A DNA stretch of 64,000 bases from positions 262,543 to 326,542 of the forward strand of contig NZ_FOMH01000001.1 in assembly GCF_900112575.1 (NCBI RefSeq), read 5' to 3'. The translations under genes were made by a program, and so were the position numbers. The stretch's first letter is position 1, and each line of letters begins with the position of its first letter. This document shows positions 1-64,000 of the stretch, piece by piece. The notes under the pieces are model-generated. The model worked only from the letters and a program-made list of their open reading frames with translations, ran no database searches and was not told the DNA's origin. This DNA is from Flavobacterium phragmitis (GTDB lineage: Bacteria > Bacteroidota > Bacteroidia > Flavobacteriales > Flavobacteriaceae).

Positions 1-384
1 GTATAATTTCCGGAAGTGGTATATTTTACACCATTTACCGGCCATGTATAACTGTCACAAGCAGTTTGTGTTTCAGTAGGGGACGAGGTTGAAGGAGTAA
101 TCGTTAAATTTAATTTTTTAGTATCACATCCCACAACGGTTGTGTAGGTTCCAGAACTAGTATAAGTAGTGCCATTTGCACTCCAGGTATATGAATCACA
201 AGCAACTATAGTTTCTGGTGCTGAAGTAGTAGACGGAGTTATAGTTAAATTCAAAGTTTTGGTATCACATCCAATAACTGTTGTATATGTTCCAGAACTA
301 GTATAAGTAGTTCCGTTTGCACTCCAGGTGTATGAATCACATGCACTTATAGTTACCGGTGGAGATGTTGTTGACGGAGTTCCT
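1..384 (-). repeat. 141-bp tandem repeats encoding 47-residue adhesin modules
   Basis: Three head-to-tail copies (the third cut by the window edge) repeat with a period of exactly 141 bp. The CDSYTW motif complement lies near 43, 184 and 325. Each module carries ACDSYTW, then NGTTYTSSGTYT, then GCDT, so there are two cysteines per module that could form a disulphide. Copies 1 and 2 are nearly identical and copy 3 is more diverged, so the array is probably longer beyond the edge. Confidence 0.85.
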
Positions 385-3300
385 GTTACAGTTTTTACCA
401 AAATTCTGTCACTTGCACAATAGGCTGTTTCACAAGCAACACAATAAGTAGTATTATTTGCTGTCGGAGTTGCTGTAACTGATGCTCCGGTTGCAAAACT
501 TGTTCCTCCACTCATTGCAGTATACCAGGTAGCAGTTGTACCAAGCGGACAAGTTGCATTTAAAGTAACTGCGGTACTTCCTAAACAAGGAATATTTTGT
601 GTATCTGTAGTTGCTGTAGCACTTCCTGGTTTAATTGAAGTTGTTGTAATATTAGAATTTACAGTTGCGAAATTAGAACCACTAACAGTTGCCTGATTGG
701 TAACAGCACAAGTATTTTGAGGCAATGTACCAGCGGCATTAATTGTCGCACTAAAAGTAATTACTGTAGATTTTCCGGCAGCTAAAGTAAATGGTCCGGC
801 AGAAAGTGTTGTTGCAGTTGCAGTAACAGCTGTACTTTTTGCCGTAACCGAATTATCAGTTATAGCAGGATTGTTAACAGTTGATTCTGCAGCTGGTTTT
901 GTTTCTTCCTGAATATCGTTCTGAGGAGCCATTTTTGAAGCAGTTCCATTATCAGGAACAGTTACAGTTCCGGATACTATTTTTCCGGTATATGGAAACT
1001 CATGCAATGCAGCTCCAATACTATTATTATTAAGATCCCAAAACGTTTTTAGCCTCGCAGAATTATCCGTGTTGGCAGCCCCGGGAACAAAAGTTCCTGT
1101 ACCTTGCAAAATTACCTGAGAATTTGCACTTTGTGACATTACATCAAATGTTGCTACTATTCCGGTTGCTGTATTTGTAGTATTTCCGCCGATATTTGCT
1201 GCATTTATCATGGTACTTAAACTATTATCTGCAGTAGCTACAATACCAAGATTAGCATAAGCATTATTAACAACATTAATAATATTGTTTTTTATAGTAG
1301 CATCTATTCTTGCAGAACCCGAAATGTTATTATCATTCGCATCAGAAAAAATACCATAATTACTTGCATTGTTAATAATGTTATTTGATATTTCTGTTAT
1401 ATGTTTGGCGTTTCCACTAACGGCTACATAAATTCCGTTACAGGTTGTTCCCAGACCAGATGCGTCAATACTATTATTATTTATGCGTCCTTTCATTGTT
1501 CCTGATCCTTGATGACCAACACTACAGGAATATACACCATTATAACTTGCTTTTAATATATTATTTATAATATTGTAGTTAACAGTTGCCGAACCATTTG
1601 CCTGTAAAGATAATCCGTTGCTTCCCGGACTTGTCGTTGCTGCATTTATGATGTTAGCATCTGTAGAAGGTGTATTGCCGCCTATTTGGATATTATTTTC
1701 AGAAGATCCATCAAAGTTTAAAGTTAATCCTGTGGTTTTTGGATTAGAAAAATCATTTTTCTTAAAAACTAAAGTGTTTTTTGAAGTTCCTCTTGCCTGA
1801 AAAATAAAGTTACTGTCACCATTTGATCTATTGAAAGAGTTTTTAAATTGAGAACCTGTTACAGTAAGACTTAGATTCGGATTTTGAGAAATTCCGTTAT
1901 ATGCAAAAAAACCTCTTCCCCAGGAATCATTAACATTAGTATTTGTTATAGAACATGTTCCTTTCAATTCAAGGGCAAATATTCCACCGACATTTACATT
2001 ACCTCCATTTGCACTTCCGCAACCAGTGATAGTACTATTACTTAAAACAAAATTAGTAACATCATTTAAATTTATTCCCATTGAATTTGTGGTACCTGAA
2101 ACAGCAATATTATCTAATGTAACTCCTCCTGATATTGTTTTAAAATGCAGAGCTGCATAAGAATCTGTATTATTATTTTGAGGATTTGGAACACTTGTAT
2201 TTACTGCAGAATTACTGGAATTAATAAAATTCATATTTTTAAGAGTAACATTTGTACATGAAATAAATTCAGCACCTCTTTGTTGAATATTTTGAATTGT
2301 ACCTCCAGAACCAGCTGTAGTTCCAGAACCAGTAATCTGAAAACTTCCCGGAGAATTAACAGAAATTCCTTTTGTAGAGTTTCCGTTTGCTGAAATACTT
2401 GTAAAAATACAATCGATAGTGCCAGTTCCTGTGATATTTACTGCCTGAAGATTTGTTGTATTAATAGAAGCATTTTTAATTTTCAACGCGCTTACATTTG
2501 ATCCCGATAAAGTCCCTGTCATTGCTACAGCTTGAATATCATTATTAGACTTTAAACTAATACCGGATATAACAGGATTTGCACCACCGGTAGATGGTAA
2601 AGTATTGCTATATGTTGGTAAAGTAAGATTTAAAATAGAAGTCAAACTTGTGGTTGCTCCCTGACCAATTACTTTTTGATTATCGTTTAAGGTTAAAAGT
2701 CCAGAATTGGTTCCACTATAAATAAAAATAGGATTTGCACTTGAACCTGTAATACTACTTAGTTGTTTATAAGGAGTTGCTAAAGTTCCGTTTCCTGCTG
2801 ATGCAGCCGCACTATTTACAAAGATTATAGGAGTACTTATAGTAATATTTACTGTTGCAGTTGAGGTTTTTCCACTTCCAGTTGTTACGGTATAAGTAAA
2901 ACTATCTGAACCGGAATATCCTGCAGTTGGATTATAAGTAAAAGAACCATTTGAAGCCAAATTAGCCGTGCCATTAGTTGGAGCTGTTAAAATAGTTGCT
3001 GTTAAAGCAGTTCCGTCCGGACTTACATCATTTGCCAAAACACCTCCGGTAGCGTCTACGGTAATTCCAACATTTCCAATACAGGAATAAGAATTATTAT
3101 TAGCAACTGGTGTAGCTTTAAATGAGTTTGCAACTAAGGTTAAATTAGAATCTAAAATATCCTGAAAAGTCATCCCCAGAGCATCATCTGTACCTGTATT
3201 TGTAATCGTAATAGTATAATCTAACTGAGAACCAGGCTGCGCATTTCCACCACCATTTACGGCTACAACATTATTTACAGTGACAGTTGCAGCAACAGCG

Positions 3301-3497
3301 GAAGTACTGGAATTCTCTTTAACTTTAGCTTTTTTACTTTTAGTATTGTCTTTTTTATCAATAAAAGTTTTTTCAGCTTTCGCTAAACTTTCAACTATAG
3401 GAGCAACAACATTTTCCTTAATAATATTATTGTACTTCATTCCAAAACTTAGAAATCCTAATAATACTATTACAACCAAGAGTTTGTTATTTTTCAT
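1..3497 (-). CDS. giant surface adhesin, C-terminus beyond window (partial)
   Basis: The minus-strand reading frame stays open from the ATG at 3497 to the window edge, about 1165 visible residues. It starts with a hydrophobic signal-like segment (MKNNKLLVVIVLLGFLSF). A DUF11-like repeat follows at about residues 77-122 (motif PGSQLDYTITITNTG), then a cadherin/VCBS-like domain at about 145-222. A long Asn/Ser/Thr/Gly-rich stretch (about 230-850) with recurring NNI and NNS motifs reads like a right-handed parallel beta-helix. An Ig-like domain with CPLGTTATWY comes next, and then 47-residue Cys-containing repeats at the end. The architecture fits a secreted adhesin exported by the type IX system, but the sorting domain that would prove this is outside the window. 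It is the last visible gene of a collinear block with tail-collar proteins, 25 bases after the DUF6916-like gene. Its ligand is unknown. Confidence 0.85.
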   Translation of the reverse strand, partial: MKNNKLLVVIVLLGFLSFGMKYNNIIKENVVAPIVESLAKAEKTFIDKKDNTKSKKAKVKENSSTSAVAATVTVNNVVAVNGGGNAQPGSQLDYTITITNTGTDDALGMTFQDILDSNLTLVANSFKATPVANNNSYSCIGNVGITVDATGGVLANDVSPDGTALTATILTAPTNGTANLASNGSFTYNPTAGYSGSDSFTYTVTTGSGKTSTATVNITISTPIIFVNSAAASAGNGTLATPYKQLSSITGSSANPIFIYSGTNSGLLTLNDNQKVIGQGATTSLTSILNLTLPTYSNTLPSTGGANPVISGISLKSNNDIQAVAMTGTLSGSNVSALKIKNASINTTNLQAVNITGTGTIDCIFTSISANGNSTKGISVNSPGSFQITGSGTTAGSGGTIQNIQQRGAEFISCTNVTLKNMNFINSSNSAVNTSVPNPQNNNTDSYAALHFKTISGGVTLDNIAVSGTTNSMGINLNDVTNFVLSNSTITGCGSANGGNVNVGGIFALELKGTCSITNTNVNDSWGRGFFAYNGISQNPNLSLTVTGSQFKNSFNRSNGDSNFIFQARGTSKNTLVFKKNDFSNPKTTGLTLNFDGSSENNIQIGGNTPSTDANIINAATTSPGSNGLSLQANGSATVNYNIINNILKASYNGVYSCSVGHQGSGTMKGRINNNSIDASGLGTTCNGIYVAVSGNAKHITEISNNIINNASNYGIFSDANDNNISGSARIDATIKNNIINVVNNAYANLGIVATADNSLSTMINAANIGGNTTNTATGIVATFDVMSQSANSQVILQGTGTFVPGAANTDNSARLKTFWDLNNNSIGAALHEFPYTGKIVSGTVTVPDNGTASKMAPQNDIQEETKPAAESTVNNPAITDNSVTAKSTAVTATATTLSAGPFTLAAGKSTVITFSATINAAGTLPQNTCAVTNQATVSGSNFATVNSNITTTSIKPGSATATTDTQNIPCLGSTAVTLNATCPLGTTATWYTAMSGGTSFATGASVTATPTANNTTYCVACETAYCASDRILVKTVTGTPSTTSPPVTISACDSYTWSANGTTYTSSGTYTTVIGCDTKTLNLTITPSTTSAPETIVACDSYTWSANGTTYTSSGTYTTVVGCDTKKLNLTITPSTSSPTETQTACDSYTWPVNGVKYTTSGNY

Positions 3498-3522
3498 TTT
3501 TTTTTGCTTTAAATTGGCCTAA

Positions 3523-3822
3523 TCAAGAAAATACTGCTTCATATTTCATCCCCACTTCATCAAAACCAAGTGGAGTAAGAAATAATTCTAAATTGCCTTC
3601 TTCGGGATGTATAATGGTAAAAATACCCTGTTCGTAATATTCGTTTTTTTGTTGTGTACGAAAAACTATAGAAAATGGATTTCTTTCTAATGGAGAATAA
3701 CTGTTGAATTCGGTCACCGAAATTAATTCCGCGTCAAGCTGAATTTCTTCCGAAATTTTAATAATAAATATTTTATCGAGTAATGAATTAAAGTTATTTA
3801 CAGAGAGTAAAGATATATCCAT
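3523..3822 (-). CDS. DUF6916-like small protein
   Basis: A 99-residue cytosolic-looking protein without signal peptide or membrane segment. The C-terminal pattern LGFDEVGMKYEAVFS and the preceding EEGNLELFLTPLG resemble DUF6916, a small family that I recall being encoded beside tail-collar (microcystin-dependent-protein-like) genes. The name is from memory and was not searched. It sits 22 bases after the GNAT gene and 25 bases before the adhesin, so it is probably co-transcribed with both. No function is known; a structural or chaperone role for the neighbouring tail-collar proteins is only a guess. Confidence 0.65.
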   Translation of the reverse strand: MDISLLSVNNFNSLLDKIFIIKISEEIQLDAELISVTEFNSYSPLERNPFSIVFRTQQKNEYYEQGIFTIIHPEEGNLELFLTPLGFDEVGMKYEAVFS

Positions 3823-3844
3823 ATAATTTTGTTAATCGTTATTT

Positions 3845-4342
3845 TTAATTGGTTGCATTCCATTCCATTAAATGGTAAACTCCATTTGTTTCACTTATTT
3901 TTTGAAACCCTAATCTTTTATATAATTCCATAGCGGGATTAAAACTTTCAACATGAATCGTGACATTCAAATTATTGTAGGTTGCTTTATTTAAAATTTC
4001 ATTTAAAATAGAGCTGCCAATATTTTTATTTCTCCATTCTGGTAGAATTGTGATGTCTATAATACGAATGCCTTTTTGTTCATAAAAGAAATCAATATAT
4101 AATCTTCCAATCGTTACGTTTTCTTTTTCAATTACATAGAATTTTCCGCCAAGATAATTTTTCTGATAATATTCATGCTGAGCAGAAAACTGATGTTCTA
4201 TAAAAAGTCTTTTTTGTTCTTCGTTCCAGTTAGTTCCTTTTTCTAATTCTTCTTTACGGGTACTTCCATATATTTCGCAAAGTATAGGAAGATCGTAGGC
4301 TTGAATGTTACGAAGAGTAATATCTTTTATTTTTAATTCCAA
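3845..4342 (-). CDS. GNAT family N-acetyltransferase
   Basis: A 165-residue single-domain acetyltransferase. The acetyl-CoA-binding region is visible as ITILPEWRNKNIGSSILNEIL (about residues 97-117), followed by the typical end VESFNPAMELYKRLGFQKI. The substrate cannot be read from sequence. It lies inside a collinear block, 12 bases after the last tail-collar gene and 22 bases before the DUF6916-like gene. It may therefore modify one of these proteins, for example at the N-terminus or a lysine, but this is inference. The ATG at 4342 gives a full-length GNAT fold. Confidence 0.85.
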   Translation of the reverse strand: MELKIKDITLRNIQAYDLPILCEIYGSTRKEELEKGTNWNEEQKRLFIEHQFSAQHEYYQKNYLGGKFYVIEKENVTIGRLYIDFFYEQKGIRIIDITILPEWRNKNIGSSILNEILNKATYNNLNVTIHVESFNPAMELYKRLGFQKISETNGVYHLMEWNATN

Positions 4343-4354
4343 AATTCAATTATT

Positions 4355-4870
4355 TTATCCTCGAGGTGGGTAGACTCCCTGAATAGCAATACAAAAATTC
4401 ATTGTCAAATATGGCATCATATTATTATGGGGTACACTACCTCCAGTAGGATTTATACTATTGGCACTCATATCAGTATTTGCAACACCTGTAGAGTAAA
4501 CTCTAACAGGATTTCCTCGCCCGAAACTATTATTTGTTGGAGAGATTGATTGCGAATTTGAAGTTGCAGCCATTAAGGAATGACTATGGGAAGGAATTTC
4601 AGATTCTAATAAAGTAACCGTTTCAGTTCCTCCTGTCTCTCCCAAATCATGTAAAGATAATCCAGGGCCTTGTCCAGGTTGCATTGGAGTTCTCCCCTGT
4701 ATATCCGGTAAAGCAAAGGTACTCTTTCCGTCACCGCCATAAGTGGTTCCTAATAATGAAAATAGACTGGTTTGTTGTGATATTGGTAAAAGTTGTCCAT
4801 TACAAAAAGCCCAGCCTCTTGGAGGGAAGTTAAATGGAAATATGCGTATTTCGGCCACAAAAGGATCCAT
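4355..4870 (-). CDS. phage tail-collar domain protein, copy 3 (MdpB-like)
   Basis: A 171-residue protein with an N-terminal phage tail-collar domain (about residues 5-65: GWAFCNGQLLPI, LLGTTYGGDGKSTFALPD, GRTP) and a Gly/Ser/Asn-rich C-terminal half. This half carries the family SEIPSHSHS motif and ends in MNFCIAIQGVYPPRG. Such proteins were first noticed as microcystin-dependent proteins in cyanobacteria and also occur at phage tail-fibre tips, probably binding surfaces or receptors. No signal peptide is seen. It is the third of three tandem paralogues on this strand, 45 bases after copy 2. Confidence 0.88.
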   Translation of the reverse strand: MDPFVAEIRIFPFNFPPRGWAFCNGQLLPISQQTSLFSLLGTTYGGDGKSTFALPDIQGRTPMQPGQGPGLSLHDLGETGGTETVTLLESEIPSHSHSLMAATSNSQSISPTNNSFGRGNPVRVYSTGVANTDMSANSINPTGGSVPHNNMMPYLTMNFCIAIQGVYPPRG

Positions 4871-4915
4871 AATATATCGTTTTATTGTATTAAAAAATAT
4901 TGTAAAATTTGATTT

Positions 4916-5422
4916 TTAGGTTGGAGAAGGATATATTCCAAACAATGAAATAATAAAGTTCACACATAAATAAGGTTGAAAATTGGTATGAGGCTGACTT
5001 CCACCTTTCGCTGTGATTGATGTTACATGTAAAGGTGTTGTAGGACTTGCACTTGAAAATAATTTATTTCCTGGCGGATTAGTACTCAAGAGAGAGCCCG
5101 CAGGACTTGAAGTATCTGCTAAATTTGTTGTTGCCAATAATGCATGAGTGTGGGACGGAATCTGATTTACTGTAAGAGTAACTTCTTCAACACCGCCAGT
5201 TTCTGCCAGTGTAAAACCCTGACCGGAATGAATAGGAATTCTGCTTTGTAAATCAGGTAATGCAAAGTCACTTTGACCATCACCTCCATAAGTAGTACCA
5301 ATTAAGTTAAATAATGTTTCATTCTCTGAAATAGGAAGTAATTGTCCCTGACATAACATCCACCCGGCAGGAGCAAAATTTCCTGCAAACATTCTAATTT
5401 CACCAACGTAAGGTTGTGCCAT
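4916..5422 (-). CDS. phage tail-collar domain protein, copy 2 (MdpB-like)
   Basis: A 168-residue paralogue of its two neighbours. The collar domain (about residues 5-65) reads GWMLCQGQLLPI, LIGTTYGGDGQSDFALPD, SRIPIHSG. The C-terminal half has NQIPSHTHA and ends VNFIISLFGIYPSPT. No export signal is present. It starts 23 bases after copy 1. It keeps the pattern cysteines (C in GWxxCxGQLLP and C before VNF) but differs from the other two at many positions, so the triplication is not recent. The middle region between the HTH motif and the C-terminal QPYL motif is the most variable part. Confidence 0.88.
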   Translation of the reverse strand: MAQPYVGEIRMFAGNFAPAGWMLCQGQLLPISENETLFNLIGTTYGGDGQSDFALPDLQSRIPIHSGQGFTLAETGGVEEVTLTVNQIPSHTHALLATTNLADTSSPAGSLLSTNPPGNKLFSSASPTTPLHVTSITAKGGSQPHTNFQPYLCVNFIISLFGIYPSPT

Positions 5423-5445
5423 TTTTTAATTTTTACAATTAATAA

Positions 5446-5955
5446 TTAAGTTACTGATGGAAAAATTCCTTGAAGAGCAATACAAAAATTCAGTACTAAA
5501 AAGGGTTGCATATTTAAATGAGCCTGATTACCACCTACATTTGCAAGGGTTCCCGCACTCATAGATGTTAAATTTTGATTTTGACCACTATAGACAAGAT
5601 TAGGCATTGTATTGGCCAAAGCAACACTATTGTCAGGAATATTGGTAGACACAGCATCAGTTTTAGCTTTTAAAGTATGGCTATGTGCAGGCATTTCAGA
5701 AATAGTTAAAGTATGAGTTTGTTCACCTCCTTTTTCTCCCAAAGTGTGGCCATTTCCAAAATGAATTGGAGTTCTGCCACGTAAATCAGGTAATCCGAAG
5801 TTAACTCGTCCATCTCCACCAAATGTGGTTCCTAATAAGGAAAACAATCCCTGATTTTGGTTTATAGGTAAAAGTTGTCCATTGCACAACGCCCATCCTT
5901 TTGGAGCAAAGTTAAAAGACATAATACGGGTCTCGGCTAAAAATGGTTCTGCCAT
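5446..5955 (-). CDS. phage tail-collar domain protein, copy 1 (MdpB-like)
   Basis: A 169-residue tail-collar protein: GWALCNGQLLPI, LLGTTFGGDGRVNFGLPD, GRTPIHFG in the N-terminal collar domain, then SEMPAHSHT and the C-terminal NFCIALQGIFPSVT. It is the first of three paralogues and begins 39 bases after the Tat-signal gene. No capsid, terminase or other phage gene is near, so this is a domesticated cellular cluster rather than a prophage. Family members without signal peptides raise the question of how they reach the surface, if they do. Confidence 0.88.
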   Translation of the reverse strand: MAEPFLAETRIMSFNFAPKGWALCNGQLLPINQNQGLFSLLGTTFGGDGRVNFGLPDLRGRTPIHFGNGHTLGEKGGEQTHTLTISEMPAHSHTLKAKTDAVSTNIPDNSVALANTMPNLVYSGQNQNLTSMSAGTLANVGGNQAHLNMQPFLVLNFCIALQGIFPSVT

Positions 5956-5994
5956 AATAGAATTATTTTTTATGTTTTTAAGATAAAATAGTGA

Positions 5995-6660
5995 TTAAAC
6001 AAAAAAAGAACTGACAACAAGACTATGTTGAGAGATTACTTCTTTTTGATATACAATATTATTACCTTCTTTTATGATAATTTTTGTTGTTGTTTGTTCA
6101 GAATTTAAAACGGTTTGCAGAGATACACTTCCTTTTCTCGTATCAAAACTGTATGGATTTAATTGTTGAGAAGGGGCGGGAAATAAGTAATGAGACAGGT
6201 TAACGTCATTACTATATATATTTAAATCGCTCATGGCAACAGTAATAGCTTCCAAATCAAATCCGGATAAAGATCTTAACGATTTCCATTCTCCTTTTGA
6301 ATTTTTCCCAAAACACAATAGAACATCATCTACTTTTCCGGTAGTTTCGGTATGAAGATGCATTGGAAACATTTTTAGAAGTCCGTCTGAAGAACTATAG
6401 CAAAAATTTCCTGAAGCAGTGTAACCTGTTTTTTCCCAGCTCGCTATTGATTTTTTATAGCAATCAGCCAGAGATTGGTCTAAAAGAAAGGCATCAAAAA
6501 AAGTTACTTTGGAGAATTTAGAAAGAATGTTTTTTTCCTGATTTTCAGGAATTGAAAAGTTTTCTAAAGTGTTTTGAGCAACAAGTGAACCGCAAAACAA
6601 AGTTGATGCGCCTACGAATCCAACATTTTTTATAAAGTTTCTTCGCTTTAAATCGATCAT
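5995..6660 (-). CDS. Tat-signal secreted protein of unknown function
   Basis: The protein is 221 residues when started at the ATG at 6660. This start is preferred because it places a twin-arginine signal (LKRRNFIKNVGFVGAS, then LFCGSLVAQ) at the N-terminus. The longer frame to 6729 would bury it behind 23 residues. The mature part has no family I recognise. It is mixed alpha/beta, with CYSSSDGLLKMFPMHLHTET in the middle and a beta-rich C-terminus ending VVSSFFV. It opens a collinear block with three tail-collar genes 39 bases downstream, and tatA is encoded just upstream on the same strand. I infer Tat export of a folded protein that works with the tail-collar or adhesin products. Confidence 0.7.
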   Translation of the reverse strand: MIDLKRRNFIKNVGFVGASTLFCGSLVAQNTLENFSIPENQEKNILSKFSKVTFFDAFLLDQSLADCYKKSIASWEKTGYTASGNFCYSSSDGLLKMFPMHLHTETTGKVDDVLLCFGKNSKGEWKSLRSLSGFDLEAITVAMSDLNIYSNDVNLSHYLFPAPSQQLNPYSFDTRKGSVSLQTVLNSEQTTTKIIIKEGNNIVYQKEVISQHSLVVSSFFV

Positions 6661-6832
6661 ATTCAATGGTTTTAGTAAAAATGACGAAGTAAAAGTACTA
6701 AAAACATTAAATGCCTGCGAAAAAAACAAAAAATTTTGTTAATAAATGCAATAATAATCGACGAACTACGTTATGATTGTAATTTATTAAGAAAAATATT
6801 ATTTTTATTTAAGTAAGATGTTAAAAAAATAA

Positions 6833-6860
6833 ACCCCAAGCTACCTAAGTAATTTGGGGT
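6833..6860 (-). terminator. Rho-independent terminator of tatA
   Basis: ACCCCAA (6833-6839) pairs with TTGGGGT (6854-6860), and an inner TAC/GTA stem lies within the loop. Read on the minus strand the hairpin is followed by TTTATTTTTTTAA. It lies 24 bases after the tatA stop and separates tatA from the Tat-substrate block. Confidence 0.8.
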
Positions 6861-6884
6861 ATTAATAGAGTAATAAAAAATACT

Positions 6885-7061
6885 TTATTTCGTTTCTTCG
6901 TCTTGTTTTTTAGCAGCAGGTTGATCGTCTTTAGCAGCGTTTTTAAATTCCTTAATTCCACTTCCTAAACCTTTCATTAATTCTGGAATTTTTTTACCTC
7001 CAAAAAGTAATATCACAATACCTACGATAACAAGGATTTCTGTAAGACCTAATCTTCCCAT
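6885..7061 (-). CDS. tatA: Sec-independent translocase subunit TatA/E
   Basis: A 58-residue protein: [20 protein letters not shown] membrane helix, then the TatA hinge [23 protein letters not shown] amphipathic helix and a charged tail. It forms the size-variable pore of the twin-arginine translocase in the inner membrane. The upstream ATG at 7112 is rejected: it would add 17 residues before the membrane helix and would lie upstream of the likely transcription start. A -7 element (TACCTTTG complement) covers 7110-7117. A strong terminator follows. A Tat-signal protein is encoded directly downstream. Confidence 0.92.
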
Positions 7062-7109
7062 GACTATTATATTTAATGCCGAAGCAAATTGATTTCTTAA
7101 ATTATTCCA

Positions 7110-7117
7110 CAAAGGTA
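7110..7117 (-). promoter_or_regulatory. tatA promoter, -7 element
   Basis: Read on the minus strand this is TACCTTTG, an exact match to the Bacteroidota -7 consensus TAnnTTTG. The -33 region is only weakly recognisable. It supports the tatA start at 7061. Confidence 0.5.
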
Positions 7118-7227
7118 TATAGAAATATACGAAATAAAAGTGTTTTTAGTTTAAAATATTTGTGCCAGACTACGTTAAATATTTTATAAAATAGTGAATT
7201 TAGCCCATTCACAAAATAATCCCGAGC

Positions 7228-7256
7228 TTTAGCAATACGATAAATTGTTATATTTG
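7228..7256 (+). promoter_or_regulatory. promoter upstream of 7275 gene
   Basis: TATATTTG at 7249-7256 matches TAnnTTTG, with a TTT-type -33 element (7228-7230) 18 bases upstream. The predicted start of transcription lies about 10 bases before the ATG at 7275. Confidence 0.45.
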
Positions 7257-7274
7257 CTCTAATTAAAAGAGTTT

Positions 7275-7778
7275 ATGTCAAAGAAAAAAAAGAGTTTCAG
7301 AAGAAAATTATTCACCAAAAACAGATTAGTAATTTTGAATGAAGATACTTTTGAAGAACTATTTTCTTTCAAACTCAATTTAATGAATGTCTTTGTAACA
7401 TTTACTTTAGGAGGCATTTTTTTAATTCTCATTACAACTTTCATTATAGCATTTACGCCTCTTCGCGAATTTATTCCGGGATATTCTTCGACAGAACTAA
7501 AAAGAAATGCAACCAAACTGGCTATAAAATCAGATTCTCTCGAAACAGCTTTGCGACAAAATGAAGCTTATATAAAAGGAGTTCAGAAAGTTTTAAAAGG
7601 AGAATTAGAATATTCAAAATTTAATAAAGATTCTATTTTGGCAGAAACAGTTGAAGATCCCAAAGATTTGAATATGAAAGCTTCTGATGCTGAAATAAAA
7701 TTAAGAGATGAGGTTGCAAAGAATGAAAAGGAACAGCCAACAAAATCTCAGAAGAAAAAGAAAAGTGACAAAAAATAA
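7275..7778 (+). CDS. membrane protein resembling the anchor half of flavobacterial M23 peptidases
   Basis: A 167-residue protein with a Lys/Arg-rich N-terminus (KKKKSFRRKL), one membrane helix at about residues 37-60 (VFVTFTLGGIFLILITTFII) and a helical periplasmic part. It ends in a Lys-rich tail (KSQKKKKSDKK). From memory the segment RLVILNEDTFEELFSFKLNLMNVFV matches the N-terminal half of flavobacterial M23 (LytM-type) endopeptidases. There is no HxH or zinc-site motif here and the frame closes 11 bases before the GH3 gene. It is either a natural anchor-only paralogue or an old truncation; no function is claimed. Confidence 0.75.
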   Translation: MSKKKKSFRRKLFTKNRLVILNEDTFEELFSFKLNLMNVFVTFTLGGIFLILITTFIIAFTPLREFIPGYSSTELKRNATKLAIKSDSLETALRQNEAYIKGVQKVLKGELEYSKFNKDSILAETVEDPKDLNMKASDAEIKLRDEVAKNEKEQPTKSQKKKKSDKK

Positions 7779-7789
7779 TACCATAAAAA

Positions 7790-9274
7790 ATGTCAATTAA
7801 AGCTGTAGCAGCAAAATTATTTGCTAGTAAGATATATTCAGAAACTCAAACCTGGGCCAAAAAGCCAGTCGAAACGCAACAGAAAGTCTTTAATAACCTC
7901 ATAAAAAATGCCAAAGCAACCCATTTTGGCAAAGATCATCATTTTAATCAGATACAAACTGTTCAGGAATTTCAGAAAAACGTTCCAGTACGAGACTATG
8001 AAGATTTAAAGCCTTATGTGGATAAGGTTGTAAAAGGACAAGAAAATATTCTTTGGAAGGGAAAACCATTATATTTTGCTAAAACTTCTGGAACAACCTC
8101 TGGAGCAAAGTTTATTCCGCTGACTAAAGAATCTATGCCGTTTCATATTAGCGCAGCGCGAAATGCAATTTTACATTACGTTCATGAAACTGGAAATACT
8201 GGTTTCGTAGATGGAAAAATGATTTTTCTGCAAGGAAGTCCAATCTTAACAGAGAAGTACGGAATTAAATTTGGAAGACTTTCTGGAATTGTAGCGCATT
8301 TTGTTCCAAAATACCTTCAGAAAAACAGAATGCCTTCGTGGGAAACCAACTGTATTGAAGACTGGGAAACCAAAGTAGATGCGATTGTCGACGAGACTAT
8401 AGTAGAAGATATGTCGGTTATTTCGGGAATTCCGTCTTGGGTACAAATGTATTTTGAGCGCTTACAGCAAAAAAGTGGAGGGAAGAAAATTGGCGAAATT
8501 TTCAAGAATTTTAACCTCTTTATTTACGGAGGAGTCAATTACGAACCATACCGTGCCAAATTCGAAAACATGATTGGCAGAAAAGTAGACAGCATCGAAT
8601 TGTTTCCGGCTTCTGAAGGCTTCTTTGCTTATCAGGATTCGCAAAAAGAAAAAGGAATGCTGTTGTTATTGAATTCAGGTATTTTCTATGAGTTTATCAA
8701 AGCAGATGAATTCTTTAACGAAAATCCAAAAGCGCTGACAATCGGCGAAGTAGAAATAGGAGTAAACTATGTTTTAATTATTTCTACAAATGCAGGACTT
8801 TGGCGTTATAATATTGGAGATACTGTTCAGTTTACTTCTTTGGCTCCGTATCGTGTGATAGTTTCCGGACGTATCAAACATTATATTTCGGCTTTCGGTG
8901 AACATGTTATAGCCAATGAAGTCGAAAATGCAATGAAAGAGGCAGTAGCATCAACCAATATTGTAATTAACGAATTTACGGTTGCACCACAGATTAATCC
9001 ACAAAACGGACTGCCTTATCACGAATGGCTGGTTGAATTTGAAAGGGAACCGGAAAACATGGAAGTTTTCGCTGAAACTATTGACAATTCAATGCGAAAA
9101 CAAAACATTTATTACGATGATTTGATTACAGGAAATGTTTTAAGAAAAGTGGTTGTAACCAAAGTTTCGAAAAACGGATTTCAGGATTACATGAAATCAC
9201 AAGGAAAATTGGGAGGACAAAATAAGATTCCTAGATTATCAAATAATAGGGATATTGCAGATAATTTGAGGTAG
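7790..9274 (+). CDS. GH3-type acyl-adenylating enzyme
   Basis: A 494-residue protein of the GH3 auxin-responsive promoter family, an ANL-superfamily enzyme. In plants these adenylate a carboxylic acid and conjugate it to an amino acid; the bacterial substrate is unknown. The nucleotide-binding motif is AKTSGTTSGAKFIPLT at about residues 97-112. The SASEG-like motif is PASEGFFAYQ at about 276-285, and the late YRxGD-like motif is WRYNIGDTVQF. It is cytosolic and of normal length for bacterial members. It follows the anchor protein by 11 bases, so the two are probably co-transcribed. Confidence 0.9.
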   Translation: MSIKAVAAKLFASKIYSETQTWAKKPVETQQKVFNNLIKNAKATHFGKDHHFNQIQTVQEFQKNVPVRDYEDLKPYVDKVVKGQENILWKGKPLYFAKTSGTTSGAKFIPLTKESMPFHISAARNAILHYVHETGNTGFVDGKMIFLQGSPILTEKYGIKFGRLSGIVAHFVPKYLQKNRMPSWETNCIEDWETKVDAIVDETIVEDMSVISGIPSWVQMYFERLQQKSGGKKIGEIFKNFNLFIYGGVNYEPYRAKFENMIGRKVDSIELFPASEGFFAYQDSQKEKGMLLLLNSGIFYEFIKADEFFNENPKALTIGEVEIGVNYVLIISTNAGLWRYNIGDTVQFTSLAPYRVIVSGRIKHYISAFGEHVIANEVENAMKEAVASTNIVINEFTVAPQINPQNGLPYHEWLVEFEREPENMEVFAETIDNSMRKQNIYYDDLITGNVLRKVVVTKVSKNGFQDYMKSQGKLGGQNKIPRLSNNRDIADNLR

Positions 9275-9348
9275 CATTTAGATAAATATTTTTATATTAA
9301 CAAGTTATTTACTACATTTAATAAATTAGATAAGTAAATAAAAAATTA

Positions 9349-9945
9349 ATGAATCAAGGAAAATTTCAAAATAAATACCGTGTTTCTTCAATAAGGGCTC
9401 AATGGTGGGATTATGGTTGGAACGGAGCCTATTTCATCACAATTTGTACACAAGGTAGAGAACATTATTTTGGAAAAATTCAAAATGATAAAATGGTTTT
9501 GGCAGAGGTTGGTATTATTGCTGATATATTGTGGCATCAAATTCCTGCGCACCATAAAAACGTTGAATTAGGTGATTTTGTGGTCATGCCAAATCATATT
9601 CACGGAATTTTGATTATCGATAAACAATGGGATAACGCAAATGACGTGGACATGGATTTCGTACAGACAGGGGATGCCCTGTCTCAACAATCATCGAAAT
9701 CGAATCCAGGTTCACAACGTTTTCAAAACATTGGAAAAAATACTATTTCGTCAATTATTGGGTCATATAAATCTGCGGTAACCAAACATGCAAACAGATT
9801 AGGATATCCGCATCAATGGCAAAAATTATTTTATGATAATATCATTAGAAACAATAATGATTACCAAAGAATTTCTGATTACATTGTTTCCAATCCTGAA
9901 AATTGGGCAAAGGATAAATTTAAAACAGAAGATAAATCAAAATGA
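9349..9945 (+). CDS. REP-associated tyrosine transposase (RAYT, IS200-like)
   Basis: A 198-residue Y1/HUH transposase-fold protein. The HUH motif is visible in VVMPNHIHGILIID (about residues 78-91), and the likely nucleophile is the Tyr in SIIGSYKSAVT (about 146). The N-terminus NKYRVSSIRAQWWDYGWNGAYFIT is typical of the group. A variable loop (about residues 100-120, QTGDALSQQSSKS) is encoded by DNA holding a perfect REP-like palindrome. No IS ends are seen, so it is a single-copy domesticated transposase rather than an intact insertion sequence. Its job is probably mobilising or processing short palindromic repeats. Confidence 0.9.
   Translation: MNQGKFQNKYRVSSIRAQWWDYGWNGAYFITICTQGREHYFGKIQNDKMVLAEVGIIADILWHQIPAHHKNVELGDFVVMPNHIHGILIIDKQWDNANDVDMDFVQTGDALSQQSSKSNPGSQRFQNIGKNTISSIIGSYKSAVTKHANRLGYPHQWQKLFYDNIIRNNNDYQRISDYIVSNPENWAKDKFKTEDKSK
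9665..9684 (+). repeat. REP-like palindrome inside the RAYT gene
   Basis: AGACAGGG (9665-9672), a four-base loop GATG and CCCTGTCT (9677-9684) form a perfect 8-bp hairpin preceded by GTAC. The shape (GTA, imperfect palindrome, ATGCC core) is that of a REP element. Confidence 0.65.
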
Positions 9946-9964
9946 TTTTTTAAAAAATAATGTT

Positions 9965-9990
9965 GTAGACACACGGCATGCCTTGTATTT
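9965..9990 (+). repeat. REP-like palindrome downstream of the RAYT gene
   Basis: After GTAGAC, the 16 bases at 9971-9986 (ACACGGCATGCCTTGT) form a palindrome with one mismatched pair. GTA, ACA, GG, ATGCC and TGT are shared with the palindrome inside the gene at 9665-9684, as expected for a REP unit recognised by its own transposase. Confidence 0.6.
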
Positions 9991-9993
9991 GCT

Positions 9994-10001
9994 TACATTT
10001 G
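9994..10001 (+). promoter_or_regulatory. -7 element of the 10022 gene
   Basis: TACATTTG matches TAnnTTTG 21 bases before the ATG at 10022. No good -33 element is present because the REP-like palindrome occupies that position. Confidence 0.35.
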
Positions 10002-10021
10002 AGTTTATAAAATAAAATAGA

Positions 10022-11701
10022 ATGAAAGAAACCAAACATATATCAAGATCAAGAGCTCAGGAATCATCTGCAGCGATAGAAAAAATGTACATCACAATGC
10101 GTCATTTGTTCAACCGTGGTTTTTATAAACCAATGGGAGTTTCTGGCGATAGTTTACGTGAATCATTATTGGCATTAAGACCTGAAATCTACGGAAATAT
10201 TGCTGAAGAAAAAGTAGAATTGAACGGACTTTTATACGTTATAGAGCGTCTTCCAATTGGAATTGAGCAATGCCGTTTTATCAATTTAACTTCAGACGAA
10301 GGCTATTCTAAATCACATTTTCAGGCCATTGTTCCTCCAAAAAGAAGACGAAACTGCTATAGAATTGATGAGGAACAAATGAATGTTGAAATCACTCGTG
10401 GTCGTTCGGACATTTATGACATTCTAACACATTTGACTTTCATTTTCATCGAATCTCATAAAATTAAAAACAGAGTTTTAATTGATGACGGTGGAGAAGT
10501 TTCCCGTGACTGGCAGAAATTGGAGCAGGCAGTTATGCAGACTAAAAAGCTTTCTTTGGTAGAAAAAGAAAAAGCGATTTCGCATGTGGCTAATATTTTA
10601 GCTAGAACTTTTGAAGAAGTTTTAGATATTTACGATGCTTTTGGATCTGAAAATGCTCCAGATCGTTTTCTGCATGTAATTTATTGGTTAGGAAAACTGG
10701 CAATTGAAGAAATTGTAGAAAACAATAAACGAACCATAACATTTAGTCCTGTTTTGCGTGAACGTTTGGGACACCACATTCACGGAGAAATCTGGGCTAC
10801 AAATATCAAAGAAGTTTTAAAAGCCAATGATCTTTTAAAACGCCCAATTCACGTTATAAGTGCGAATATGCATAGTGTGATGAACTCTATTTTTGCAACG
10901 CCGTTGTTGAAAACTAAGTACAAAGGCAAAACAGATTTCTTTATTTATGAAGAACTGAGCGGTTCGGGTTCAAAAGAAATAAGAGGTCAGGTAGAAGAAC
11001 TGGCTTTAAAAAACGGAATGATTTCATTGCCAGATTGTTCAGGAACCAATATCGATGTTCAGATTTTTGATACGGCTAAGATTGACTGGTCAAAAACAGC
11101 CTTTTCGCATGCCAATGTAGGCGAAGAGAAACCAGTTATAATCGTAATGGATTATGCTTTTGGTGAGCAGGCTTACGAAACAATTGACGAGCTTTTGAAA
11201 CCCTATAAAAAAGAAACTTTACTAAATGTAAAATCGGTTTCAATCATGGGTAAAGCAGGAATTCTGGAAGGCGGAAAAGGCGATATTATGATTCCGACGG
11301 CACATATCAACGAAGGAACGGCTGATAATTATTTCTTTGAAAATGAATTAACAGGCGCAATGTTTGAAGGAAATGAGATTGACATTTATGAAGGTGCAAT
11401 GGTTACGGTTCTTGGAACTTCATTACAAAACAGAGATTTATTGAAATTCTTTCACGAATCAACCTGGGGAGTGATTGGTCTTGAAATGGAAGGATCTTAT
11501 TACCAAAAAGCAATCCAGTCGGCATCCAAAATTAGAAAAAGTGTGCCTCAGGATATTAAAGTTCGTTATGCTTATTATGCATCAGATAATCCGTTGGAAA
11601 CAGGAAGCACACTGGCTTCAGGCGGATTAGGAACAACTGGTGTAAAACCAACCTATTTGATTACAATTAAGATTTTAGAACAGATTTTCAACATCAAATA
11701 A
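10022..11701 (+). CDS. conserved DUF6909-like protein with nucleoside-phosphorylase-like C-terminus
   Basis: A 559-residue cytosolic protein of a Bacteroidota family that I recall as DUF6909 (not searched). The N-terminal half has no domain I recognise. From about residue 375 it reads like the nucleoside phosphorylase / AMP nucleosidase fold. A hydrophobic strand IIVMDYAFG is followed by VKSVSIMGKAGILEGGKGDIMIP, then the motif GLEMEGSYY near residue 485. That last motif corresponds to the EMEG/EMES motif that binds ribose in that superfamily. Ribosyl transfer or hydrolysis is therefore a hypothesis. It is followed after 9 bases by the Wzz-like gene. Confidence 0.7.
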   Translation: MKETKHISRSRAQESSAAIEKMYITMRHLFNRGFYKPMGVSGDSLRESLLALRPEIYGNIAEEKVELNGLLYVIERLPIGIEQCRFINLTSDEGYSKSHFQAIVPPKRRRNCYRIDEEQMNVEITRGRSDIYDILTHLTFIFIESHKIKNRVLIDDGGEVSRDWQKLEQAVMQTKKLSLVEKEKAISHVANILARTFEEVLDIYDAFGSENAPDRFLHVIYWLGKLAIEEIVENNKRTITFSPVLRERLGHHIHGEIWATNIKEVLKANDLLKRPIHVISANMHSVMNSIFATPLLKTKYKGKTDFFIYEELSGSGSKEIRGQVEELALKNGMISLPDCSGTNIDVQIFDTAKIDWSKTAFSHANVGEEKPVIIVMDYAFGEQAYETIDELLKPYKKETLLNVKSVSIMGKAGILEGGKGDIMIPTAHINEGTADNYFFENELTGAMFEGNEIDIYEGAMVTVLGTSLQNRDLLKFFHESTWGVIGLEMEGSYYQKAIQSASKIRKSVPQDIKVRYAYYASDNPLETGSTLASGGLGTTGVKPTYLITIKILEQIFNIK

Positions 11702-11710
11702 AAATCATAA

Positions 11711-12691
11711 ATGAGTACAAAAGTACCGCAAAATATAGAAGATCAGGAGATTGATTTAGTTCAGATTTCTAAAAAGATTGGTAACTTTTTCGACAGAATT
11801 AATAGTTCTATTTTTAGAACTATTCAATTTTTTCTGAGAAACTGGATTATTGTTTTAGTATTGGTTGTGAGTGGTTTTGCAATTGGCTGGTATTTAGACT
11901 CAACAAGAAAATCGTACATTAATCAGATTATCGTAGAACCCAATTTTGAGAGTGCAGAGTATTTATATTCTAAAATTGACTTGTTGCAATCCAAAGTAAT
12001 TTCTAATGATACTGTTTTCTTAAAAAATGTTGTTGGAGTTAAAAAGCCAAAACTGATTAAAAAAATTCAGATCAGACCCATTGTTGAAGCGTATAAGTTT
12101 GTAGCCAATAAAGAGCGTAATTTTCAATTATTGGAACTTATGGCTGAGAATGGCGATATCAATAAAATTTTGGTAGATACCTTAACTAGCAAAAATTACA
12201 GATATCATACGGTTTCATTTACAACAAGCAAAGTTGGAGACGATAAAGATTTTGCTGTACCTATTTTGAATTTTTTAAACAATTCAGAATATTTTAATAC
12301 TATTCAAAAAATAGAATTAAAAAATTTACAGTCTAATATTGTACAAAATGATTCTATAATTAAACAGATTAATATAGTTTTAAGCAATTTTTCCAATGGT
12401 ACAGCGAGTGCTCAAAAGAATGATAAACTCATATATTATAATGAAAATACACAGTTGAATGACCTTATTAAAACTAAACAAGGTTTAATTGAAGAACAAG
12501 GTAGAAACAGACTTAAATTAGTTAGTTACGAAAATACAATCAAAGAAATCAGTAAAACGATTAATGTTGAAAGTAAAAAATCAATCAATAGTAAATTGAA
12601 ATTTGTTTTACCTATTTTACTTGTGTTTGGTTTTATTGGATTGGTAGCGATAAGAAAATTTTATAATAAGCAAAAAACGCTTCACTCTTAA
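11711..12691 (+). CDS. Wzz-like chain-length determinant-type membrane protein
   Basis: A 326-residue protein with an N-terminal membrane helix (about 45-66, WIIVLVLVVSGFAIGWYL), a large extracytoplasmic helical region and a C-terminal helix (about 295-313, LKFVLPILLVFGFIGLVAI). The two-helix layout with a coiled-coil-prone middle is that of Wzz polysaccharide co-polymerases, which set surface polysaccharide length. Sequence motifs of Wzz are weak, so the call rests on topology and position at the head of the polysaccharide locus, directly before a Wzy-like gene. Confidence 0.6.
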   Translation: MSTKVPQNIEDQEIDLVQISKKIGNFFDRINSSIFRTIQFFLRNWIIVLVLVVSGFAIGWYLDSTRKSYINQIIVEPNFESAEYLYSKIDLLQSKVISNDTVFLKNVVGVKKPKLIKKIQIRPIVEAYKFVANKERNFQLLELMAENGDINKILVDTLTSKNYRYHTVSFTTSKVGDDKDFAVPILNFLNNSEYFNTIQKIELKNLQSNIVQNDSIIKQINIVLSNFSNGTASAQKNDKLIYYNENTQLNDLIKTKQGLIEEQGRNRLKLVSYENTIKEISKTINVESKKSINSKLKFVLPILLVFGFIGLVAIRKFYNKQKTLHS

Positions 12692-12727
12692 TTCCTTCTA
12701 TTTTAAATAGTTATTTATTATTTTAAA

Positions 12728-13939
12728 ATGAAGAATATTTTATTACTTAAACTGAATAATGAAAGGCTAAGAGAAATTTTATTTTTTTTAGCCGTTTTAT
12801 TATTAGTTATACTTCCAAAAGGAGGTTTTAAAGTAGCAGGTATTCCTTTAACCTGGGGTTATTTATATTTAGGGTTTTTATTAATTCTTTCTGTAATTGT
12901 AATAGGTAGTAAGTTTAGATTTCCTGTTAATAGTAAGCATTTTATGTGTCTAGTAGCAACAATTCCCTTTGTTGTTTATTTTTCTATTCATTTATTAGTA
13001 TTTGGTTACGAAGGATCTACAGGAAATTTTATAGCATTTTACATTAGTTTTGTTTTTCTGCCGTTTCTATTTTACATTATATTAGGTCATTTTTTAGCTA
13101 AAATTGATATTGATTACATTGAAAAATTAATATCCAATTCTGTTTTTATAGTTGCTTTATACGGTATCTTTTTGTTTATCTATAAACAATATACAGGACA
13201 TTTTTTGGAAATACCTTATGTAACAGTTAATGCAGGTGATTTAGGAGAACTCGCAGGTTCTAAATTTAACCGACGAGGCTCTGTTTCAAAATTGATTTCA
13301 ACTTATAATAATGGAAATATTTTTGGAGTTTGCACATTAATGTTGTTTCCTATCTTTTATAAAAGAACAGCATCAAAAATTAAGATTTTTATTGTCATTT
13401 TGGCTTTAATCCTAACTTTGTCCCGAACAGTTTGGATAGGATTAATTTTCTATTTTTTAATTATTTACAGAAATAAACTACAGCAACTAGCAAAAGTTTA
13501 TTTAGCTGGTGCATTATTGCTGCTCGTAATAGGATCTTTCCTGATGACCAAATATTTTCAATATGGCTCTCTTGAAGGATTTATTTTAGATTCAAATCTT
13601 GGTGGTAGAATTTTACAGATTAGAAAAGTAAACGAGATCACATTGTTTGGAAATGGACCCTATAAAATCATTGAAGAGATTGTATATCTATCTATTTTTA
13701 GACAATTTGGAATTATTGGTTTAATACTTTTTTGTATTTCTTTTTTTGCTCCAGTTTATATTTTTCTTCAAACCAAAAATAACAATCAGGTTTATTTATG
13801 GGGTATTTTAACGTATTTATTTATTTGTCTCAGTGATGGTTGTATGTTATTAATACCAACATTAGTGTTCTTCTATTTTATTTGTACAATGGCTTTCATC
13901 AACCAAAATAGAGCCAAGGAACAAAATATCGCAAAATAG
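12728..13939 (+). CDS. O-antigen polymerase/ligase-like membrane protein
   Basis: A 403-residue protein with about 10-12 predicted membrane helices. A loop with NRRGSVSKLISTYNNGNIFG and the motif LTLSRTVWIGLIF is typical of Wzy/WaaL-family proteins, where the SRT segment lies near the active loop. It probably polymerises or ligates repeat units of the surface polysaccharide at the periplasmic face of the inner membrane. Its 3' end overlaps the convergent gene at 13862-15079 by 78 bp. The locus has a second Wzy-like protein, so which is polymerase and which is ligase is open. Confidence 0.75.
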   Translation: MKNILLLKLNNERLREILFFLAVLLLVILPKGGFKVAGIPLTWGYLYLGFLLILSVIVIGSKFRFPVNSKHFMCLVATIPFVVYFSIHLLVFGYEGSTGNFIAFYISFVFLPFLFYIILGHFLAKIDIDYIEKLISNSVFIVALYGIFLFIYKQYTGHFLEIPYVTVNAGDLGELAGSKFNRRGSVSKLISTYNNGNIFGVCTLMLFPIFYKRTASKIKIFIVILALILTLSRTVWIGLIFYFLIIYRNKLQQLAKVYLAGALLLLVIGSFLMTKYFQYGSLEGFILDSNLGGRILQIRKVNEITLFGNGPYKIIEEIVYLSIFRQFGIIGLILFCISFFAPVYIFLQTKNNNQVYLWGILTYLFICLSDGCMLLIPTLVFFYFICTMAFINQNRAKEQNIAK

Positions 13940-15079
13940 AAATATGTAAATTCCATATTGACGAACCAGAACATTTTCTGTTAAAAACGAAAAAGCAAAT
14001 AACAATGAAATAGAAAAATAAATATAGTTTTTAGTTTTTAAACTATATCTAAGTTTTATAAAAAATGTCATTACAAAAGTTATAAACAGAAAAATTCCTC
14101 CTTTCAAAAAATAATCAAGATATTGATTATGAGAGTTTAAATTTTCTTTTGATAAATCCTGAAAACCATATTCATCATAGCATTTATTAAGCTTGGGTTG
14201 AATAGTATTATTATTTGTACCTAAGAAATGAGATTCCTTAATTACCTTTAAGGAACAGTAACAAATAGTGTATCTGGTAGAATTTTCTATTTTATTTTTA
14301 TTCAGAAATTGTATATCATCTTTGTATCTCTGTGAGAAAAAGATGATAGTAAAAAATAGTATAATAAGAGGTAACAAAATGATTTTTTTATTAAAAAATC
14401 CCTCTTTAAAAAAGAAAAAATAGCAGTTTAAGGCAATTAAAAACAAAGTTGAAAAAAGAATCATTCGTGCGTTAATGATTACCATACTTGCTAATAATAA
14501 GAAAATCAGCAATAATAAGCCTATTTTAAATTTTATAATAAGACCTTGATTATGAACTAAAAAATCAAAAAGGAAAAGTAATGCAATTCCAATCCATAAG
14601 CTTAAGTAAGTACCGTGAATATGAATGTTATTTTCTAAATTAAATCGTGCAAAATACCAGTTAAAACTATGATTAGGAATATCATTAATGTAAAAGACAA
14701 GAATGTAAATACTAAGTAACGAAATACAAAAAGAATAGGTTAAAAGTATTTTTTTTCTGTGTTTCCTAAAAAACGAAGAATCATAAAGAAAGAGGCTGAA
14801 TATGGGAACTATAAAAATCAGAAGGCTATTGGAAATTGCCTGAATACTTCTGGAATTATAATAAAAAAGATTATAAGCGAATAAAAGCAGAAACGATAAG
14901 ATAAAAGAAAATGTCTTTGATGAAAACAGCTTTTTTTGAGAATTATACTGAAGCAGTAAAAAGAAACTAGCAACAGACATTATAATTGCCTGCACAGCTT
15001 CAAACATATACAAACATGAAGCAAAAGCTAAAAGATACAAGAAATAAACAACGACTTTATTTATTTTAGTTTCTTTCAT
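13862..15079 (-). CDS. O-antigen ligase/polymerase family membrane protein
   Basis: A 405-residue protein with about ten membrane helices. It has the Wzy_C-type motifs MVINARMILFSTLF and NLNSHNQYLDYFLKGGI (the SHN..Y.D signature of O-antigen ligases, about residues 307-323). It probably joins or polymerises polysaccharide units in the inner membrane. The start overlaps the upstream glycosyltransferase stop by four bases (ATGA type), so the two are translationally coupled. Its last 78 bp overlap the end of the convergent Wzy-like gene, and the region looks especially AT-rich. Confidence 0.8.
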   Translation of the reverse strand: MKETKINKVVVYFLYLLAFASCLYMFEAVQAIIMSVASFFLLLQYNSQKKLFSSKTFSFILSFLLLFAYNLFYYNSRSIQAISNSLLIFIVPIFSLFLYDSSFFRKHRKKILLTYSFCISLLSIYILVFYINDIPNHSFNWYFARFNLENNIHIHGTYLSLWIGIALLFLFDFLVHNQGLIIKFKIGLLLLIFLLLASMVIINARMILFSTLFLIALNCYFFFFKEGFFNKKIILLPLIILFFTIIFFSQRYKDDIQFLNKNKIENSTRYTICYCSLKVIKESHFLGTNNNTIQPKLNKCYDEYGFQDLSKENLNSHNQYLDYFLKGGIFLFITFVMTFFIKLRYSLKTKNYIYFSISLLFAFSFLTENVLVRQYGIYIFLFCDILFLGSILVDESHCTNKIEEH

Positions 15080-15978
15080 TTAACCAATCTTTTAAAAATA
15101 GTTTTAATTTTTTCCTGGACAGAAGCTGGCATATTTTCTCTTATAAATTGAACTAAATACTTTTTAATTTTTAATTTAAATAATTGAAAATCAGTAATTT
15201 TAATTTTTAATGAATCAATTTCATTTTCAGAGACAAATTCTAATGATTTCCATTTAGTTGGATCATTTTCATGAAAATTAGCAAACTCTTTATAATTGTT
15301 TAAGTTGATATTCTTCCAAAACTCAAAAAAAGCAATATTATCTGAATCATCTCTATGGGACCAATTAGTTATTTTGGTATAAATTTCATCATCATCTCTT
15401 GCCCAAGATTGATGTAGCAGAATAAATTTAGTAATGATTTTTTTGGAGTGCCTTGTAGCTCTCATATATTTATATTTTGGATAATTGGTAGCAACTTCGA
15501 CAGCATCTAAGGAATCTTTAATGTATAAAAAACCGTCATCAACCTTTTTAAATAAAGTAATCCATTGTACATGAATTTCTACTGGATGCTTCTCAGGATT
15601 TTTTAAAAAATGACTTTTTTCTTTTAAAAAAACAGTAAAACTTTTAAAATCATTAAAATACTCATCACTATCAATTTGAATATGCCATCCACCTTCTCCC
15701 ATTGCTTTTGCAAGTAAATTTCTTTCTCTCGTATCATTTTCAGAAGGAGTATTTTCAGGTACAAAAAAAGAGTCTTCGTAGATAACGATTTTCTTTAAAG
15801 TATCAAATTTCGCAACCCATTCAAAAAAAAGAGGATCAATATATAATGGATTTCCACTCCAGGTAAGACGATCTTTATCAACCGCAAGAACGATTAAGTC
15901 AGCATCATTATATACCAGCGGAATTGATTTGTATAGATATTTAAAATCGTATGAAACAAGAAAGCCAACTTTAATCAT
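15076..15978 (-). CDS. glycosyltransferase-like protein (GT-A type)
   Basis: A 300-residue soluble protein that starts like a family 2-type nucleotide-sugar enzyme (IKVGFLVSYDFKYLYKSIPLVYNDADLIVLAVD). It has a DxD-like metal site in WHIQIDSDEYFNDF (about residue 99). The rest is unlike well-known families. It overlaps both neighbours by four bases (flippase upstream, ligase-like protein downstream), which puts it in one translationally coupled trio. Probable role: adding a sugar to the lipid-linked repeat unit. Donor and acceptor cannot be read. Confidence 0.6.
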   Translation of the reverse strand: MIKVGFLVSYDFKYLYKSIPLVYNDADLIVLAVDKDRLTWSGNPLYIDPLFFEWVAKFDTLKKIVIYEDSFFVPENTPSENDTRERNLLAKAMGEGGWHIQIDSDEYFNDFKSFTVFLKEKSHFLKNPEKHPVEIHVQWITLFKKVDDGFLYIKDSLDAVEVATNYPKYKYMRATRHSKKIITKFILLHQSWARDDDEIYTKITNWSHRDDSDNIAFFEFWKNINLNNYKEFANFHENDPTKWKSLEFVSENEIDSLKIKITDFQLFKLKIKKYLVQFIRENMPASVQEKIKTIFKRLVK

Positions 15979-17207
15979 TTGCTTAAGAAATTTAAATTTT
16001 TATCCCGAAGTATGTTATAATTAAGGAACAATGTAATAAATAATTCGGTTATAATAAGCGCTGTAATCATTCCCTCTACTTTGAAGAAATAAGACAAAAG
16101 AAATGAAAAGGAAATGTTAATTATTAAACCGAAAAAGTATCCTGAAAAATAAATATTCTTTTTTTCGTGGATCAACAGAGACATATAAGCGGATTGATTG
16201 AGAGATGCTATTAGAGGAATTGGTGAAAGTAAAATTAAATATCTGCTTGATTCTAAAATATGCGAACTGCTCAAAACAGAAATAATCTGCTCTGAAAAAA
16301 CAATTAAAAACAATGTTCCAGCAGAGAAAAGCAATATGTAATACTTGAAAATTTGTCTTAGAGTTTTATTTAATTCTGAAATTGAAGCAACTCCAATAGT
16401 ACAAATTTTAGGAAAAACCCCCTGGAATAATACACCAATAGCATGTTTTCCTAACATAATAACTTTTTCGGAAACGCTATAAATACCAACAATTTTTGAA
16501 CTGTAAAACACTCCCAAAATAAGAGTTCCAGAATTTAAAATAGAGCAAACAGTTAAATTAGTGAGAAACATTTTAAAACCACTTTGCAATTCGGCATAGA
16601 TATCTTTGAGAGAGGTTGCGGTATACTTAAATTTTTCTTTTATAAATAAATAAATATAAGCTGTAATGAAAATTAGACAATCAAAAAAACCGAGGATAAA
16701 GAATAATATTTGAAATGAATTTTTGCTTTTTACAAAAAATAGAATGGTTAAAAGACAGCTTATTTTAAAAATAGAATTAATGACAAAATATATTTTTACT
16801 TTGTTTAAACCTATAAAAATCCAATGAGCATTTTGTGTGCGTGAAAAAAGCATCATAAAAAGCGAAAGAAAAAATATAGAGTTACTGCTAATAGCATTGT
16901 ATAAGTGAGCAAATACAAATAACAATAAAAAAGTTGGAATGGTTAATAGTAATTTAGTATTTATTACTGTCGAAATATAGTTGTTAATGGCTTTAAAATC
17001 AGAACTTAATTTGCCAATTTTTATTGGTCCTAAAGCATTCCAAGAGTAATCATTAATTACAGAAATGTAGTTGATTAAAGAAAAAGAAATAGCAATTAAC
17101 CCATAATTTGTAATTCCAAATACATGAATATAAAATGGAATAAGAATTAATGGAAATAGAAAATTAATAAAATTAATGCTAAAACTATAAAGGATATTTT
17201 TAATCAC
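15975..17207 (-). CDS. oligosaccharide flippase (Wzx-like)
   Basis: A 410-residue membrane protein with about 12 helices. Its N-terminus (ILYSFSINFINFLFPLILIPFYIHVFGITNYGLIAIS) is typical of PST/Wzx flippases of the MOP superfamily. It moves undecaprenyl-linked repeat units across the inner membrane. It is the first gene of the coupled trio with the glycosyltransferase and the ligase-like protein. A terminator for the preceding lipoprotein gene lies just upstream, so the trio must have its own start of transcription or depend on read-through. Confidence 0.85.
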   Translation of the reverse strand: MIKNILYSFSINFINFLFPLILIPFYIHVFGITNYGLIAISFSLINYISVINDYSWNALGPIKIGKLSSDFKAINNYISTVINTKLLLTIPTFLLLFVFAHLYNAISSNSIFFLSLFMMLFSRTQNAHWIFIGLNKVKIYFVINSIFKISCLLTILFFVKSKNSFQILFFILGFFDCLIFITAYIYLFIKEKFKYTATSLKDIYAELQSGFKMFLTNLTVCSILNSGTLILGVFYSSKIVGIYSVSEKVIMLGKHAIGVLFQGVFPKICTIGVASISELNKTLRQIFKYYILLFSAGTLFLIVFSEQIISVLSSSHILESSRYLILLSPIPLIASLNQSAYMSLLIHEKKNIYFSGYFFGLIINISFSFLLSYFFKVEGMITALIITELFITLFLNYNILRDKNLNFLSK

Positions 17208-17224
17208 AATTACAAAAAAATAAA

Positions 17225-17245
17225 GGCTCCAAAATATTTGGAGCC
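17225..17245 (-). terminator. terminator after lipoprotein gene
   Basis: GGCTCCAAA (17225-17233) and TTTGGAGCC (17237-17245) form a perfect 9-bp stem with a three-base loop. On the minus strand it is followed by TTTATTTTTTTG. It ends the lipoprotein transcript before the flippase gene. Confidence 0.8.
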
Positions 17246-17251
17246 AAATTA

Positions 17252-17500
17252 TTAAAGTGATTTATCTATAGAATCATCTGGAGCACCTTGAGGAGCCCAT
17301 GAACCAGATTTATCATTTCGCATTGTAACTCTTCCGGTTTCGGTATCTAAAACAAATAAACAGACTTCCCCAGTATCTGTTCTTTGAATAACAGTCATTT
17401 GATACTTACCAATTTGACTTTTTTCCTCTTCTTTTTTCTGAGGTTCCTGACAAGAAACTATTAATAAAGAGGCAATAATTATAAAGGCTATTTTTTTCAT
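17252..17500 (-). CDS. small lipoprotein
   Basis: An 82-residue protein starting at the ATG at 17500; a TTG five codons upstream is a poorer choice. The signal MKKIAFIIIASLLIVSCQ ends in a lipobox cysteine. The mature part is short and charged, then reads YQMTVIQRTDTGEVCLFVLDTETGRVTMRN, a beta-hairpin pattern seen in small Bacteroidota lipoproteins. No function is known. It is transcribed alone, bounded by its own terminator. Confidence 0.7.
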   Translation of the reverse strand: MKKIAFIIIASLLIVSCQEPQKKEEEKSQIGKYQMTVIQRTDTGEVCLFVLDTETGRVTMRNDKSGSWAPQGAPDDSIDKSL

Positions 17501-17583
17501 TTGTTTTTTTTTCAAAAGTAATTTTTTTTATCAAAGAGATAGATGTTTTAAATAAAAAATAAACAGGATTTAATTTTAAAACT

Positions 17584-17591
17584 TAATTTTG
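17584..17591 (+). promoter_or_regulatory. -7 element of the 17618 glycosyltransferase
   Basis: TAATTTTG matches TAnnTTTG 26 bases before the ATG at 17618. The -33 region is poor. Confidence 0.35.
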
Positions 17592-17617
17592 AAAAGATCT
17601 GTAAAGTTTTAATATAA

Positions 17618-18718
17618 ATGAAATTAGTAATTGATATTCGTTTGATAAATGCTTCTGGTATTGGTACTTATATAAAAAATGTAATTCCTGATATTATTTC
17701 AGAATTTAAAACTGTTACAGTTTTGGGAAACAAAAATGAAATAGAAAAGTTTGACTGGAGTAGAAAAGTTGAAATTGTAGAGTTTAATTCTAAAATGTAT
17801 TCTTTGACAGGACAATTATTATATCCTTTTAAAATTCCACAATGTGATGTTTTTTGGTGTCCTCATTTTAATTTTCCAATCTTTCCAATACGTGCTAAAA
17901 AGAAAGCTGTAACAATTCACGATGTAAATCATCTTACAGGAATATCTCCAATTTCATCTCTTAAAAAAAAGTATGCTTCTTTTTTATATAAAAATGCAGT
18001 AAGAAAAGCGGATGTAATTTTTACGGTTTCGGAGTTCTCTAAAAAGGAAATAGTTCACTATACAATTGCGGAATTAGAAAAAGTGAAAGTAGTATATTGT
18101 GGAGTAGATATTCCTTTTTTTGAAGAAGAAAAGCAAAGCAATATTGAGCTTCCTAAAGATTTTCTTTTATATATAGGCAACATTAAGCCTCATAAAAACT
18201 TGATTGTTTTATTACAAGCTTACAATTCTTTAAACAGTTCGTTAAAAGAAAAATATAAACTTCTAATAGTAGGGAAAAAAGAAGGTTTTATTACTGGAGA
18301 TAATCAAATAGAAGAATATATCAAAACTAATAATTTGGAAAAAAACATCATTTTTTCTGGCTGGATACAAGATCAAGATTTACCTGTTTATTATCAAAAA
18401 GCCTCTTTATTTGTTTTTCCTTCTCTTTATGAAGGTTTTGGTTTACCAATTTTAGAATCACTCGCAGCAAAAACTCCTGTAATTAGTTCTAGTGCGGCAA
18501 GTCTTCCAGAGATAGGAAGTAATTTGGTGGAATATTTTGATCCAAATAATGATAAAGAACTCGCTCAAAAAATTATGAATGTTTTAAAAAATCCAGGTTT
18601 TAATAATCAAGTTTCGGGAAGTTTAAAAACACATTTAGAAAAGTTTACTTGGGAGAAATCCATAAAAAAGCATTTACAAGGATTTTACGATATCTTATAT
18701 TTGATTAACAAAAAATAA
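17618..18718 (+). CDS. glycosyltransferase family 4
   Basis: A 366-residue GT-B enzyme. The N-terminal domain begins LVIDIRLINASGIGTYIKN, the linker region has DFLLYIGNIKPHKNL, and the C-terminal domain has the donor-binding motif SLYEGFGLPILESLAAKTPVI with the EX7E pattern (about residues 270-290). It transfers a sugar from a nucleotide donor, probably mannosyl- or rhamnosyl-like, to the growing polysaccharide on the cytoplasmic face. A second family 4 gene follows. Confidence 0.9.
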   Translation: MKLVIDIRLINASGIGTYIKNVIPDIISEFKTVTVLGNKNEIEKFDWSRKVEIVEFNSKMYSLTGQLLYPFKIPQCDVFWCPHFNFPIFPIRAKKKAVTIHDVNHLTGISPISSLKKKYASFLYKNAVRKADVIFTVSEFSKKEIVHYTIAELEKVKVVYCGVDIPFFEEEKQSNIELPKDFLLYIGNIKPHKNLIVLLQAYNSLNSSLKEKYKLLIVGKKEGFITGDNQIEEYIKTNNLEKNIIFSGWIQDQDLPVYYQKASLFVFPSLYEGFGLPILESLAAKTPVISSSAASLPEIGSNLVEYFDPNNDKELAQKIMNVLKNPGFNNQVSGSLKTHLEKFTWEKSIKKHLQGFYDILYLINKK

Positions 18719-18725
18719 ATAATGA

Positions 18726-18760
18726 TATTTTTGTTAGGAAAAGTACTGTTGAATACAGTA
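18726..18760 (+). promoter_or_regulatory. possible promoter and leader hairpin before the 18803 gene
   Basis: TATTTTTG at 18726-18733 fits TAnnTTTG, with TTG at 18701-18703 as a distant -33. Just downstream TACTGT (18744-18749) and ACAGTA (18755-18760) can pair, followed by TTATTTTTAC. This could be a leader hairpin or a weak terminator for the gene before. Confidence 0.35.
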
Positions 18761-18802
18761 TTATTTTTACTAACTTGTCACAAACTTTTCCAACAAACAA
18801 AA

Positions 18803-19927
18803 ATGAAAAAAGCCCTAATCAGCGATTGGTACTATGTAAATGGAGGCGCCGAAAAAGTAATTCATTCCATAAATTCAATCTGGAATGATTTCGATCATTT
18901 TGCGCTTATTGATTTTTTGAATGATGAAGATCGTAAGTTTATTTTAAACGGTAAAAAAGCAAAAACCAGCTTTATTCAAAAACTGCCTACAGTAAAGAAA
19001 AACCATCGTAAATTTTTACAGTTATTTCCAATTGCCATAGAACAGTTTGATTTAAGTGATTATGATCTCATAATTAGTTCTTCATCGGCAGTTGCAAAAG
19101 GAATAAAAGTAGAAGAAAACCAACTTCATATTTGTTATTGTCATTCGCCAATGCGTTATGCTTGGGATTTGAGAGAACAATATTTAAAAGATGCAGGATT
19201 AACTAAAGGTTTAAAAGGACTATATGCAAAATCAGTTTTAGATAAAATGCAAAAATGGGATCTTTCGAATTCAGAAAATGTTGATTTTTTCATTGCCAAT
19301 TCAAAGCATATTGCACAGCGAATTAAGAAAACTTATAACAAAGAATCAGTTGTAATTTATCCTCCAGTTGATATTGACTTTTTTAGTTTAGAGGAAACAA
19401 AAGAAGATTATTATTTAACAGCTTCCAGACTAGTTCCATATAAAAAGACACAGCTTATTGTAGAAACCTTTAATGAGTTACCTCATTTAAAATTAATAGT
19501 TGCAGGAGAAGGACCGGAATTAGAAAAACTCCAAAAAGTAGCCAAAAGCAATATAGAGTTTGTTGGCTTTATTGAAAATAAAAAATTACGAAGTTTAATG
19601 CAAAAAGCAAAAGGTTTTGTTTTTGCTGCCGAAGAAGATTTTGGAATTATACCTGTTGAAGCACAAGCTTGCGGTACTCCTGTTATAGCATTGTCTAAAG
19701 GAGGAACATTGGAAACGGTTGTAGATAATGAAACGGGTATTTTTTTCAATGAACAATCTGTACCTAAAATTAAAGAAGCAGTAATTCGTTTTGGATCAAA
19801 AAAATTTGACCCCAAAATAATCCGGGAACATGCTGTTTATTTTTCAAAACAACGATTTGAAAAAGAGATAAAAGAGTTTGTTGAAGAGAAGTATAATGAA
19901 CATAAAGCATCTTTAAAAGTAAGATAA
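18803..19927 (+). CDS. glycosyltransferase family 4
   Basis: A 374-residue GT-B enzyme. The start at 18803 is chosen because it gives MKKALISDWYYVNGGAEKVI, the normal beginning with the NGGAE acceptor-side loop. The 27 residues of the longer frame are not family-like and overlap a likely promoter. The C-terminal donor site is visible as EDFGIIPVEAQACGTPVIALSKGGTLETV. It also has the family segment HICYCHSPMRYAWDLREQYL. It probably adds one sugar of the polysaccharide repeat; the donor is not known. Confidence 0.9.
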   Translation: MKKALISDWYYVNGGAEKVIHSINSIWNDFDHFALIDFLNDEDRKFILNGKKAKTSFIQKLPTVKKNHRKFLQLFPIAIEQFDLSDYDLIISSSSAVAKGIKVEENQLHICYCHSPMRYAWDLREQYLKDAGLTKGLKGLYAKSVLDKMQKWDLSNSENVDFFIANSKHIAQRIKKTYNKESVVIYPPVDIDFFSLEETKEDYYLTASRLVPYKKTQLIVETFNELPHLKLIVAGEGPELEKLQKVAKSNIEFVGFIENKKLRSLMQKAKGFVFAAEEDFGIIPVEAQACGTPVIALSKGGTLETVVDNETGIFFNEQSVPKIKEAVIRFGSKKFDPKIIREHAVYFSKQRFEKEIKEFVEEKYNEHKASLKVR

Positions 19928-19962
19928 ATTCAAAAAATGACTGAAAAGAATTCTCAAATCAA

Positions 19963-19970
19963 TTACATTT
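19963..19970 (+). promoter_or_regulatory. -7 element of the UDP-glucuronate decarboxylase gene
   Basis: TACATTTG matches TAnnTTTG 19 bases before the ATG at 19990. A CTG at 19940-19942 is a weak -33 candidate 20 bases upstream. Confidence 0.4.
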
Positions 19971-19989
19971 GTTATGTTAAATAACCATC

Positions 19990-20973
19990 ATGAAAAGAAT
20001 ACTTATAACTGGAGCTGCAGGATTTTTAGGATCACATTTATGTGATAGATTTATCAAAGAAGGATATTTTGTTATTGGGATGGATAACCTGATTACAGGA
20101 GATCTTAAAAATATTGAACATTTATTCAAACTGGAAAACTTCGAATTTTATCATCATGATATTACCAAGTTTGTTCATATACCAGGTGATTTAGATTACA
20201 TTTTGCATTTTGCTTCACCAGCAAGCCCTATTGATTATTTAAAAATTCCGATTCAGACATTAAAAGTAGGATCTTTAGGAACACATAATTTGTTAGGATT
20301 GGCGAGAGTTAAGAATGCTAGAATTTTGATTGCTTCAACATCTGAAGTTTACGGAGATCCGCTTGTTCATCCTCAGACTGAAGAATACTACGGAAATGTA
20401 AACACAATTGGACCTCGCGGGGTTTATGACGAAGCAAAACGTTTTCAGGAATCCATTACAATGGCGTATCATACTTTTCATGGTGTAGAAACCAGAATTG
20501 TACGTATTTTTAATACTTATGGGCCAAGAATGCGATTAAACGACGGACGTGTAATACCTGCTTTTATTGGCCAGGCTTTGCGTGGAGAAGATTTAACCAT
20601 TTTTGGAGACGGAATGCAGACACGTTCGTTCTGTTATGTTGACGACCAAGTTGAAGGTATTTTCAGATTACTACATTCTGATTATGTTTATCCGGTAAAT
20701 ATTGGAAATCCAGACGAGATTACGATTAAAGATTTTGCGGAAGAAATCATCAAATTGACAGGAACAAATCAAAAAGTAGTATATCACCCACTGCCAATAA
20801 ACGATCCGCTACAACGTCAGCCAGATACAACAAAAGCAAAAGAATTGTTAGGTTGGGAAGCTAAAGTAAGTCGTGCAGAAGGAATGAAAATAACTTATGA
20901 ATATTTTAAATCATTGTCTCCTGAAGAATTGGCAAAAGAAGAACATAAAGATTTTTCTAGTTATATAAAATAA
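19990..20973 (+). CDS. UDP-glucuronic acid decarboxylase (UDP-xylose synthase type)
   Basis: A 327-residue extended short-chain dehydrogenase. It has the NAD-binding [12 protein letters not shown] at the N-terminus, the catalytic STSEVYGDP region and YDEAKR as the YxxxK pair (about residue 147). The family signatures [11 protein letters not shown] and [13 protein letters not shown] are typical of UDP-glucuronate decarboxylases. The enzyme makes UDP-xylose from UDP-glucuronate in the cytosol, so the polysaccharide or a related glycan may contain xylose or a xylose-derived pentose. It lies between two glycosyltransferases. Confidence 0.9.
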
Positions 20974-21000
20974 TCTAAATTCTGAAAGTATTAAACTCTA

Positions 21001-21768
21001 ATGAATGATTTAGTATCTATTCTTACACCGACATACAATACTGAAAAGTTCATTAGAGCAACTATAGAATCTGTTCAAAATCAAACCTATGAAAACTGGG
21101 AAATGATTTTGGTTGATGATGGTTCAACAGACCAGACGGTTTCTGTTATCGAAGAATTTGCCCAAAAAGATTCCAAAATAAAAGTATTCAAATTAGAAAA
21201 AAATTCAGGAAATGGTTTTGCCAGAAATGTGGCTTTAGATAAAGCTTCTGGAAAATATATCGCTTATCTGGATTCGGATGATTTATGGCGCTCCGATAAA
21301 TTAGAAAAACAAATTCAGTTCTTAAAAGCGAAGAATCTGCATTTTACTTTTAGTTATTACGATTGTATTGGCGAAGAAGGAAATGATTTAAATAGAAGAG
21401 TTGAAAATCCACAGCCGTTAACTTATAAACAATTGTTTTTCTGCAATTATGTAGGCAATCTCACGGCAATTTATGATGCAGAATACTTTGGAAAAATCAA
21501 ATTAGAATCCTCCCAAAAAAGACAAGACTGGAGAATATGGCTGACGATATTGAAACAGATAAAAACTGCAGAAGCTATTCCAGAACCTTTAGCATTTTAT
21601 AGGATAAGAAAAGATTCTATTTCATCGTCAAAATTCAAATTGATCAAACACAATTTTGGAGTTTATAGAGAATTTCATGGATATAATCTTGTTTTTTCGA
21701 TTTTTTTGATGATGAGATTTTTGTTTACTCAGTTGATAATCAAAACAAAATATATAAAGGAAGTTTAA
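21001..21768 (+). CDS. glycosyltransferase family 2
   Basis: A 255-residue GT-A enzyme: VSILTPTYNTEKFIRATIESVQ at the start, ILVDDGSTD (about 37-45) and YLDSDDLW (about 90-97) with the DxD metal site. The C-terminal half carries QKRQDWRIWL and PLAFYRIRKDSIS, as in TuaG-like enzymes of surface glycan assembly. A 13-bp-stem hairpin begins seven bases after its stop and is followed by a T-rich run, so transcription probably ends there. Confidence 0.9.
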   Translation: MNDLVSILTPTYNTEKFIRATIESVQNQTYENWEMILVDDGSTDQTVSVIEEFAQKDSKIKVFKLEKNSGNGFARNVALDKASGKYIAYLDSDDLWRSDKLEKQIQFLKAKNLHFTFSYYDCIGEEGNDLNRRVENPQPLTYKQLFFCNYVGNLTAIYDAEYFGKIKLESSQKRQDWRIWLTILKQIKTAEAIPEPLAFYRIRKDSISSSKFKLIKHNFGVYREFHGYNLVFSIFLMMRFLFTQLIIKTKYIKEV

Positions 21769-21774
21769 ATATCC

Positions 21775-21801
21775 TTCAAGGTCGCAATTTGCGACCTTGA
21801 A
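21775..21801 (+). terminator. perfect palindrome acting as terminator; ORF6N-associated repeat
   Basis: TTCAAGGTCGCAA (21775-21787) and TTGCGACCTTGAA (21789-21801) are perfect inverted arms around a single T. T-rich sequence (ATTATTTTTTATAA) follows on the plus strand. It lies between the convergent glycosyltransferase and ORF6N pseudogene. Its core resembles the palindrome inside the pseudogene at 22109-22137. Confidence 0.7.
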
Positions 21802-21805
21802 GAAA

Positions 21806-22336
21806 TTATTTTTTATAACCAATCTTCACTCTTTCAGTCTTATTTTCTTTTTTCTCAGTTAATTCATCTAAATAAGAAAATACCAATTCAATATTTTTAT
21901 CATGATTCTCTAATTTCTTCTGAATCTGCATAATATCAACCTTGATTTCGGTTGTATCCAAAAGCATTTGTCTCACTTTCGTGAAAATCCTCATAATTTG
22001 AATATTGGTTTGGATTGCTTTGTCACTTTTTAGAACGCTTTACAACATTAAGACACCGTGTTCTGTAAAAGCAAAAGGTAAGTATTTTTGATATTTACCT
22101 CTTCCTTTCTCTAAGGTCACAATTTGTGACCTTAGAGAATTGTATTCTATCTTAGTAAGTTCAAACATGAAATCGTCAGGAAATCTTGATAAATTTCTTT
22201 TAACGGCTTGTTTTAATACTTTAGTTTCTATTCCTTAAAGTAATGCTAGATCACTATCCATCATCACTTTTTGTCCACGAATAAAGTATATTTTATTAGA
22301 AATTGTTTCTTCAGAAAGTAGAGCGTTATCGTTCAT
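21806..22336 (-). pseudogene. ORF6N-domain (KilA-N-like) regulator, broken by two stop codons
   Basis: Read on the minus strand from the ATG at 22336, one frame gives the whole ORF6N architecture. It begins NDNALLSEETISNKIYFIRG and SDLALL, then TAA at 22235-22237. It continues GIETKVLKQAVKRNLSRFP and KYLPFAFTEHGVLML, then TAA at 22040-22042, and ends with IQIMRIFTKVRQMLLD and the charged tail. Family members normally have LYG where the first stop is and a residue such as Ser at the second, so each can be a point mutation; there is no frameshift. ORF6N proteins are DNA-binding domains shared with phages. The gene is decayed, and the last 62 residues alone should not be called a gene. Confidence 0.85.
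22109..22137 (-). repeat. palindrome inside the ORF6N pseudogene
   Basis: CTCTAAGGTCACAA (22109-22122) and TTGTGACCTTAGAG (22124-22137) are perfect 14-bp arms around one T. It encodes the family segment LRSQIVTLE. Compared with the palindrome at 21775-21801 the G:C pair next to the centre is A:T on both sides, a compensatory change. Confidence 0.75.
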
Positions 22337-22376
22337 AAGTTTTTAATTAAAAAACAAATGTAAGATTTTATTTATT

Positions 22377-23687
22377 TTACAGATAAGATTTAAATTGTTT
22401 TAGCTTTCCTCGATTGGTTCTTTCTAAAACAGTTTTTCTTGTAAATGTGAAGTTCAAATTAGGCTCTAAATACAAATCGATCGCTTCTTTTATTTTTTGA
22501 ATTTGTTCTGAAACTAATACTTTTTCAGCTATATATTCAATTTCAAAAGTATCAATTTTGCTTTGTTTGATGATAAATTCTTTTACATTTCCGTCGTCTT
22601 CAATTATGCTTTTGGTCACATAATAAAAAGTCAAACCTGGAGATTTTTTTCCACTTGGCAAAATAGCAACATCATTTGTTCTGCCAATGAGTTTTTTTAG
22701 AATTGGTTTTTTTGGCGTACTTTTTTCATCGAGAATTCCGATGTCGCCGATTTCATATCGGATAAAAGGATTTGCTTTATTAAAAAGTGATGTTATCACA
22801 ATTTTCCCTTCTGTTCCATGTGGAACAGGATTATTGTTTTCATCTAAAATTTCTACAAACAGTGTTTCAGCATTTACCTGCCATTCTCCTTGCGGATTTT
22901 CAAAAGCAATCAAATCCAATTCTGAAGCTCCATATTCACTAATAATTGGAATGCCGAATTGTTTTTCCAAAAGTCTTTTATCCGTTTCAAAAAGCATTTC
23001 TGAAGTAACAAAACAAGCTTTCAGCGTTGGACAGATTTCTATTAGATTGATGTTTTTCTGTTCCAAAAATTTGGCAAATAATACGATAGAACTTGTATAA
23101 CCATTGATATAATCAAACTTTTTGGTTTTGAATTTCTGCAGAAACTTTTCAAGAGTTTCATCAGACAAATCAAAAACAGGAAAACGAAAACGATGTGTTA
23201 AAAAATCTTTGAAACGTTCTTTTTGATATCCAATAAAATCCATCGGAATTCCATAAAAACGCGCTTGATACGAATGATTAAAGTCAATGCCAAACCAACC
23301 AAAACGCATAATATTAGAAGCCCAAGTTAAAGCATGAGAATATTTATCTTTAGCAAAAACAAAAGGTGTTCCACTCGATCCAGAGGTTTTGTTGAGGTAA
23401 ATGTTTTTTCTAGAATATCCCTTGGAAAGCCTTTCTTCAAGCGGTTTTTGAAGATTTTGTTTGTTTAAAATCGGAAGATTTTCCCAATCTTCGGCTGTTG
23501 CATTTCCAGCTAACTCTGCGTAAAAGGGATTATTTTTAAGATGAAAATCAACGATTTCTCTCTTTTTGTTTTCAAGAAATGAAGCGTATTCTTCTTCTGA
23601 AAAACGAACAATTTTATCCAGTTCGGCTTTGGCTTTCTTTATAGGAAAACCATTTAGTTTGAGTGAAAAATCAAAAAGAGGAATCAT
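22377..23687 (-). CDS. CapK/PaaK-like adenylate-forming ligase
   Basis: A 436-residue ANL-superfamily protein of the phenylacetate-CoA-ligase / CapK type. It shows the phosphate-binding loop NKTSGSSGTPFVFAKD (about 105-120), YGASELD (about 255) and RYEIGDIG (about 325). In capsule and O-antigen loci these proteins are found with methyltransferases and are thought to activate an acyl or amino-acyl group for glycan decoration. The substrate is not readable. The start shares one base with the stop of the methyltransferase gene (TAATG), so they are translationally coupled. Confidence 0.85.
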   Translation of the reverse strand: MIPLFDFSLKLNGFPIKKAKAELDKIVRFSEEEYASFLENKKREIVDFHLKNNPFYAELAGNATAEDWENLPILNKQNLQKPLEERLSKGYSRKNIYLNKTSGSSGTPFVFAKDKYSHALTWASNIMRFGWFGIDFNHSYQARFYGIPMDFIGYQKERFKDFLTHRFRFPVFDLSDETLEKFLQKFKTKKFDYINGYTSSIVLFAKFLEQKNINLIEICPTLKACFVTSEMLFETDKRLLEKQFGIPIISEYGASELDLIAFENPQGEWQVNAETLFVEILDENNNPVPHGTEGKIVITSLFNKANPFIRYEIGDIGILDEKSTPKKPILKKLIGRTNDVAILPSGKKSPGLTFYYVTKSIIEDDGNVKEFIIKQSKIDTFEIEYIAEKVLVSEQIQKIKEAIDLYLEPNLNFTFTRKTVLERTNRGKLKQFKSYL

Positions 23688-24553
23688 TATGTTTTTAAAA
23701 CAATATTTATGCTTCCAGCAGTTAGTTCTTTTTCTGAATATTTCAAGAAATCATCATGTAATTTTAAATTTTTAAACTTTTGCTCTTGTATAGAGTTTGG
23801 TTTCGGATTATCATGAGAAATATAAACAGTTTCTAAGTCTAACGAATTAAAAATATCAATGTATTGAGGAAGTCTTAATCTATTGTGATAATCAAATCTT
23901 GTTTGAATTTTGTTCCATTCTTTTGAACTATATTTTAAAAATTCTTGTAGAGACAAAGATTTATCGGAATAGGCTCTATGATCACTCGGAGAAATAAAAT
24001 GAACAATATAAGATCCTTTTGGTAAAGAGGTTTTAAATTTTTTGTGCATTTCTATTATATCTTCAGGAGTTACGTGTTCTAGAACAAATCTTGAAAAGAC
24101 AATATCTACTTTAGGAATTTCAGCATCTATTATATTTTGAAACGGATAATAATGAACATTTTCAGGCAAAGAATACTGATTATTCTTTACAGTTATATCA
24201 CAATTATATATTTTTGAAAATAAATAATTAAAGCTTTGTATTTTTTTTGTTTGATAATGTTTATTAATATCAAAAGTATAAACATCTTTTAATTTAAATT
24301 TATGAATTAGAATATATGGTGATATTGGTAACCATCCTGAGCCAATTTCAATTGCAGATTTGTTTTGCAGATCAATTTTTAAATTTGAAAAAATTGAACC
24401 TAAAGTATTAAGCGTGTTTTCTGTATTTTTTAATTTTCCTTCGACATTTTTATTTTCTGAAAAATTCTGTAACTGATGATAGATTTTTGAGCCCAAAGAA
24501 TTTGGAAGAATACTAAGAGTTTTGAAAATATATGTTTTTACGTAATGTTTCAT
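23687..24553 (-). CDS. SAM-dependent methyltransferase
   Basis: A 288-residue class I methyltransferase-like protein. The SAM-binding strand-loop is AIEIGSGWLPISPYIL (about residues 65-80), the acidic loop is VYTFDINKHY, and the later motif is VDIVFSRFVLEHVTPEDI (about 150-167). It probably methylates a sugar or an attached group of the surface polysaccharide. It is coupled to the CapK-like ligase by a TAATG junction. Its own upstream region is divergent from purD. Confidence 0.8.
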   Translation of the reverse strand: MKHYVKTYIFKTLSILPNSLGSKIYHQLQNFSENKNVEGKLKNTENTLNTLGSIFSNLKIDLQNKSAIEIGSGWLPISPYILIHKFKLKDVYTFDINKHYQTKKIQSFNYLFSKIYNCDITVKNNQYSLPENVHYYPFQNIIDAEIPKVDIVFSRFVLEHVTPEDIIEMHKKFKTSLPKGSYIVHFISPSDHRAYSDKSLSLQEFLKYSSKEWNKIQTRFDYHNRLRLPQYIDIFNSLDLETVYISHDNPKPNSIQEQKFKNLKLHDDFLKYSEKELTAGSINIVLKT

Positions 24554-24630
24554 GATTAGATTTTCGTCAAAAATAATATTTAAGAATTACTAACAGTATA
24601 GAACCAACAATTTTTTAAAGATTTAATTAT

Positions 24631-24658
24631 TTTTTACGTGCAAAAGCAAGTATTTTTG
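24631..24658 (+). promoter_or_regulatory. purD promoter
   Basis: TATTTTTG at 24651-24658 fits TAnnTTTG, with a T-rich -33 region at about 24631-24635. The predicted transcription start is about 20 bases before the purD ATG. No purine riboswitch fold is evident in this short leader. Confidence 0.4.
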
Positions 24659-24683
24659 CACCACAACTAAATACAACAACACC

Positions 24684-25958
24684 ATGACAATTTTATTATT
24701 GGGATCAGGCGGAAGAGAGCATGCATTTGCATGGAAAATGACTCAGAGCCCACTTTGCGAAAAACTTTTTGTAGTTCCGGGAAATGCAGGAACAGCAGCA
24801 ATTGCTGAAAACGTGGCAATCTCTGCTACAGATTTTGAAGCCGTAAAAGCTTTAGTGCTTAAAGAAAATATAAGTTTAGTAGTCGTAGGACCTGAAGATC
24901 CATTGGTAAAAGGTATTTACGATTATTTCAAAAACGACGAAAGTTTAAAACATATTCCGGTAATTGGACCATCTAAATTGGGTGCTCAATTAGAAGGAAG
25001 TAAAGAATTTGCAAAAGAATTCTTAATGAAACATAACATCCCGACTGCGGCTTATGACAGTTTTACTGCTGAAACAGTCGAAGAAGGATGTAAATTTCTG
25101 GAAACATTACAACCTCCTTATGTTTTAAAAGCTGATGGATTAGCAGCTGGAAAAGGAGTTTTGATTATTCAGGATCTTGAAGAAGCAAAAACAGAATTAC
25201 GCAATATGCTTGTTCACGCTAAATTTGGTACAGCAAGTGCAAAAGTTGTTATCGAAGAATTCTTGGACGGAATCGAATTAAGCTGTTTTGTTTTAACCGA
25301 CGGAAAAAGCTATAAAATCCTTCCTACAGCAAAAGATTACAAACGAATTGGCGAAGGTGATACAGGTTTAAATACGGGCGGAATGGGAGCAGTTTCTCCA
25401 GTTCCTTACGTAGATACAGTTTTAATGGAAAAAATTGAAACGCGTATCGTAAAACCGACAATTGAAGGTTTCCAAAAAGATGGAATCGAATATAAAGGAT
25501 TTGTATTCATTGGTTTAATCAATGTAAAAGGAGAACCAATCGTTATCGAATATAACGTGAGAATGGGAGATCCTGAAACAGAAGTTGTGGTTCCGAGATT
25601 AAAATCAGATTTAGTTGAATTGTTTTTGTCTGTTGCAGATCAAAAATTAGGAGATTTTAATTTAGAAGTTGATCCAAGAAGCGCTACGACTGTAATGGTT
25701 GTTTCTGGTGGATATCCTGAAGATTTCGAAAAAGGAAAAGTTATTTCTGGTTTAGAAAATATTGAAGATTCTATTGTTTTTCATGCAGGAACAAAATTAG
25801 ATAACGGAAATGTCGTTACTAATGGAGGACGTGTTATCGCGATAACATCTTACGGAGATAATTTCCAAGAGGCCGTAAAAAAATCTTATCAAAACATAGA
25901 TAAACTAAGCTTTGATAAGATGTATTTTAGAAAAGATATCGGTTTCGATCTAATTTAA
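24684..25958 (+). CDS. purD: phosphoribosylamine-glycine ligase
   Basis: A 424-residue enzyme of purine synthesis that joins phosphoribosylamine and glycine using ATP. It starts ILLLGSGGREHAFAWKM, which is diagnostic for PurD. The ATP-grasp domain shows PYVLKADGLAAGKGVLI (about 138-154), GEGDTGLNTGGMGAVSPVP (about 228-246) and VRMGDPETEVV (about 290-300). Length is normal. A terminator follows. Confidence 0.97.
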   Translation: MTILLLGSGGREHAFAWKMTQSPLCEKLFVVPGNAGTAAIAENVAISATDFEAVKALVLKENISLVVVGPEDPLVKGIYDYFKNDESLKHIPVIGPSKLGAQLEGSKEFAKEFLMKHNIPTAAYDSFTAETVEEGCKFLETLQPPYVLKADGLAAGKGVLIIQDLEEAKTELRNMLVHAKFGTASAKVVIEEFLDGIELSCFVLTDGKSYKILPTAKDYKRIGEGDTGLNTGGMGAVSPVPYVDTVLMEKIETRIVKPTIEGFQKDGIEYKGFVFIGLINVKGEPIVIEYNVRMGDPETEVVVPRLKSDLVELFLSVADQKLGDFNLEVDPRSATTVMVVSGGYPEDFEKGKVISGLENIEDSIVFHAGTKLDNGNVVTNGGRVIAITSYGDNFQEAVKKSYQNIDKLSFDKMYFRKDIGFDLI

Positions 25959-25967
25959 AAAATAATG

Positions 25968-26003
25968 GACCAGCCCTTAATTAATTTAAGGGTTTGGTTT
26001 TTA
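25968..26003 (+). terminator. purD terminator
   Basis: CCCTTAA (25974-25980) and TTAAGGG (25986-25992) form a stem with a five-base loop, extended by ACC/GGT outside. GGTTTTTATTTT follows on the plus strand. It also lies just before the stop of the convergent gene at 26001. Confidence 0.7.
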
Positions 26004-26231
26004 TTTTAAAAATGAGTGAGCTGTTGTATCTTGGTTTTCTGTTCCAGCATCATCAAAAATGCGTAATTGTTTAATCCAGTAAACGATTGCTGCAGCACAA
26101 ATGATCATGAAAATCCAGTTAATAGTGTTTGCACCAAACCATGTAATTAATTCCAAACGACGTAAAAAGTCAAGAGGAGCAAACAAAATGTTAACGAATA
26201 AGTATTGTATTCCTTCAAAAAAAGCTGTCAT
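26001..26231 (-). CDS. DUF6341-like small membrane protein
   Basis: A 76-residue protein with one or two hydrophobic segments (FVNILFAPLDFL and the membrane helix INWIFMIICAAAIVYWI) and a short acidic cytosolic tail ending TTAHSFLK. I recall it as DUF6341, a family limited to flavobacteria, next to a DUF6427 gene as here. It has its own strand and faces the DUF6427 gene across a palindrome-containing spacer. Function unknown. Confidence 0.7.
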   Translation of the reverse strand: MTAFFEGIQYLFVNILFAPLDFLRRLELITWFGANTINWIFMIICAAAIVYWIKQLRIFDDAGTENQDTTAHSFLK

Positions 26232-26283
26232 AATTCTTTAAAATTATATGTTATTTATTGTTGTGTAATGCTTTGAAGATAAA

Positions 26284-26299
26284 ATTTGATTAATCAAAT
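26284..26299. promoter_or_regulatory. 16-bp perfect palindrome in divergent spacer
   Basis: ATTTGATTAATCAAAT is a perfect palindrome in the spacer between the divergent DUF6341-like and DUF6427-like genes, a position where one regulator could control both. AT-rich DNA makes chance possible. Confidence 0.35.
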
Positions 26300-26373
26300 C
26301 TTTTTTCAACTTGTTCGGTTTTTCATTTTAAACAAGTATTATCTTTACAATCACAAAAGTATAAAATATCCTT

Positions 26374-27303
26374 ATGATAACAAGTGTTTTTAAAAAATCT
26401 ACGCCATTAAATTATTCATTGGTTGTAATTTTAATACTGGTTTTCTTTTTCATGTTCCAAATTAAAGACCCATCTTGGGTTACTTCTTATTTTTTGGCTT
26501 TTCAAAAAGTGAGTTTGTTGTGCTTTATTTTGGCTTCTTTTTTTATGGTAAATTTTATCGTAAAAAAGAACGGACTCAGTAAAGACAACGGTTACGCGAT
26601 ATTTTTCTATTTGTTGTTTCTTTTATTTTTTCCAACCCTATTTAACAATCCAAATGTTATTTATGCTAACTTTTTTATTTTGTTGGCAGTTCGAAGATTG
26701 ATTTCACTTCAATCGCTTAAAGCATCAAAAGAAAAAATATTCGATGCTTCTTTTTGGATTTTTGTAGCTGCTTTATTTCAATTTTGGAGTATACTTTTCT
26801 TAGTATTGGTATTTATTTCGATTATTTTTCACGTTTCAAGAGATTACAGAAACTGGGTTTTGCCATTTATAGCACTTTTGGCGGTGGCAATATTATTTTA
26901 TATGACTTCTTTAATTTTAAACATTGATGCTGTAGCTTTTTTCCAAGAAAGAGCAGTAGTTGATTTTAGAATTGACTATTTTAAGAATAATTACGAAAAC
27001 GGAGCACTTTCAATTTATACTGCTGTAGCTCTATTTTTTGTAACATCAATGTTGATGACATTGTCGAACAGACCACAGATTGTACATTCTTCATACAAGA
27101 AAATTGTTGCATTCTTTTTTATAGCGGCTTTTGTTTACATTATTTCGCCAAATAAAAGCAACGATTTATTATTGTTCAGCATTGCACCGTTAACAATTAT
27201 GGCAACAAGCCACGTGGAATACATGCAGCAAAAACTCAATAATGAAATTGTATTTTATGTATTGATTGCCTGTAGTTTATTTACATTCTTCTCGCAGTTA
27301 TAA
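26374..27303 (+). CDS. DUF6427-like polytopic membrane protein
   Basis: A 309-residue protein with about eight to nine membrane helices and no soluble domain. It begins MITSVFKKSTPLNYSLVVIL. The family, which I recall as DUF6427, is found in flavobacteria beside purD, upp and a DUF6341 gene. Its topology resembles lipid-linked glycosyltransferases or polymerases, but I see no catalytic motif. The stop overlaps the convergent upp gene by six bases. Confidence 0.7.
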   Translation: MITSVFKKSTPLNYSLVVILILVFFFMFQIKDPSWVTSYFLAFQKVSLLCFILASFFMVNFIVKKNGLSKDNGYAIFFYLLFLLFFPTLFNNPNVIYANFFILLAVRRLISLQSLKASKEKIFDASFWIFVAALFQFWSILFLVLVFISIIFHVSRDYRNWVLPFIALLAVAILFYMTSLILNIDAVAFFQERAVVDFRIDYFKNNYENGALSIYTAVALFFVTSMLMTLSNRPQIVHSSYKKIVAFFFIAAFVYIISPNKSNDLLLFSIAPLTIMATSHVEYMQQKLNNEIVFYVLIACSLFTFFSQL

Positions 27304-27951
27304 TTTGCTTCCATAAGCAAGATCACCTGCATCTCCAAGACCTGGAACAATGTAGTTTTTCTCGTTTAGTTTTTCATCTAAAGAAGCAACCCATAAATGA
27401 CAATTTTCGGGAAGATTTTCTTCTAAATGAGCAATTCCTTCTGGGGCCGCAATAACAACCACAATATGAAATTCTGTTGGAGTTGCATTTTCAATCAATT
27501 TTTTATGAACAGCGACAATAGATTGTCCTGTTGCCAGCATAGGATCTAAAAGTAGGACAGTTTTATTATTTAGATTTGAAATAGCTTGATATTCGACTAA
27601 AATTTCAAAATCATCACCACCATTTGGATGATGTCTGCAGGCTGAAACAAAACTATTTTCGGCATGATCAAAGTAATTTAAAAAACCATTATGAAGCGGT
27701 AAACCTGCTCTTAAAATCGGACATAGAACTAAATCAGTGTCAATTTCTGTTGTTTTTTTAACACCCAACGGAGTCTGAATTTCTACATTTTTATAAGGCA
27801 AAATTTTACTTAATTCGTATGCTATAATTTCACCGATGCGTTCAATATTTCGTCTAAAACGCATGCTGTCATTCTGCACATTTACATTTCTAATTTGTCC
27901 TAAGAAATGATTTAAAACGCTATTATTTTCAGATATATAGTGAATTTTCAT
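27298..27951 (-). CDS. upp: uracil phosphoribosyltransferase
   Basis: A 217-residue pyrimidine salvage enzyme that makes UMP from uracil and PRPP. The PRPP-binding loop is TVLLLDPMLATGQSIVAV (about 130-147). Other family motifs are LCPILRAGLPLHNGFL and the uracil-binding PGLGDAGDLAYG at the C-terminus. Length is slightly above the usual 208. It is monocistronic and ends six bases into the convergent DUF6427 gene. Confidence 0.95.
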   Translation of the reverse strand: MKIHYISENNSVLNHFLGQIRNVNVQNDSMRFRRNIERIGEIIAYELSKILPYKNVEIQTPLGVKKTTEIDTDLVLCPILRAGLPLHNGFLNYFDHAENSFVSACRHHPNGGDDFEILVEYQAISNLNNKTVLLLDPMLATGQSIVAVHKKLIENATPTEFHIVVVIAAPEGIAHLEENLPENCHLWVASLDEKLNEKNYIVPGLGDAGDLAYGSKL

Positions 27952-28034
27952 GATGAATTTTTAATTTATTAACGAATAAAAATATGAAAACGAAAAATAA
28001 TTGCTTTTTTTCGCAGCATAAAAGTATAAAAAGT

Positions 28035-28042
28035 ATCTTTGT
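28035..28042 (+). promoter_or_regulatory. -7 element of the DUF4254 gene
   Basis: TATCTTTG matches TAnnTTTG 20 bases before the ATG at 28063. The -33 element is not clear. Confidence 0.4.
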
Positions 28043-28062
28043 AACTCTAAAAAAATAAATAC

Positions 28063-28668
28063 ATGTTTTCAAAATTAGCATATTCTGTTTTCGAGCAAAG
28101 TATCAAAGATTATCACCAGTTTGATAATGTCGATCAGCCGATCAATAATCCTTATCCGAAAGATAAGTTTGAACATTTATTATATCTTAAAAATTGGATT
28201 GATACGGTTCAATGGCATTTTGAAGATATTATTCGTGATCCGCAGATTGATCCAGTTGCAGCTTTAACTTTAAAAAGAAGAATCGATGCATCAAATCAGG
28301 AACGTACTGATATGGTGGAATATATCGATAGCTATTTTTTACAAAAATATAGTGATATTAAAGTAAAAGACGGAGCAAAAATCAATTCTGAAAGTCCAGC
28401 TTGGGCATTTGACAGATTGTCTATTTTGGCTTTAAAAATTTATCACATGCATGAAGAAGCTACACGTGCTGAAGCTTCACAAGAACACAGAGATAAATGT
28501 CAGGAAAAACTAAATATTCTTTTAGAACAAAGAACAGATTTATCTACAGCAATTGAAGAATTATTGACAGATATCGAAAACGGAGACAAATTCATGAAAG
28601 TGTACAAACAAATGAAAATGTACAACGACGATGAATTGAATCCGGTTTTATATCAAAATAAAAAGTAA
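28063..28668 (+). CDS. DUF4254 domain protein
   Basis: A 201-residue, largely helical cytosolic protein. Segments such as HLLYLKNWIDTVQWHFEDIIRDP and RRIDASNQERTDMVEYID are characteristic of DUF4254, a Bacteroidota family found beside family 9 glycosyltransferase genes. The next gene begins after one base, so they are translationally coupled. The biochemical function is unknown; a link to lipopolysaccharide core assembly is inferred from the neighbour. Confidence 0.85.
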   Translation: MFSKLAYSVFEQSIKDYHQFDNVDQPINNPYPKDKFEHLLYLKNWIDTVQWHFEDIIRDPQIDPVAALTLKRRIDASNQERTDMVEYIDSYFLQKYSDIKVKDGAKINSESPAWAFDRLSILALKIYHMHEEATRAEASQEHRDKCQEKLNILLEQRTDLSTAIEELLTDIENGDKFMKVYKQMKMYNDDELNPVLYQNKK

Positions 28669-28669
28669 T

Positions 28670-29722
28670 TTGGCAGAGTTGTCCAACAACAAAATCAAAC
28701 ACATAGCCGTCATGAGACTATCCGCAATGGGAGATGTCGCCATGACGGTTCCTGTTTTACGCGCATTTGTAAAACAATATCCGACTGTGAAATTAACCGT
28801 TATTTCTCGTCCTTTTTTCAAACCATTTTTTGACGGAATTCCGAATCTGGAGTTTTTCTCTTTTGATGAAAAACAGAGACACAAAGGTTTTCCAGGACTT
28901 TTACGATTATTCGGAGATGTAAAAAAACTGAAAATAGATGCTTTTGCAGATCTTCATAATGTTTTGAGATCTAAGATTGTGAGTTTACTTTTCGCTTTAA
29001 GCGGAAAAAAAAGAGCAACTGTTGATAAAGGCCGTGAAGGAAAAAAAGAATTAACAAGAGCCGAAAACAAAATTTTCAAACAATTGCCAACCATGTTCGA
29101 AAGACATGCGAAAGTGTTTTCAGCACTTGGCTTTCCGTTAGATTTATCTCATCCAGTATTTCCTGAAAAAGCAGTTTTAAATGCTGATATTCTAGAAATC
29201 ATTGGAAATCAAAATGAAAAATTAATTGGAATTGCACCTTTTGCTCAATACAATTCTAAAGTTTATCCTTTGGATTTAATGCAGGATGTGATTGCAAAAT
29301 TGGCCGAAAATCCGATGTATAAAATTCTACTTTTTGGAGGAGGAAAAAAAGAAATTGAAATTTTAGATTCACTTACAGAGCCTTTTGAAAATGTAATCAA
29401 TATGGCTGGAAAAATTAAGTTTCAACAGGAATTGCAGTTAATTAGCAATCTTGATGTGATGCTTTCTATGGATTCTGGAAATGCTCATATCGCTGCAATG
29501 TTAGGAGTAAAAGTAGTAACACTTTGGGGAGCTACTCATCCGTATGCTGGATTTTTGCCTTTCAACCAAAGTTTAGAAAACGCCTTAACTTCTGATCGAA
29601 ATCAATATCCAAAACTGCCAACTTCTGTTTATGGCAATAAAGTTGTTGAAGGTTATGAAAATGCTATGAGAACAATTTTACCGCAGCAGGTTGTTGACAA
29701 GGTTAAAGAACAGCTTTCATAA
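28670..29722 (+). CDS. glycosyltransferase family 9 (heptosyltransferase-like), TTG start
   Basis: A 350-residue GT-B enzyme of lipopolysaccharide core synthesis. It starts with KHIAVMRLSAMGDVAMTVPV, the heptosyltransferase signature, and has LSMDSGNAHIAAMLGVKVVTLWGAT (about 264-288), the family 9 donor site. The first ATG in frame (28712) would remove the first beta-strand. Translation therefore probably begins at TTG 28670, one base after the DUF4254 stop, or at TTG 28679. A terminator follows the stop. Confidence 0.9.
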   Translation: MAELSNNKIKHIAVMRLSAMGDVAMTVPVLRAFVKQYPTVKLTVISRPFFKPFFDGIPNLEFFSFDEKQRHKGFPGLLRLFGDVKKLKIDAFADLHNVLRSKIVSLLFALSGKKRATVDKGREGKKELTRAENKIFKQLPTMFERHAKVFSALGFPLDLSHPVFPEKAVLNADILEIIGNQNEKLIGIAPFAQYNSKVYPLDLMQDVIAKLAENPMYKILLFGGGKKEIEILDSLTEPFENVINMAGKIKFQQELQLISNLDVMLSMDSGNAHIAAMLGVKVVTLWGATHPYAGFLPFNQSLENALTSDRNQYPKLPTSVYGNKVVEGYENAMRTILPQQVVDKVKEQLS

Positions 29723-29727
29723 AAATC

Positions 29728-29757
29728 AAAAAACTTCTCTTTAATGGAGAAGTTTTT
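29728..29757 (+). terminator. terminator between convergent genes
   Basis: AAAACTTCTC (29730-29739) pairs with GAGAAGTTTT (29747-29756) around a seven-base loop. A-run before and T-run after make it usable from both strands, for the glycosyltransferase and the hypothetical gene at 29764. Confidence 0.8.
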
Positions 29758-29763
29758 TAATCG

Positions 29764-30198
29764 TTAAGCAATATTTTTACTTAAATCGTATTGTTCATTA
29801 GAATCTAAGAAAGAATATCCTATTGTTTTTCTTCTTTTTTTGTTTACTATAATAGAGACAAAATTATTTTTGTCTTCGGTAGACAATAGAATATGCTCGA
29901 ACTTTTCAGACGGATCTCTGTAAATTTTATAAATTAAATCCTGATCTTTAATTTTTTTAGATAAAATTTTAGCCGATTTTAGTTTACTTACATAAGGCCA
30001 GATATTAAAAATATTCGAATCGGTCTTTTTTACTTCTACCATTTTTTCGGCCATAGTTGAATTGTATTTCTCTCTTTCGAGCAACTTTGGACCTTTTTTG
30101 TTTCTCATTTTGAGAATAACTGCCAGAATGCATAGCGCAGCAGTTACAACCAGCATAATAGATAGGTATAGATGAAAGTGTTGTACGTGAGCTGTCAT
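29764..30198 (-). CDS. membrane-anchored hypothetical protein
   Basis: A 144-residue protein with one N-terminal membrane helix (about 8-28, FHLYLSIMLVVTAALCILAVIL) followed by a basic stretch and a cytosolic domain. That domain has a beta-strand pattern near the end (FVSIIVNKKRRKTIGYSFLD). I do not recognise a family. It probably has its own promoter in the spacer to the plus-strand side, and it shares a bidirectional terminator with the glycosyltransferase gene. Confidence 0.6.
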   Translation of the reverse strand: MTAHVQHFHLYLSIMLVVTAALCILAVILKMRNKKGPKLLEREKYNSTMAEKMVEVKKTDSNIFNIWPYVSKLKSAKILSKKIKDQDLIYKIYRDPSEKFEHILLSTEDKNNFVSIIVNKKRRKTIGYSFLDSNEQYDLSKNIA

Positions 30199-30339
30199 GA
30201 TATTTAATGTTTAAATGTTTGACTAATTTTGATTGAGCTCTACAAATTCTCAAACTAGTGAGATTGAGATTACCATAATTACACCTCTAATTTAATGAAA
30301 ATTTGGCAATATTTTGATAAAATTTTGCTTTTATTTCAA

Positions 30340-30648
30340 TTAGAGCCAAATCTTTTCATCTCGACAACGACGGTAAATATAACTTTTCAGATTTGCAATT
30401 GTTTCCTGATAATTGGGTGCATCATAACCATAACGTTCATGTTCCATTTGTTCTTTTTCAATGGCATCGCATCCTTTTATGACTTCTTTGATCATGTCTA
30501 ATAAAGCAAGTTCTTTATTATCAGTCTTTTGAAATTTAAATTCAACAATCTCATCCTGAAGCTCTTCACAATAATCAACCAATTTCACAACTTCTGGTTC
30601 CTCCAAAAGATATTCTTTATTCCTAAAAATTTCTCGTACTGATTTCAT
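30340..30648 (-). CDS. conserved hypothetical protein
   Basis: A 102-residue acidic, helical protein with no signal or membrane segment. Features include EEPEVVKLVDYCEELQDEIV, HERYGYDAPNYQETIANLKS and a basic end YIYRRCRDEKIWL. The codon pattern and the compact frame suggest a real gene, but I know no family. It stands alone between two minus-strand genes. Confidence 0.6.
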   Translation of the reverse strand: MKSVREIFRNKEYLLEEPEVVKLVDYCEELQDEIVEFKFQKTDNKELALLDMIKEVIKGCDAIEKEQMEHERYGYDAPNYQETIANLKSYIYRRCRDEKIWL

Positions 30649-30750
30649 AAATAATTAATTTTCAATTTTTTAAATTCCAAATTCCAAAATTTATTAAAAA
30701 AGTAAATTAGCGAAAATTAGTGTTATTCGTGGCAATATTTTAAGTAAAAA

Positions 30751-30790
30751 AAATTCCAAACTCCAATTGTAAAGTTGGAATTTGGAATTT
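30751..30790 (-). terminator. terminator of the PaaE-like gene
   Basis: AATTCCAAACTCCAA (30752-30766) and TTGGAATTTGGAATT (30775-30789) pair with one mismatch in 15. On the minus strand the hairpin is followed by a run of eight T. It lies about 22 bases beyond the stop at 30812. Confidence 0.75.
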
Positions 30791-30811
30791 ATAATATTGT
30801 AATTTAAAGAT

Positions 30812-31864
30812 TTAGACGTCGTCGTAATCTACATAAATAGTTTCCGATGTCGGGTGTGCCTGACAAGTTAAAATTAAACCTTCGGCAATTTCACTATCTG
30901 TTAAAATAGAGTTTTTCGTCATTTCAGCACTTCCAGTTGTAACACGTCCTAAACAACTGCTACAGATCCCACCTTGACAAGAATAGGGAGCATCAACGCC
31001 TTGTTTTAAAGCGGCATCTAGAATCGTCTGTTTTTTAGACATTTCAAAAGTAGTTTCTTCATCATCTACTAAAACTGTAATTTTTGTATGTCCTTCTTGA
31101 GAACCCTGAATTACATTTTCTTGAGAAGAAGAAGTAAAAAGCTCAAACTTAATAGCCGATTCTTTTACATTTTTCTCTTTCAAAATATCAGATACCGTGT
31201 TGATCATTTCTTCAGGTCCGCACAAGTAGAATTTATCAAACTGTAATTCTTTGTGTTTGTTATTTAAAACAAAATTCACAGCCGATTTTTCGATTCTTCC
31301 AAATAAAGCATTTTCAGCTTTAGCCTGACTAAAGACATAATGCACAAAAAATCTGCCTACATATTGTAATTGCAAGTCATGAAGTTCTTGATGGAAGATT
31401 GTGTCTTCTGGAGTTCTGTTTCCATAAACCAATACAAATGAACTTTTAGGCTCATTTTTTAAAACTGATTTTATAATAGAAAGAACTGGAGTAATGCCAC
31501 TTCCTGCAACAAAAGCTGCGTAGTTTCTTTGTCTTTCTGGATCTGGTTCAAATGTAAATTTACCTTCTGGCTGACCTACTTCCAAAACATCTCCTGCTTT
31601 TAATTTGGTATTGGCAAACTGAGAAAAAAGACCATTTTTTACTGCTTTCACAGCAATTCTTAATTCACCGCTGTCTGGTGCCGAACAAATAGAATAAGCA
31701 CGTCTGATTTCTTGATTATCAAGAGTTAGTTTTAAATTAATATATTGACCAGCTATAAATTTATAGTCTGATTTTAGTTCTTCAGGAACATTAAAAAGTA
31801 TAGAAACAGCATCTGCAGTTTCGCGTTTAACCTCTTTAATTATAAGTTTTAAGAATGAAGGCAT
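30812..31864 (-). CDS. ferredoxin-NAD(P)H reductase with 2Fe-2S domain (PaaE-like)
   Basis: A 350-residue electron transfer protein. An FAD-binding barrel (QYINLKLTLDNQEIRRAYSICSAP, about 45-68) and an NAD(P)-binding part (FVAGSGITPVLSIIKSVL, then YLCGPEEMI) come first. A C-terminal plant-type 2Fe-2S domain with PYSCQGGICSSCLGRV supplies three of the four cluster cysteines, the fourth being in LTCQAH. This order is that of PaaE, the reductase of phenylacetyl-CoA epoxidase, but no other paa gene is here. The ATG at 31864 is preferred over 31891 because it follows the likely promoter. Confidence 0.88.
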   Translation of the reverse strand: MPSFLKLIIKEVKRETADAVSILFNVPEELKSDYKFIAGQYINLKLTLDNQEIRRAYSICSAPDSGELRIAVKAVKNGLFSQFANTKLKAGDVLEVGQPEGKFTFEPDPERQRNYAAFVAGSGITPVLSIIKSVLKNEPKSSFVLVYGNRTPEDTIFHQELHDLQLQYVGRFFVHYVFSQAKAENALFGRIEKSAVNFVLNNKHKELQFDKFYLCGPEEMINTVSDILKEKNVKESAIKFELFTSSSQENVIQGSQEGHTKITVLVDDEETTFEMSKKQTILDAALKQGVDAPYSCQGGICSSCLGRVTTGSAEMTKNSILTDSEIAEGLILTCQAHPTSETIYVDYDDV

Positions 31865-31879
31865 GATAGAATTTTTTTG

Positions 31880-31887
31880 CAAAAGTA
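31880..31887 (-). promoter_or_regulatory. promoter -7 element of the PaaE-like gene
   Basis: On the minus strand this reads TACTTTTG, fitting TAnnTTTG. Transcription would start near 31874, downstream of the alternative ATG at 31891 and just before the ATG at 31864. Confidence 0.45.
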
Positions 31888-31950
31888 GCAAACCACTATT
31901 AAATGTTTGGTACGAAATTATTTTTTTTAACTTTTTTTGTAACGTTTTCC

Positions 31951-31958
31951 TACATTTG
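31951..31958 (+). promoter_or_regulatory. -7 element of the ABC exporter operon
   Basis: TACATTTG matches TAnnTTTG 35 bases before the ATG at 31993; a T-run at 31932-31938 may serve as -33. Confidence 0.4.
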
Positions 31959-31992
31959 GTCTCTTACTACAAAAATACTAAAACGATAAACC

Positions 31993-33453
31993 ATGATTAA
32001 GAAGTTTATTTACCTGGAATGGAAAGCGTTCATTAGATCCGCATCTTTTGGTAAAAACCTGGCAATGAAAATTATAATAGGGTTCTTTATGATCTATTTT
32101 TCTTTAATTTTTATTGGAATGGGAGTTGGAGCATTTTATGTTCTCAAGGATATGAAATTGGAACCATTGGTAACAGTTAATAAATTTTTGATTTATTATT
32201 TTCTTTTTGACTTAATAATTAGGTTGTTAATGCAATCAATACCAGTTCTAAACATTAAGCCGTTGCTGGTTTTACCCTTTAAAAAACTTACGATTGTTCA
32301 TTTCTCTTTAGGAAAAACAGCTTTATCTTTTTTCAATTGGATTCATGCTTTGTTTTTTATTCCATTTTCTGTTGTCCTGATTTTGAATGGGTACGATGTT
32401 GTTGAAATTGTTTTCTGGCATTTAGGAATCATGGCGATGATTTACATCAATAATTTTTTGAATATCATTCTAAGTAATATTGATAAATTGTTTGTTGTTT
32501 TTGCTGGGATAGTTCTTGCTTTAGGCGGAGCTCATTATTACAAGATATTTGATATTACGCTATTTACAACACCGTTTTTTCAGAGTTTTTATGATATCGA
32601 CGGCGTATTTTTAATACCCATTTTAGTATTAGCAGGATTGTATGTTTTTACTTTTAAATATTTCAAGAAGAACTTGTATCTGGACGCTGGACTTTCAGTA
32701 AAACACGATATCGCTTCTACAGAAAACCTGACTTGGCTGAATCAGTTTGGAACTTTAGGAACCTTTCTTAAAAATGACATCAAATTGATAAAAAGAAATA
32801 AGAGATCAAAAACAACCATTTTTATGAGCGTTCTCTTTTTGTTCTACGGATTTATCTTTTTTGGAAACTCACATCAGCCAGCGGTAATGCATATTTTTGC
32901 AGGAATATTTGTTTCAGGAGGATTTCTATTTGTTTTTGGTCAGTTTGTGCCAAGTTGGGATAGTTCTTATTATCAGTTGTTAATGACACAAAATGTTCCA
33001 TATAGAGGTTACATCACTTCAAAATGGTGGCTAATTGTGATTGCTACTTTTGTCTCTACAATTCTAGCTTCATTTTATATTTTTTATGGATGGGAAGTTT
33101 ATCTCACAATTGTTGCCGGAGCAATTTATAATATAGGCGTAAACTCGCATTTAGTACTTTTGGGAGGAGCATTCACCAAAACACCAATTGATTTGAGTAA
33201 TGCAGGTGGTGCATTTGGAGATAAAAAAGCTTTTAATGTTAATGCGATGCTGTTGACATTGCCAAAAATTGTTTTACCTCTATTACTGTATTGGCTTGGT
33301 CTTCACTTTGGAAGCAAACCAATCGGACTTTCTTTGGTTGCGGGTGCTGGAGTTTTAGGATTTATTTTTAAAGAAAAAGTGTTTTCATTAATTGAAAAAA
33401 GGTACAAAATGGAAAAGTACAGTACGATAAGTGCTTACAAACAAAAGAATTAA
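31993..33453 (+). CDS. DUF5687-like ABC transporter permease
   Basis: A 486-residue membrane protein with about 12 hydrophobic segments, beginning MIKKFIYLEWKAFIRSASFGKN. I recall this as DUF5687, a Bacteroidota permease family always paired with an ATP-binding protein, as here with the gene at 33515. The two probably form an exporter in the inner membrane with unknown cargo. A central cytosolic loop (FLKNDIKLIKRNKRSKT) is typical of ABC-2-type permeases. Confidence 0.8.
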   Translation: MIKKFIYLEWKAFIRSASFGKNLAMKIIIGFFMIYFSLIFIGMGVGAFYVLKDMKLEPLVTVNKFLIYYFLFDLIIRLLMQSIPVLNIKPLLVLPFKKLTIVHFSLGKTALSFFNWIHALFFIPFSVVLILNGYDVVEIVFWHLGIMAMIYINNFLNIILSNIDKLFVVFAGIVLALGGAHYYKIFDITLFTTPFFQSFYDIDGVFLIPILVLAGLYVFTFKYFKKNLYLDAGLSVKHDIASTENLTWLNQFGTLGTFLKNDIKLIKRNKRSKTTIFMSVLFLFYGFIFFGNSHQPAVMHIFAGIFVSGGFLFVFGQFVPSWDSSYYQLLMTQNVPYRGYITSKWWLIVIATFVSTILASFYIFYGWEVYLTIVAGAIYNIGVNSHLVLLGGAFTKTPIDLSNAGGAFGDKKAFNVNAMLLTLPKIVLPLLLYWLGLHFGSKPIGLSLVAGAGVLGFIFKEKVFSLIEKRYKMEKYSTISAYKQKN

Positions 33454-33514
33454 TTAGAAAATAAGTCAATTTGATAATTAATCTAAAATCAACAATCTAA
33501 AATCTAAAATCATC

Positions 33515-34210
33515 ATGATACAAGTAAATCAACTTTTAAAAAAATATAACGGTACAACAGTTCTAAATATAGAAAGTCTTGAAATTCCAAAAGGACAAAG
33601 CTTTGGATTAGTGGGAAATAACGGAGCAGGAAAAACAACTTTTTTCAGTCTGTTATTGGACTTAATTCAGCCATCAAACGGAAAGATTTTAAATCAAAAT
33701 ATTCAGGTTAATACCAGTGAAAACTGGAAATCTTTTACAGGTTCATTTTTAGATGAAAGTTTTTTGATTGGCTATTTAACACCAGAAGAATATTTTTATT
33801 TTATTGGAGATCTTCGCAATCAAAACAAAGCAGACGTCGATGCTTTATTGGCGCAACATGAAGAATTTTTCAATGGAGAAATTTTAAACAACAAAAAGTA
33901 CTTAAGAGATTTATCAAAAGGAAATCAGAAAAAAGTTGGAATTATAGCCACATTAATTGGAAATCCAGAAGTTGTTATTTTAGACGAGCCATTCGCGAAT
34001 TTAGATCCGACAACGGTTAGTCGATTAAAAAAAATAATCAAAGATTTGGCAGACAATCCAAATGTAACTGTTTTAGTTTCAAGCCACGATTTACAGCATA
34101 CAGTTGAAGTTTGTGATAGAATAGTGGCATTGAATAAAGGGGAAATTGTAAAAGACATTCAGACCTCAAAAGAGACCTTGCAGGAACTGGAATTGTTTTT
34201 TGCTGTTTAA
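33515..34210 (+). CDS. ABC transporter ATP-binding protein
   Basis: A 231-residue nucleotide-binding subunit: Walker A GNNGAGKTTF (about 33-42), signature LSKGNQKKVG (about 131-140), Walker B VVILDEPFANLDP (about 151-163) and the switch His in SSHDLQHT. It is the partner of the permease gene 61 bases upstream. The signature has SKG where many have SGG, common in this family. Cargo is unknown. Confidence 0.92.
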   Translation: MIQVNQLLKKYNGTTVLNIESLEIPKGQSFGLVGNNGAGKTTFFSLLLDLIQPSNGKILNQNIQVNTSENWKSFTGSFLDESFLIGYLTPEEYFYFIGDLRNQNKADVDALLAQHEEFFNGEILNNKKYLRDLSKGNQKKVGIIATLIGNPEVVILDEPFANLDPTTVSRLKKIIKDLADNPNVTVLVSSHDLQHTVEVCDRIVALNKGEIVKDIQTSKETLQELELFFAV

Positions 34211-34300
34211 ATTTCTATGATTACAAAAAGAAGCGTATTTTTACGAGTCAATTATACTAAAATTGAATTTTAGCAGTTATCAGTTTTAAAATCTTTTCTA

Positions 34301-36919
34301 TTGAAAAAGAATACTTTTAAATATAGTTTTACTTTCGTTTTTTTATTCTTTTTGATAGCTTGTTCTACCAAAAAAAATACTTTTTTGGCTAGAAGTTCGC
34401 ATTCTATTGGAACCAAATATAATATTTTGTACAATGGAGGGCTTGGTCTTGAAAAAGGTCTGCAGTCTATTCAGGCCAATAATGAAGACAATTTTTGGAA
34501 AATCCTGCCAATAGAAAAAATGCAGTTTGATGAAAATTTTTCTGAAGGAGAAAAAGCCAAAAATCCTGATTTTGAAAAAGCAGAAACAAAAGCGACCAAA
34601 GCCATTCAGAAACACTCTATGAATATTGGTGGGAGAGAAAGAAACTGGCAGATTGATGAAGCTTATTTAATGCTAGGGAAAGCACGATATTATGATCAGC
34701 GGTTTATTCCGGCAATTGAGGCATTCAATTATATTTTGTACAAATATCCGGAAAGCAATAATATTTATATCGCAAAAATCTGGCGCGAAAAGACCAATAT
34801 GCGTTTAGGCAACGATGCAATTGCTCTTAAAAACATTAAACTTTTACTTAAAAAAACAGATCTAGACAAACAGACTTTTGCCGATGCAAATGCTCTTTTG
34901 GCTGAGGCATTTTTGAATTTAGAACAAAAAGACAGTGCTGTTGCCAAACTAAGAATAGCAGAACAATTTACCAGAAAAAATGAAGAGCGTGCTAGATATC
35001 GTTTCATTCTTGGACAAATGTATCAGGAAGAAGAAAAGCGCGATAGTGCCATTTATTTTTATGATCAAGTCATTGATTTAAATAGAAAAGCCGATCGTAA
35101 ATACATGATGCATGCTTACGCAAAAAGAGCGCAATTGTATGATTATGAAAATGATAACGATACCATCTTTTTAAAAACGTTCAATAAGTTAGTCACAGAT
35201 CGTGAGAATCGACCTTATTATGATTTCCTTTTTTATGAAATGGGAGTTTTTTATGATAAAAAGAAGGATAAAGAAAATGCTTTAAAATACTACAATAAAT
35301 CTTTAGGGCGAAAATCAAAAGATCCGTATTTGATGGCTTCAGCATATCGAAACATTGGGAACATGTATTTTAAAAATACAGATTATTCAATGGCAGCGAA
35401 GTATTATGACAGTACTTTGGTTAAACTGGATCCTAAAACCAGAGAATATGCTTTTATAGAAAAAAACAGAAAAAATCTGGATAACGTTATTAAATACGAA
35501 GCAGTTTCAAAACGTAATGACAGTATTATTAAAGTATTTAATCTGCCGGCGACGGAGAAAAAGATTTACTTCGAAAATTATATTGCAGAGCTGAAGAAGA
35601 AAGATGAGGCAAAACGTCTTTTAGAAGAAAAAGAGAAAGAACGATTAGCTAATATCGATTTAAATTCGCAGGCACAAAATTCTGGAAACGGAGCGGTAAA
35701 TTCTAATACTTTAGGAAAACCTGGAGAACTGGATGGAGGAGGAATAGGAATGCCTCCAGGAATGAATGATGGCGGAAGCTCCTTTTATTTCTATAATCCA
35801 ACTACAGTTGCTTATGGAAAACTTCAGTTTAAAAAAATGTGGGGTAATAGAACATTGGGCGGAAATTGGAGATTGGCAGGAATAAAATCAGCTAGCGACT
35901 TGGTAATGAATGATACCATCAATGATAAAGAAGTTGCTAATGTTTTAAAAGATACTATTGTTCCAGAAAAATATACAGTTGCATTTTATACCAAACAGCT
36001 TCCAACTTCAGAAGTTGCCATGGATAGTATTGGCAAAGAACGCAATTTTGCTTATTATCAATTAGGACTTATATATAAGGAGAAGTTTAAAGAGTATAAA
36101 TTGGCAAGTGATAAATTGGAACAATTGTTACGTAACAATCCAGAAGAAAAACTGGTATTGCCATCAATGTATAATTTGTACAAAATTTATCAAATTACAG
36201 ATCCACAAAAAGCCGAAGCAATAAAAGCGGAGATTTCATCTAAATATCCAACTTCGAGATATGCTCAGATTTTAAATAATAAATCTGACGATCCGAATTC
36301 TAGTCCAGATGCTGAATATAAAAAATGGTACAAGCTTTTTGAAGAAGAAAAATTCGGCGAAGTCTTAGCCAATATTGATAATCTGATTAATCAATATTCT
36401 GGAGATGATATCGTTTCGAAGTATGAATTGTTAAAAGCCAATACTTTAGGGAAAGTAAATGGTTTGGAAGCTTACAAAAAAGGAATGGAGAATGTGGCAG
36501 ATAATTATCCGAATAGTGAAGAGGGTAAAAGTGCCAGAGAAATTTTGGAGAAACAAATTCCTGTCCTAGAAAGATTAAACTTTACAACTACCGACAATAA
36601 AAGCTGGAAAATTTTATACGCAGTTTCAAATACAGATACCAAAACACTTAAACAAATCGAAGAAGCCATTCGAGTGTTTTTGTTAGTAGAAAACTTTGAA
36701 CGATTGACAACTTCTTTCGACAAATACAATTTGAACGAAAGTTTTGTAATAATTCATGGTTTAAAATCCGAAGCTTATGCCAGAGATGTTTCGGGAGTTT
36801 TGAGAGATGATAAAAAGTACAAAATTGCACATCCTGCAGTTATTATATCTACAGATAATTATAAAGTGGTTCAGATTAAAAAGAACCTAGACGCCTATTT
36901 GACCCCAAAAACCCCATAA
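34301..36919 (+). CDS. sprE: type IX secretion / gliding lipoprotein SprE (PorW-like), TTG start
   Basis: An 872-residue TPR lipoprotein. The signal MKKNTFKYSFTFVFLFFLIAC ends in a lipobox cysteine at residue 21. Many tetratricopeptide units follow (for example LMLGKARYYDQRFIPAIEAFNYIL), then a Lys/Glu-rich linker and a Gly-rich loop near residues 470-490. The start of the mature protein (NTFLARSSHSIGTKYNILYNG) and the length match SprE of Flavobacterium johnsoniae, needed for type IX secretion and gliding, and PorW of Porphyromonas. The start codon is TTG: no ATG precedes the signal peptide. It is two bases upstream of a bactofilin gene. Confidence 0.92.
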   Translation: MKKNTFKYSFTFVFLFFLIACSTKKNTFLARSSHSIGTKYNILYNGGLGLEKGLQSIQANNEDNFWKILPIEKMQFDENFSEGEKAKNPDFEKAETKATKAIQKHSMNIGGRERNWQIDEAYLMLGKARYYDQRFIPAIEAFNYILYKYPESNNIYIAKIWREKTNMRLGNDAIALKNIKLLLKKTDLDKQTFADANALLAEAFLNLEQKDSAVAKLRIAEQFTRKNEERARYRFILGQMYQEEEKRDSAIYFYDQVIDLNRKADRKYMMHAYAKRAQLYDYENDNDTIFLKTFNKLVTDRENRPYYDFLFYEMGVFYDKKKDKENALKYYNKSLGRKSKDPYLMASAYRNIGNMYFKNTDYSMAAKYYDSTLVKLDPKTREYAFIEKNRKNLDNVIKYEAVSKRNDSIIKVFNLPATEKKIYFENYIAELKKKDEAKRLLEEKEKERLANIDLNSQAQNSGNGAVNSNTLGKPGELDGGGIGMPPGMNDGGSSFYFYNPTTVAYGKLQFKKMWGNRTLGGNWRLAGIKSASDLVMNDTINDKEVANVLKDTIVPEKYTVAFYTKQLPTSEVAMDSIGKERNFAYYQLGLIYKEKFKEYKLASDKLEQLLRNNPEEKLVLPSMYNLYKIYQITDPQKAEAIKAEISSKYPTSRYAQILNNKSDDPNSSPDAEYKKWYKLFEEEKFGEVLANIDNLINQYSGDDIVSKYELLKANTLGKVNGLEAYKKGMENVADNYPNSEEGKSAREILEKQIPVLERLNFTTTDNKSWKILYAVSNTDTKTLKQIEEAIRVFLLVENFERLTTSFDKYNLNESFVIIHGLKSEAYARDVSGVLRDDKKYKIAHPAVIISTDNYKVVQIKKNLDAYLTPKTP

Positions 36920-36921
36920 TA

Positions 36922-37323
36922 ATGTTTGAAAAAGTAAAGAAAAACGGAACAGAACAATTAGGAAAAACCAACCGAATCGTAGAAGGAACATCAATCGTTG
37001 GAGATATAGTATCTAAAGCCGATTTTAGATTAGACGGCGAATTGATTGGAAATTTTACTTCGCAAGGAAAAATTGTAATAGGAGCCAAAGGATCAGTCAA
37101 AGGAGAAATTATCTGTAACAATGCTGATATAGAAGGAGTATTTCACGGAAAAATAAAAGTTCTAGAAATCCTTAATATTAAATCGACTGCACAAATTCAT
37201 GGAGAAGTGGCAGTAGGAAAACTATCCATAGAACCGGGAGCAGACTTCACAGCAACCTGTACCATGCTGACACATTCAAATCCAGTAATCATGTTAGAAG
37301 ATGGAAAAGGAACCGAAGAATAA
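36922..37323 (+). CDS. bactofilin-family polymer-forming protein
   Basis: A 133-residue protein with a central beta-helical bactofilin domain (GTSIVGDIVSKADFRLDGELIGNFTSQGKIVIGAKGSVKGEI, about 24-66) flanked by short disordered ends. Bactofilins form cytoskeletal filaments involved in shape and positioning. It starts two bases after sprE, and its last 23 bases overlap atpZ. Co-transcription with sprE suggests filament-guided placement of the gliding or secretion machinery, which is inference. Confidence 0.92.
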   Translation: MFEKVKKNGTEQLGKTNRIVEGTSIVGDIVSKADFRLDGELIGNFTSQGKIVIGAKGSVKGEIICNNADIEGVFHGKIKVLEILNIKSTAQIHGEVAVGKLSIEPGADFTATCTMLTHSNPVIMLEDGKGTEE

Positions 37324-37525
37324 TAGAAACAAATGGATTGCACTCATTAATATTCCGATACAAATGGGTGTAATCATTTTTTTGTTTTCTTATTTGGGAA
37401 GCTGGCTCGATGAAAATCATCCAAGCGAAAAAGTATATTACCATAAAATCTTAATTATGGTTGGTGTCGCGCTGGCACTATATAATGTATTTCGTCAAGT
37501 AAACGAAATCAATAAAACAAAGTAG
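37301..37525 (+). CDS. AtpZ/AtpI family ATP synthase accessory protein
   Basis: A 74-residue protein with two membrane helices (IALINIPIQMGVIIFLFSYLG and KILIMVGVALALYNVF) and the family pattern of AtpI/AtpZ. Such proteins help c-ring assembly and may carry ions, and are usually encoded ahead of atpB. It overlaps the bactofilin gene by 23 bp, and one further small membrane gene separates it from atpB. Confidence 0.85.
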   Translation: MEKEPKNNRNKWIALINIPIQMGVIIFLFSYLGSWLDENHPSEKVYYHKILIMVGVALALYNVFRQVNEINKTK

Positions 37526-37583
37526 TCTTCATTTTAAAACAGCATTAAATAAATATTGCATCTTTGCAGAAAATTTATTGAAA

Positions 37584-37976
37584 ATGTTTTTAAAAAAATA
37601 CGGACTTATTCTTTACCTATATATAGTAGCATTCATTTCTTATATAATTCATAAAGGAGTTTTTTTTATTCTTAAGATACAAGATCAAAATTTCTATTTC
37701 AGTCTCGAAATATTGTATTTGATCTTTTTGTTTTTTTCTACCTTATTATTAATAGGTTTGTTAATAATAAGAAAAAATAAATTTGATAGTGTTGGAATGC
37801 TTTTCATGCTCGGAACTTTTGTGCAAATGTTTTTATATTATGGATTTTTAAGACTGATTTTAGCAAACAACATTCAGAACCTGCCCGTCGAAAAAAACAA
37901 CTTTTTTCTAACATTTCTTTTGTTTTTGTTATTTCAGACGATTTTAACTGCCCGATTATTAAATGAAAAGCCTTAA
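37584..37976 (+). CDS. DUF6168-like small membrane protein
   Basis: A 130-residue protein with four predicted membrane helices. The ATG at 37584 is used; a TTG two codons upstream is less likely. I recall this family as DUF6168, found between atpZ and atpB in flavobacteria. Its topology is like AtpI, so it could be a second ATP-synthase accessory protein, but there is no direct evidence. Confidence 0.65.
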   Translation: MFLKKYGLILYLYIVAFISYIIHKGVFFILKIQDQNFYFSLEILYLIFLFFSTLLLIGLLIIRKNKFDSVGMLFMLGTFVQMFLYYGFLRLILANNIQNLPVEKNNFFLTFLLFLLFQTILTARLLNEKP

Positions 37977-38022
37977 AATAACAATTCTTTAAAACTAGGT
38001 TTAAAAATAATTTTTCATATCC

Positions 38023-38052
38023 TTTTGAATATTAATAAAAAATGTACCTTTG
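38023..38052 (+). promoter_or_regulatory. atpB operon promoter
   Basis: TTTTG at 38023-38027 and TACCTTTG at 38045-38052 are separated by 17 bases, the best match in the window to the Flavobacterium consensus TTG-N17-TAnnTTTG. It lies about 43 bases before the atpB ATG, so the atp structural genes can be transcribed apart from sprE, bactofilin and atpZ. Confidence 0.7.
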
Positions 38053-38094
38053 CACCAAATTTTAGAAACGTAAAAAATAAGATTTTCCACAGAT

Positions 38095-39246
38095 ATGGTG
38101 ATTTCAAACAAACCACTCAGATTTATTCTTGCAGCTTTAGTAGCTTGTCTTCCTCTAATGAGTTTTTCAAATACTGAAAAAGACTCAGCGCATGTTCAAA
38201 CTGAAGTAGCTCACGAAGCCACTTCGGAAGGTAGCCATGCTGAGCCAACAGATGTTAAATCTAAGATTAAAGCATTTATTGGTCATCACGTTTTAGACTC
38301 TCATGATTTTACATTAACACAAGATGATGAGACAGGTAAATATTATGGTTTTCCATTACCAGTAATTCTTTGGGATAATGGTTTACACATTTTTTCTTCT
38401 TCTAAATTTCACCACGGGCATGAAGTAGCTGAATCAAATGGAAATTTTTACGTAATCAATCACCACGATGGTAAAATTTACAGAACAGATGCTAAGGGAA
38501 CAATTACTGAAGATGAGAAAACAGGTCACCCAACAAATGTTCGTCCGTTAGACTTCTCAATTACAAAAACGGTACTTTCTATTATGGTTGCCGCTTTATT
38601 GATGTTCTGGTTATTTACAAGCTTAGCAAAATCGTATGCTAAAAACGGAGGAATATCTTCTGGAGTTGGAAGATTTTTTGAACCTTTAGTTCTTTTCATC
38701 CGTGATGATGTTGCTATTCCAAACATTGGAGAAAAACATTATAAAAAATACATGAGTTATTTGTTAACGATTTTCTTCTTTGTATTGTTTTTAAATATCT
38801 TCGGATTAACTCCACTAGGGATTAACGCAACAGGAAATTTTACAGTTACATTTGCTTTAGCAATCCTTACTTTCTTAATAACAAACTTTTCAGCAAATAA
38901 AAATTACTGGGGTCACATTTTCTGGATGCCAGGTGTACCAAAACCAATGAGAATTATTTTGGCACCAATCGAATTGTTGGGAGTTTTCATTAAACCATTT
39001 TCATTAATGATTCGTTTGTACGCGAATATCTTTGCAGGTCACATCGTATTAATGAGTATCATTGGTTTAATGTTTATCTTTAAAAGCTGGATTGGAAGTA
39101 CATTATCTTTTGGATTATCATTTGTACTTTCTATACTAGAGATTCTAGTAGCATTTTTACAAGCCTATATTTTTACAATGCTGTCTGCACTTTATTTTGG
39201 TTCAGCAGTAGAAGAGCACCACCACGAAGAGGAGGGGCACCACTAA
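38095..39246 (+). CDS. atpB: F0F1 ATP synthase subunit a
   Basis: A 383-residue proton channel subunit. Unusually long N-terminal part: a signal-like segment (FILAALVACLPLMSFS) and about 100 periplasmic residues rich in His precede the membrane domain, a known trait of Bacteroidota. The conserved channel helix with the essential Arg is visible in FSLMIRLYANIFAGHIVL (about 303-320). It ends in a His/Glu-rich tail. It works with AtpE to move protons. Confidence 0.95.
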   Translation: MVISNKPLRFILAALVACLPLMSFSNTEKDSAHVQTEVAHEATSEGSHAEPTDVKSKIKAFIGHHVLDSHDFTLTQDDETGKYYGFPLPVILWDNGLHIFSSSKFHHGHEVAESNGNFYVINHHDGKIYRTDAKGTITEDEKTGHPTNVRPLDFSITKTVLSIMVAALLMFWLFTSLAKSYAKNGGISSGVGRFFEPLVLFIRDDVAIPNIGEKHYKKYMSYLLTIFFFVLFLNIFGLTPLGINATGNFTVTFALAILTFLITNFSANKNYWGHIFWMPGVPKPMRIILAPIELLGVFIKPFSLMIRLYANIFAGHIVLMSIIGLMFIFKSWIGSTLSFGLSFVLSILEILVAFLQAYIFTMLSALYFGSAVEEHHHEEEGHH

Positions 39247-39247
39247 A

Positions 39248-39294
39248 ATTTAGATTTCAGAATCAAGATTTCCAGATTTTTCATCAATCTAAAT
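39248..39294 (+). other. atpB-atpE spacer inverted repeat
   Basis: ATTTAGATT (39248-39256) and AATCTAAAT (39286-39294) are perfect 9-bp arms with a 29-base loop in the 105-base spacer. AT-rich, so the stem is weak. Confidence 0.45.
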
Positions 39295-39351
39295 CTACAT
39301 TCTAAAAATCTAAAATCAAAATTGAATGTTTAATTTTTAATATATACAAAT

Positions 39352-39543
39352 ATGAACGGTTTAAATTTCATTGGAGCTGGATTAATCGTAATCGGAGCTG
39401 CATTAGGTATTGGTAGAATTGGTGGTTCAGCAATGGACGCTATCGCTCGTCAGCCAGAAGCTTCAGGAAAAATCCAAACAGCTATGCTTATCGCTGCTGC
39501 ACTTATTGAAGGTATTGGTTTCGCTGCATTATTCGCTGCTTAA
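39352..39543 (+). CDS. atpE: F0F1 ATP synthase subunit c
   Basis: A 63-residue hairpin of two membrane helices. The Gly/Ala-rich first helix (GAGLIVIGAALGIGRIGG), the ARQPE polar loop and the ion-carrying Glu in LIEGIGFAALF are all present. The residue after that Glu is Gly, which fits a proton rather than sodium ring. Short but normal for Bacteroidota. Downstream lies a strong 16-bp hairpin that may raise its expression relative to the other subunits. Confidence 0.96.
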   Translation: MNGLNFIGAGLIVIGAALGIGRIGGSAMDAIARQPEASGKIQTAMLIAAALIEGIGFAALFAA

Positions 39544-39555
39544 TTAAAACACAAA

Positions 39556-39592
39556 AAACAATAGTTACAACGGTTGGTTGTAACTATTGTTT
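39556..39592 (+). other. 16-bp perfect hairpin after atpE
   Basis: AAACAATAGTTACAAC (39556-39571) and GTTGTAACTATTGTTT (39577-39592) form a perfect 16-bp stem with loop GGTTG, 12 bases after the atpE stop. No long T-run follows, so it is more likely a partial terminator or an RNA-stabilising 3' end than a full terminator; atpF must be transcribed through it. Confidence 0.75.
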
Positions 39593-39674
39593 CAAAAATT
39601 AAAACATTAAAAAATAAAATTGTTCTTTACGGCAATTTAAAAAAGATATAATTTAAAATTTATAATTCTATATA

Positions 39675-40175
39675 ATGGAAAAGTTAATAAATCAGTTCGA
39701 GTTCGGTTTGTTCTTTTGGCAAGTATTAATATTTGTTGGATTAATTTTCTTGTTGAAAAAATTTGCTTGGAAACCTATTCTTGATGCAGTAAATGATAGA
39801 GAGCAAGGAATTAAAGATGCATTACTTTCTGCAGAAAACGCAAGAAAGGAAATGGAAAATCTTCAAGCAGATAATCAAAGAATTTTAAATGAAGCTCGTG
39901 CAGAACGTGATGCGATGTTAAAAGAAGCTCGCGAGATGAAAGAGAAAATGATTACGGATTCTAAAAACGAAGCACAAGCGCAAGGTCAAAAAATGATTGA
40001 GCAGGCTAAAGCGGCTATCGAAAGTGAAAAAAACGCTGCTATGGCAGAATTGAAATCTCAAGTTTCAACTTTATCATTAAGCATTGCTGAAAAATTATTG
40101 AAAGAAGAATTATCTAACAAAGAATCTCAAACTAAATTAGTGGAGAAAATGTTAGGTGACGTAAAGTTAAACTAA
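39675..40175 (+). CDS. atpF: F0F1 ATP synthase subunit b
   Basis: A 166-residue stator protein: an N-terminal membrane helix (FGLFFWQVLIFVGLIFLLKKFAW, about 10-32), then a long charged coiled coil with many Lys, Glu and Ala residues. It bridges F0 and F1 through AtpH. It follows the atpE hairpin, and atpH begins four bases after its stop. Confidence 0.95.
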   Translation: MEKLINQFEFGLFFWQVLIFVGLIFLLKKFAWKPILDAVNDREQGIKDALLSAENARKEMENLQADNQRILNEARAERDAMLKEAREMKEKMITDSKNEAQAQGQKMIEQAKAAIESEKNAAMAELKSQVSTLSLSIAEKLLKEELSNKESQTKLVEKMLGDVKLN

Positions 40176-40179
40176 GACT

Positions 40180-40713
40180 ATGGCAAGTACAAGAGCAGCA
40201 ATTCGTTATGCAAAAGCAATTTTGGACTTAGCAAACTCTAAAGGTGTTGCCGAAGCTGTAAATAACGATATGAAATCAATTGCAAATGCAATTGAGACAA
40301 ATTTAGAATTGAGTACATTCATTGAAAATCCAACAACAACTGTTGAAGTTAAACAAAGTGCTCTTCTAGAAGTTTTCTCAAATGTAAATGGTGTAACTAA
40401 AGGGTTATTTCAATTATTATTTGAAAACAAAAGATTTGAAATTTTAAATGCGATTGCAGTTGAGTACAGTAAAGTATACGATGAAAGCAATGGTGTTGAA
40501 GTGGCAAAAGTAACAACTGCAATTCCTATGGATGCAGCTTTAGAGGCTAAAGTTTTGGCAAAAATCGCAACTTTATCTGATAAAAAAATAACAATTGAAA
40601 ATATAGTAGATCCAGCAATTATCGGCGGATTTATTTTAAGAATAGGTGACAAGCAATACAATGCTTCTGTTGCAAACAGATTACAAGTATTAAAAAGAGA
40701 GTTAAGTAATTAG
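40180..40713 (+). CDS. atpH: F0F1 ATP synthase subunit delta
   Basis: A 177-residue OSCP-family protein with the helical N-terminal domain (RAAIRYAKAILDLANSKG) and the C-terminal signature DPAIIGGFILRIGDKQYNASV (about 144-164). It joins the b-subunit stalk to the alpha-beta head. It is four bases from atpF and 37 bases from atpA. Confidence 0.95.
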   Translation: MASTRAAIRYAKAILDLANSKGVAEAVNNDMKSIANAIETNLELSTFIENPTTTVEVKQSALLEVFSNVNGVTKGLFQLLFENKRFEILNAIAVEYSKVYDESNGVEVAKVTTAIPMDAALEAKVLAKIATLSDKKITIENIVDPAIIGGFILRIGDKQYNASVANRLQVLKRELSN

Positions 40714-40750
40714 TTTTTATAACACAAAAGTGTCTAAATTATAAATTAAG

Positions 40751-42328
40751 ATGGCGGAAATCAAACCTGCTGAAATTTCAGCAATATTAAGAAAGCAAGT
40801 AGAAGGTTTTGAATCTGGTGCTACGCTAGAGGAAGTAGGAACAGTACTTCAAGTTGGAGACGGTATTGCTCGTGTTTACGGGCTGTCTAATGTACAATAT
40901 GGAGAGTTAGTAGAATTTGATAACGGTATGGAAGGTATCGTATTGAATCTTGAAGAGGATAATGTGGGAGTTGTACTTTTAGGACCATCAACTGGAATTA
41001 AAGAAGGATCTACTGCAAAAAGAACTCAACGTATTGCTTCTCTTAAAGTAGGTGAGCAAATGGTAGGACGTGTTGTTAACACTCTTGGTTTTCCAATTGA
41101 TGGAAAAGGACCAATCGGTGGGGACTTATACGAAATGCCTTTGGAAAGAAAAGCACCTGGAGTTATCTTCCGTCAGCCAGTAACTGAGCCATTACAAACA
41201 GGAGTAAAAGCAGTTGATGCTATGATTCCAGTTGGACGTGGTCAGCGTGAGCTTGTTATCGGTGACCGTCAAACAGGTAAATCAACTGTTTGTATCGATA
41301 CAATCTTGAACCAAAAAGAGTTTTATGATGCAGGAAAACCTGTATTCTGTATATATGTTGCAATTGGACAAAAAGCTTCAACTGTAGCAGGAATCGCAAA
41401 AATGTTAGAAGAAAAAGGAGCGATGGCTTATACAGTTATCGTTGCTGCTAATGCTTCTGACCCAGCTCCAATGCAAGTTTACGCTCCATTCGCTGGTGCT
41501 GCAATTGGAGAATACTTCAGAGATTCTGGTCGTCCAGCTCTTATCGTTTATGATGATTTATCTAAACAAGCTGTTGCTTACCGTGAGGTTTCTCTTTTAT
41601 TAAGAAGACCACCGGGACGTGAGGCTTACCCTGGAGACGTTTTCTACTTACACTCTCGTTTATTAGAGCGTGCTTGTAAAGTAATTGCTGATGATGGTAT
41701 CGCTAAAAACATGAACGATTTACCAGATTCTATCAAATCTATCGTTAAAGGTGGTGGTTCATTAACTGCTTTGCCAATTATCGAAACTCAAGCTGGTGAC
41801 GTTTCTGCATATATTCCAACAAACGTAATCTCTATTACAGATGGTCAGATTTTCCTTGATGGAGATTTGTTCAACTCTGGGGTTCGTCCTGCAATCAACG
41901 TAGGTATCTCTGTATCTCGTGTTGGAGGTAATGCTCAAATTAAATCAATGAAAAAAGTTTCTGGAACTTTAAAATTAGACCAGGCTCAATTCCGTGAATT
42001 AGAAGCTTTCGCTAAATTTGGTTCTGACTTAGATTCAGTTACTTTAAACGTAATCGAAAAAGGAAAAAGAAACGTTGAAATCTTGAAACAAGGTTTAAAT
42101 GATCCTTATACAGTTGAAAACCAAGTAGCTATTATCTACGCTGGTTCTAAAAACTTATTAAGAAACGTTCCTGTAGAAAAAGTAAAAGAATTTGAAGCTG
42201 ATTTCTTAGCTTACTTAAACAGTAAACATAAAGATACGCTTAACGCGTTGAAAGCTGGTAAATTAGATGACGCTATTACAGATGTTATCGAAAAAGCAGC
42301 AAAAGAAATCTCAGCAAAATATAACTAA
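40751..42328 (+). CDS. atpA: F0F1 ATP synthase subunit alpha
   Basis: A 525-residue subunit with Walker [10 protein letters not shown] (about 171-179), the segment [34 protein letters not shown], and the signature [14 protein letters not shown] (about 379-392). It forms the non-catalytic half of the F1 hexamer. A long hairpin lies between its stop and atpG. atpD is not next to atpG, in line with the split atp genes of Bacteroidota. Confidence 0.97.
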
Positions 42329-42342
42329 TTAGATAATTCGTT

Positions 42343-42389
42343 AATTAGATAATTAGGAAATGGCTTAGCATTTTTCTAATTATCTAATT
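42343..42389 (+). other. atpA-atpG spacer hairpin
   Basis: AATTAGATAATTAG (42343-42356) and CTAATTATCTAATT (42376-42389) are perfect 14-bp arms. Within the loop AAATG and CATTT can extend the structure. It fills half of the 90-base spacer and is not followed by a terminator-like T-run. Confidence 0.6.
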
Positions 42390-42418
42390 TTCAAATTGTC
42401 ACATTTTCTAATTAATAG

Positions 42419-43279
42419 ATGGCAAATTTAAAGGAAATCCGTAATAGAATTACTTCCGTTTCATCAACGATGCAGATTACATCTGCGATGAAAATGGTTT
42501 CTGCTGCAAAGCTGAAGAAAGCACAAGATGCAATCACTGCAATGCGTCCTTATGCCGAGAAATTAACGGAGTTATTGCAAGATCTTTCTGCATCGCTTGA
42601 AGGTGAAGTTGGAGGAGATTACACTACGCAACGTGAAGTGAAAAAAGTATTGCTTGTAGCTATAACTTCTAACAGAGGTTTATGTGGTGCTTTCAATTCA
42701 AATATTATTAAAGAGATTAAAAATCGTACTGCTTTTTACCAAGGAAAACAAGTAGATGTTTTTGCTATTGGTAAAAAAGGAAATGATGCTTTAAGCAAAA
42801 CTCATAAAGTACACGGTCATCATAATGCTATTTTTGATCATTTGACTTTTGAAAATGTTGCTGGAATCGCTGATAATCTTACAGAGAAGTTTTTGTCTGG
42901 AGAATATGATAGAATTGAATTAGTTTACAATCAATTTAAAAATGCTGCGACTCAAATCGTTCAGACTGAACAATTTTTACCGTTAGCGCCTATTAAATCT
43001 GATGCAGCTACTTCTACTGGAGATTACATTTATGAGCCTTCAAAAGAAGAGATTGTATTGACTTTAATTCCTAAGTCATTAAAAACACAATTGTATAAAG
43101 GTATTCGTGATTCATTTGCTTCTGAGCACGGAGCACGTATGACTGCTATGCACAAAGCAACAGATAACGCAACTGCATTAAGAAACCAATTGAAATTAAC
43201 TTATAATAAAGCGCGTCAGGCTGCTATTACAAGTGAGATTTTGGAAATTGTTGGTGGAGCAGAAGCTTTAAATGGATAA
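42419..43279 (+). CDS. atpG: F0F1 ATP synthase subunit gamma
   Basis: A 286-residue rotor shaft. The N-terminal helix has LKEIRNRITSVSSTMQITSAMKMVSAAKL, the middle has ITSNRGLCGAFNSNI (about 81-95), and the C-terminal signature is YNKARQAAITSEILEIVGGAEAL. It is the last gene of the visible atp operon; a strong terminator follows. The beta and epsilon genes are elsewhere. Confidence 0.97.
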   Translation: MANLKEIRNRITSVSSTMQITSAMKMVSAAKLKKAQDAITAMRPYAEKLTELLQDLSASLEGEVGGDYTTQREVKKVLLVAITSNRGLCGAFNSNIIKEIKNRTAFYQGKQVDVFAIGKKGNDALSKTHKVHGHHNAIFDHLTFENVAGIADNLTEKFLSGEYDRIELVYNQFKNAATQIVQTEQFLPLAPIKSDAATSTGDYIYEPSKEEIVLTLIPKSLKTQLYKGIRDSFASEHGARMTAMHKATDNATALRNQLKLTYNKARQAAITSEILEIVGGAEALNG

Positions 43280-43298
43280 TTTATTCCAAAATATATAA

Positions 43299-43328
43299 AA
43301 AAAAGCCAGCATTTGCTGGCTTTTTTTT
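43299..43328 (+). terminator. atp operon terminator
   Basis: GCCAGCA (43305-43311) and TGCTGGC (43314-43320) with loop TT, flanked by an A-run and followed by eight T. Strong intrinsic terminator. Confidence 0.9.
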
Positions 43329-43360
43329 ATTGGAAGTCTTTTCTTTTTTAAAAATAACTT

Positions 43361-43416
43361 TTATAAAATGGTGATTCTCAAATTATATAAAGTTGAGAAT
43401 CACTACCATTTTATAA
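43361..43416. repeat. long imperfect hairpin before the 89-bp repeats
   Basis: The 21 bases at 43361-43381 pair with 43393-43416 (24 bases) apart from a small bulge in the right arm; the loop is 11 bases. The core arms share ATTCTCAA and TTGAGAAT. It lies in a 572-base stretch with no gene. Confidence 0.7.
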
Positions 43417-43441
43417 AAAATTGACAGATAAACTCTGCTGT

Positions 43442-43708
43442 GCTTTGTCTTTTATGGGAACAAACTAGCTTTATTAATCCCAGGGCTCTGTTTTTTTAAG
43501 GGTTACAATACAGCAGAATCAATCCCTTGTGCTTTGTCTTTTATGGGAACAAACAAGCTTTATTAGTCCCAGTGCTCTGTTTTTATTAGGGTTACATTAC
43601 AGCTGAATCAATCCCTTATGCTTTGTCTTTTATGGGAACAAACAAGCTTTATTAGTCCCAGTGCTTCCTTTTTTATAAGGGTTGTATTTAGCTTTCTCAA
43701 TCCCTGTG
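43442..43708. repeat. three tandem 89-bp non-coding repeats
   Basis: The start GCTTTGTCTTTTATGGGAAC occurs at 43442, 43531 and 43620, exactly 89 bp apart. The first 46 bases of copies 2 and 3 are identical; copy 1 differs at a few positions, and the second half of copy 3 has drifted. Since 89 is not a multiple of three, the copies lie in three frames and do not encode a repeat protein. Each copy holds AAGGGTT and AATCCCT segments about 20 bases apart that can pair. No CRISPR-like spacers are present. Confidence 0.85.
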
Positions 43709-43821
43709 AAACAAATTTAGGAAAATACGTTCTAAAAAAAGTTACATAATTTTCATGTCTAATTTATATATTTCACATGTCTTTGATTTTTAATTATATA
43801 AGTCTTAACTTAAAGTTTACT

Positions 43822-43829
43822 TATTTTTG
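43822..43829 (+). promoter_or_regulatory. -7 element of the 43852 acetyltransferase
   Basis: TATTTTTG fits TAnnTTTG 22 bases before the ATG. The -33 element is unclear. Confidence 0.3.
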
Positions 43830-43851
43830 ATTATATTTTAATAAAAAAATC

Positions 43852-44298
43852 ATGAATCTTTTTATAAAAGAACTAATTACGTTGCAAGAAATGTTATCTC
43901 AACTTGAGATGATTAGACATTTATATCCTAAGCTCAGCTTAGAGAAATACGAGCATTATCTTCAGGAAATGGTACCTCATAATTATACTCAAATTGCAGT
44001 TTTTGAAAATGATGTTTGCCTTGGTTTAACGGGATGCTGGTCGGCTACAAAATTGTGGACAGGTAAATATCTTGAAATTGATAATTTTGTGGTTAATCCA
44101 AAATATAGGTCTAATGGAATTGGAAAAATGCTCACGGATTATGTAGAAAAAAAAGCGATTGAATTGAATTGCAGCAGTATAGTCTTGGATGCTTTTACCG
44201 GAAATTTTGGAGCGCATCGTTTCTACTACAATCAAGGTTATGCTCCCAAAGGATTTCATTTTGTGAAAATCTTAGATGAAACCAAAATGACTGTTTAA
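43852..44298 (+). CDS. GNAT family N-acetyltransferase
   Basis: A 148-residue acetyltransferase. The acetyl-CoA site is FVVNPKYRSNGIGKMLTDYVEKKA (about 79-102), followed by VLDAFTGNFGAHRFYYNQGYAPKGFHF. The substrate is unknown. It stands downstream of the tandem-repeat region with its own likely promoter and 95 bases before the flippase start used here. Confidence 0.85.
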   Translation: MNLFIKELITLQEMLSQLEMIRHLYPKLSLEKYEHYLQEMVPHNYTQIAVFENDVCLGLTGCWSATKLWTGKYLEIDNFVVNPKYRSNGIGKMLTDYVEKKAIELNCSSIVLDAFTGNFGAHRFYYNQGYAPKGFHFVKILDETKMTV

Positions 44299-44393
44299 AA
44301 ACAAACAGAACTTTTCTTTATTACATCAACAAAAACACCATTAAACAAAAGAAATGGTTATTTTTGTCCTACAAACATTATTACAGTTATATT

Positions 44394-45854
44394 TTGGGAT
44401 TATATAAAAATCTATTCAAGCAAACGGCAATTTACGGACTGGCAACAGTTTTACCGAGAATGTTGAGTTTTTTATTAGTGAGATTATATACAGGAATTTT
44501 ACCAACGGCAGAGTATGGAGAAGTTTCAATTGTATTATCTTGGATGGTTTTCTTTAATGTAGTGCTATCTTACGGAATGGAAACGGCTTTCTTTAGATTT
44601 TATAGTGCCGAGGATGACAAGAAAAATGTAATTGCAACTTCTACAATTTCTATATTTTGGACCTCCATTATTTTCTTATTTGTTGCGCTGATTTTTAGAA
44701 ATACATTGGCTAATTTGGCAGAAGTAGATGTTCAGTATATTACCTATTCTGTTTGGATTCTAGTTCTCGATGCACTGGTTTTAATTCCATTCTCCAAATT
44801 AAGAGCCAATCAGAGGCCAATGGTGTATGCGGCAATTAAAATAGGAAACGTCGTAATCAATTTATTATTGAACATTTTCTTTTTAATGTATCTGCCGAAA
44901 TTAGCAGATGCAAATCCAAATTCTGTTTGGGATAATTTATATGTAGAGAATTTCCAGATTGCTTATATTTTCATTGCGAATCTTTTGGCAAGTTTAGCTA
45001 CATTCATAGTGCTTTCTCCAAATTATATTTCACTTGGGCGAAAATTCGATCCAGAACTTTGGAAAAGAATGATGAAATATGGGCTTCCAATTTTGGTTGC
45101 GGGTTTAGCCTTTGCAGTAAATGAACATTTTGACAAAATCTTATTAGGTTATCTGCTTCCTGAAAATTTAGCAAAATCTGAAGTTGGAGCTTATTCTGCT
45201 TGTTACAAATTAGGATTATTTATGGTTCTTTTTGCAACCGCTTTCAGATTAGGAATTGAACCTTTCTTTTTCAGTCATGCGAAAAACGAAAATGCTCCAC
45301 AGACTTATGCCGTAATTACCAAATATTTTGTGATACTGGGTTCCCTAATTTTATTAGGAGTTATTGTATTTGCTGATGTTTTAAAATATTTATTATTAGA
45401 CAATAAAACCTATTGGGAAGCCATGAAAGTGGTGCCGCTTATTATTTTAGCAAACTTCTTTTTAGGGATTTACAATAATCTTTCGGTTTGGTATAAACTG
45501 ACAGACAAAACAAAAATTGGAGCATACATTTCTATTGTAGGTGCTATTGTAACTTTGGTTTTAAATTATCTTTTAATTCCAAAATACAGTTATTATGGTT
45601 CTGCGATTGCAACCATTTCGGCTTACGGAAGTATGATGCTTATTTCTTATATTTTAGGAAATAAATATTATCCAATTCCTTATGATATGAACAAAATTGG
45701 TGCTTATTTAGGTGTTTCGATATTATTTTCTGTTATTTCGTTTTACGGATTTAGAGAAAAATATTATGTTGGAATTCCACTTCTTCTAGCTTTTATATAT
45801 TTGGTTTACCATTTTGAAAAAGATACTATTAAAGGTATAATGAAGAAAAAATAA
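44394..45854 (+). CDS. lipopolysaccharide/oligosaccharide flippase-like protein, TTG start
   Basis: About 486 residues with 12-14 membrane helices of the MOP flippase superfamily. The family start GLYKNLFKQTAIYGLATVLPR suggests translation from TTG 44394; the frame is open ten codons further to TTG 44364, and the only nearby ATG (44354) is out of frame. It heads a co-directional set with dut, a nucleotidyltransferase and envelope genes, so it probably moves a lipid-linked glycan or precursor across the inner membrane. Confidence 0.85.
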   Translation: MGLYKNLFKQTAIYGLATVLPRMLSFLLVRLYTGILPTAEYGEVSIVLSWMVFFNVVLSYGMETAFFRFYSAEDDKKNVIATSTISIFWTSIIFLFVALIFRNTLANLAEVDVQYITYSVWILVLDALVLIPFSKLRANQRPMVYAAIKIGNVVINLLLNIFFLMYLPKLADANPNSVWDNLYVENFQIAYIFIANLLASLATFIVLSPNYISLGRKFDPELWKRMMKYGLPILVAGLAFAVNEHFDKILLGYLLPENLAKSEVGAYSACYKLGLFMVLFATAFRLGIEPFFFSHAKNENAPQTYAVITKYFVILGSLILLGVIVFADVLKYLLLDNKTYWEAMKVVPLIILANFFLGIYNNLSVWYKLTDKTKIGAYISIVGAIVTLVLNYLLIPKYSYYGSAIATISAYGSMMLISYILGNKYYPIPYDMNKIGAYLGVSILFSVISFYGFREKYYVGIPLLLAFIYLVYHFEKDTIKGIMKKK

Positions 45855-45882
45855 GACTGATTAAAAAATTTTATACTTAAAA

Positions 45883-46317
45883 ATGAAAATTCAAATTATC
45901 AATAAATCACAACACGATTTACCAAATTACGAAACCATTGCTTCTGCGGGAATGGATTTACGTGCCAATATTTCAGAACCAATTACGTTAAAACCTTTAG
46001 AAAGAACGATTGTAAAAACAGGACTTTTTATTGAATTGCCAATTGGTTACGAAGCGCAGGTAAGACCAAGAAGTGGATTGGCCGCTAAAAAAGGAGTTAC
46101 TGTTTTAAATTCGCCTGGAACTGTTGATGCAGATTACAGAGGAGAAATAGGAGTAATTTTAGTAAATTTATCAAATGATGACTTTGTAATTGAAAACGGG
46201 GAAAGAATTGCCCAGCTGATTATTGCAAAACACGAAAGAGCGGAATGGATTGAAGTTGAAACACTTACTGAAACATCAAGAGGTGAAGGAGGCTTTGGAA
46301 GTACAGGCGTAAAATAG
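45883..46317 (+). CDS. dut: dUTP diphosphatase
   Basis: A 144-residue trimeric dUTPase that hydrolyses dUTP to dUMP and keeps uracil out of DNA. Motifs: SAGMDLRAN (1), [12 protein letters not shown] (2), [19 protein letters not shown] (3), GERIAQLII (4) and the Gly-rich C-terminal arm GEGGFGSTG (5), all intact. It follows the flippase by 28 bases. Confidence 0.96.
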
Positions 46318-46402
46318 TTTTTGTATTTAGCAAAAACACCATAAAAAAGAAAGACCAAACCCAATGAAGATTTTTTGATCTTCCCATAAAATCAAATAAA
46401 AA

Positions 46403-47419
46403 ATGAAAATAATTGTCCCAATGGCAGGCCGTGGATCGAGATTGAGGCCTCATACATTAACTGTTCCAAAACCATTAATTCCTATTGCAGGAAAATCTAT
46501 AGTACACCGTTTAGTTGAAGATATTGCCAAAATATTGAAAGAACCAATTGAAGAAGTTGCCTTTGTTTTAGGTGATGAAGCTTTTTTTGGAGATGATGTT
46601 GTAGCAAGTTTAACAGATTTGGCAAAAAGTTTAGGAGCAAAAGCTTCAATTTACCGTCAAGATCAGCCTTTAGGAACGGGTCATGCAATTATGTGTGCAA
46701 AAGATTCTTTATCAGGACCTGCTGTTATTGCTTATGCAGATACTTTAATTAGAGCAGATTTTGAATTAGATCCATCAGCAGACGCTGTAATCTGGGTAAA
46801 ACAGGTAGATCAGCCGGAAGCTTTTGGTGTAGTAAAATTAAATCAGAATAACGAAATTATTGAGTTGGTTGAAAAACCAAAGGAATTCGTAAGTGATTTA
46901 GCGGTTATCGGAATTTATTATTTCAAAGAAATTGGAGTTTTAAGAAATGAACTTCAGAATGTTTTGGATAATAATATCAAGAATGGCGGAGAATACCAGA
47001 TTAATGATGGTATTAAAGCAATGATGGCAAACGGAAAAGTTTTCAAAACCGGAAGTGTTGACGAATGGATGGATTGCGGAAACAAAGATGTTACGGTAGA
47101 AACAAATACAAGAATGCTTGGTTTTCTTCATAATGATGGAGAACATTTAGTAGATTATGGCGTGACATTAGAAAACTCTACAATCATTCCTCCATGTTAC
47201 ATTGGAGAAAATGTTGTTTTGAAAAACACTACAATCGGACCAAATGTTTCATTAGGAAACGGATGTCATGTAACAGACAGTACAATCAAAAACAGTTTGA
47301 TTCAGACTTATTCACAAATTAAAAATGCTGATTTGGATAACGCAATGATTGGAAATCATGTAAGTTATGATGGTAAATTTACCAGTATCAGTATTGGAGA
47401 TTACGCTGTTTTAGAATAA
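46403..47419 (+). CDS. sugar-1-phosphate nucleotidyltransferase
   Basis: A 338-residue enzyme. The N-terminal nucleotidyltransferase domain starts MKIIVPMAGRGSRLRPHTLT with KPLIPIAGKS, the G-X-G-T/S-R-X-R-P-X-T signature. The C-terminal part (from about 250) has hexapeptide-type repeats (IIPPCYIGENVVLKNTTIG). It makes an NDP-sugar from NTP and sugar-1-phosphate, probably glucose-1-phosphate, though the sugar and base cannot be fixed from sequence. It is placed between dut and envelope genes. Confidence 0.9.
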   Translation: MKIIVPMAGRGSRLRPHTLTVPKPLIPIAGKSIVHRLVEDIAKILKEPIEEVAFVLGDEAFFGDDVVASLTDLAKSLGAKASIYRQDQPLGTGHAIMCAKDSLSGPAVIAYADTLIRADFELDPSADAVIWVKQVDQPEAFGVVKLNQNNEIIELVEKPKEFVSDLAVIGIYYFKEIGVLRNELQNVLDNNIKNGGEYQINDGIKAMMANGKVFKTGSVDEWMDCGNKDVTVETNTRMLGFLHNDGEHLVDYGVTLENSTIIPPCYIGENVVLKNTTIGPNVSLGNGCHVTDSTIKNSLIQTYSQIKNADLDNAMIGNHVSYDGKFTSISIGDYAVLE

Positions 47420-47466
47420 AATAAAAATTAAGAAAGTTTCGTTTTGTTTAAAATGTAGTTTTAAAA

Positions 47467-48819
47467 ATGATCAAAAAAAGAGTTTTTACAGTTTTGTTTT
47501 TTGCTTTTTTCAGCACATCGTTTTCGGTTTTTGCACAGACAGAACCGGAAGATATTGCTATGGCAACAGATGAATATCAAGACTCGTTTTATGAATCATT
47601 AAAACAAAAAGGAATCGAAAATTATGATAAAGCTATTGTGTCATTGGAGAAATGTATCAAACTAAAACCCAATGACGCTGTGGCTTATTTTGAATTAGGA
47701 AAGAACTATTTTGCTCTTAAAGAATATCGAAATGCACAGGATAATTTTGAAAAAGCAACGCAGTTAGATCCTAAAAACAAATGGTTTTGGTTGGGAATTT
47801 ACGATGTAAGTTACGAAACTAAAAACTATCCACTTGCGATTGAAACGATTCAGAAAATAATTGTTTTTGACGAAGAGTACAAAGACGATTTGATTTCGTT
47901 ATATATGATTACCAATCAGTATGATAAAGCATTAATTGCTATTAACGAAATGAACGACAAGTTCGGGAAATCTTCTGATCGTGAAATTTATAAAGCACAG
48001 ATTCTATCGCAGGGTAAATATCAAAATGCAGAAATTGATAATTTAATTCAGCAGATTAAAAAAGATCCAAAAGAAGAATCCAATTATTTGAATCTCATTC
48101 TTTTGTATTCAAAAAATAATGAAAACGAGAAGTCGCTGGATGTTGCCAAACAATTAGCTAAAGAAATCCCAAATTCAGAATGGGCACAGGTTAGTTTGTT
48201 TAAAACCTATTTAGATGCCAATCAGGCTGATAAAGCTATAAAATCGATGAATGTGATTTTGGCAAGCTCAAAAATCGATTCAAAAATCAAACACAGAACT
48301 TTGAATGAGTTTTTGATTTATACCAATAAAAACCCACAGTATGCTGCCGATTTAGAAAAAGCTATTTCTTATTTTGATAATGATCCAAATGTTGATGTTG
48401 CCAAAGAAATTGGAAAATTTTATCATAGTAAAGGACAGTTTGAAAATGCGATTAAATATTATGAAAAAGATTTAAAAGCCAATTCAGATACGGAGCTAGA
48501 AACCAATATGTTATTGTTGGAAGCGTATTCACAAACAAAACAATTTGAACCCATGACCAAAAGAGCCATGATGCTGATTGAAGTATATCCGAGTCAGGCT
48601 CAGTTTTATTACTATGCAGGATTAGGAAGCAACCAGCAAAAACAGTTTAAAAATGCAAAAACCGTTTTAGAAATGGGGCTTGATTATGTGGTTGATGACG
48701 AAAAATTAGAATCAAATTTTAATATTCAGTTAGGAGAAGCATATAATGGATTGGGAGATGCCAAGAAAAAAGAGGAATACTTTTTGAAGGCGAATGAAAT
48801 ATTAAAGAAAAAAAAGTAA
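47467..48819 (+). CDS. secreted tetratricopeptide repeat protein
   Basis: A 450-residue protein with signal peptide (VFTVLFFAFFSTSFSVFAQT, about 6-25) and at least six TPR units (for example AVAYFELGKNYFALKEYRNAQDNFEKATQLDP). It is probably periplasmic and forms a protein-binding scaffold. It is 14 bases from the DUF4292 lipoprotein and ahead of an EnvC-like protein, an order conserved in flavobacteria as far as I recall, pointing to envelope assembly. Confidence 0.85.
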   Translation: MIKKRVFTVLFFAFFSTSFSVFAQTEPEDIAMATDEYQDSFYESLKQKGIENYDKAIVSLEKCIKLKPNDAVAYFELGKNYFALKEYRNAQDNFEKATQLDPKNKWFWLGIYDVSYETKNYPLAIETIQKIIVFDEEYKDDLISLYMITNQYDKALIAINEMNDKFGKSSDREIYKAQILSQGKYQNAEIDNLIQQIKKDPKEESNYLNLILLYSKNNENEKSLDVAKQLAKEIPNSEWAQVSLFKTYLDANQADKAIKSMNVILASSKIDSKIKHRTLNEFLIYTNKNPQYAADLEKAISYFDNDPNVDVAKEIGKFYHSKGQFENAIKYYEKDLKANSDTELETNMLLLEAYSQTKQFEPMTKRAMMLIEVYPSQAQFYYYAGLGSNQQKQFKNAKTVLEMGLDYVVDDEKLESNFNIQLGEAYNGLGDAKKKEEYFLKANEILKKKK

Positions 48820-48832
48820 AAGAGAAATTCAG

Positions 48833-49612
48833 ATGAAAAAATATATAGCAGTACTACTACTTTCGGTTGCAGTAATCTCATGTAAAACGAAAGCAGTTGC
48901 AGTACAAAATAGTACAAGCCCAATAGTTGCACCAAAAGAAGAGAAGAAAGTAATTGAAAAACATTACGATAATAAGTTAGATTTTTCTACTCTGTACATA
49001 AAAGCAAGTGCAAAGTATGTTGATGAGAAACAAAGTCAGAATGTTACTGCCGAAATCAGAATTGAAAAAGATAAACAGATTTTAATCAGTGTTCGTTTTT
49101 TAGGAATCACAATGGCAAAGGCTTTAATAACTCCTGATGCAGTAAGTTATTATGAAAAAATAAACAGCACTTATTACGAAGGAGATTTTACAAGTTTAAG
49201 TAAATGGCTGGGAACAGATTTAGACTATAGTAAAGTACAAAACTTATTGGTTGGTGAAGCTTTTGATGATTTAAGAAAAGGAAAATATACGCAGACCATT
49301 GTAGAAAATCTTTTTAGACTGGACGAAGAGAAAGATGCGAATTTGAAGAAAACCTTTTTCTTAGACGGCGAGAAATATCTAATTCAGAAAGAGGAAATTT
49401 CACAGCCATCAGAAAACAGAACTTTACAGATTGCATACTCAGACAGCAAAACTTTCGATCAGGGAATACTGCCTACAAGTATTGAAATCAATGCGGTACA
49501 ACCAAAAGGAAAGACAAGCATTAATTTGAATTATAACAATATTTCATTTAATGAAGCACTTTCTTTTCCTTATAGCGTTCCAAGTGGTTATAAAAAAATG
49601 ACAATTAAGTAA
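48833..49612 (+). CDS. DUF4292 lipoprotein
   Basis: A 259-residue lipoprotein: MKKYIAVLLLSVAVISCKTK with lipobox cysteine, then a beta-rich domain of the LolA/LolB-like kind (DUF4292), with ISVRFLGITMAKALITPD and KGKTSINLNYNNISFNE. Such folds bind lipid or lipoproteins. Outer-membrane lipoprotein handling is plausible but not shown. It lies between the TPR protein and the EnvC-like protein. Confidence 0.85.
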   Translation: MKKYIAVLLLSVAVISCKTKAVAVQNSTSPIVAPKEEKKVIEKHYDNKLDFSTLYIKASAKYVDEKQSQNVTAEIRIEKDKQILISVRFLGITMAKALITPDAVSYYEKINSTYYEGDFTSLSKWLGTDLDYSKVQNLLVGEAFDDLRKGKYTQTIVENLFRLDEEKDANLKKTFFLDGEKYLIQKEEISQPSENRTLQIAYSDSKTFDQGILPTSIEINAVQPKGKTSINLNYNNISFNEALSFPYSVPSGYKKMTIK

Positions 49613-49636
49613 ATTTGCAAAAATAAAAATAGAAAC

Positions 49637-50890
49637 ATGCCAAAATTTCTCCTAAGTCTAGTTTTAGTTTGTGCCACTACTTTTGTATGGGCGCAGGATT
49701 CTCAGCAAGAAAAACTGGAACAGCGTAAAGCTCAAATTCAACAGGAAATCAGAGACAATGAAAAAATGCTTCAGTCTGTTCGAAAAAAAGAGAAATCTGC
49801 TGTGAATGAATATTTGATTCAGGCTAATAAAATCAAACTAAAAGAGAAATTAATCAATACCACTGCAAAACAGGAAAGATTGATTAGCAATGATATGTAT
49901 ATTAATCAGGTTCAGGTTAATAAACTAAAAAAAGAATTAAAAGTTCTAAAAGAAGATTACGCTGAGATGATTTTAAAATCGTACAAAAGCCGTTCTGAAC
50001 AAAGCCGTGCCATGTTTATCTTGTCTTCTGAAAATTTTTTACAAGCCTATAAAAGAGCACAGTATCTAAAACAATATACAACTTTTAGAAAAAATCAAGG
50101 TCTTGAAATTCAGTCAAAAACAGCTCAGTTAGTTGATTTTAATGCAAAACTGGATGGACAACGACAAGTGAAAAAGAAAATTATTGCTGAAAATCAAAAA
50201 GAGAAAGTAACTCTTGAAGCAGAAAAAAAAGAACAGCAAAAATTGGTTAATTCACTTAAAAAAGACAAAAATAAAATTGCCGCAGATATTCGATCCAAAC
50301 AAAACGAATCTAAACGTATCGACAAACAAATTGACCGTTTAATTCGTGAAGCGATTGCCGAAGCCAATAGAAAAGCAGCTGCTGAAAGAGCAAAAGCTAA
50401 TCCAGGTACAAGTGAAGCAAAAGCACCAGTTTCATCTTCTAAAATTGCTTTAACTCCAGAAGATAAAATTTTGGCTGCAGATTTTAAAGCGAACAGAGGA
50501 AGATTGCCTTGGCCGGTAGAAAAAGGATTTATTTCTCTTGGATATGGAGATCAGCCACACCCGTTGCATCCTTCGATTACAGTTCACAATTCTGGAGTTG
50601 AGATTACAACAGAAGATGGTGCGAGCGCGAGAGCTGTATTTGCAGGAGAAGTTTCTAAAGTTATTGTTTTATCGCCAGTAAATAAAGCAGTTGTGATTCA
50701 GCACGGAGATTTCTTTACAGTATATCAAAACTTAAGTTCAGTTTCTGTAAGTCAGGGAGATAAAGTAACGATCAAACAAAATATTGGAAAAGTGAGAACA
50801 AGTGGAGATACAGGAAAAACAATTATTAAATTCCTGATTCTTCAAAATACTTCAAACAACAATCCAGAAGGATGGTTGCAAAGCAGATAA
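49637..50890 (+). CDS. EnvC-like degenerate M23 protein (probable amidase activator)
   Basis: A 417-residue periplasmic protein with a signal peptide (FLLSLVLVCATTFVWAQ), a long coiled coil (about 20-255) and a C-terminal LytM/M23 fold from about residue 295. The zinc ligands are lost: HNSGVEI replaces the usual HxGxD, and TIIKFLI stands where HLHFE should be. This is the pattern of EnvC and NlpD, which activate cell-wall amidases instead of cutting. Role inferred: control of septal peptidoglycan splitting. A terminator follows. Confidence 0.88.
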   Translation: MPKFLLSLVLVCATTFVWAQDSQQEKLEQRKAQIQQEIRDNEKMLQSVRKKEKSAVNEYLIQANKIKLKEKLINTTAKQERLISNDMYINQVQVNKLKKELKVLKEDYAEMILKSYKSRSEQSRAMFILSSENFLQAYKRAQYLKQYTTFRKNQGLEIQSKTAQLVDFNAKLDGQRQVKKKIIAENQKEKVTLEAEKKEQQKLVNSLKKDKNKIAADIRSKQNESKRIDKQIDRLIREAIAEANRKAAAERAKANPGTSEAKAPVSSSKIALTPEDKILAADFKANRGRLPWPVEKGFISLGYGDQPHPLHPSITVHNSGVEITTEDGASARAVFAGEVSKVIVLSPVNKAVVIQHGDFFTVYQNLSSVSVSQGDKVTIKQNIGKVRTSGDTGKTIIKFLILQNTSNNNPEGWLQSR

Positions 50891-50894
50891 AAAT

Positions 50895-50922
50895 ATAGGG
50901 AGCAAAATTGCTCCCTTTTTTT
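50895..50922 (+). terminator. terminator after EnvC-like gene
   Basis: GGGAGCAA (50898-50905) and TTGCTCCC (50908-50915) around AA, followed by seven T. Closes the envelope gene set; the convergent transglutaminase gene ends at 50962. Confidence 0.9.
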
Positions 50923-50961
50923 ATGGAATTTGTCCCGATAGCATTGGGATTGGAATTTTAC

Positions 50962-51909
50962 TCATTGCTGCTGTTGCTGTAAATGATCCATATAATCTAA
51001 TTGTTCCTGAACACGAGCCGAAACTTCTTGAAGTTCAACGTCATTTATTTCTTCAAATTGTCGACCGTCTTCATAACCAATCGAAACGCAAACAGAAAGA
51101 GTTTGTCGGGCTAATCCTTTAAAAGTTCCTTTGATTGGCGTACAGTCACCAAAATTTCTTCCAACCGATAGTCGAACATGATTATCCATCGTCCAAATAT
51201 TATTGGTCGGATCTAAACCAATCCAGCCTTGATTTGGCGTATAAATTTCGACCCAGGCATGTGTGGCGCCTTCACCACGAAGACCACTTTCATTTGGACA
51301 AATATAACCGCTTACATATCTGGACGGAATTCCAGCAGTTCGCAAAAGCTGTAATAAAATATGAGCAAAATCCTGACAGACTCCTTTTTTATGAGCTAAA
51401 ATTTCATCAACTGTTGTTTCGATATTGGTAATGCCTTTGGTGTAAGTAAAATTCTCAAAAACATAGTGATTACATTGTTGTGCAATTTCAATAATAAATT
51501 TATTTTTGATATTTATTTTTTTAAGAATGTCTTCAATTTCATTTTGTTTTTCAATTTCGTCCAAATAACAAAGGCGTAACAACATGATACTTTTCTGTTT
51601 TTCTTCTTCGATATCTTCTACAGTGGTGGAATCAATTTCCGGAATTTTGAGAGAATGATTCACACGAACCAGCATTCTGGATTCGATTGTCATTTCGGTA
51701 TGAGCATCCAAAACATTAAAATTGCCAACACGATTTCCGTAGTAATCCTCAGAAATATCCACTTCCGGATTATGACTAATTAAGATTTGATATTGCAGTA
51801 CTTCCTGATTTTCAAAATGATGGGGAAAAAGTCTGATTTCGTTAATACTTTCCTTTATCGGATAATTATATTGATATTTAGTAATGTGAACTATCTTGAA
51901 AAGCGCCAT
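50962..51909 (-). CDS. transglutaminase-like protein of the ATP-grasp/alpha-E system
   Basis: A 315-residue protein with an N-terminal beta-sandwich (bacterial transglutaminase-like N domain, KIVHITKYQYNYPIKESINEIRL) and a papain-like transglutaminase core. The Cys in KKGVCQDFAHILLQL, the His in EGATHAWVEIY and the Asp in GLDPTNN form the triad. The C-terminus is glutamine-rich (QQQQQ). It is four bases after the alpha-E gene, and the triad with the ATP-grasp gene is known from many bacteria. A peptide-forming or peptide-cleaving role is predicted in the literature on amidoligases, but its product is unknown. Confidence 0.92.
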   Translation of the reverse strand: MALFKIVHITKYQYNYPIKESINEIRLFPHHFENQEVLQYQILISHNPEVDISEDYYGNRVGNFNVLDAHTEMTIESRMLVRVNHSLKIPEIDSTTVEDIEEEKQKSIMLLRLCYLDEIEKQNEIEDILKKINIKNKFIIEIAQQCNHYVFENFTYTKGITNIETTVDEILAHKKGVCQDFAHILLQLLRTAGIPSRYVSGYICPNESGLRGEGATHAWVEIYTPNQGWIGLDPTNNIWTMDNHVRLSVGRNFGDCTPIKGTFKGLARQTLSVCVSIGYEDGRQFEEINDVELQEVSARVQEQLDYMDHLQQQQQ

Positions 51910-51913
51910 GTTT

Positions 51914-52855
51914 TTAGGTATAAGAAAAGAATAATTTTGAAAAATCTGTAGAAAATTGAGTGAGCTGATTTTTAGTATTTCGTAAAACTTCTTCCAGTTC
52001 CTGATTGGTTAAATGCTGATAATCTGTAAAAGCAACATAACTTTTCAAACGCCCAAACTGATTTTTTAATGTTCGGGCCTCGCTCATATCATTATCCTTA
52101 AAAAGACTATCCAGATAAGTATTAATCAATTCCAAAGTATAAATCACGGAGTGTGCAAAATCCTTATTAAAAATAACCTGATGAACGACTTTTCTGTTAT
52201 GCGAAATGTTGCTGTAACTTTTTAAATATAGTTCGTAACCCGAAAGTGATAATAAAAGTCTTCTCCAATAAATTAAATCTTCTTCTCCTTCGAGATTGTA
52301 ATTTATGGGGGCAAAATACGCCTGAGTCATAGAGATGGTTTGTAAACATCTTTCAATATGTTTCCCAATACTCGAAAAACACCAACCTAATCCTCGAGGC
52401 ATTGTTACTTGAAGAATTCCATTATAAAGCAATAAATCTTTGTTCAGTTTTGTAATAACTTTTAAAGCATCACTGGTTTCCAGTTTTTTAGGCAAATCGG
52501 GTGAATTCATATAATGATACATCGAATTAATATGTTCCCATAATTCTTTGGTGATTTTATCCTGCGAACCGCGTGCATTTTCCCGAGCTTTTATCACCAA
52601 ATTTTTAACTGAATTATCGTTCTGATTATCACAGATTATGTATTTTAAAACATAAGTATTATCATATTGAATAGAATGAATTTTGTCCTGAGACAAATTC
52701 GTATAATATTCTAAAAGAGGTCTGTAACCTTGAAAATCACTAATTTCTTTATCAAAAGATAAAATATAGGAAGTGTTTAAAGTAAGCAGCATTCCATCAG
52801 TTCGTTCCATGTATCGGTTAAGCCAAAACATGCCGTCTGCAACTCTACTAAGCAT
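51914..52855 (-). CDS. alpha-E domain protein
   Basis: A 313-residue helical protein with the family start MLSRVADGMFWLNRYMERTDGMLLTLNTSY and the core KARENARGSQDKITKELWEHIN (about 89-110), diagnostic for alpha-E. Function unknown; always linked to a circularly permuted ATP-grasp and a transglutaminase, as here. It lies 31 bases after the ATP-grasp gene and is probably translated from the same mRNA. Confidence 0.92.
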   Translation of the reverse strand: MLSRVADGMFWLNRYMERTDGMLLTLNTSYILSFDKEISDFQGYRPLLEYYTNLSQDKIHSIQYDNTYVLKYIICDNQNDNSVKNLVIKARENARGSQDKITKELWEHINSMYHYMNSPDLPKKLETSDALKVITKLNKDLLLYNGILQVTMPRGLGWCFSSIGKHIERCLQTISMTQAYFAPINYNLEGEEDLIYWRRLLLSLSGYELYLKSYSNISHNRKVVHQVIFNKDFAHSVIYTLELINTYLDSLFKDNDMSEARTLKNQFGRLKSYVAFTDYQHLTNQELEEVLRNTKNQLTQFSTDFSKLFFSYT

Positions 52856-52886
52856 AATTACTTTTTTTGAATGTTATTAAATTTGT

Positions 52887-54323
52887 TTATTTTATAATCC
52901 AGGTATCTTTACTGCCTCCGCCCTGAGATGAATTGACAACTAGGGAACCTTCGGTTAAAGCCACTCGGGTTAATCCGCCGGGTACAATTTGAACTCCTTT
53001 TGGCCCGCATAAAGCATATGGGCGTAAATCGACATGACGCAATTTAAGCTGTCCATCAATCAGACACGGAACAGTGCTTAATTGAATAATGGGTTGGGCA
53101 ATAAAATTTCGAGGTGTTTTTGTAATTTCAATTTTAGCGTTATCCAGTTCTTCCTGAGTCGCTTTATTTCCCATAATCATTCCGTAACCGCCACTCTGAT
53201 TGGTTTCTTTTATGACCATATTTTCCATGTTGGCAAAAACCAATTCACGTTCGTCTAAGTTTTCCATTCTGTAAGTAGGAACATTTTTTAGAATAGGTTC
53301 CTGATTCAAATAATATTTGATCATATCTGGAACATAGGCATAAATTGCTTTATCGTCTGCAACTCCGTTTCCGACAGCATTTACAAGTGCTACATTTCCT
53401 TGTCGGTAAGCACTTATCAAACCAGGAACACCAAGTGCGCTGTCCGGTTTAAAAACCAACGGATCAAGATATTCGTCATCAAGACGCCTGTAAATCACAT
53501 CGACTTGTTGTAAACCAGAAGTTGTTTTCATATAAACTTTACTATTGTTGACAACCAAATCACGACCTTCAACAAGTGGAATTCCCATTTGACGCGCCAG
53601 ATAAGTATGTTCGTAATAAGCAGAATTATAAACTCCAGGTGTCAATAAAACAACATTCGGATTGGAGATATTTCTCGGCGAAAGCGAAACCAGAATATTG
53701 TGAAACAACATTGGGTAATTACTTACCATGCTGACATGATTGGATGAAAGCATATCCGGAAAAATTCGTTTGGTAATTTCTCTGTTTTCCAGCATGTAAC
53801 TAACACCGCTTGGACATCGAAGATTATCTTCCAAAACATAAAATTCTCCTTTAGCACCGCGAATCAAATCTATTCCTGCAATATGAACATGAATATTGTG
53901 AGGTACTTTTATGCCCTGAACTTCCTGAATGTAATGCGGACACGACGCAATCAATCCTGCGGGAATAATGCCTTCTTTTACAATATTTTGTTCATTATAG
54001 ATATCTTCCAAAAATAAATTTAAGGCCAGTAAACGCTGTTTGATTCCGGACTCAACTTCCTGCCAGTCTTTCTGTGTAATAATTCTAGGAATGATATCAA
54101 AAGGAAAAATACGTTCAATGCCATTGGCATCATCACTGTAAACAGTAAACGTAATTCCTTGGTTCATAAAAAGATCTGAGGCTTGTTTTTGTTTGTTGGT
54201 TAAGTTTTTATGACTTAAATTTTGTAAAGTTTTAAAAACTTGGCTGTAAGAATCGCGGACACCTTCTTTAGAAAACATTTCGTCCCATCCGCTATGCGTT
54301 AAACTAGGTGCTAATTTTGCCAT
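52887..54323 (-). CDS. circularly permuted type 2 ATP-grasp protein
   Basis: A 478-residue enzyme. Family segments visible: GITFTVYSDDANGIERIFPFDIIPRII (about 53-79), YVLEDNLRCPSGVSYMLENR (about 157-176), VIYRRLDDEYLDPLVF (about 276-291) and VNSSQGGGSKDTWI at the end. ATP-grasp enzymes of this class are predicted to form amide bonds, probably making a peptide or a modified protein with the alpha-E and transglutaminase partners. It is the first gene of the triad; a 288-base spacer lies upstream. Confidence 0.93.
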   Translation of the reverse strand: MAKLAPSLTHSGWDEMFSKEGVRDSYSQVFKTLQNLSHKNLTNKQKQASDLFMNQGITFTVYSDDANGIERIFPFDIIPRIITQKDWQEVESGIKQRLLALNLFLEDIYNEQNIVKEGIIPAGLIASCPHYIQEVQGIKVPHNIHVHIAGIDLIRGAKGEFYVLEDNLRCPSGVSYMLENREITKRIFPDMLSSNHVSMVSNYPMLFHNILVSLSPRNISNPNVVLLTPGVYNSAYYEHTYLARQMGIPLVEGRDLVVNNSKVYMKTTSGLQQVDVIYRRLDDEYLDPLVFKPDSALGVPGLISAYRQGNVALVNAVGNGVADDKAIYAYVPDMIKYYLNQEPILKNVPTYRMENLDERELVFANMENMVIKETNQSGGYGMIMGNKATQEELDNAKIEITKTPRNFIAQPIIQLSTVPCLIDGQLKLRHVDLRPYALCGPKGVQIVPGGLTRVALTEGSLVVNSSQGGGSKDTWIIK

Positions 54324-54611
54324 ATCCGAATTATTAAATAAATTGAATTATAGACTTTTTAGTAAAAAATAAACATTTTTTGTTCTAATTTATAAAATAA
54401 TTTTTCAGTAAAACTTTAAATAGATGTGAATTTTTTAATTTATGTAGGATTCGTTTTTTCGACTTTCTATTTTGAAAAGTTTACTTTTTAGAGGTGGTTT
54501 TTTTTGAAATTTGATATTCTAAAAATGGCTCTGCACTAGTTTCTTATTTGGAAATCGGAGTTAAGAATGGACAGTGTACAAAAAAGGGAGCAATTTTGCT
54601 CCCTTTTTTTA
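54324..54611. other. AT-rich spacer
   Basis: Spacer between the ATP-grasp and CBS genes. I see no gene, no clear TAnnTTTG element on the minus strand and no repeat, apart from the terminator at 54586-54603. Confidence 0.5.
54583..54610 (-). terminator. terminator of the CBS-domain gene
   Basis: GGGAGCAA (54586-54593) and TTGCTCCC (54596-54603) around TT, with A- and T-runs on both sides. The stem is identical to that at 50898-50915. Confidence 0.85.
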
Positions 54612-55031
54612 CTAGTAATTTTCTTCTAAGAAATATTTTAAAACATCTGTTGTCGTGACGATTCCTTTCAATTCTCCTTTATCAACAACTGGCGCGGCAT
54701 GAAATTCTTCTTTTACAAAAATTTCGGCCAAGTCTCTAATTATAAGATCTGAGGAAACTGTTTTTGGTTTAGCAGTCATAACCTGAGGAATAGTAAGCAT
54801 TTCTAATATAGCTTCATCTGCTCCATCCTGTCCGTCAAACAAAGCACCAAAAGTAAGACGGTTGATATCGGTGCGGCTGATTATGCCCACAACTTCTTTT
54901 CCGTTAACTACAGGAATATGACGGATAGAATTTGCTTTTAATTTCTCTACAACATTTTTTAAATCATCATTTTGATTTACTGTTATAACGCTCTTTGTCA
55001 TAATGTGACTTATTGGTTCTCTCTTTTTCAT
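54612..55031 (-). CDS. CBS domain pair protein
   Basis: A 139-residue protein made only of two CBS motifs (about 10-60, SHIMTKSVITVNQND with IRHIPVVNGKEVVGIISRTD; about 80-135, VMTAKPKTVSSD with HAAPVVDKGELKGIVTTTD). CBS pairs sense adenine nucleotides such as AMP or ATP. As it has no effector domain it must act on a partner. Transcribed alone, with its own terminator. Confidence 0.92.
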   Translation of the reverse strand: MKKREPISHIMTKSVITVNQNDDLKNVVEKLKANSIRHIPVVNGKEVVGIISRTDINRLTFGALFDGQDGADEAILEMLTIPQVMTAKPKTVSSDLIIRDLAEIFVKEEFHAAPVVDKGELKGIVTTTDVLKYFLEENY

Positions 55032-55229
55032 AATTTGATTGTGTTAGATTTATATCAAATTTGAGTATTAAATGAAACTAATAAGATGATTTTTGTCAGT
55101 ACAAAAAAGAACAATAAGTAGTATTTTAGGTAGCTATACTTTGTAGTAAGAAGATTTAATTTTGATTTCAAACAATAAAAATTACTATTCAAGTTCGTTT
55201 GAAATTGCTACGATTGAATTTAAAAATAG

Positions 55230-55237
55230 TATTTTTG
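55230..55237 (+). promoter_or_regulatory. -7 element of rbfA
   Basis: TATTTTTG matches TAnnTTTG and ends only four bases before the ATG at 55242, implying a very short or leaderless mRNA. TTG at 55205-55207 is 22 bases upstream. Confidence 0.4.
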
Positions 55238-55241
55238 CAGT

Positions 55242-55634
55242 ATGGAAACAAATAGACAGAAAAAAATAGGCGGCGTCCTCCAGAAAGATCTGGTTGATAT
55301 CTTGCAAGGTGAAGTGAGAAAAAATGGAATTTCTAATTTAGTAATTTCAGTGTCCAAAGTAAGTGTAACTACAGATTTGTCTGTAGCAACAGTATATTTA
55401 AGTATTTTTCCACAAGAAAAAGCCAAAGAAACTTTAGAGGCAATTAAAACAAATACGACCTTAATCAAACATGATTTGTCACAGCGTGTACGTTTGCAGT
55501 TACGTCGTGTTCCGAATTTAGTTTTCTTTATTGACGATTCTCTAGATTATATTGAGAAAATTGACAATGCACTTGCAGGAAAAGAAAACCCAATTGAAAA
55601 TCGTGATCTTTTAGAAAAAAGAAGAAAATCATAA
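55242..55634 (+). CDS. rbfA: 30S ribosome-binding factor A
   Basis: A 130-residue KH-fold protein: RQKKIGGVLQKDLVDILQGEV at the start, SVSKVSVTTDLSVATVYLSIF (about 36-56) and the signature RVRLQLRRVPNLVFFIDDSLDY (about 82-103). It matures 16S rRNA and is needed for cold growth in other bacteria. The neighbouring permease starts one base after its stop. Confidence 0.95.
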   Translation: METNRQKKIGGVLQKDLVDILQGEVRKNGISNLVISVSKVSVTTDLSVATVYLSIFPQEKAKETLEAIKTNTTLIKHDLSQRVRLQLRRVPNLVFFIDDSLDYIEKIDNALAGKENPIENRDLLEKRRKS

Positions 55635-55635
55635 A

Positions 55636-56835
55636 TTGAACTTCTCCCTTTACATAGCCAAACGATATATTTTTAGTAAAAGTAAAAATAGTGCTATTAA
55701 TATTATCAACCGTATTGCCAGCATGGGAATCATTGTTGGTGCAATGGCTTTGTTTGTGGTTTTGTCCGTTTTCAGCGGATTAAAAGTTTTCAGCCTTTCG
55801 TTTACAAACGAAATTGATCCCGATTTAAAATTGACAAGTACTTATGGAAAGTCATTTTTAATTACTCCTGATCAAGAAAATCAAATCAAAAAAATGGATG
55901 GTGTTGCTTCTTACACCAAAATCATCGAAGAACGTGTTTTGTTTTTGTTTAAAGGCAAACAACAGGTTACTTATTTAAAAGGAGTTGACAGCAATTATCC
56001 TGTGGTCAATGATATAAGACAAAAACTTTTCAATGGGCAGTGGCTAAAATCAGATAGTTTTCAGGTTGTAATTGGTTATGGGTTAGCTCAAAATTTCTCA
56101 ATGGGGATTTTGGACTTTGAAAACCCGCTTCAGATTTTTGCTCCAAAACCAGGAAAAGGCGCTATCGAAAATCCAGAAGAGGCTTTTAATAAAACAGATG
56201 TTTTGCCTGTTGGGATTTATTCCATTAGTGAAGAATTAGATTCTAAATACGTATTTGCAGATTTAGGTTTAACCCAAGAATTGTTAATGTACAAGCCAAA
56301 CCAAATCTCTGGAATTGAATTTAAGTTAAAAGAAAATGCAGATGAAAATGCAATCAAAAAACAGCTTAATTCAATTTTTAAAAACAAAATCACGTTAAAG
56401 AACAGAGCGCAGTTAAATGAGTCTTTGTACAAAATGCTCAATACCGAAAATATTGTCGTTTATCTGATTTTTACTTTAGTAATCATTGTGGCACTTTTTA
56501 ATTTGGTAGGTGCTTTGATTATGATGATTTTAGAAAAAAAGGGAAATCTTAAAACCCTTTTTAATTTGGGAGCAGAAGTAGGTCATTTGAGAAGAATCTT
56601 TTTACTTCAAGGAACTTTACTAAGCTTTTTTGGTGGTTTAATTGGACTTGTTTTAGGAATCATATTAGTCATATTACAACAACGATATGAACTCATTATG
56701 ATTACACCAACTCTAGCATATCCAGTTGTTTTTTCTTTGGAAAATGTTCTAATTGTGATGACCACTATTGTTACACTTGGTTTTGCAGCTTCTTTAATTG
56801 CAAGCAGCCGAGTAAGTAAAAAATTGTTGGATTAA
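55636..56835 (+). CDS. FtsX/LolC-like ABC transporter permease, TTG start
   Basis: A 399-residue protein with an N-terminal membrane helix (about 21-46), a large periplasmic domain and three C-terminal helices, the MacB/FtsX plan. The start NFSLYIAKRYIFSKSKNSAINIINRIASMGIIVG is that of LolC/LolE-like permeases that help move lipoproteins off the inner membrane. Translation starts at TTG 55636, one base after the rbfA stop; no ATG gives a full first helix. The ATP-binding partner is not in the window. Confidence 0.9.
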   Translation: MNFSLYIAKRYIFSKSKNSAINIINRIASMGIIVGAMALFVVLSVFSGLKVFSLSFTNEIDPDLKLTSTYGKSFLITPDQENQIKKMDGVASYTKIIEERVLFLFKGKQQVTYLKGVDSNYPVVNDIRQKLFNGQWLKSDSFQVVIGYGLAQNFSMGILDFENPLQIFAPKPGKGAIENPEEAFNKTDVLPVGIYSISEELDSKYVFADLGLTQELLMYKPNQISGIEFKLKENADENAIKKQLNSIFKNKITLKNRAQLNESLYKMLNTENIVVYLIFTLVIIVALFNLVGALIMMILEKKGNLKTLFNLGAEVGHLRRIFLLQGTLLSFFGGLIGLVLGIILVILQQRYELIMITPTLAYPVVFSLENVLIVMTTIVTLGFAASLIASSRVSKKLLD

Positions 56836-56904
56836 TTTCTCCCTAAAAAATATTACTTATATTTACTGCCTTGAAAATCTACAGCATATGATTGTTTCTG
56901 CCTA

Positions 56905-56946
56905 ATCCTAATTTTATCTCTTAGAATAATTAGGATACTTACGTTT
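56905..56946. repeat. inverted repeat upstream of MATE gene
   Basis: ATCCTAATT (56905-56913) and AATTAGGAT (56938-56946) are perfect 9-bp arms separated by 24 bases, about 60 bases before the MATE gene. It may be an operator or a leader hairpin. Confidence 0.4.
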
Positions 56947-57006
56947 TTATTTTTGAAGTTTAGATTTATAGATCTGAACCAATTTTATCATTTATCCTAA
57001 AATATT

Positions 57007-58434
57007 ATGACAGAAACATCTATAAAGGAAAGTTTTATTTCCAAAATTTTTACTACAACAAAACAAGCTTTAAAAGGCGACGAATCATTTGATTATACTT
57101 CTGGAAGTATAAAGAAAGCCGTAATTCTACTTGCCATTCCGATGGTTTTAGAAATGATGATGGAATCGGTTTTTGCATTGGTTGATTTGTATTTTGTGGG
57201 ACATTTAAAACACAGCAGTTTTGCTATTCAGACGGTTGGTTTGACCGAATCGGTATTAACAGTGATTTATTCTCTTGCTATCGGAATGAGTATGGCTGCT
57301 ACCGCAGTTGTAGCGAGGCGCATTGGAGAAAAAGACCCAATTGCAGCTGCAAAAGCCGGAATGCAGGCGATTATTATTGCATTTGCAGTGAATAGCGTGT
57401 TGAGCATTTTCGGAATTATTTATGCTAAAGATATTTTAATATTAATGGGTTCTTCAGTGGAATCAGCCGAGCATGGTTTTCAATTTACACAGATTATGAT
57501 TGGCTCTAGTTTGTGTATCATGCTTTTATTTTTAATAAACGGAATTTTCCGTGGAGCAGGAAATGCTGCAATTGCCATGAAAAGCCTTTGGATTGCTAAT
57601 ATTTGCAATATCATTTTATGTCCGATTCTAATTAATGGCTTTGGACCAGTTCCCGCTTTCGGATTAGTCGGAGCTGCTTTGGCAACCACTTTCGGAAGAA
57701 GTATTGGAGTTTTATACCAAGTATATCATTTGTTTTTTGGAAGCGGCATTTTAAAAATCAAGATTCCGTATTTCGCTCCAGATTTTACTCAGATCAAAGC
57801 CTTAGTGAAAATTGCAGCTCCAGGAATTTTGCAATTTGTAATTGCTTCTTGCAGCTGGATTTTCTTAGCGCAATTAGTGGCAACAACCGGCGGAGATCAT
57901 GGATCAGCTGGTTATCAGACGGCGTTGAGAATTATGATGTTTTTTATTCTTCCAGCTTGGGGGTTAAGTAATGCCGCCGCAACTTTGGTTGGACAAAACT
58001 TAGGAGCAAAACAGATTGAACGCGCCGAAAAATCAGTTTATACAACCGCTCGATACAATGTGATTTTCATGGCTACGATTATGATTATCACTTTGGTTTT
58101 TGGGCAATATATTATTTCATTTTTCACGAATGATCAGCAGGTGAAAACCATTGCAATTGAAGCTTTGCAAATCATGAGCATCGGATTTATTTTCTACGGA
58201 ATCGGAATGGTTTTGATCAATACATTTAATGGAGCAGGTGATACTTGGACTCCAACGGGAATCAACTTCTTCGGGTTTTGGTTGTTTCAAATTCCGCTGG
58301 CTTTTGTATTGGCAAAACATTTCAACATGGGACCAACCGGCGTTTTTATTGCCATTCCTGTTGCAGAAACTGCAATTACTTTGGCAGGAATCTTTTTTTA
58401 TAAAAGAGGAAAGTGGAAACGAGTTCAAGTTTAA
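57007..58434 (+). CDS. MATE family efflux transporter
   Basis: A 475-residue membrane protein with 12 helices. The MATE start SIKKAVILLAIPMVLEMMMESVFALVDLYFVG and the repeated second half (ALVKIAAPGILQFVIASCSWIFL) are clear. It exports cationic drugs or metabolites using sodium or protons. A leader of about 170 bases holds an inverted repeat, and a terminator follows. Confidence 0.93.
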   Translation: MTETSIKESFISKIFTTTKQALKGDESFDYTSGSIKKAVILLAIPMVLEMMMESVFALVDLYFVGHLKHSSFAIQTVGLTESVLTVIYSLAIGMSMAATAVVARRIGEKDPIAAAKAGMQAIIIAFAVNSVLSIFGIIYAKDILILMGSSVESAEHGFQFTQIMIGSSLCIMLLFLINGIFRGAGNAAIAMKSLWIANICNIILCPILINGFGPVPAFGLVGAALATTFGRSIGVLYQVYHLFFGSGILKIKIPYFAPDFTQIKALVKIAAPGILQFVIASCSWIFLAQLVATTGGDHGSAGYQTALRIMMFFILPAWGLSNAAATLVGQNLGAKQIERAEKSVYTTARYNVIFMATIMIITLVFGQYIISFFTNDQQVKTIAIEALQIMSIGFIFYGIGMVLINTFNGAGDTWTPTGINFFGFWLFQIPLAFVLAKHFNMGPTGVFIAIPVAETAITLAGIFFYKRGKWKRVQV

Positions 58435-58442
58435 ATTAAAAT

Positions 58443-58475
58443 AAAAAATGCCTTCAGACACGAAGGCATTTTTTT
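58443..58475 (+). terminator. terminator after MATE gene
   Basis: TGCCTTC (58449-58455) and GAAGGCA (58462-58468) with a six-base loop, A-run before and T-run after. Confidence 0.88.
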
Positions 58476-58503
58476 CTAAAAGTTAAATAATTTACAAACT
58501 ATG

Positions 58504-58551
58504 TTTTGAACTGTAAATTATTGTACCTTTGAACGTACAATAAAAAGTACT
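58504..58551 (+). promoter_or_regulatory. yefM-yoeB promoter and operator
   Basis: TACCTTTG at 58524-58531 is the -7 element, with TTTTG at 58504-58508 (spacing 15, short). Overlaid on it are three GTAC motifs starting at 58523, 58535 and 58547, exactly 12 bp apart. The first two form the inverted repeat ATTGTAC (58520-58526) and GTACAAT (58535-58541); the third lies in AGTACT. In E. coli the YefM operator has a TGTACA core, so autorepression is likely. Confidence 0.65.
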
Positions 58552-58556
58552 AAATT

Positions 58557-58814
58557 ATGAAAGCAATTACAATTTCAACATTAAGGAAAAACATAAAAAA
58601 TTATTTTGATGAAGTGTCTGAATCATCAGAAGTAATTGTTGTTCCGAGAAATTCGGAAGAAGATGCAGTTGTGATAATTTCAATTAAAGAGTACAACTCG
58701 ATGTTAGAAACACAGCATTTATTATCAACTAAAGCAAATAGAAAAAGACTGTCAGAATCTATAGAACAAATGGAAAAAGGAAATCTGGTAGATTTTAATC
58801 TAGACGAACTTTAG
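58557..58814 (+). CDS. yefM: YefM/Phd-type antitoxin
   Basis: An 85-residue antitoxin: a DNA-binding N-terminus ([30 protein letters not shown]) and a toxin-binding end ([23 protein letters not shown]). The first part binds the operator just upstream; the second wraps the toxin. The toxin gene starts five bases after its stop. Confidence 0.92.
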
Positions 58815-58819
58815 ACAAT

Positions 58820-59095
58820 ATGGACATTTGTTTTACTAAAAATGGCTGGGAAGAATTTGAATATTGGCTAGAAAACGATACAGATACTGCGGTAAAAATA
58901 AAAGAATTAATAAAATCTATCCGCGAGAATCCTTTTAAAGGAATTGGAAAGCCAGAACCTTTAAGGCACGATTTAAGAAGTTTTTGGTCTCGCCGAATTT
59001 CAGGAGAACATAGACTTGTTTATAAAGTCTCAGGAACAAAGGGAATTGACCAAAAATGTATTATACTGCAATGTCGATTCCATTATGACGATTAA
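58820..59095 (+). CDS. yoeB: YoeB-type mRNA interferase toxin
   Basis: A 91-residue toxin (Txe/YoeB family) that cuts mRNA on the ribosome. The catalytic positions are kept: Glu in GKPEPLRHDL, Arg in FWSRRISGEHRLVYKV and the C-terminal RFHYDD. There is a six-residue insertion (GTKGID) before the last strand compared with the E. coli protein. The toxin therefore looks active. Confidence 0.92.
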   Translation: MDICFTKNGWEEFEYWLENDTDTAVKIKELIKSIRENPFKGIGKPEPLRHDLRSFWSRRISGEHRLVYKVSGTKGIDQKCIILQCRFHYDD

Positions 59096-59102
59096 TAATT
59101 AC

Positions 59103-59132
59103 AAAAAGGCCTTCAATTTTGAAGGCCTTTTT
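59103..59132. terminator. bidirectional terminator between yoeB and dus
   Basis: AAGGCCTTCAA (59106-59116) and TTGAAGGCCTT (59119-59129) form a perfect 11-bp stem with loop TT. It carries A-run and T-run flanks usable by both convergent genes. Confidence 0.88.
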
Positions 59133-59140
59133 TATGCTTT

Positions 59141-60133
59141 TTAAACAAACTCATATCCCGCATAAACCTGTTCGATTTCTTTCATAATCGCAAATAAATC
59201 TTCAGGCGCATCAGTGGTAACTAATTTTTGTTTGAATTCTTTGAAAGAATGAATTCCTTTGAAATAGTTTGTATAATGGCGACGCATTTCTACAATTCCC
59301 AGACGTTCGCCTTTCCATTCCATTGACCACATCAAATGATTTCTCGCAGCTTCAACACGATCAATAACTGTTGGAGCAGGTAAGTGTTCACCTGTTTTAA
59401 AGAAATGTTTGATTTCGTTAAAAATCCACGGATAACCAATCGCAGCGCGGCCAATCATGATCCCGTCAATTCCGTATTCATTTTTATAGTGTAATGCTTT
59501 TTCTGGACTGTCGATATCACCGTTTCCGAAAATAGGCATTGTAATTCTTGGATTGTTCTTTACACGGGCAATATGCGACCAGTCAGAATGACCTTTGTAC
59601 ATTTGTGCACGGGTTCTAGCGTGAATGGTTAAAGCTTGAACACCAATATCCTGAAGTCTTTCGGCAACTTCATCAATATTAATTGAGTTTTCGTCCCAGC
59701 CTAAACGGGTTTTTACTGTAACAGGCAAATCAGTTCCTTTGATAACCGCTTTTGTCAAACGAACCATCAAATCAACATCTTTCAAAACTCCTGCACCAGC
59801 ACCACGGCAAACTACTTTTTTTACCGGACATCCAAAATTGATATCCACTAAATCCGGTTTTACAGTAGAAACAATTTTAGATGACATTTCCATCGCTTCC
59901 TCATCTCCACCAAAAATCTGAATTCCAACAGGACGTTCATAATCAAAAATATCCAGCTTCATGCGGCTTTTTATAGCGTCACGAATTAATCCTTCCGATG
60001 AAATAAATTCAGAGTACATCATGTCAGCGCCATGCGTTTTGCATAATCTGCGAAACGGCGGATCGCTCACATCTTCCATCGGAGCTAGTAATAAAGGAAA
60101 TTCGGGTAATTCTATGTTGCCAATCTTGACCAT
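59141..60133 (-). CDS. dusB: tRNA-dihydrouridine synthase (DusB-like)
   Basis: A 330-residue FMN enzyme that reduces uridine in tRNA D-loops. It starts MVKIGNIELPEFPLLLAPMEDVSDPPFR; other motifs are DINFGCPVKKVVCRGAGAGVL with the catalytic Cys (about 97-117), ALTIHARTRAQMYKG (about 167-181) and GIDGIMIGRAAIGYPWIF. The ATG at 60133 is preferred to an upstream start at 60208, which adds 25 unrelated residues and lies ahead of the likely promoter. Confidence 0.93.
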   Translation of the reverse strand: MVKIGNIELPEFPLLLAPMEDVSDPPFRRLCKTHGADMMYSEFISSEGLIRDAIKSRMKLDIFDYERPVGIQIFGGDEEAMEMSSKIVSTVKPDLVDINFGCPVKKVVCRGAGAGVLKDVDLMVRLTKAVIKGTDLPVTVKTRLGWDENSINIDEVAERLQDIGVQALTIHARTRAQMYKGHSDWSHIARVKNNPRITMPIFGNGDIDSPEKALHYKNEYGIDGIMIGRAAIGYPWIFNEIKHFFKTGEHLPAPTVIDRVEAARNHLMWSMEWKGERLGIVEMRRHYTNYFKGIHSFKEFKQKLVTTDAPEDLFAIMKEIEQVYAGYEFV

Positions 60134-60148
60134 CTTCGTAATTTTTTG

Positions 60149-60156
60149 CAAAATTA
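60149..60156 (-). promoter_or_regulatory. dus promoter -7 element
   Basis: On the minus strand this reads TAATTTTG, matching TAnnTTTG 15 bases before the ATG at 60133. The -33 region is weak. Confidence 0.4.
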
Positions 60157-60187
60157 CAACTTTTCTTCGAATTGTCGTGATATTAGG

Positions 60188-60276
60188 TGCAAAGTGACAT
60201 AGTGACAAAGTTGCAAAGGTTTTATAATCAGAACCTAAACCTTTGCAACTTTGTATCTTTGTTTCTCTGTCACTTT
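60188..60276. repeat. long inverted repeat between dus and the ligase gene
   Basis: The 18 bases at 60205-60222 pair perfectly with 60237-60254 around a 14-base loop. Outside, AAAGTGAC (60191-60198) matches GTCACTTT (60269-60276). GTGACA and GCAAAG motifs recur within the arms. It is probably both a transcription stop for the minus-strand ligase operon and a dispersed intergenic repeat. Confidence 0.7.
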
Positions 60277-60277
60277 A

Positions 60278-61567
60278 CTAAGTTCGGTAGTCGAAAAATC
60301 GAATTGGTTTTCGGCTCATTGGATTAAAAACCAACGGATTCAAAACTTCTTTTGAGGCAAATTCTATTTTTGGAGTTACTCTCAGTTTGGCTCTAAAATG
60401 ATCTTTTATCTCTTGTAAAAATTCTGGCGTTTGTTCTTTTACCGCAATTTTAATCAGGATTTCATCTGTACCTAAATCATTGGTTGAGATTTCTATCAAA
60501 TGATTTTCGATATTATCAAAACTACTCAAAACATCATTCATCGCTGGCGGATAAAGTGTTGTTCCTTTATATTTGATCATTTGTTTTTTACGGCCAACTA
60601 CTGGGCCAACACGCAAAGTGTTTCTGCCACAGGCACAAGGTTCGTCATGAAACTGAACCATATCTCCCGTTTTAAAACGCAGCAAAGGCATTGCCTCAAT
60701 TCCTAAAGTAGTAAAAGTAAGTTCGCCTGTTTCGCCATTTTTTACAGGCTGATTATTCTCGTCTAAAACTTCCACAATAATCAATTCCGGATGATGATGA
60801 CCTCCTTTTCCGTGTTCACATTCGGTAAAAGCGGTACTCATTTCTGTCGAAGCATAAGTTGAAAACAACTTAATATTCCATTTATCTGTAATTTTTTTTG
60901 ATAAGATATTCATTGAAAAATCCTGTTCTCTCAAAGATTCTCCAATGCAGATTGCCCCTTTTATGCTCGAATTATTATAATCGATTCCATGCATTTCAGC
61001 ATATTCAATTAATTTCAAAAGGAAAGACGGAACTGTAATTAAATAAGACGGATTATATTTTAAAATCGAATCCCACTGCATTTCCGGAATTCCCGCACCA
61101 ACACGAATAACGCCGACTTTCAATTTTCTAAGACCGAGAAAATAAGCCAAACCCGCCATAAATTTTCTGTCAATTGTGGTCATTAACTGAACGACATCGC
61201 CTTCTGCAATTCCAGCGCAGGCAAACGAAATAGCTTCATTATAAGCCAAACGATCTAAGTCAGAATCAGTTAAACCGAAAGTTACAGGATCACCAAGTGT
61301 TCCTGATGTCGATGCGTAATCAATAATTTTATGTTGCGGAACACACAAAAAATCATCATTATATTGCTGTAAATCTTCTTTGGTTGTAACGGGTAAATGC
61401 TGTAAATCTTCCAGCGTTTTAACTTTTGAAATATCAATGTTTTGTCCAGCAAAAAGTCTTTTATAAAAAGGAGAATTCTCGCTGATATATTCTAAAAGTT
61501 CAACTAGTTTTTTTTCTTGAAAAATTTTAATTTCTTCTAAAGAATCTTTTTCTATTGCTGGAATCAT
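60278..61567 (-). CDS. PaaK-like adenylate-forming ligase, probable pigment gene
   Basis: A 429-residue ANL enzyme: phosphate loop YASTSGTLGDPVTFGLT (about 83-99), STYASTEMSTAFTECEHG (about 233-250), a Cys-rich CACGRNTLRVGPVVGRKKQMIKYKG (about 306-330) and the Lys-bearing C-terminal domain. It activates a carboxylic acid, perhaps aromatic, to an acyl-adenylate or CoA ester. It overlaps the C45 gene by four bases. With the oxidoreductase beyond, this looks like one end of a flexirubin-type cluster, which is inference from order. Confidence 0.85.
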   Translation of the reverse strand: MIPAIEKDSLEEIKIFQEKKLVELLEYISENSPFYKRLFAGQNIDISKVKTLEDLQHLPVTTKEDLQQYNDDFLCVPQHKIIDYASTSGTLGDPVTFGLTDSDLDRLAYNEAISFACAGIAEGDVVQLMTTIDRKFMAGLAYFLGLRKLKVGVIRVGAGIPEMQWDSILKYNPSYLITVPSFLLKLIEYAEMHGIDYNNSSIKGAICIGESLREQDFSMNILSKKITDKWNIKLFSTYASTEMSTAFTECEHGKGGHHHPELIIVEVLDENNQPVKNGETGELTFTTLGIEAMPLLRFKTGDMVQFHDEPCACGRNTLRVGPVVGRKKQMIKYKGTTLYPPAMNDVLSSFDNIENHLIEISTNDLGTDEILIKIAVKEQTPEFLQEIKDHFRAKLRVTPKIEFASKEVLNPLVFNPMSRKPIRFFDYRT

Positions 61568-63228
61568 TTTAATTTTCTTTTGACTTTTTTTAGATATTTT
61601 TCAATCTTTTCTTTATCGGGAACTGTTGTGATTTCAAGGCTTAAAGCTTTTTGAAAATTAAGCTTCGCTTGTGCAAATTCCTTTTTTTGGTAAAAATACA
61701 ATCCTGCTTTATAATACACAACCCAATAATCAGGGTTTAAGGATTGATAATGCTGTAGAAATTCAGGAGAAATTGTTTCTTTTTTATCCAGAATAGAATC
61801 TATTTTATGATCTTCAATTTTAAATTTTTTAAAATTCTGAAATGCAGTTGTTTCTAAAAAAGCATCTTTGGCAATGTTCCAATTTTCAGATTGAAAAGAC
61901 GCAGTATTATTTTTGTTTTCGCCGAAAATTAAAATTAAATCATAACAGACAAACTCGCCTAATTGAAACGGATTTGCAGAAACCCAAACCAATTTTTCTT
62001 TTGGTTTAAAGATTATTCCGTGATGAGCCAGCAATTGATTTAATGCTTTTTCGTTTCCAAATCCTAGCGAAATATTTTTCAAGCCGTCTTTGTTTCGTAG
62101 AATTTCCGAAGCAATTTTAGGATTTACTTTTGGATTTTCAGACAAAAGTTCCTGCATTCTTTCAAAGCGATATTCAGAATGACTGTTCGAAATTTGTTCC
62201 AGATTTCGTTTATCTGCTGCAAAAGCATCTCCCTGAAAATGATTCGAACAAATTAATTGGTCTGAATTTGGAACATCATAAACATCCATTTTATTGGGAG
62301 AAACTTCAATCAAAATCGCTTTGTTGTCATTTGCACTTCCGACCATAATAGATTCAGAAACAAATACTTTTCTTTTTTTTGCAATAGCAATCGCTTCGTC
62401 TAAATTTTTGGCGTGCTGTAAAATTTCGCGAGTGAGAATCGAAATGGGAGTTTTTGCGCTAAGCGGAATTTTAGACTTAGAAGCATTTATGGTTACAGTC
62501 AAACCTTCAAGATTCATTCCCGAAACAGCGCCAATCATTCCGGGCCAGGTTACCATCATAAACGGAAATCCTTCTTTTGGTTTTATAAAGGCCACAATTT
62601 TATTTTCCGCGAAAGCGTCATTCACATAAAAATCAAAATTTCGAGCCAGAATTAAATTCCCATCTTCCGACTTTTCGTTCCACGCAGCAAAAGAAGAACA
62701 GCCAACCAAAGCCAAATCTTGTAAAGCGTGTCCAATGTCGTGTGCCGCATGCAGATATAAACTGCGCTGGTATTGCGGTGCGATGTTATCAAATTCGTTT
62801 GATGTATATTGAGAAACACCATAAATTTCGGTTTGATATTCATTGGGAACATTCAAATACAATTTGCGATTGAACCATTTTAAAAACTGACGAAGTATTT
62901 TCTGCTGAAATTTGGACGGAACAAAATCGGTTATTTTGGAAAAAAAAATACGTTGTTGTTTTTGTAAAAGTGAGTCGGTTAGAGCGCCAGTGTTCAGACC
63001 AATTTCGAGCGGATCTCCTTCGGCGTATAATTCCCAAAGTCCTTGTTTATTTTTTAAAAGTGAATTTTTTCCGGAAACAAAAACACTGTCTGATATTTTG
63101 GTTACGACAGGTTTTGTATTATTAAAAGCCGTAAGATCTGGTTTATGATGTTTTGATTTTGATGTACCGCAGGAAGTCAGTAAACTGAAAAAACCGATAA
63201 GGAAGAAATAAAAAATTCGGTTTTTCAT
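61564..63228 (-). CDS. C45 family acyltransferase/hydrolase lipoprotein with TPR
   Basis: A 554-residue protein. The signal FYFFLIGFFSLLTSC ends in a lipobox Cys at residue 20. The C45 (acyl-CoA:6-aminopenicillanate acyltransferase-like) Ntn-hydrolase domain has the self-processing Gly-Cys in ALVGCSSFAAWNEKSEDG (about 180). It is followed by NLILARNFDFYVND and WPGMIGAVSGMNLEGLTVTINA. A TPR-like repeat ends the protein (YYKAGLYFYQKKEFAQAKLNFQKAL). As a surface or periplasmic lipoprotein it could acylate or deacylate a pigment precursor. Confidence 0.88.
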   Translation of the reverse strand: MKNRIFYFFLIGFFSLLTSCGTSKSKHHKPDLTAFNNTKPVVTKISDSVFVSGKNSLLKNKQGLWELYAEGDPLEIGLNTGALTDSLLQKQQRIFFSKITDFVPSKFQQKILRQFLKWFNRKLYLNVPNEYQTEIYGVSQYTSNEFDNIAPQYQRSLYLHAAHDIGHALQDLALVGCSSFAAWNEKSEDGNLILARNFDFYVNDAFAENKIVAFIKPKEGFPFMMVTWPGMIGAVSGMNLEGLTVTINASKSKIPLSAKTPISILTREILQHAKNLDEAIAIAKKRKVFVSESIMVGSANDNKAILIEVSPNKMDVYDVPNSDQLICSNHFQGDAFAADKRNLEQISNSHSEYRFERMQELLSENPKVNPKIASEILRNKDGLKNISLGFGNEKALNQLLAHHGIIFKPKEKLVWVSANPFQLGEFVCYDLILIFGENKNNTASFQSENWNIAKDAFLETTAFQNFKKFKIEDHKIDSILDKKETISPEFLQHYQSLNPDYWVVYYKAGLYFYQKKEFAQAKLNFQKALSLEITTVPDKEKIEKYLKKVKRKLK

Positions 63229-63235
63229 GATTTAA

Positions 63236-64000
63236 TTATTCAGAAGCTTTTTTAATTTTTTCCAGCAGATATTCTTTTCCTACAATTTCTGAGCAGGTTA
63301 TGACGGCTCCAACCGTAACTCCCAAGACACCATGCATGTTAATACTTTGCCCTGTAAGATACAGATTTTCTAGTTTAGTTTTTGTCGGAATTAAAGTTTT
63401 CATCGGATTATTAGAATCTTTAACATATCCGTACATATTTCCGCCGTCTCCGCCAATATAATCGCGGTACGAAAGCGGAGTAGAAGTATGAACCGATTTG
63501 ATACATTCTCTAATTCCAGGGAATTTCTTTTCGATTTCTTCTAAAAGTTTTTCGGCTTTTTCAGCTTTGAAATCTTCGTAACTTTTACCTCGTTCGTTTT
63601 CTTCAAAAGTGGTATTAAAAGTGTTTTCCCAAGCTTTTACATCATCATATTTCATGTACGTTATAAATGTCATTCCGTCTGCCCATTCTTCGTCTTTTTG
63701 TGACGGATTCATTGAAGCCATAAAAGTTTTCGGCCATGAATTGTCATCATAATCATGTGCAGTCCAAACATCTTTTGAACTTTTAAAATGGTAATAATTA
63801 TGATTGATGTATTTAAAAGTTTTGGGCTTAAAAACGATATAAAGACTAAAGGCAGAAAGAACACTTTCAAGACCTTGAATTCTGTTGAAAAACGGTTTTC
63901 GGAAGTTTTCCTGACCCGCCATTTTCAAAGTTGTTTTAGGTTCGATATTAGAAATAAAAAGCTTTCCCAAAACCTCGGTTCCGTCTTTCATTTTTACCGA
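63236..64000 (-). CDS. FAD-dependent oxidoreductase (phytoene desaturase/retinol saturase-like), partial
   Basis: The frame is open to the window edge, so only the C-terminal 254 or so residues are seen; the methionine at 63991 is internal. The end has LENLYLTGQSINMHGVLGVTVGAVITCSEIVG, the typical C-terminal FAD-contacting motif of the phytoene dehydrogenase / all-trans-retinol 13,14-reductase group. The N-terminal dinucleotide-binding motif would lie outside. It is seven bases upstream of the C45 gene and in the same operon. Confidence 0.85.
   Translation of the reverse strand, partial: SVKMKDGTEVLGKLFISNIEPKTTLKMAGQENFRKPFFNRIQGLESVLSAFSLYIVFKPKTFKYINHNYYHFKSSKDVWTAHDYDDNSWPKTFMASMNPSQKDEEWADGMTFITYMKYDDVKAWENTFNTTFEENERGKSYEDFKAEKAEKLLEEIEKKFPGIRECIKSVHTSTPLSYRDYIGGDGGNMYGYVKDSNNPMKTLIPTKTKLENLYLTGQSINMHGVLGVTVGAVITCSEIVGKEYLLEKIKKASE

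Follow-up and report, generated by a model that had tools for sequence, protein, structure and literature searches.

The window, that is, the whole 64,000-nucleotide stretch of Flavobacterium phragmitis DNA that was analysed, contains an ORF6N-domain (PF10543) pseudogene, a convergent glycosyltransferase-like gene, which we take to be of the family-2 type, and two palindromes (Table 1). The pseudogene scores 109 bits against a curated Pfam cut-off of 27.8 and thus belongs to the ORF6N family despite its two stop codons; it is the sole ORF6N match of its genome (6.04 Mb, 24 contigs). The inner palindrome codes within NSLRSQIVTLEK, in the pseudogene frame on the minus strand. The outer palindrome starts 3 bp past the pseudogene stop codon, between the pseudogene and the glycosyltransferase gene.

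Table 1 Features of the locus, with positions in the window
Feature	Position	Strand	Details
Convergent glycosyltransferase-like gene, marker of the orthologous locus	21001..21768	+	stop at 21768
Outer palindrome, free-standing, 3' of the ORF6N stop	21774..21802	.	inverted repeat I2, 14+1+14 = 29 bp, 100%
ORF6N-domain (PF10543) pseudogene	~21806..22336	-	Pfam E 6.8e-31, two in-frame TAA within domain
In-frame TAA	22040..22042	-	read from sequence and ORF pieces
Specificity-loop codons GRGKYQKYLP, directly after the palindrome-coded segment	22076..22105	-	loop class GRGxYxK goes with arm TCTAA
Inner palindrome, intragenic (predicted self-site)	22107..22139	.	perfect inverted repeat I1, 16+1+16 = 33 bp, 100%
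Predicted recognition-helix codons K30 V31 L K Q34 A V K R38	22196..22222	-	homologue model and mutual information
In-frame TAA	22235..22237	-	read from sequence

The arms of both palindromes are fully complementary, far above chance level. Common to the two is AAGGTCxCAATTTGxGACCTT, in which the variable pair is A:T in the inner and G:C in the outer copy, with the symmetry preserved in each. A sequence-only reading of this DNA had pointed out such paired palindromes with a compensatory change; they proved to be perfect and slightly longer than it had proposed. The half-site is TCTAA-GGTCAC-AA in the inner and TTCAA-GGTCGC-AA in the outer palindrome. Searching the own genome at up to 2 mismatches revealed no additional copies, so that the total is two.

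A dyad inside ORF6N coding sequences

In nearly all genes examined, a dyad of about 27 bp (13-bp half-sites and one central base) is kept at one place in the ORF6N reading frame. Among 71 genes sampled without use of the motif, 57 were palindromic at this site with a score of at least 9 (22 of 26 from Bacteroidota, 25 of 31 from IMG/VR and 10 of 14 from plasmids), and control windows before and after the site never reached that score. The genus set, drawn from genomes of the window's own genus and partly chosen by the motif, comprised 106 palindromic genes out of 113, versus 13 of 113 control windows before and 1 of 113 after the site; for genus genes found by family search alone the figure was 75 of 81 (controls 6 and 1). 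For GTDB genes chosen by pattern, a score of at least 9 was reached in 3 of 73 control windows placed after the site. ORF6N genes that lack a palindrome there, which the sequence-only reading had named as an argument against its own proposal, do exist (for example L402, L404 and L432) but form a minority in the motif-free sample as well as in the blind set described below.

ORF6N was present in 149 of 249 genus genomes and 112 of 247 class genomes, and the degenerate palindrome core in 87 of the 249 genus genomes. The motif keeps close to ORF6N genes: 73 of the 75 genus occurrences listed, from 52 genomes, lay within 1.5 kb of one. A scan of GTDB yielded at least 119 stretches with a pattern match. 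Of the 135 occurrences among the listed matches, 73 fell inside an ORF6N domain and 29 no more than 1.5 kb away from one, the remaining 33 having none nearby; all 73 intra-domain occurrences among these matches were symmetric at the free position. The scored ORF6N genes represent 15 named phyla.

The sites themselves are diverse (GGTCGC, GGTCAC, GGTTCC, GGTGCC, GGTGCA, GGTCGA, GGTATC and others, with several outer arms), and the dyad persists though sequence, coded peptide and even reading frame differ between genes. Two common peptides, xRSQ[FI][VA]T and V[AT]NCD[RH], are one palindrome read in two frames. Two tandem palindromes inside a single ORF6N frame were seen in L041 (gene nt 188-237), L142, L401 and L382, sometimes in two frames; in L142, one of them codes for FVT, its own type, and the second for IAT, another type.

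Pairing between the arms was 0.84-1.00 at positions d2-d13 in 250 of 261 genes, the analysis being confined to sites scoring at least 6 (11 genes with a score below 6 or an even centre were left out). It dropped to 0.60 at d14 and d15 and reached background by d16. In 68 genes from outside the genus, sampled without the motif, pairing at d2-d13 was 0.72-1.00. Synonymous shuffles of the same proteins gave 0.21-0.66, except for 0.99 at d3. Motif-free samples and shuffles, together with the blind set and the synonymous codons presented below, identify a conserved DNA-level site inside a coding sequence.

Protein residues and site bases

A single protein residue, H34, covaries with those bases of the left arm that lie close to the centre: Gln goes with CAC (106/108), Glu with CGC (81/82), Lys with TCC (14/14) and Arg with GCC (10/11). 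This correspondence holds in both reading frames among 217 usable genes, 44 of 261 having been left out (24 without a match to the helix pattern, 20 with a palindrome score below 8). When mutual information was calculated between the aligned columns before the site and the 13 base positions, H38 ranked top for d3, H31 and H34 for d4, H34 for d5, and H30 for d7 and d8; no helix-type partner emerged for d9-d13 among these columns. Arg at H38 goes with C (239/240), and Asn, Ser or His with A (9/9). Lys at H30 goes with G at d7 in 196 of 196 genes regardless of H34, so that the positions are modular; any other residue goes with A (52/69) or G (17/69), as counted under a stricter helix pattern that left out 73 of 355 genes. 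Given their spacing, residues 30, 31, 34 and 38 are predicted to lie on one face of one helix.

Positions d9-d13 covary with the loop that follows the palindrome-coded segment. The loop [WY]GGxR is accompanied by CTTGA, SxKMGLR by TTGGA, GRGxHxK by TTTAA, GRGxNxK by TTCAA and GRGxYxK by TCTAA.

Sites and proteins switch type in concert. In a tree from which the helix and site columns had been omitted, the Glu/Gln residue changed 43 times and the base 42 times, with 187 of 190 genes in agreement. Eleven supported pairs of independent switches went in the same direction in 10.7 cases on average and in opposite directions in none (median p ~0.001). Helix and site are about 75 nt apart, and inheritance as a block could therefore add to the association.

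Could the helix and the loop covary structurally with the peptide that the palindrome encodes, the DNA merely following? Segment and helix do share one domain, and some of the coded residues track the code (Val versus Ala versus Gly before Thr). Codon choice contradicts such protein-level covariation. The Ser codon before CAA is TCG in 85 of 86 Glu-34 genes and TCA in 99 of 100 Gln-34 genes; in the other frame, all 7 E-type genes use TGC for Cys, and 12 of 13 Q-type genes use TGT; and for Leu, TTG accompanies Asn in the loop in 23 of 24 genes, and TTA accompanies His, Tyr or Phe in 52 of 52 (268 of 355 genes usable, 87 left out). Since these differences are synonymous, covariation at the protein level cannot account for the code. 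In addition, the code is kept in the second frame with other amino acids, and the symmetry exceeds that of synonymous shuffles. We consider an explanation by protein structure alone extremely improbable.

In a second approach, rules were written down before new genes were fetched. All 94 new genes belonged to the same class as the window; the helix pattern matched 88 (6 had no match), 4 of these 88 were not scored, and the site was placed by symmetry alone. As many as 86 of the 88 genes reached 10 of 13 pairs; among equal control windows, 1 of 88 did so when placed before the site and 3 of 84 when placed after it. The H34 rule predicted both halves correctly in 79 of 84 genes and one half in 3, and was wrong in 2 (permuted mean 27.4, maximum 43); the H38 rule predicted both halves in 82 of 84. 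The rule linking H30 to d7 was weaker (both halves 66/84, one half 11, wrong 7). The loop rules held for both half-sites of 48 of 56 genes (permuted mean 18.2, maximum 30), without an outright miss among 54 scored blind genes. Beyond the class, 51 of 56 scored genes from other phyla fitted in both halves, in a pattern-scan set that was chosen by the motif, and so did all 18 scored genes of the unbiased IMG/VR and plasmid samples, from which the stricter helix pattern excluded most others.

Both copies in the window fold strongly as RNA (z -6.4 to -7.5). An mRNA hairpin acting as attenuator, translation control or terminator would agree with this folding and with the terminator-like scores on the plus strand. 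The inner copy's match on that strand is opposite to the ORF6N gene, and among the imperfect pairs over d1-d13, G.T did not exceed A.C (37 versus 57), which speaks against an mRNA hairpin. Such a hairpin would also leave the helix-to-base code unexplained, and we regard it as very unlikely. For the outer copy, which the sequence-only reading had called a terminator, a terminator-like match was found on the plus strand only, with a strong stem, an interrupted T tract and the tail AAATTATTTT. This match supports the label weakly and does not establish it.

Applied to the pseudogene, the rules return its inner palindrome exactly: the helix residues K30, V31, Q34 and R38 and the loop GRGKYQK give TCTAA-GGTCAC, the pseudogene having been part of the gene set from which the rules were drawn. 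The earlier suggestion that the palindrome is an ORF6N recognition site is thereby strongly supported for the inner copy, judging by a residue-to-base code that spans phyla and by rules fixed beforehand. Taken as a whole, the sequence-only interpretation proved largely right and applies more widely than it had supposed; our reading is that the inner palindrome is in all likelihood the DNA-binding site of the ORF6N protein encoded by its gene. For the family, it is very probable from the covariation that an ORF6N protein binds a site inside its own gene.

A structure was predicted for the Flavobacterium glycines relative L179 (176 aa, 48 aligned relatives, mean pLDDT 84.5). The model has helices at 27-34 and 38-47, with the code residues K39, R40, E43 and R47 all on the second. 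The segment encoded by the palindrome forms a low-confidence loop at about 71-80 (mean pLDDT 55), and a long helix at 105-161 could be a dimer handle in this model. Within the families on its own list, VIA-align placed a granulovirus Orf22 domain, Ski/Dachshund and Mbp1/APSES nearest (Z 4.5-6.7, below the level of a clear match), and partition proteins and RacA near Z 5, none of them a clear match either. Foldseek returned no match to the model at E<=0.001, and a sequence search of solved structures gave nothing better than E=0.2.

Palindromes outside the genes

Palindromes are also enriched beside ORF6N genes. In six sets (a seventh, of 3 genes, was too small), their density within 300 bp upstream was 0.51-1.11 per kb versus 0.03-0.24 further off, and most ORF6N genes lack an upstream copy. 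Downstream density was 2.86 per kb in the genus set and moderate in three others (0.38-0.66), with no enrichment in IMG/VR (0.12 versus 0.11) or plasmid genes (0.24 versus 0.22). Outside the genus set, upstream copies matched the gene's own site in 20 of 52 cases (permuted mean 6.3), and downstream copies marginally (5/22, permuted 2.3, P 0.04). Within it, the own site was matched by 3 of 16 upstream (permuted 2.8) and 26 of 89 downstream copies (permuted 29.7), and the flanking copies showed no excess of matches to the code of the adjacent gene (d4 base 42/97, permuted 39). Because these genus copies do not fit that gene's code, we rejected the idea that they are simple auxiliary operators of the adjacent gene.

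At the glycosyltransferase locus, downstream copies in the genus form arrays of up to seven units, some of them decayed. Most of their half-sites (160 of 194) are identical over 12 nt to half-sites of ORF6N genes, and units within one array differ from each other, with 1 same-type pair out of 144 (permuted 9.1). By eye, the arrays downstream of ORF6N in L078, L106, L112, L075 and L128 tend towards a recurring order of ttct-, cttga- and ttgga-type arms, with a period of about 130-160 bp at some of these loci. Array units as silent donor cassettes for the variable loop were considered and rejected, loop-coding sequence not being seen by eye in the linkers of ten loci and the resemblance of unit flanks to genes being modest (values below).

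The outer palindrome of the window belongs with these copies. Its half-site TTCAA-GGTCGC fits a different ORF6N type, with Glu at H34 and a GRGxNxK loop, and not the adjacent gene. We compared 30 of the 47 loci with a relative of the glycosyltransferase gene: ORF6N lay beside it in 22 genomes, with several different site types, and the remaining 8 loci, with glycosyltransferases of at most 65% identity, had neither ORF6N nor such palindromes. Over 27 bp, the outer palindrome is identical to the intragenic site of the same-locus ORF6N genes L538, L542, L543 and L552. Since it is not cognate to its neighbour and is identical to the ORF6N sites of four relatives at the same locus, it looks like a relic or foreign ORF6N site. 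The proposal that the palindrome was copied out of an ORF6N gene is borne out in part, by this identity in 4 of 30 loci and by some sharing of flanks. For free-standing copies in general, flank similarity to genes is modest (left 0.50 versus 0.35 shuffled, right 0.35 versus 0.26; 69 of 97 units, with named arm classes and equal arms only). That the outer copies originated as relics is our tentative view, held with slightly less than even confidence.

Certain external palindromes far exceed 13 bp, with arms of up to 22, which would be in keeping with template switching that perfects palindromes without any involvement of binding. Such a mutational origin cannot explain residue-specific bases across phyla or the loss of symmetry past d13, and we regard it as highly improbable, while template switching may still help to keep the arms perfect.

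REP/RAYT and Rickettsia palindromic elements are short palindromes in and around genes. Are the ORF6N palindromes likewise a short mobile element, moved by ORF6N or another protein? Several copies surround the gene, two sometimes share a frame (L041, L142, L401), and palindromes occur at a few loci without an ORF6N gene (L129, L170). Unlike those elements, the ORF6N palindromes are undispersed and lie mostly at ORF6N loci, as the two copies in the own genome and the listed genus occurrences illustrate; they are absent from the eight glycosyltransferase loci that lack ORF6N, and the Pfam matches of 4 ORF6N relatives contain no transposase domain. A REP/RAYT element was rejected on these grounds, and mobility of the palindromes in any such form is very unlikely.

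Some palindromes of the ORF6N type occur in fetched stretches that hold no ORF6N gene (L170, with seemingly three in a row, L171 and L129) and are possible remnants. In viral contigs, 4 of 120 pattern matches lay in or near ORF6N, and 100 of the other 116 were symmetric at the free position; by eye, several matches away from ORF6N precede T runs, and some may be terminators.

External copies could also act as decoys, or as immunity sites when ORF6N genes of a different specificity come in. The non-redundancy of the arrays would fit, as would the finding that 0 of 97 units are identical to the own site in both halves (permuted 1.6), and ectopic copies of lambda Ori are reported to block the phage (PMC4488673). 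The avoidance of the own site is not significant, the copies lie mostly at ORF6N loci and some units have decayed. We consider a decoy role unlikely, if worth keeping in mind.

Proposed function and related systems

ORF6N would bind the dyad in double-stranded DNA as a dimer held together by the long C-terminal helix, and each subunit would use its helix and loop to read one half-site. When bound inside its own gene, and in some genes also at a cognate site upstream, the protein would limit its own transcription, and an ORF6N gene that moves between genomes would carry its own control. We infer that autoregulation is the simplest use of a self-site, one that the cognate upstream copies fit; autoregulation through the own-gene site appears slightly more likely than not. 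The outer palindrome and the genus arrays would belong to other ORF6N types and most likely date from earlier alleles at a glycosyltransferase locus where ORF6N specificity keeps changing. Tentatively, and with a little less than even confidence, ORF6N genes may be pan-bacterial self-addressed genes, whose own-frame 27-bp dyad would be essentially the only target, read by a simple, evolvable code that would let the specificity of every member be deduced from its own DNA and perhaps reprogrammed, and whose repeated switching of specificity at a locus would leave old sites as arrays.

The family is almost unstudied and named solely by its domain. It is scarce in named phage records (5 of 50,697). 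Several assignments point towards phage antirepressors and KilA-N, APSES or Rha-like proteins: PHROGs labels ORF6N relatives 'anti-repressor', there is weak similarity to Phage_pRha, under its Pfam cut-off, and APSES is among the VIA-align neighbours given above. Searching the literature, short of full texts, we found no published report of a self-site inside a gene of these groups, nor a match for an intragenic operator combined with autoregulation. In PADLOC, four ORF6N relatives match PDC-S05 (E 1e-52 to 1e-70), a label that we take to denote a phage defence candidate only, the defence role being putative.

Several plasmid neighbourhoods were recorded. On a Treponema saccharophilum plasmid (L438), a class I DNA methyltransferase gene, accompanied by a small winged-helix gene, lies on one side of ORF6N and the gene for a restriction endonuclease subunit S on the other. 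The two annotated genes of a 4.1-kb Segatella copri plasmid (L443) are ORF6N and a replication initiator, and a second S. copri plasmid, of 2.96 kb, likewise has ORF6N. A Parabacteroides distasonis plasmid (L446) carries three tandem ORF6N genes of differing palindrome types. On an Alistipes indistinctus plasmid (L447), the neighbour of ORF6N is a putative phage abortive infection gene, and a KilA-N gene lies close by.

An auxiliary lac operator lies within lacZ, and ORF6N genes similarly have a palindromic, putative operator in coding DNA. Unlike in the lac case, almost every member examined has this site in the gene of the regulator itself, and the site changes with the specificity of the protein. 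Lambda-type initiators and origins pair type-specifically. The nearest precedent for a predicted site inside the protein's own coding sequence is lambda Ori, which lies within the phage lambda O gene (PMC4488673). Unlike lambda O and its origin, where there are four 19-bp repeats, ORF6N usually has one 27-bp dyad, occurs in many bacterial phyla and follows a residue-level code.

By analogy with lambda, whose arrangement is the closest known logic, ORF6N might bind its own gene as an initiator or partition-like protein that starts replication or segregates an element, and the 4.1-kb S. copri plasmid would suit this. A rep gene was found near ORF6N in 1 of the 12 plasmid regions looked at, and the usual site is a single dyad rather than an iteron row with an AT-rich stretch; we therefore hold such a role to be rather unlikely.

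If ORF6N proteins bind the dyad in their own genes, the family would gain a function and a mechanism, and every ORF6N gene would supply the binding site of its protein as known. The family would then be one of the few natural collections from which a protein-DNA recognition code can be studied, and designable DNA-binding proteins might be drawn from it. A further consequence would be that a constraint at the DNA level can determine which peptide a conserved protein segment has and even the frame in which it is read, and the purpose of the self-target, as well as that of the foreign sites at some loci, would become directly testable.
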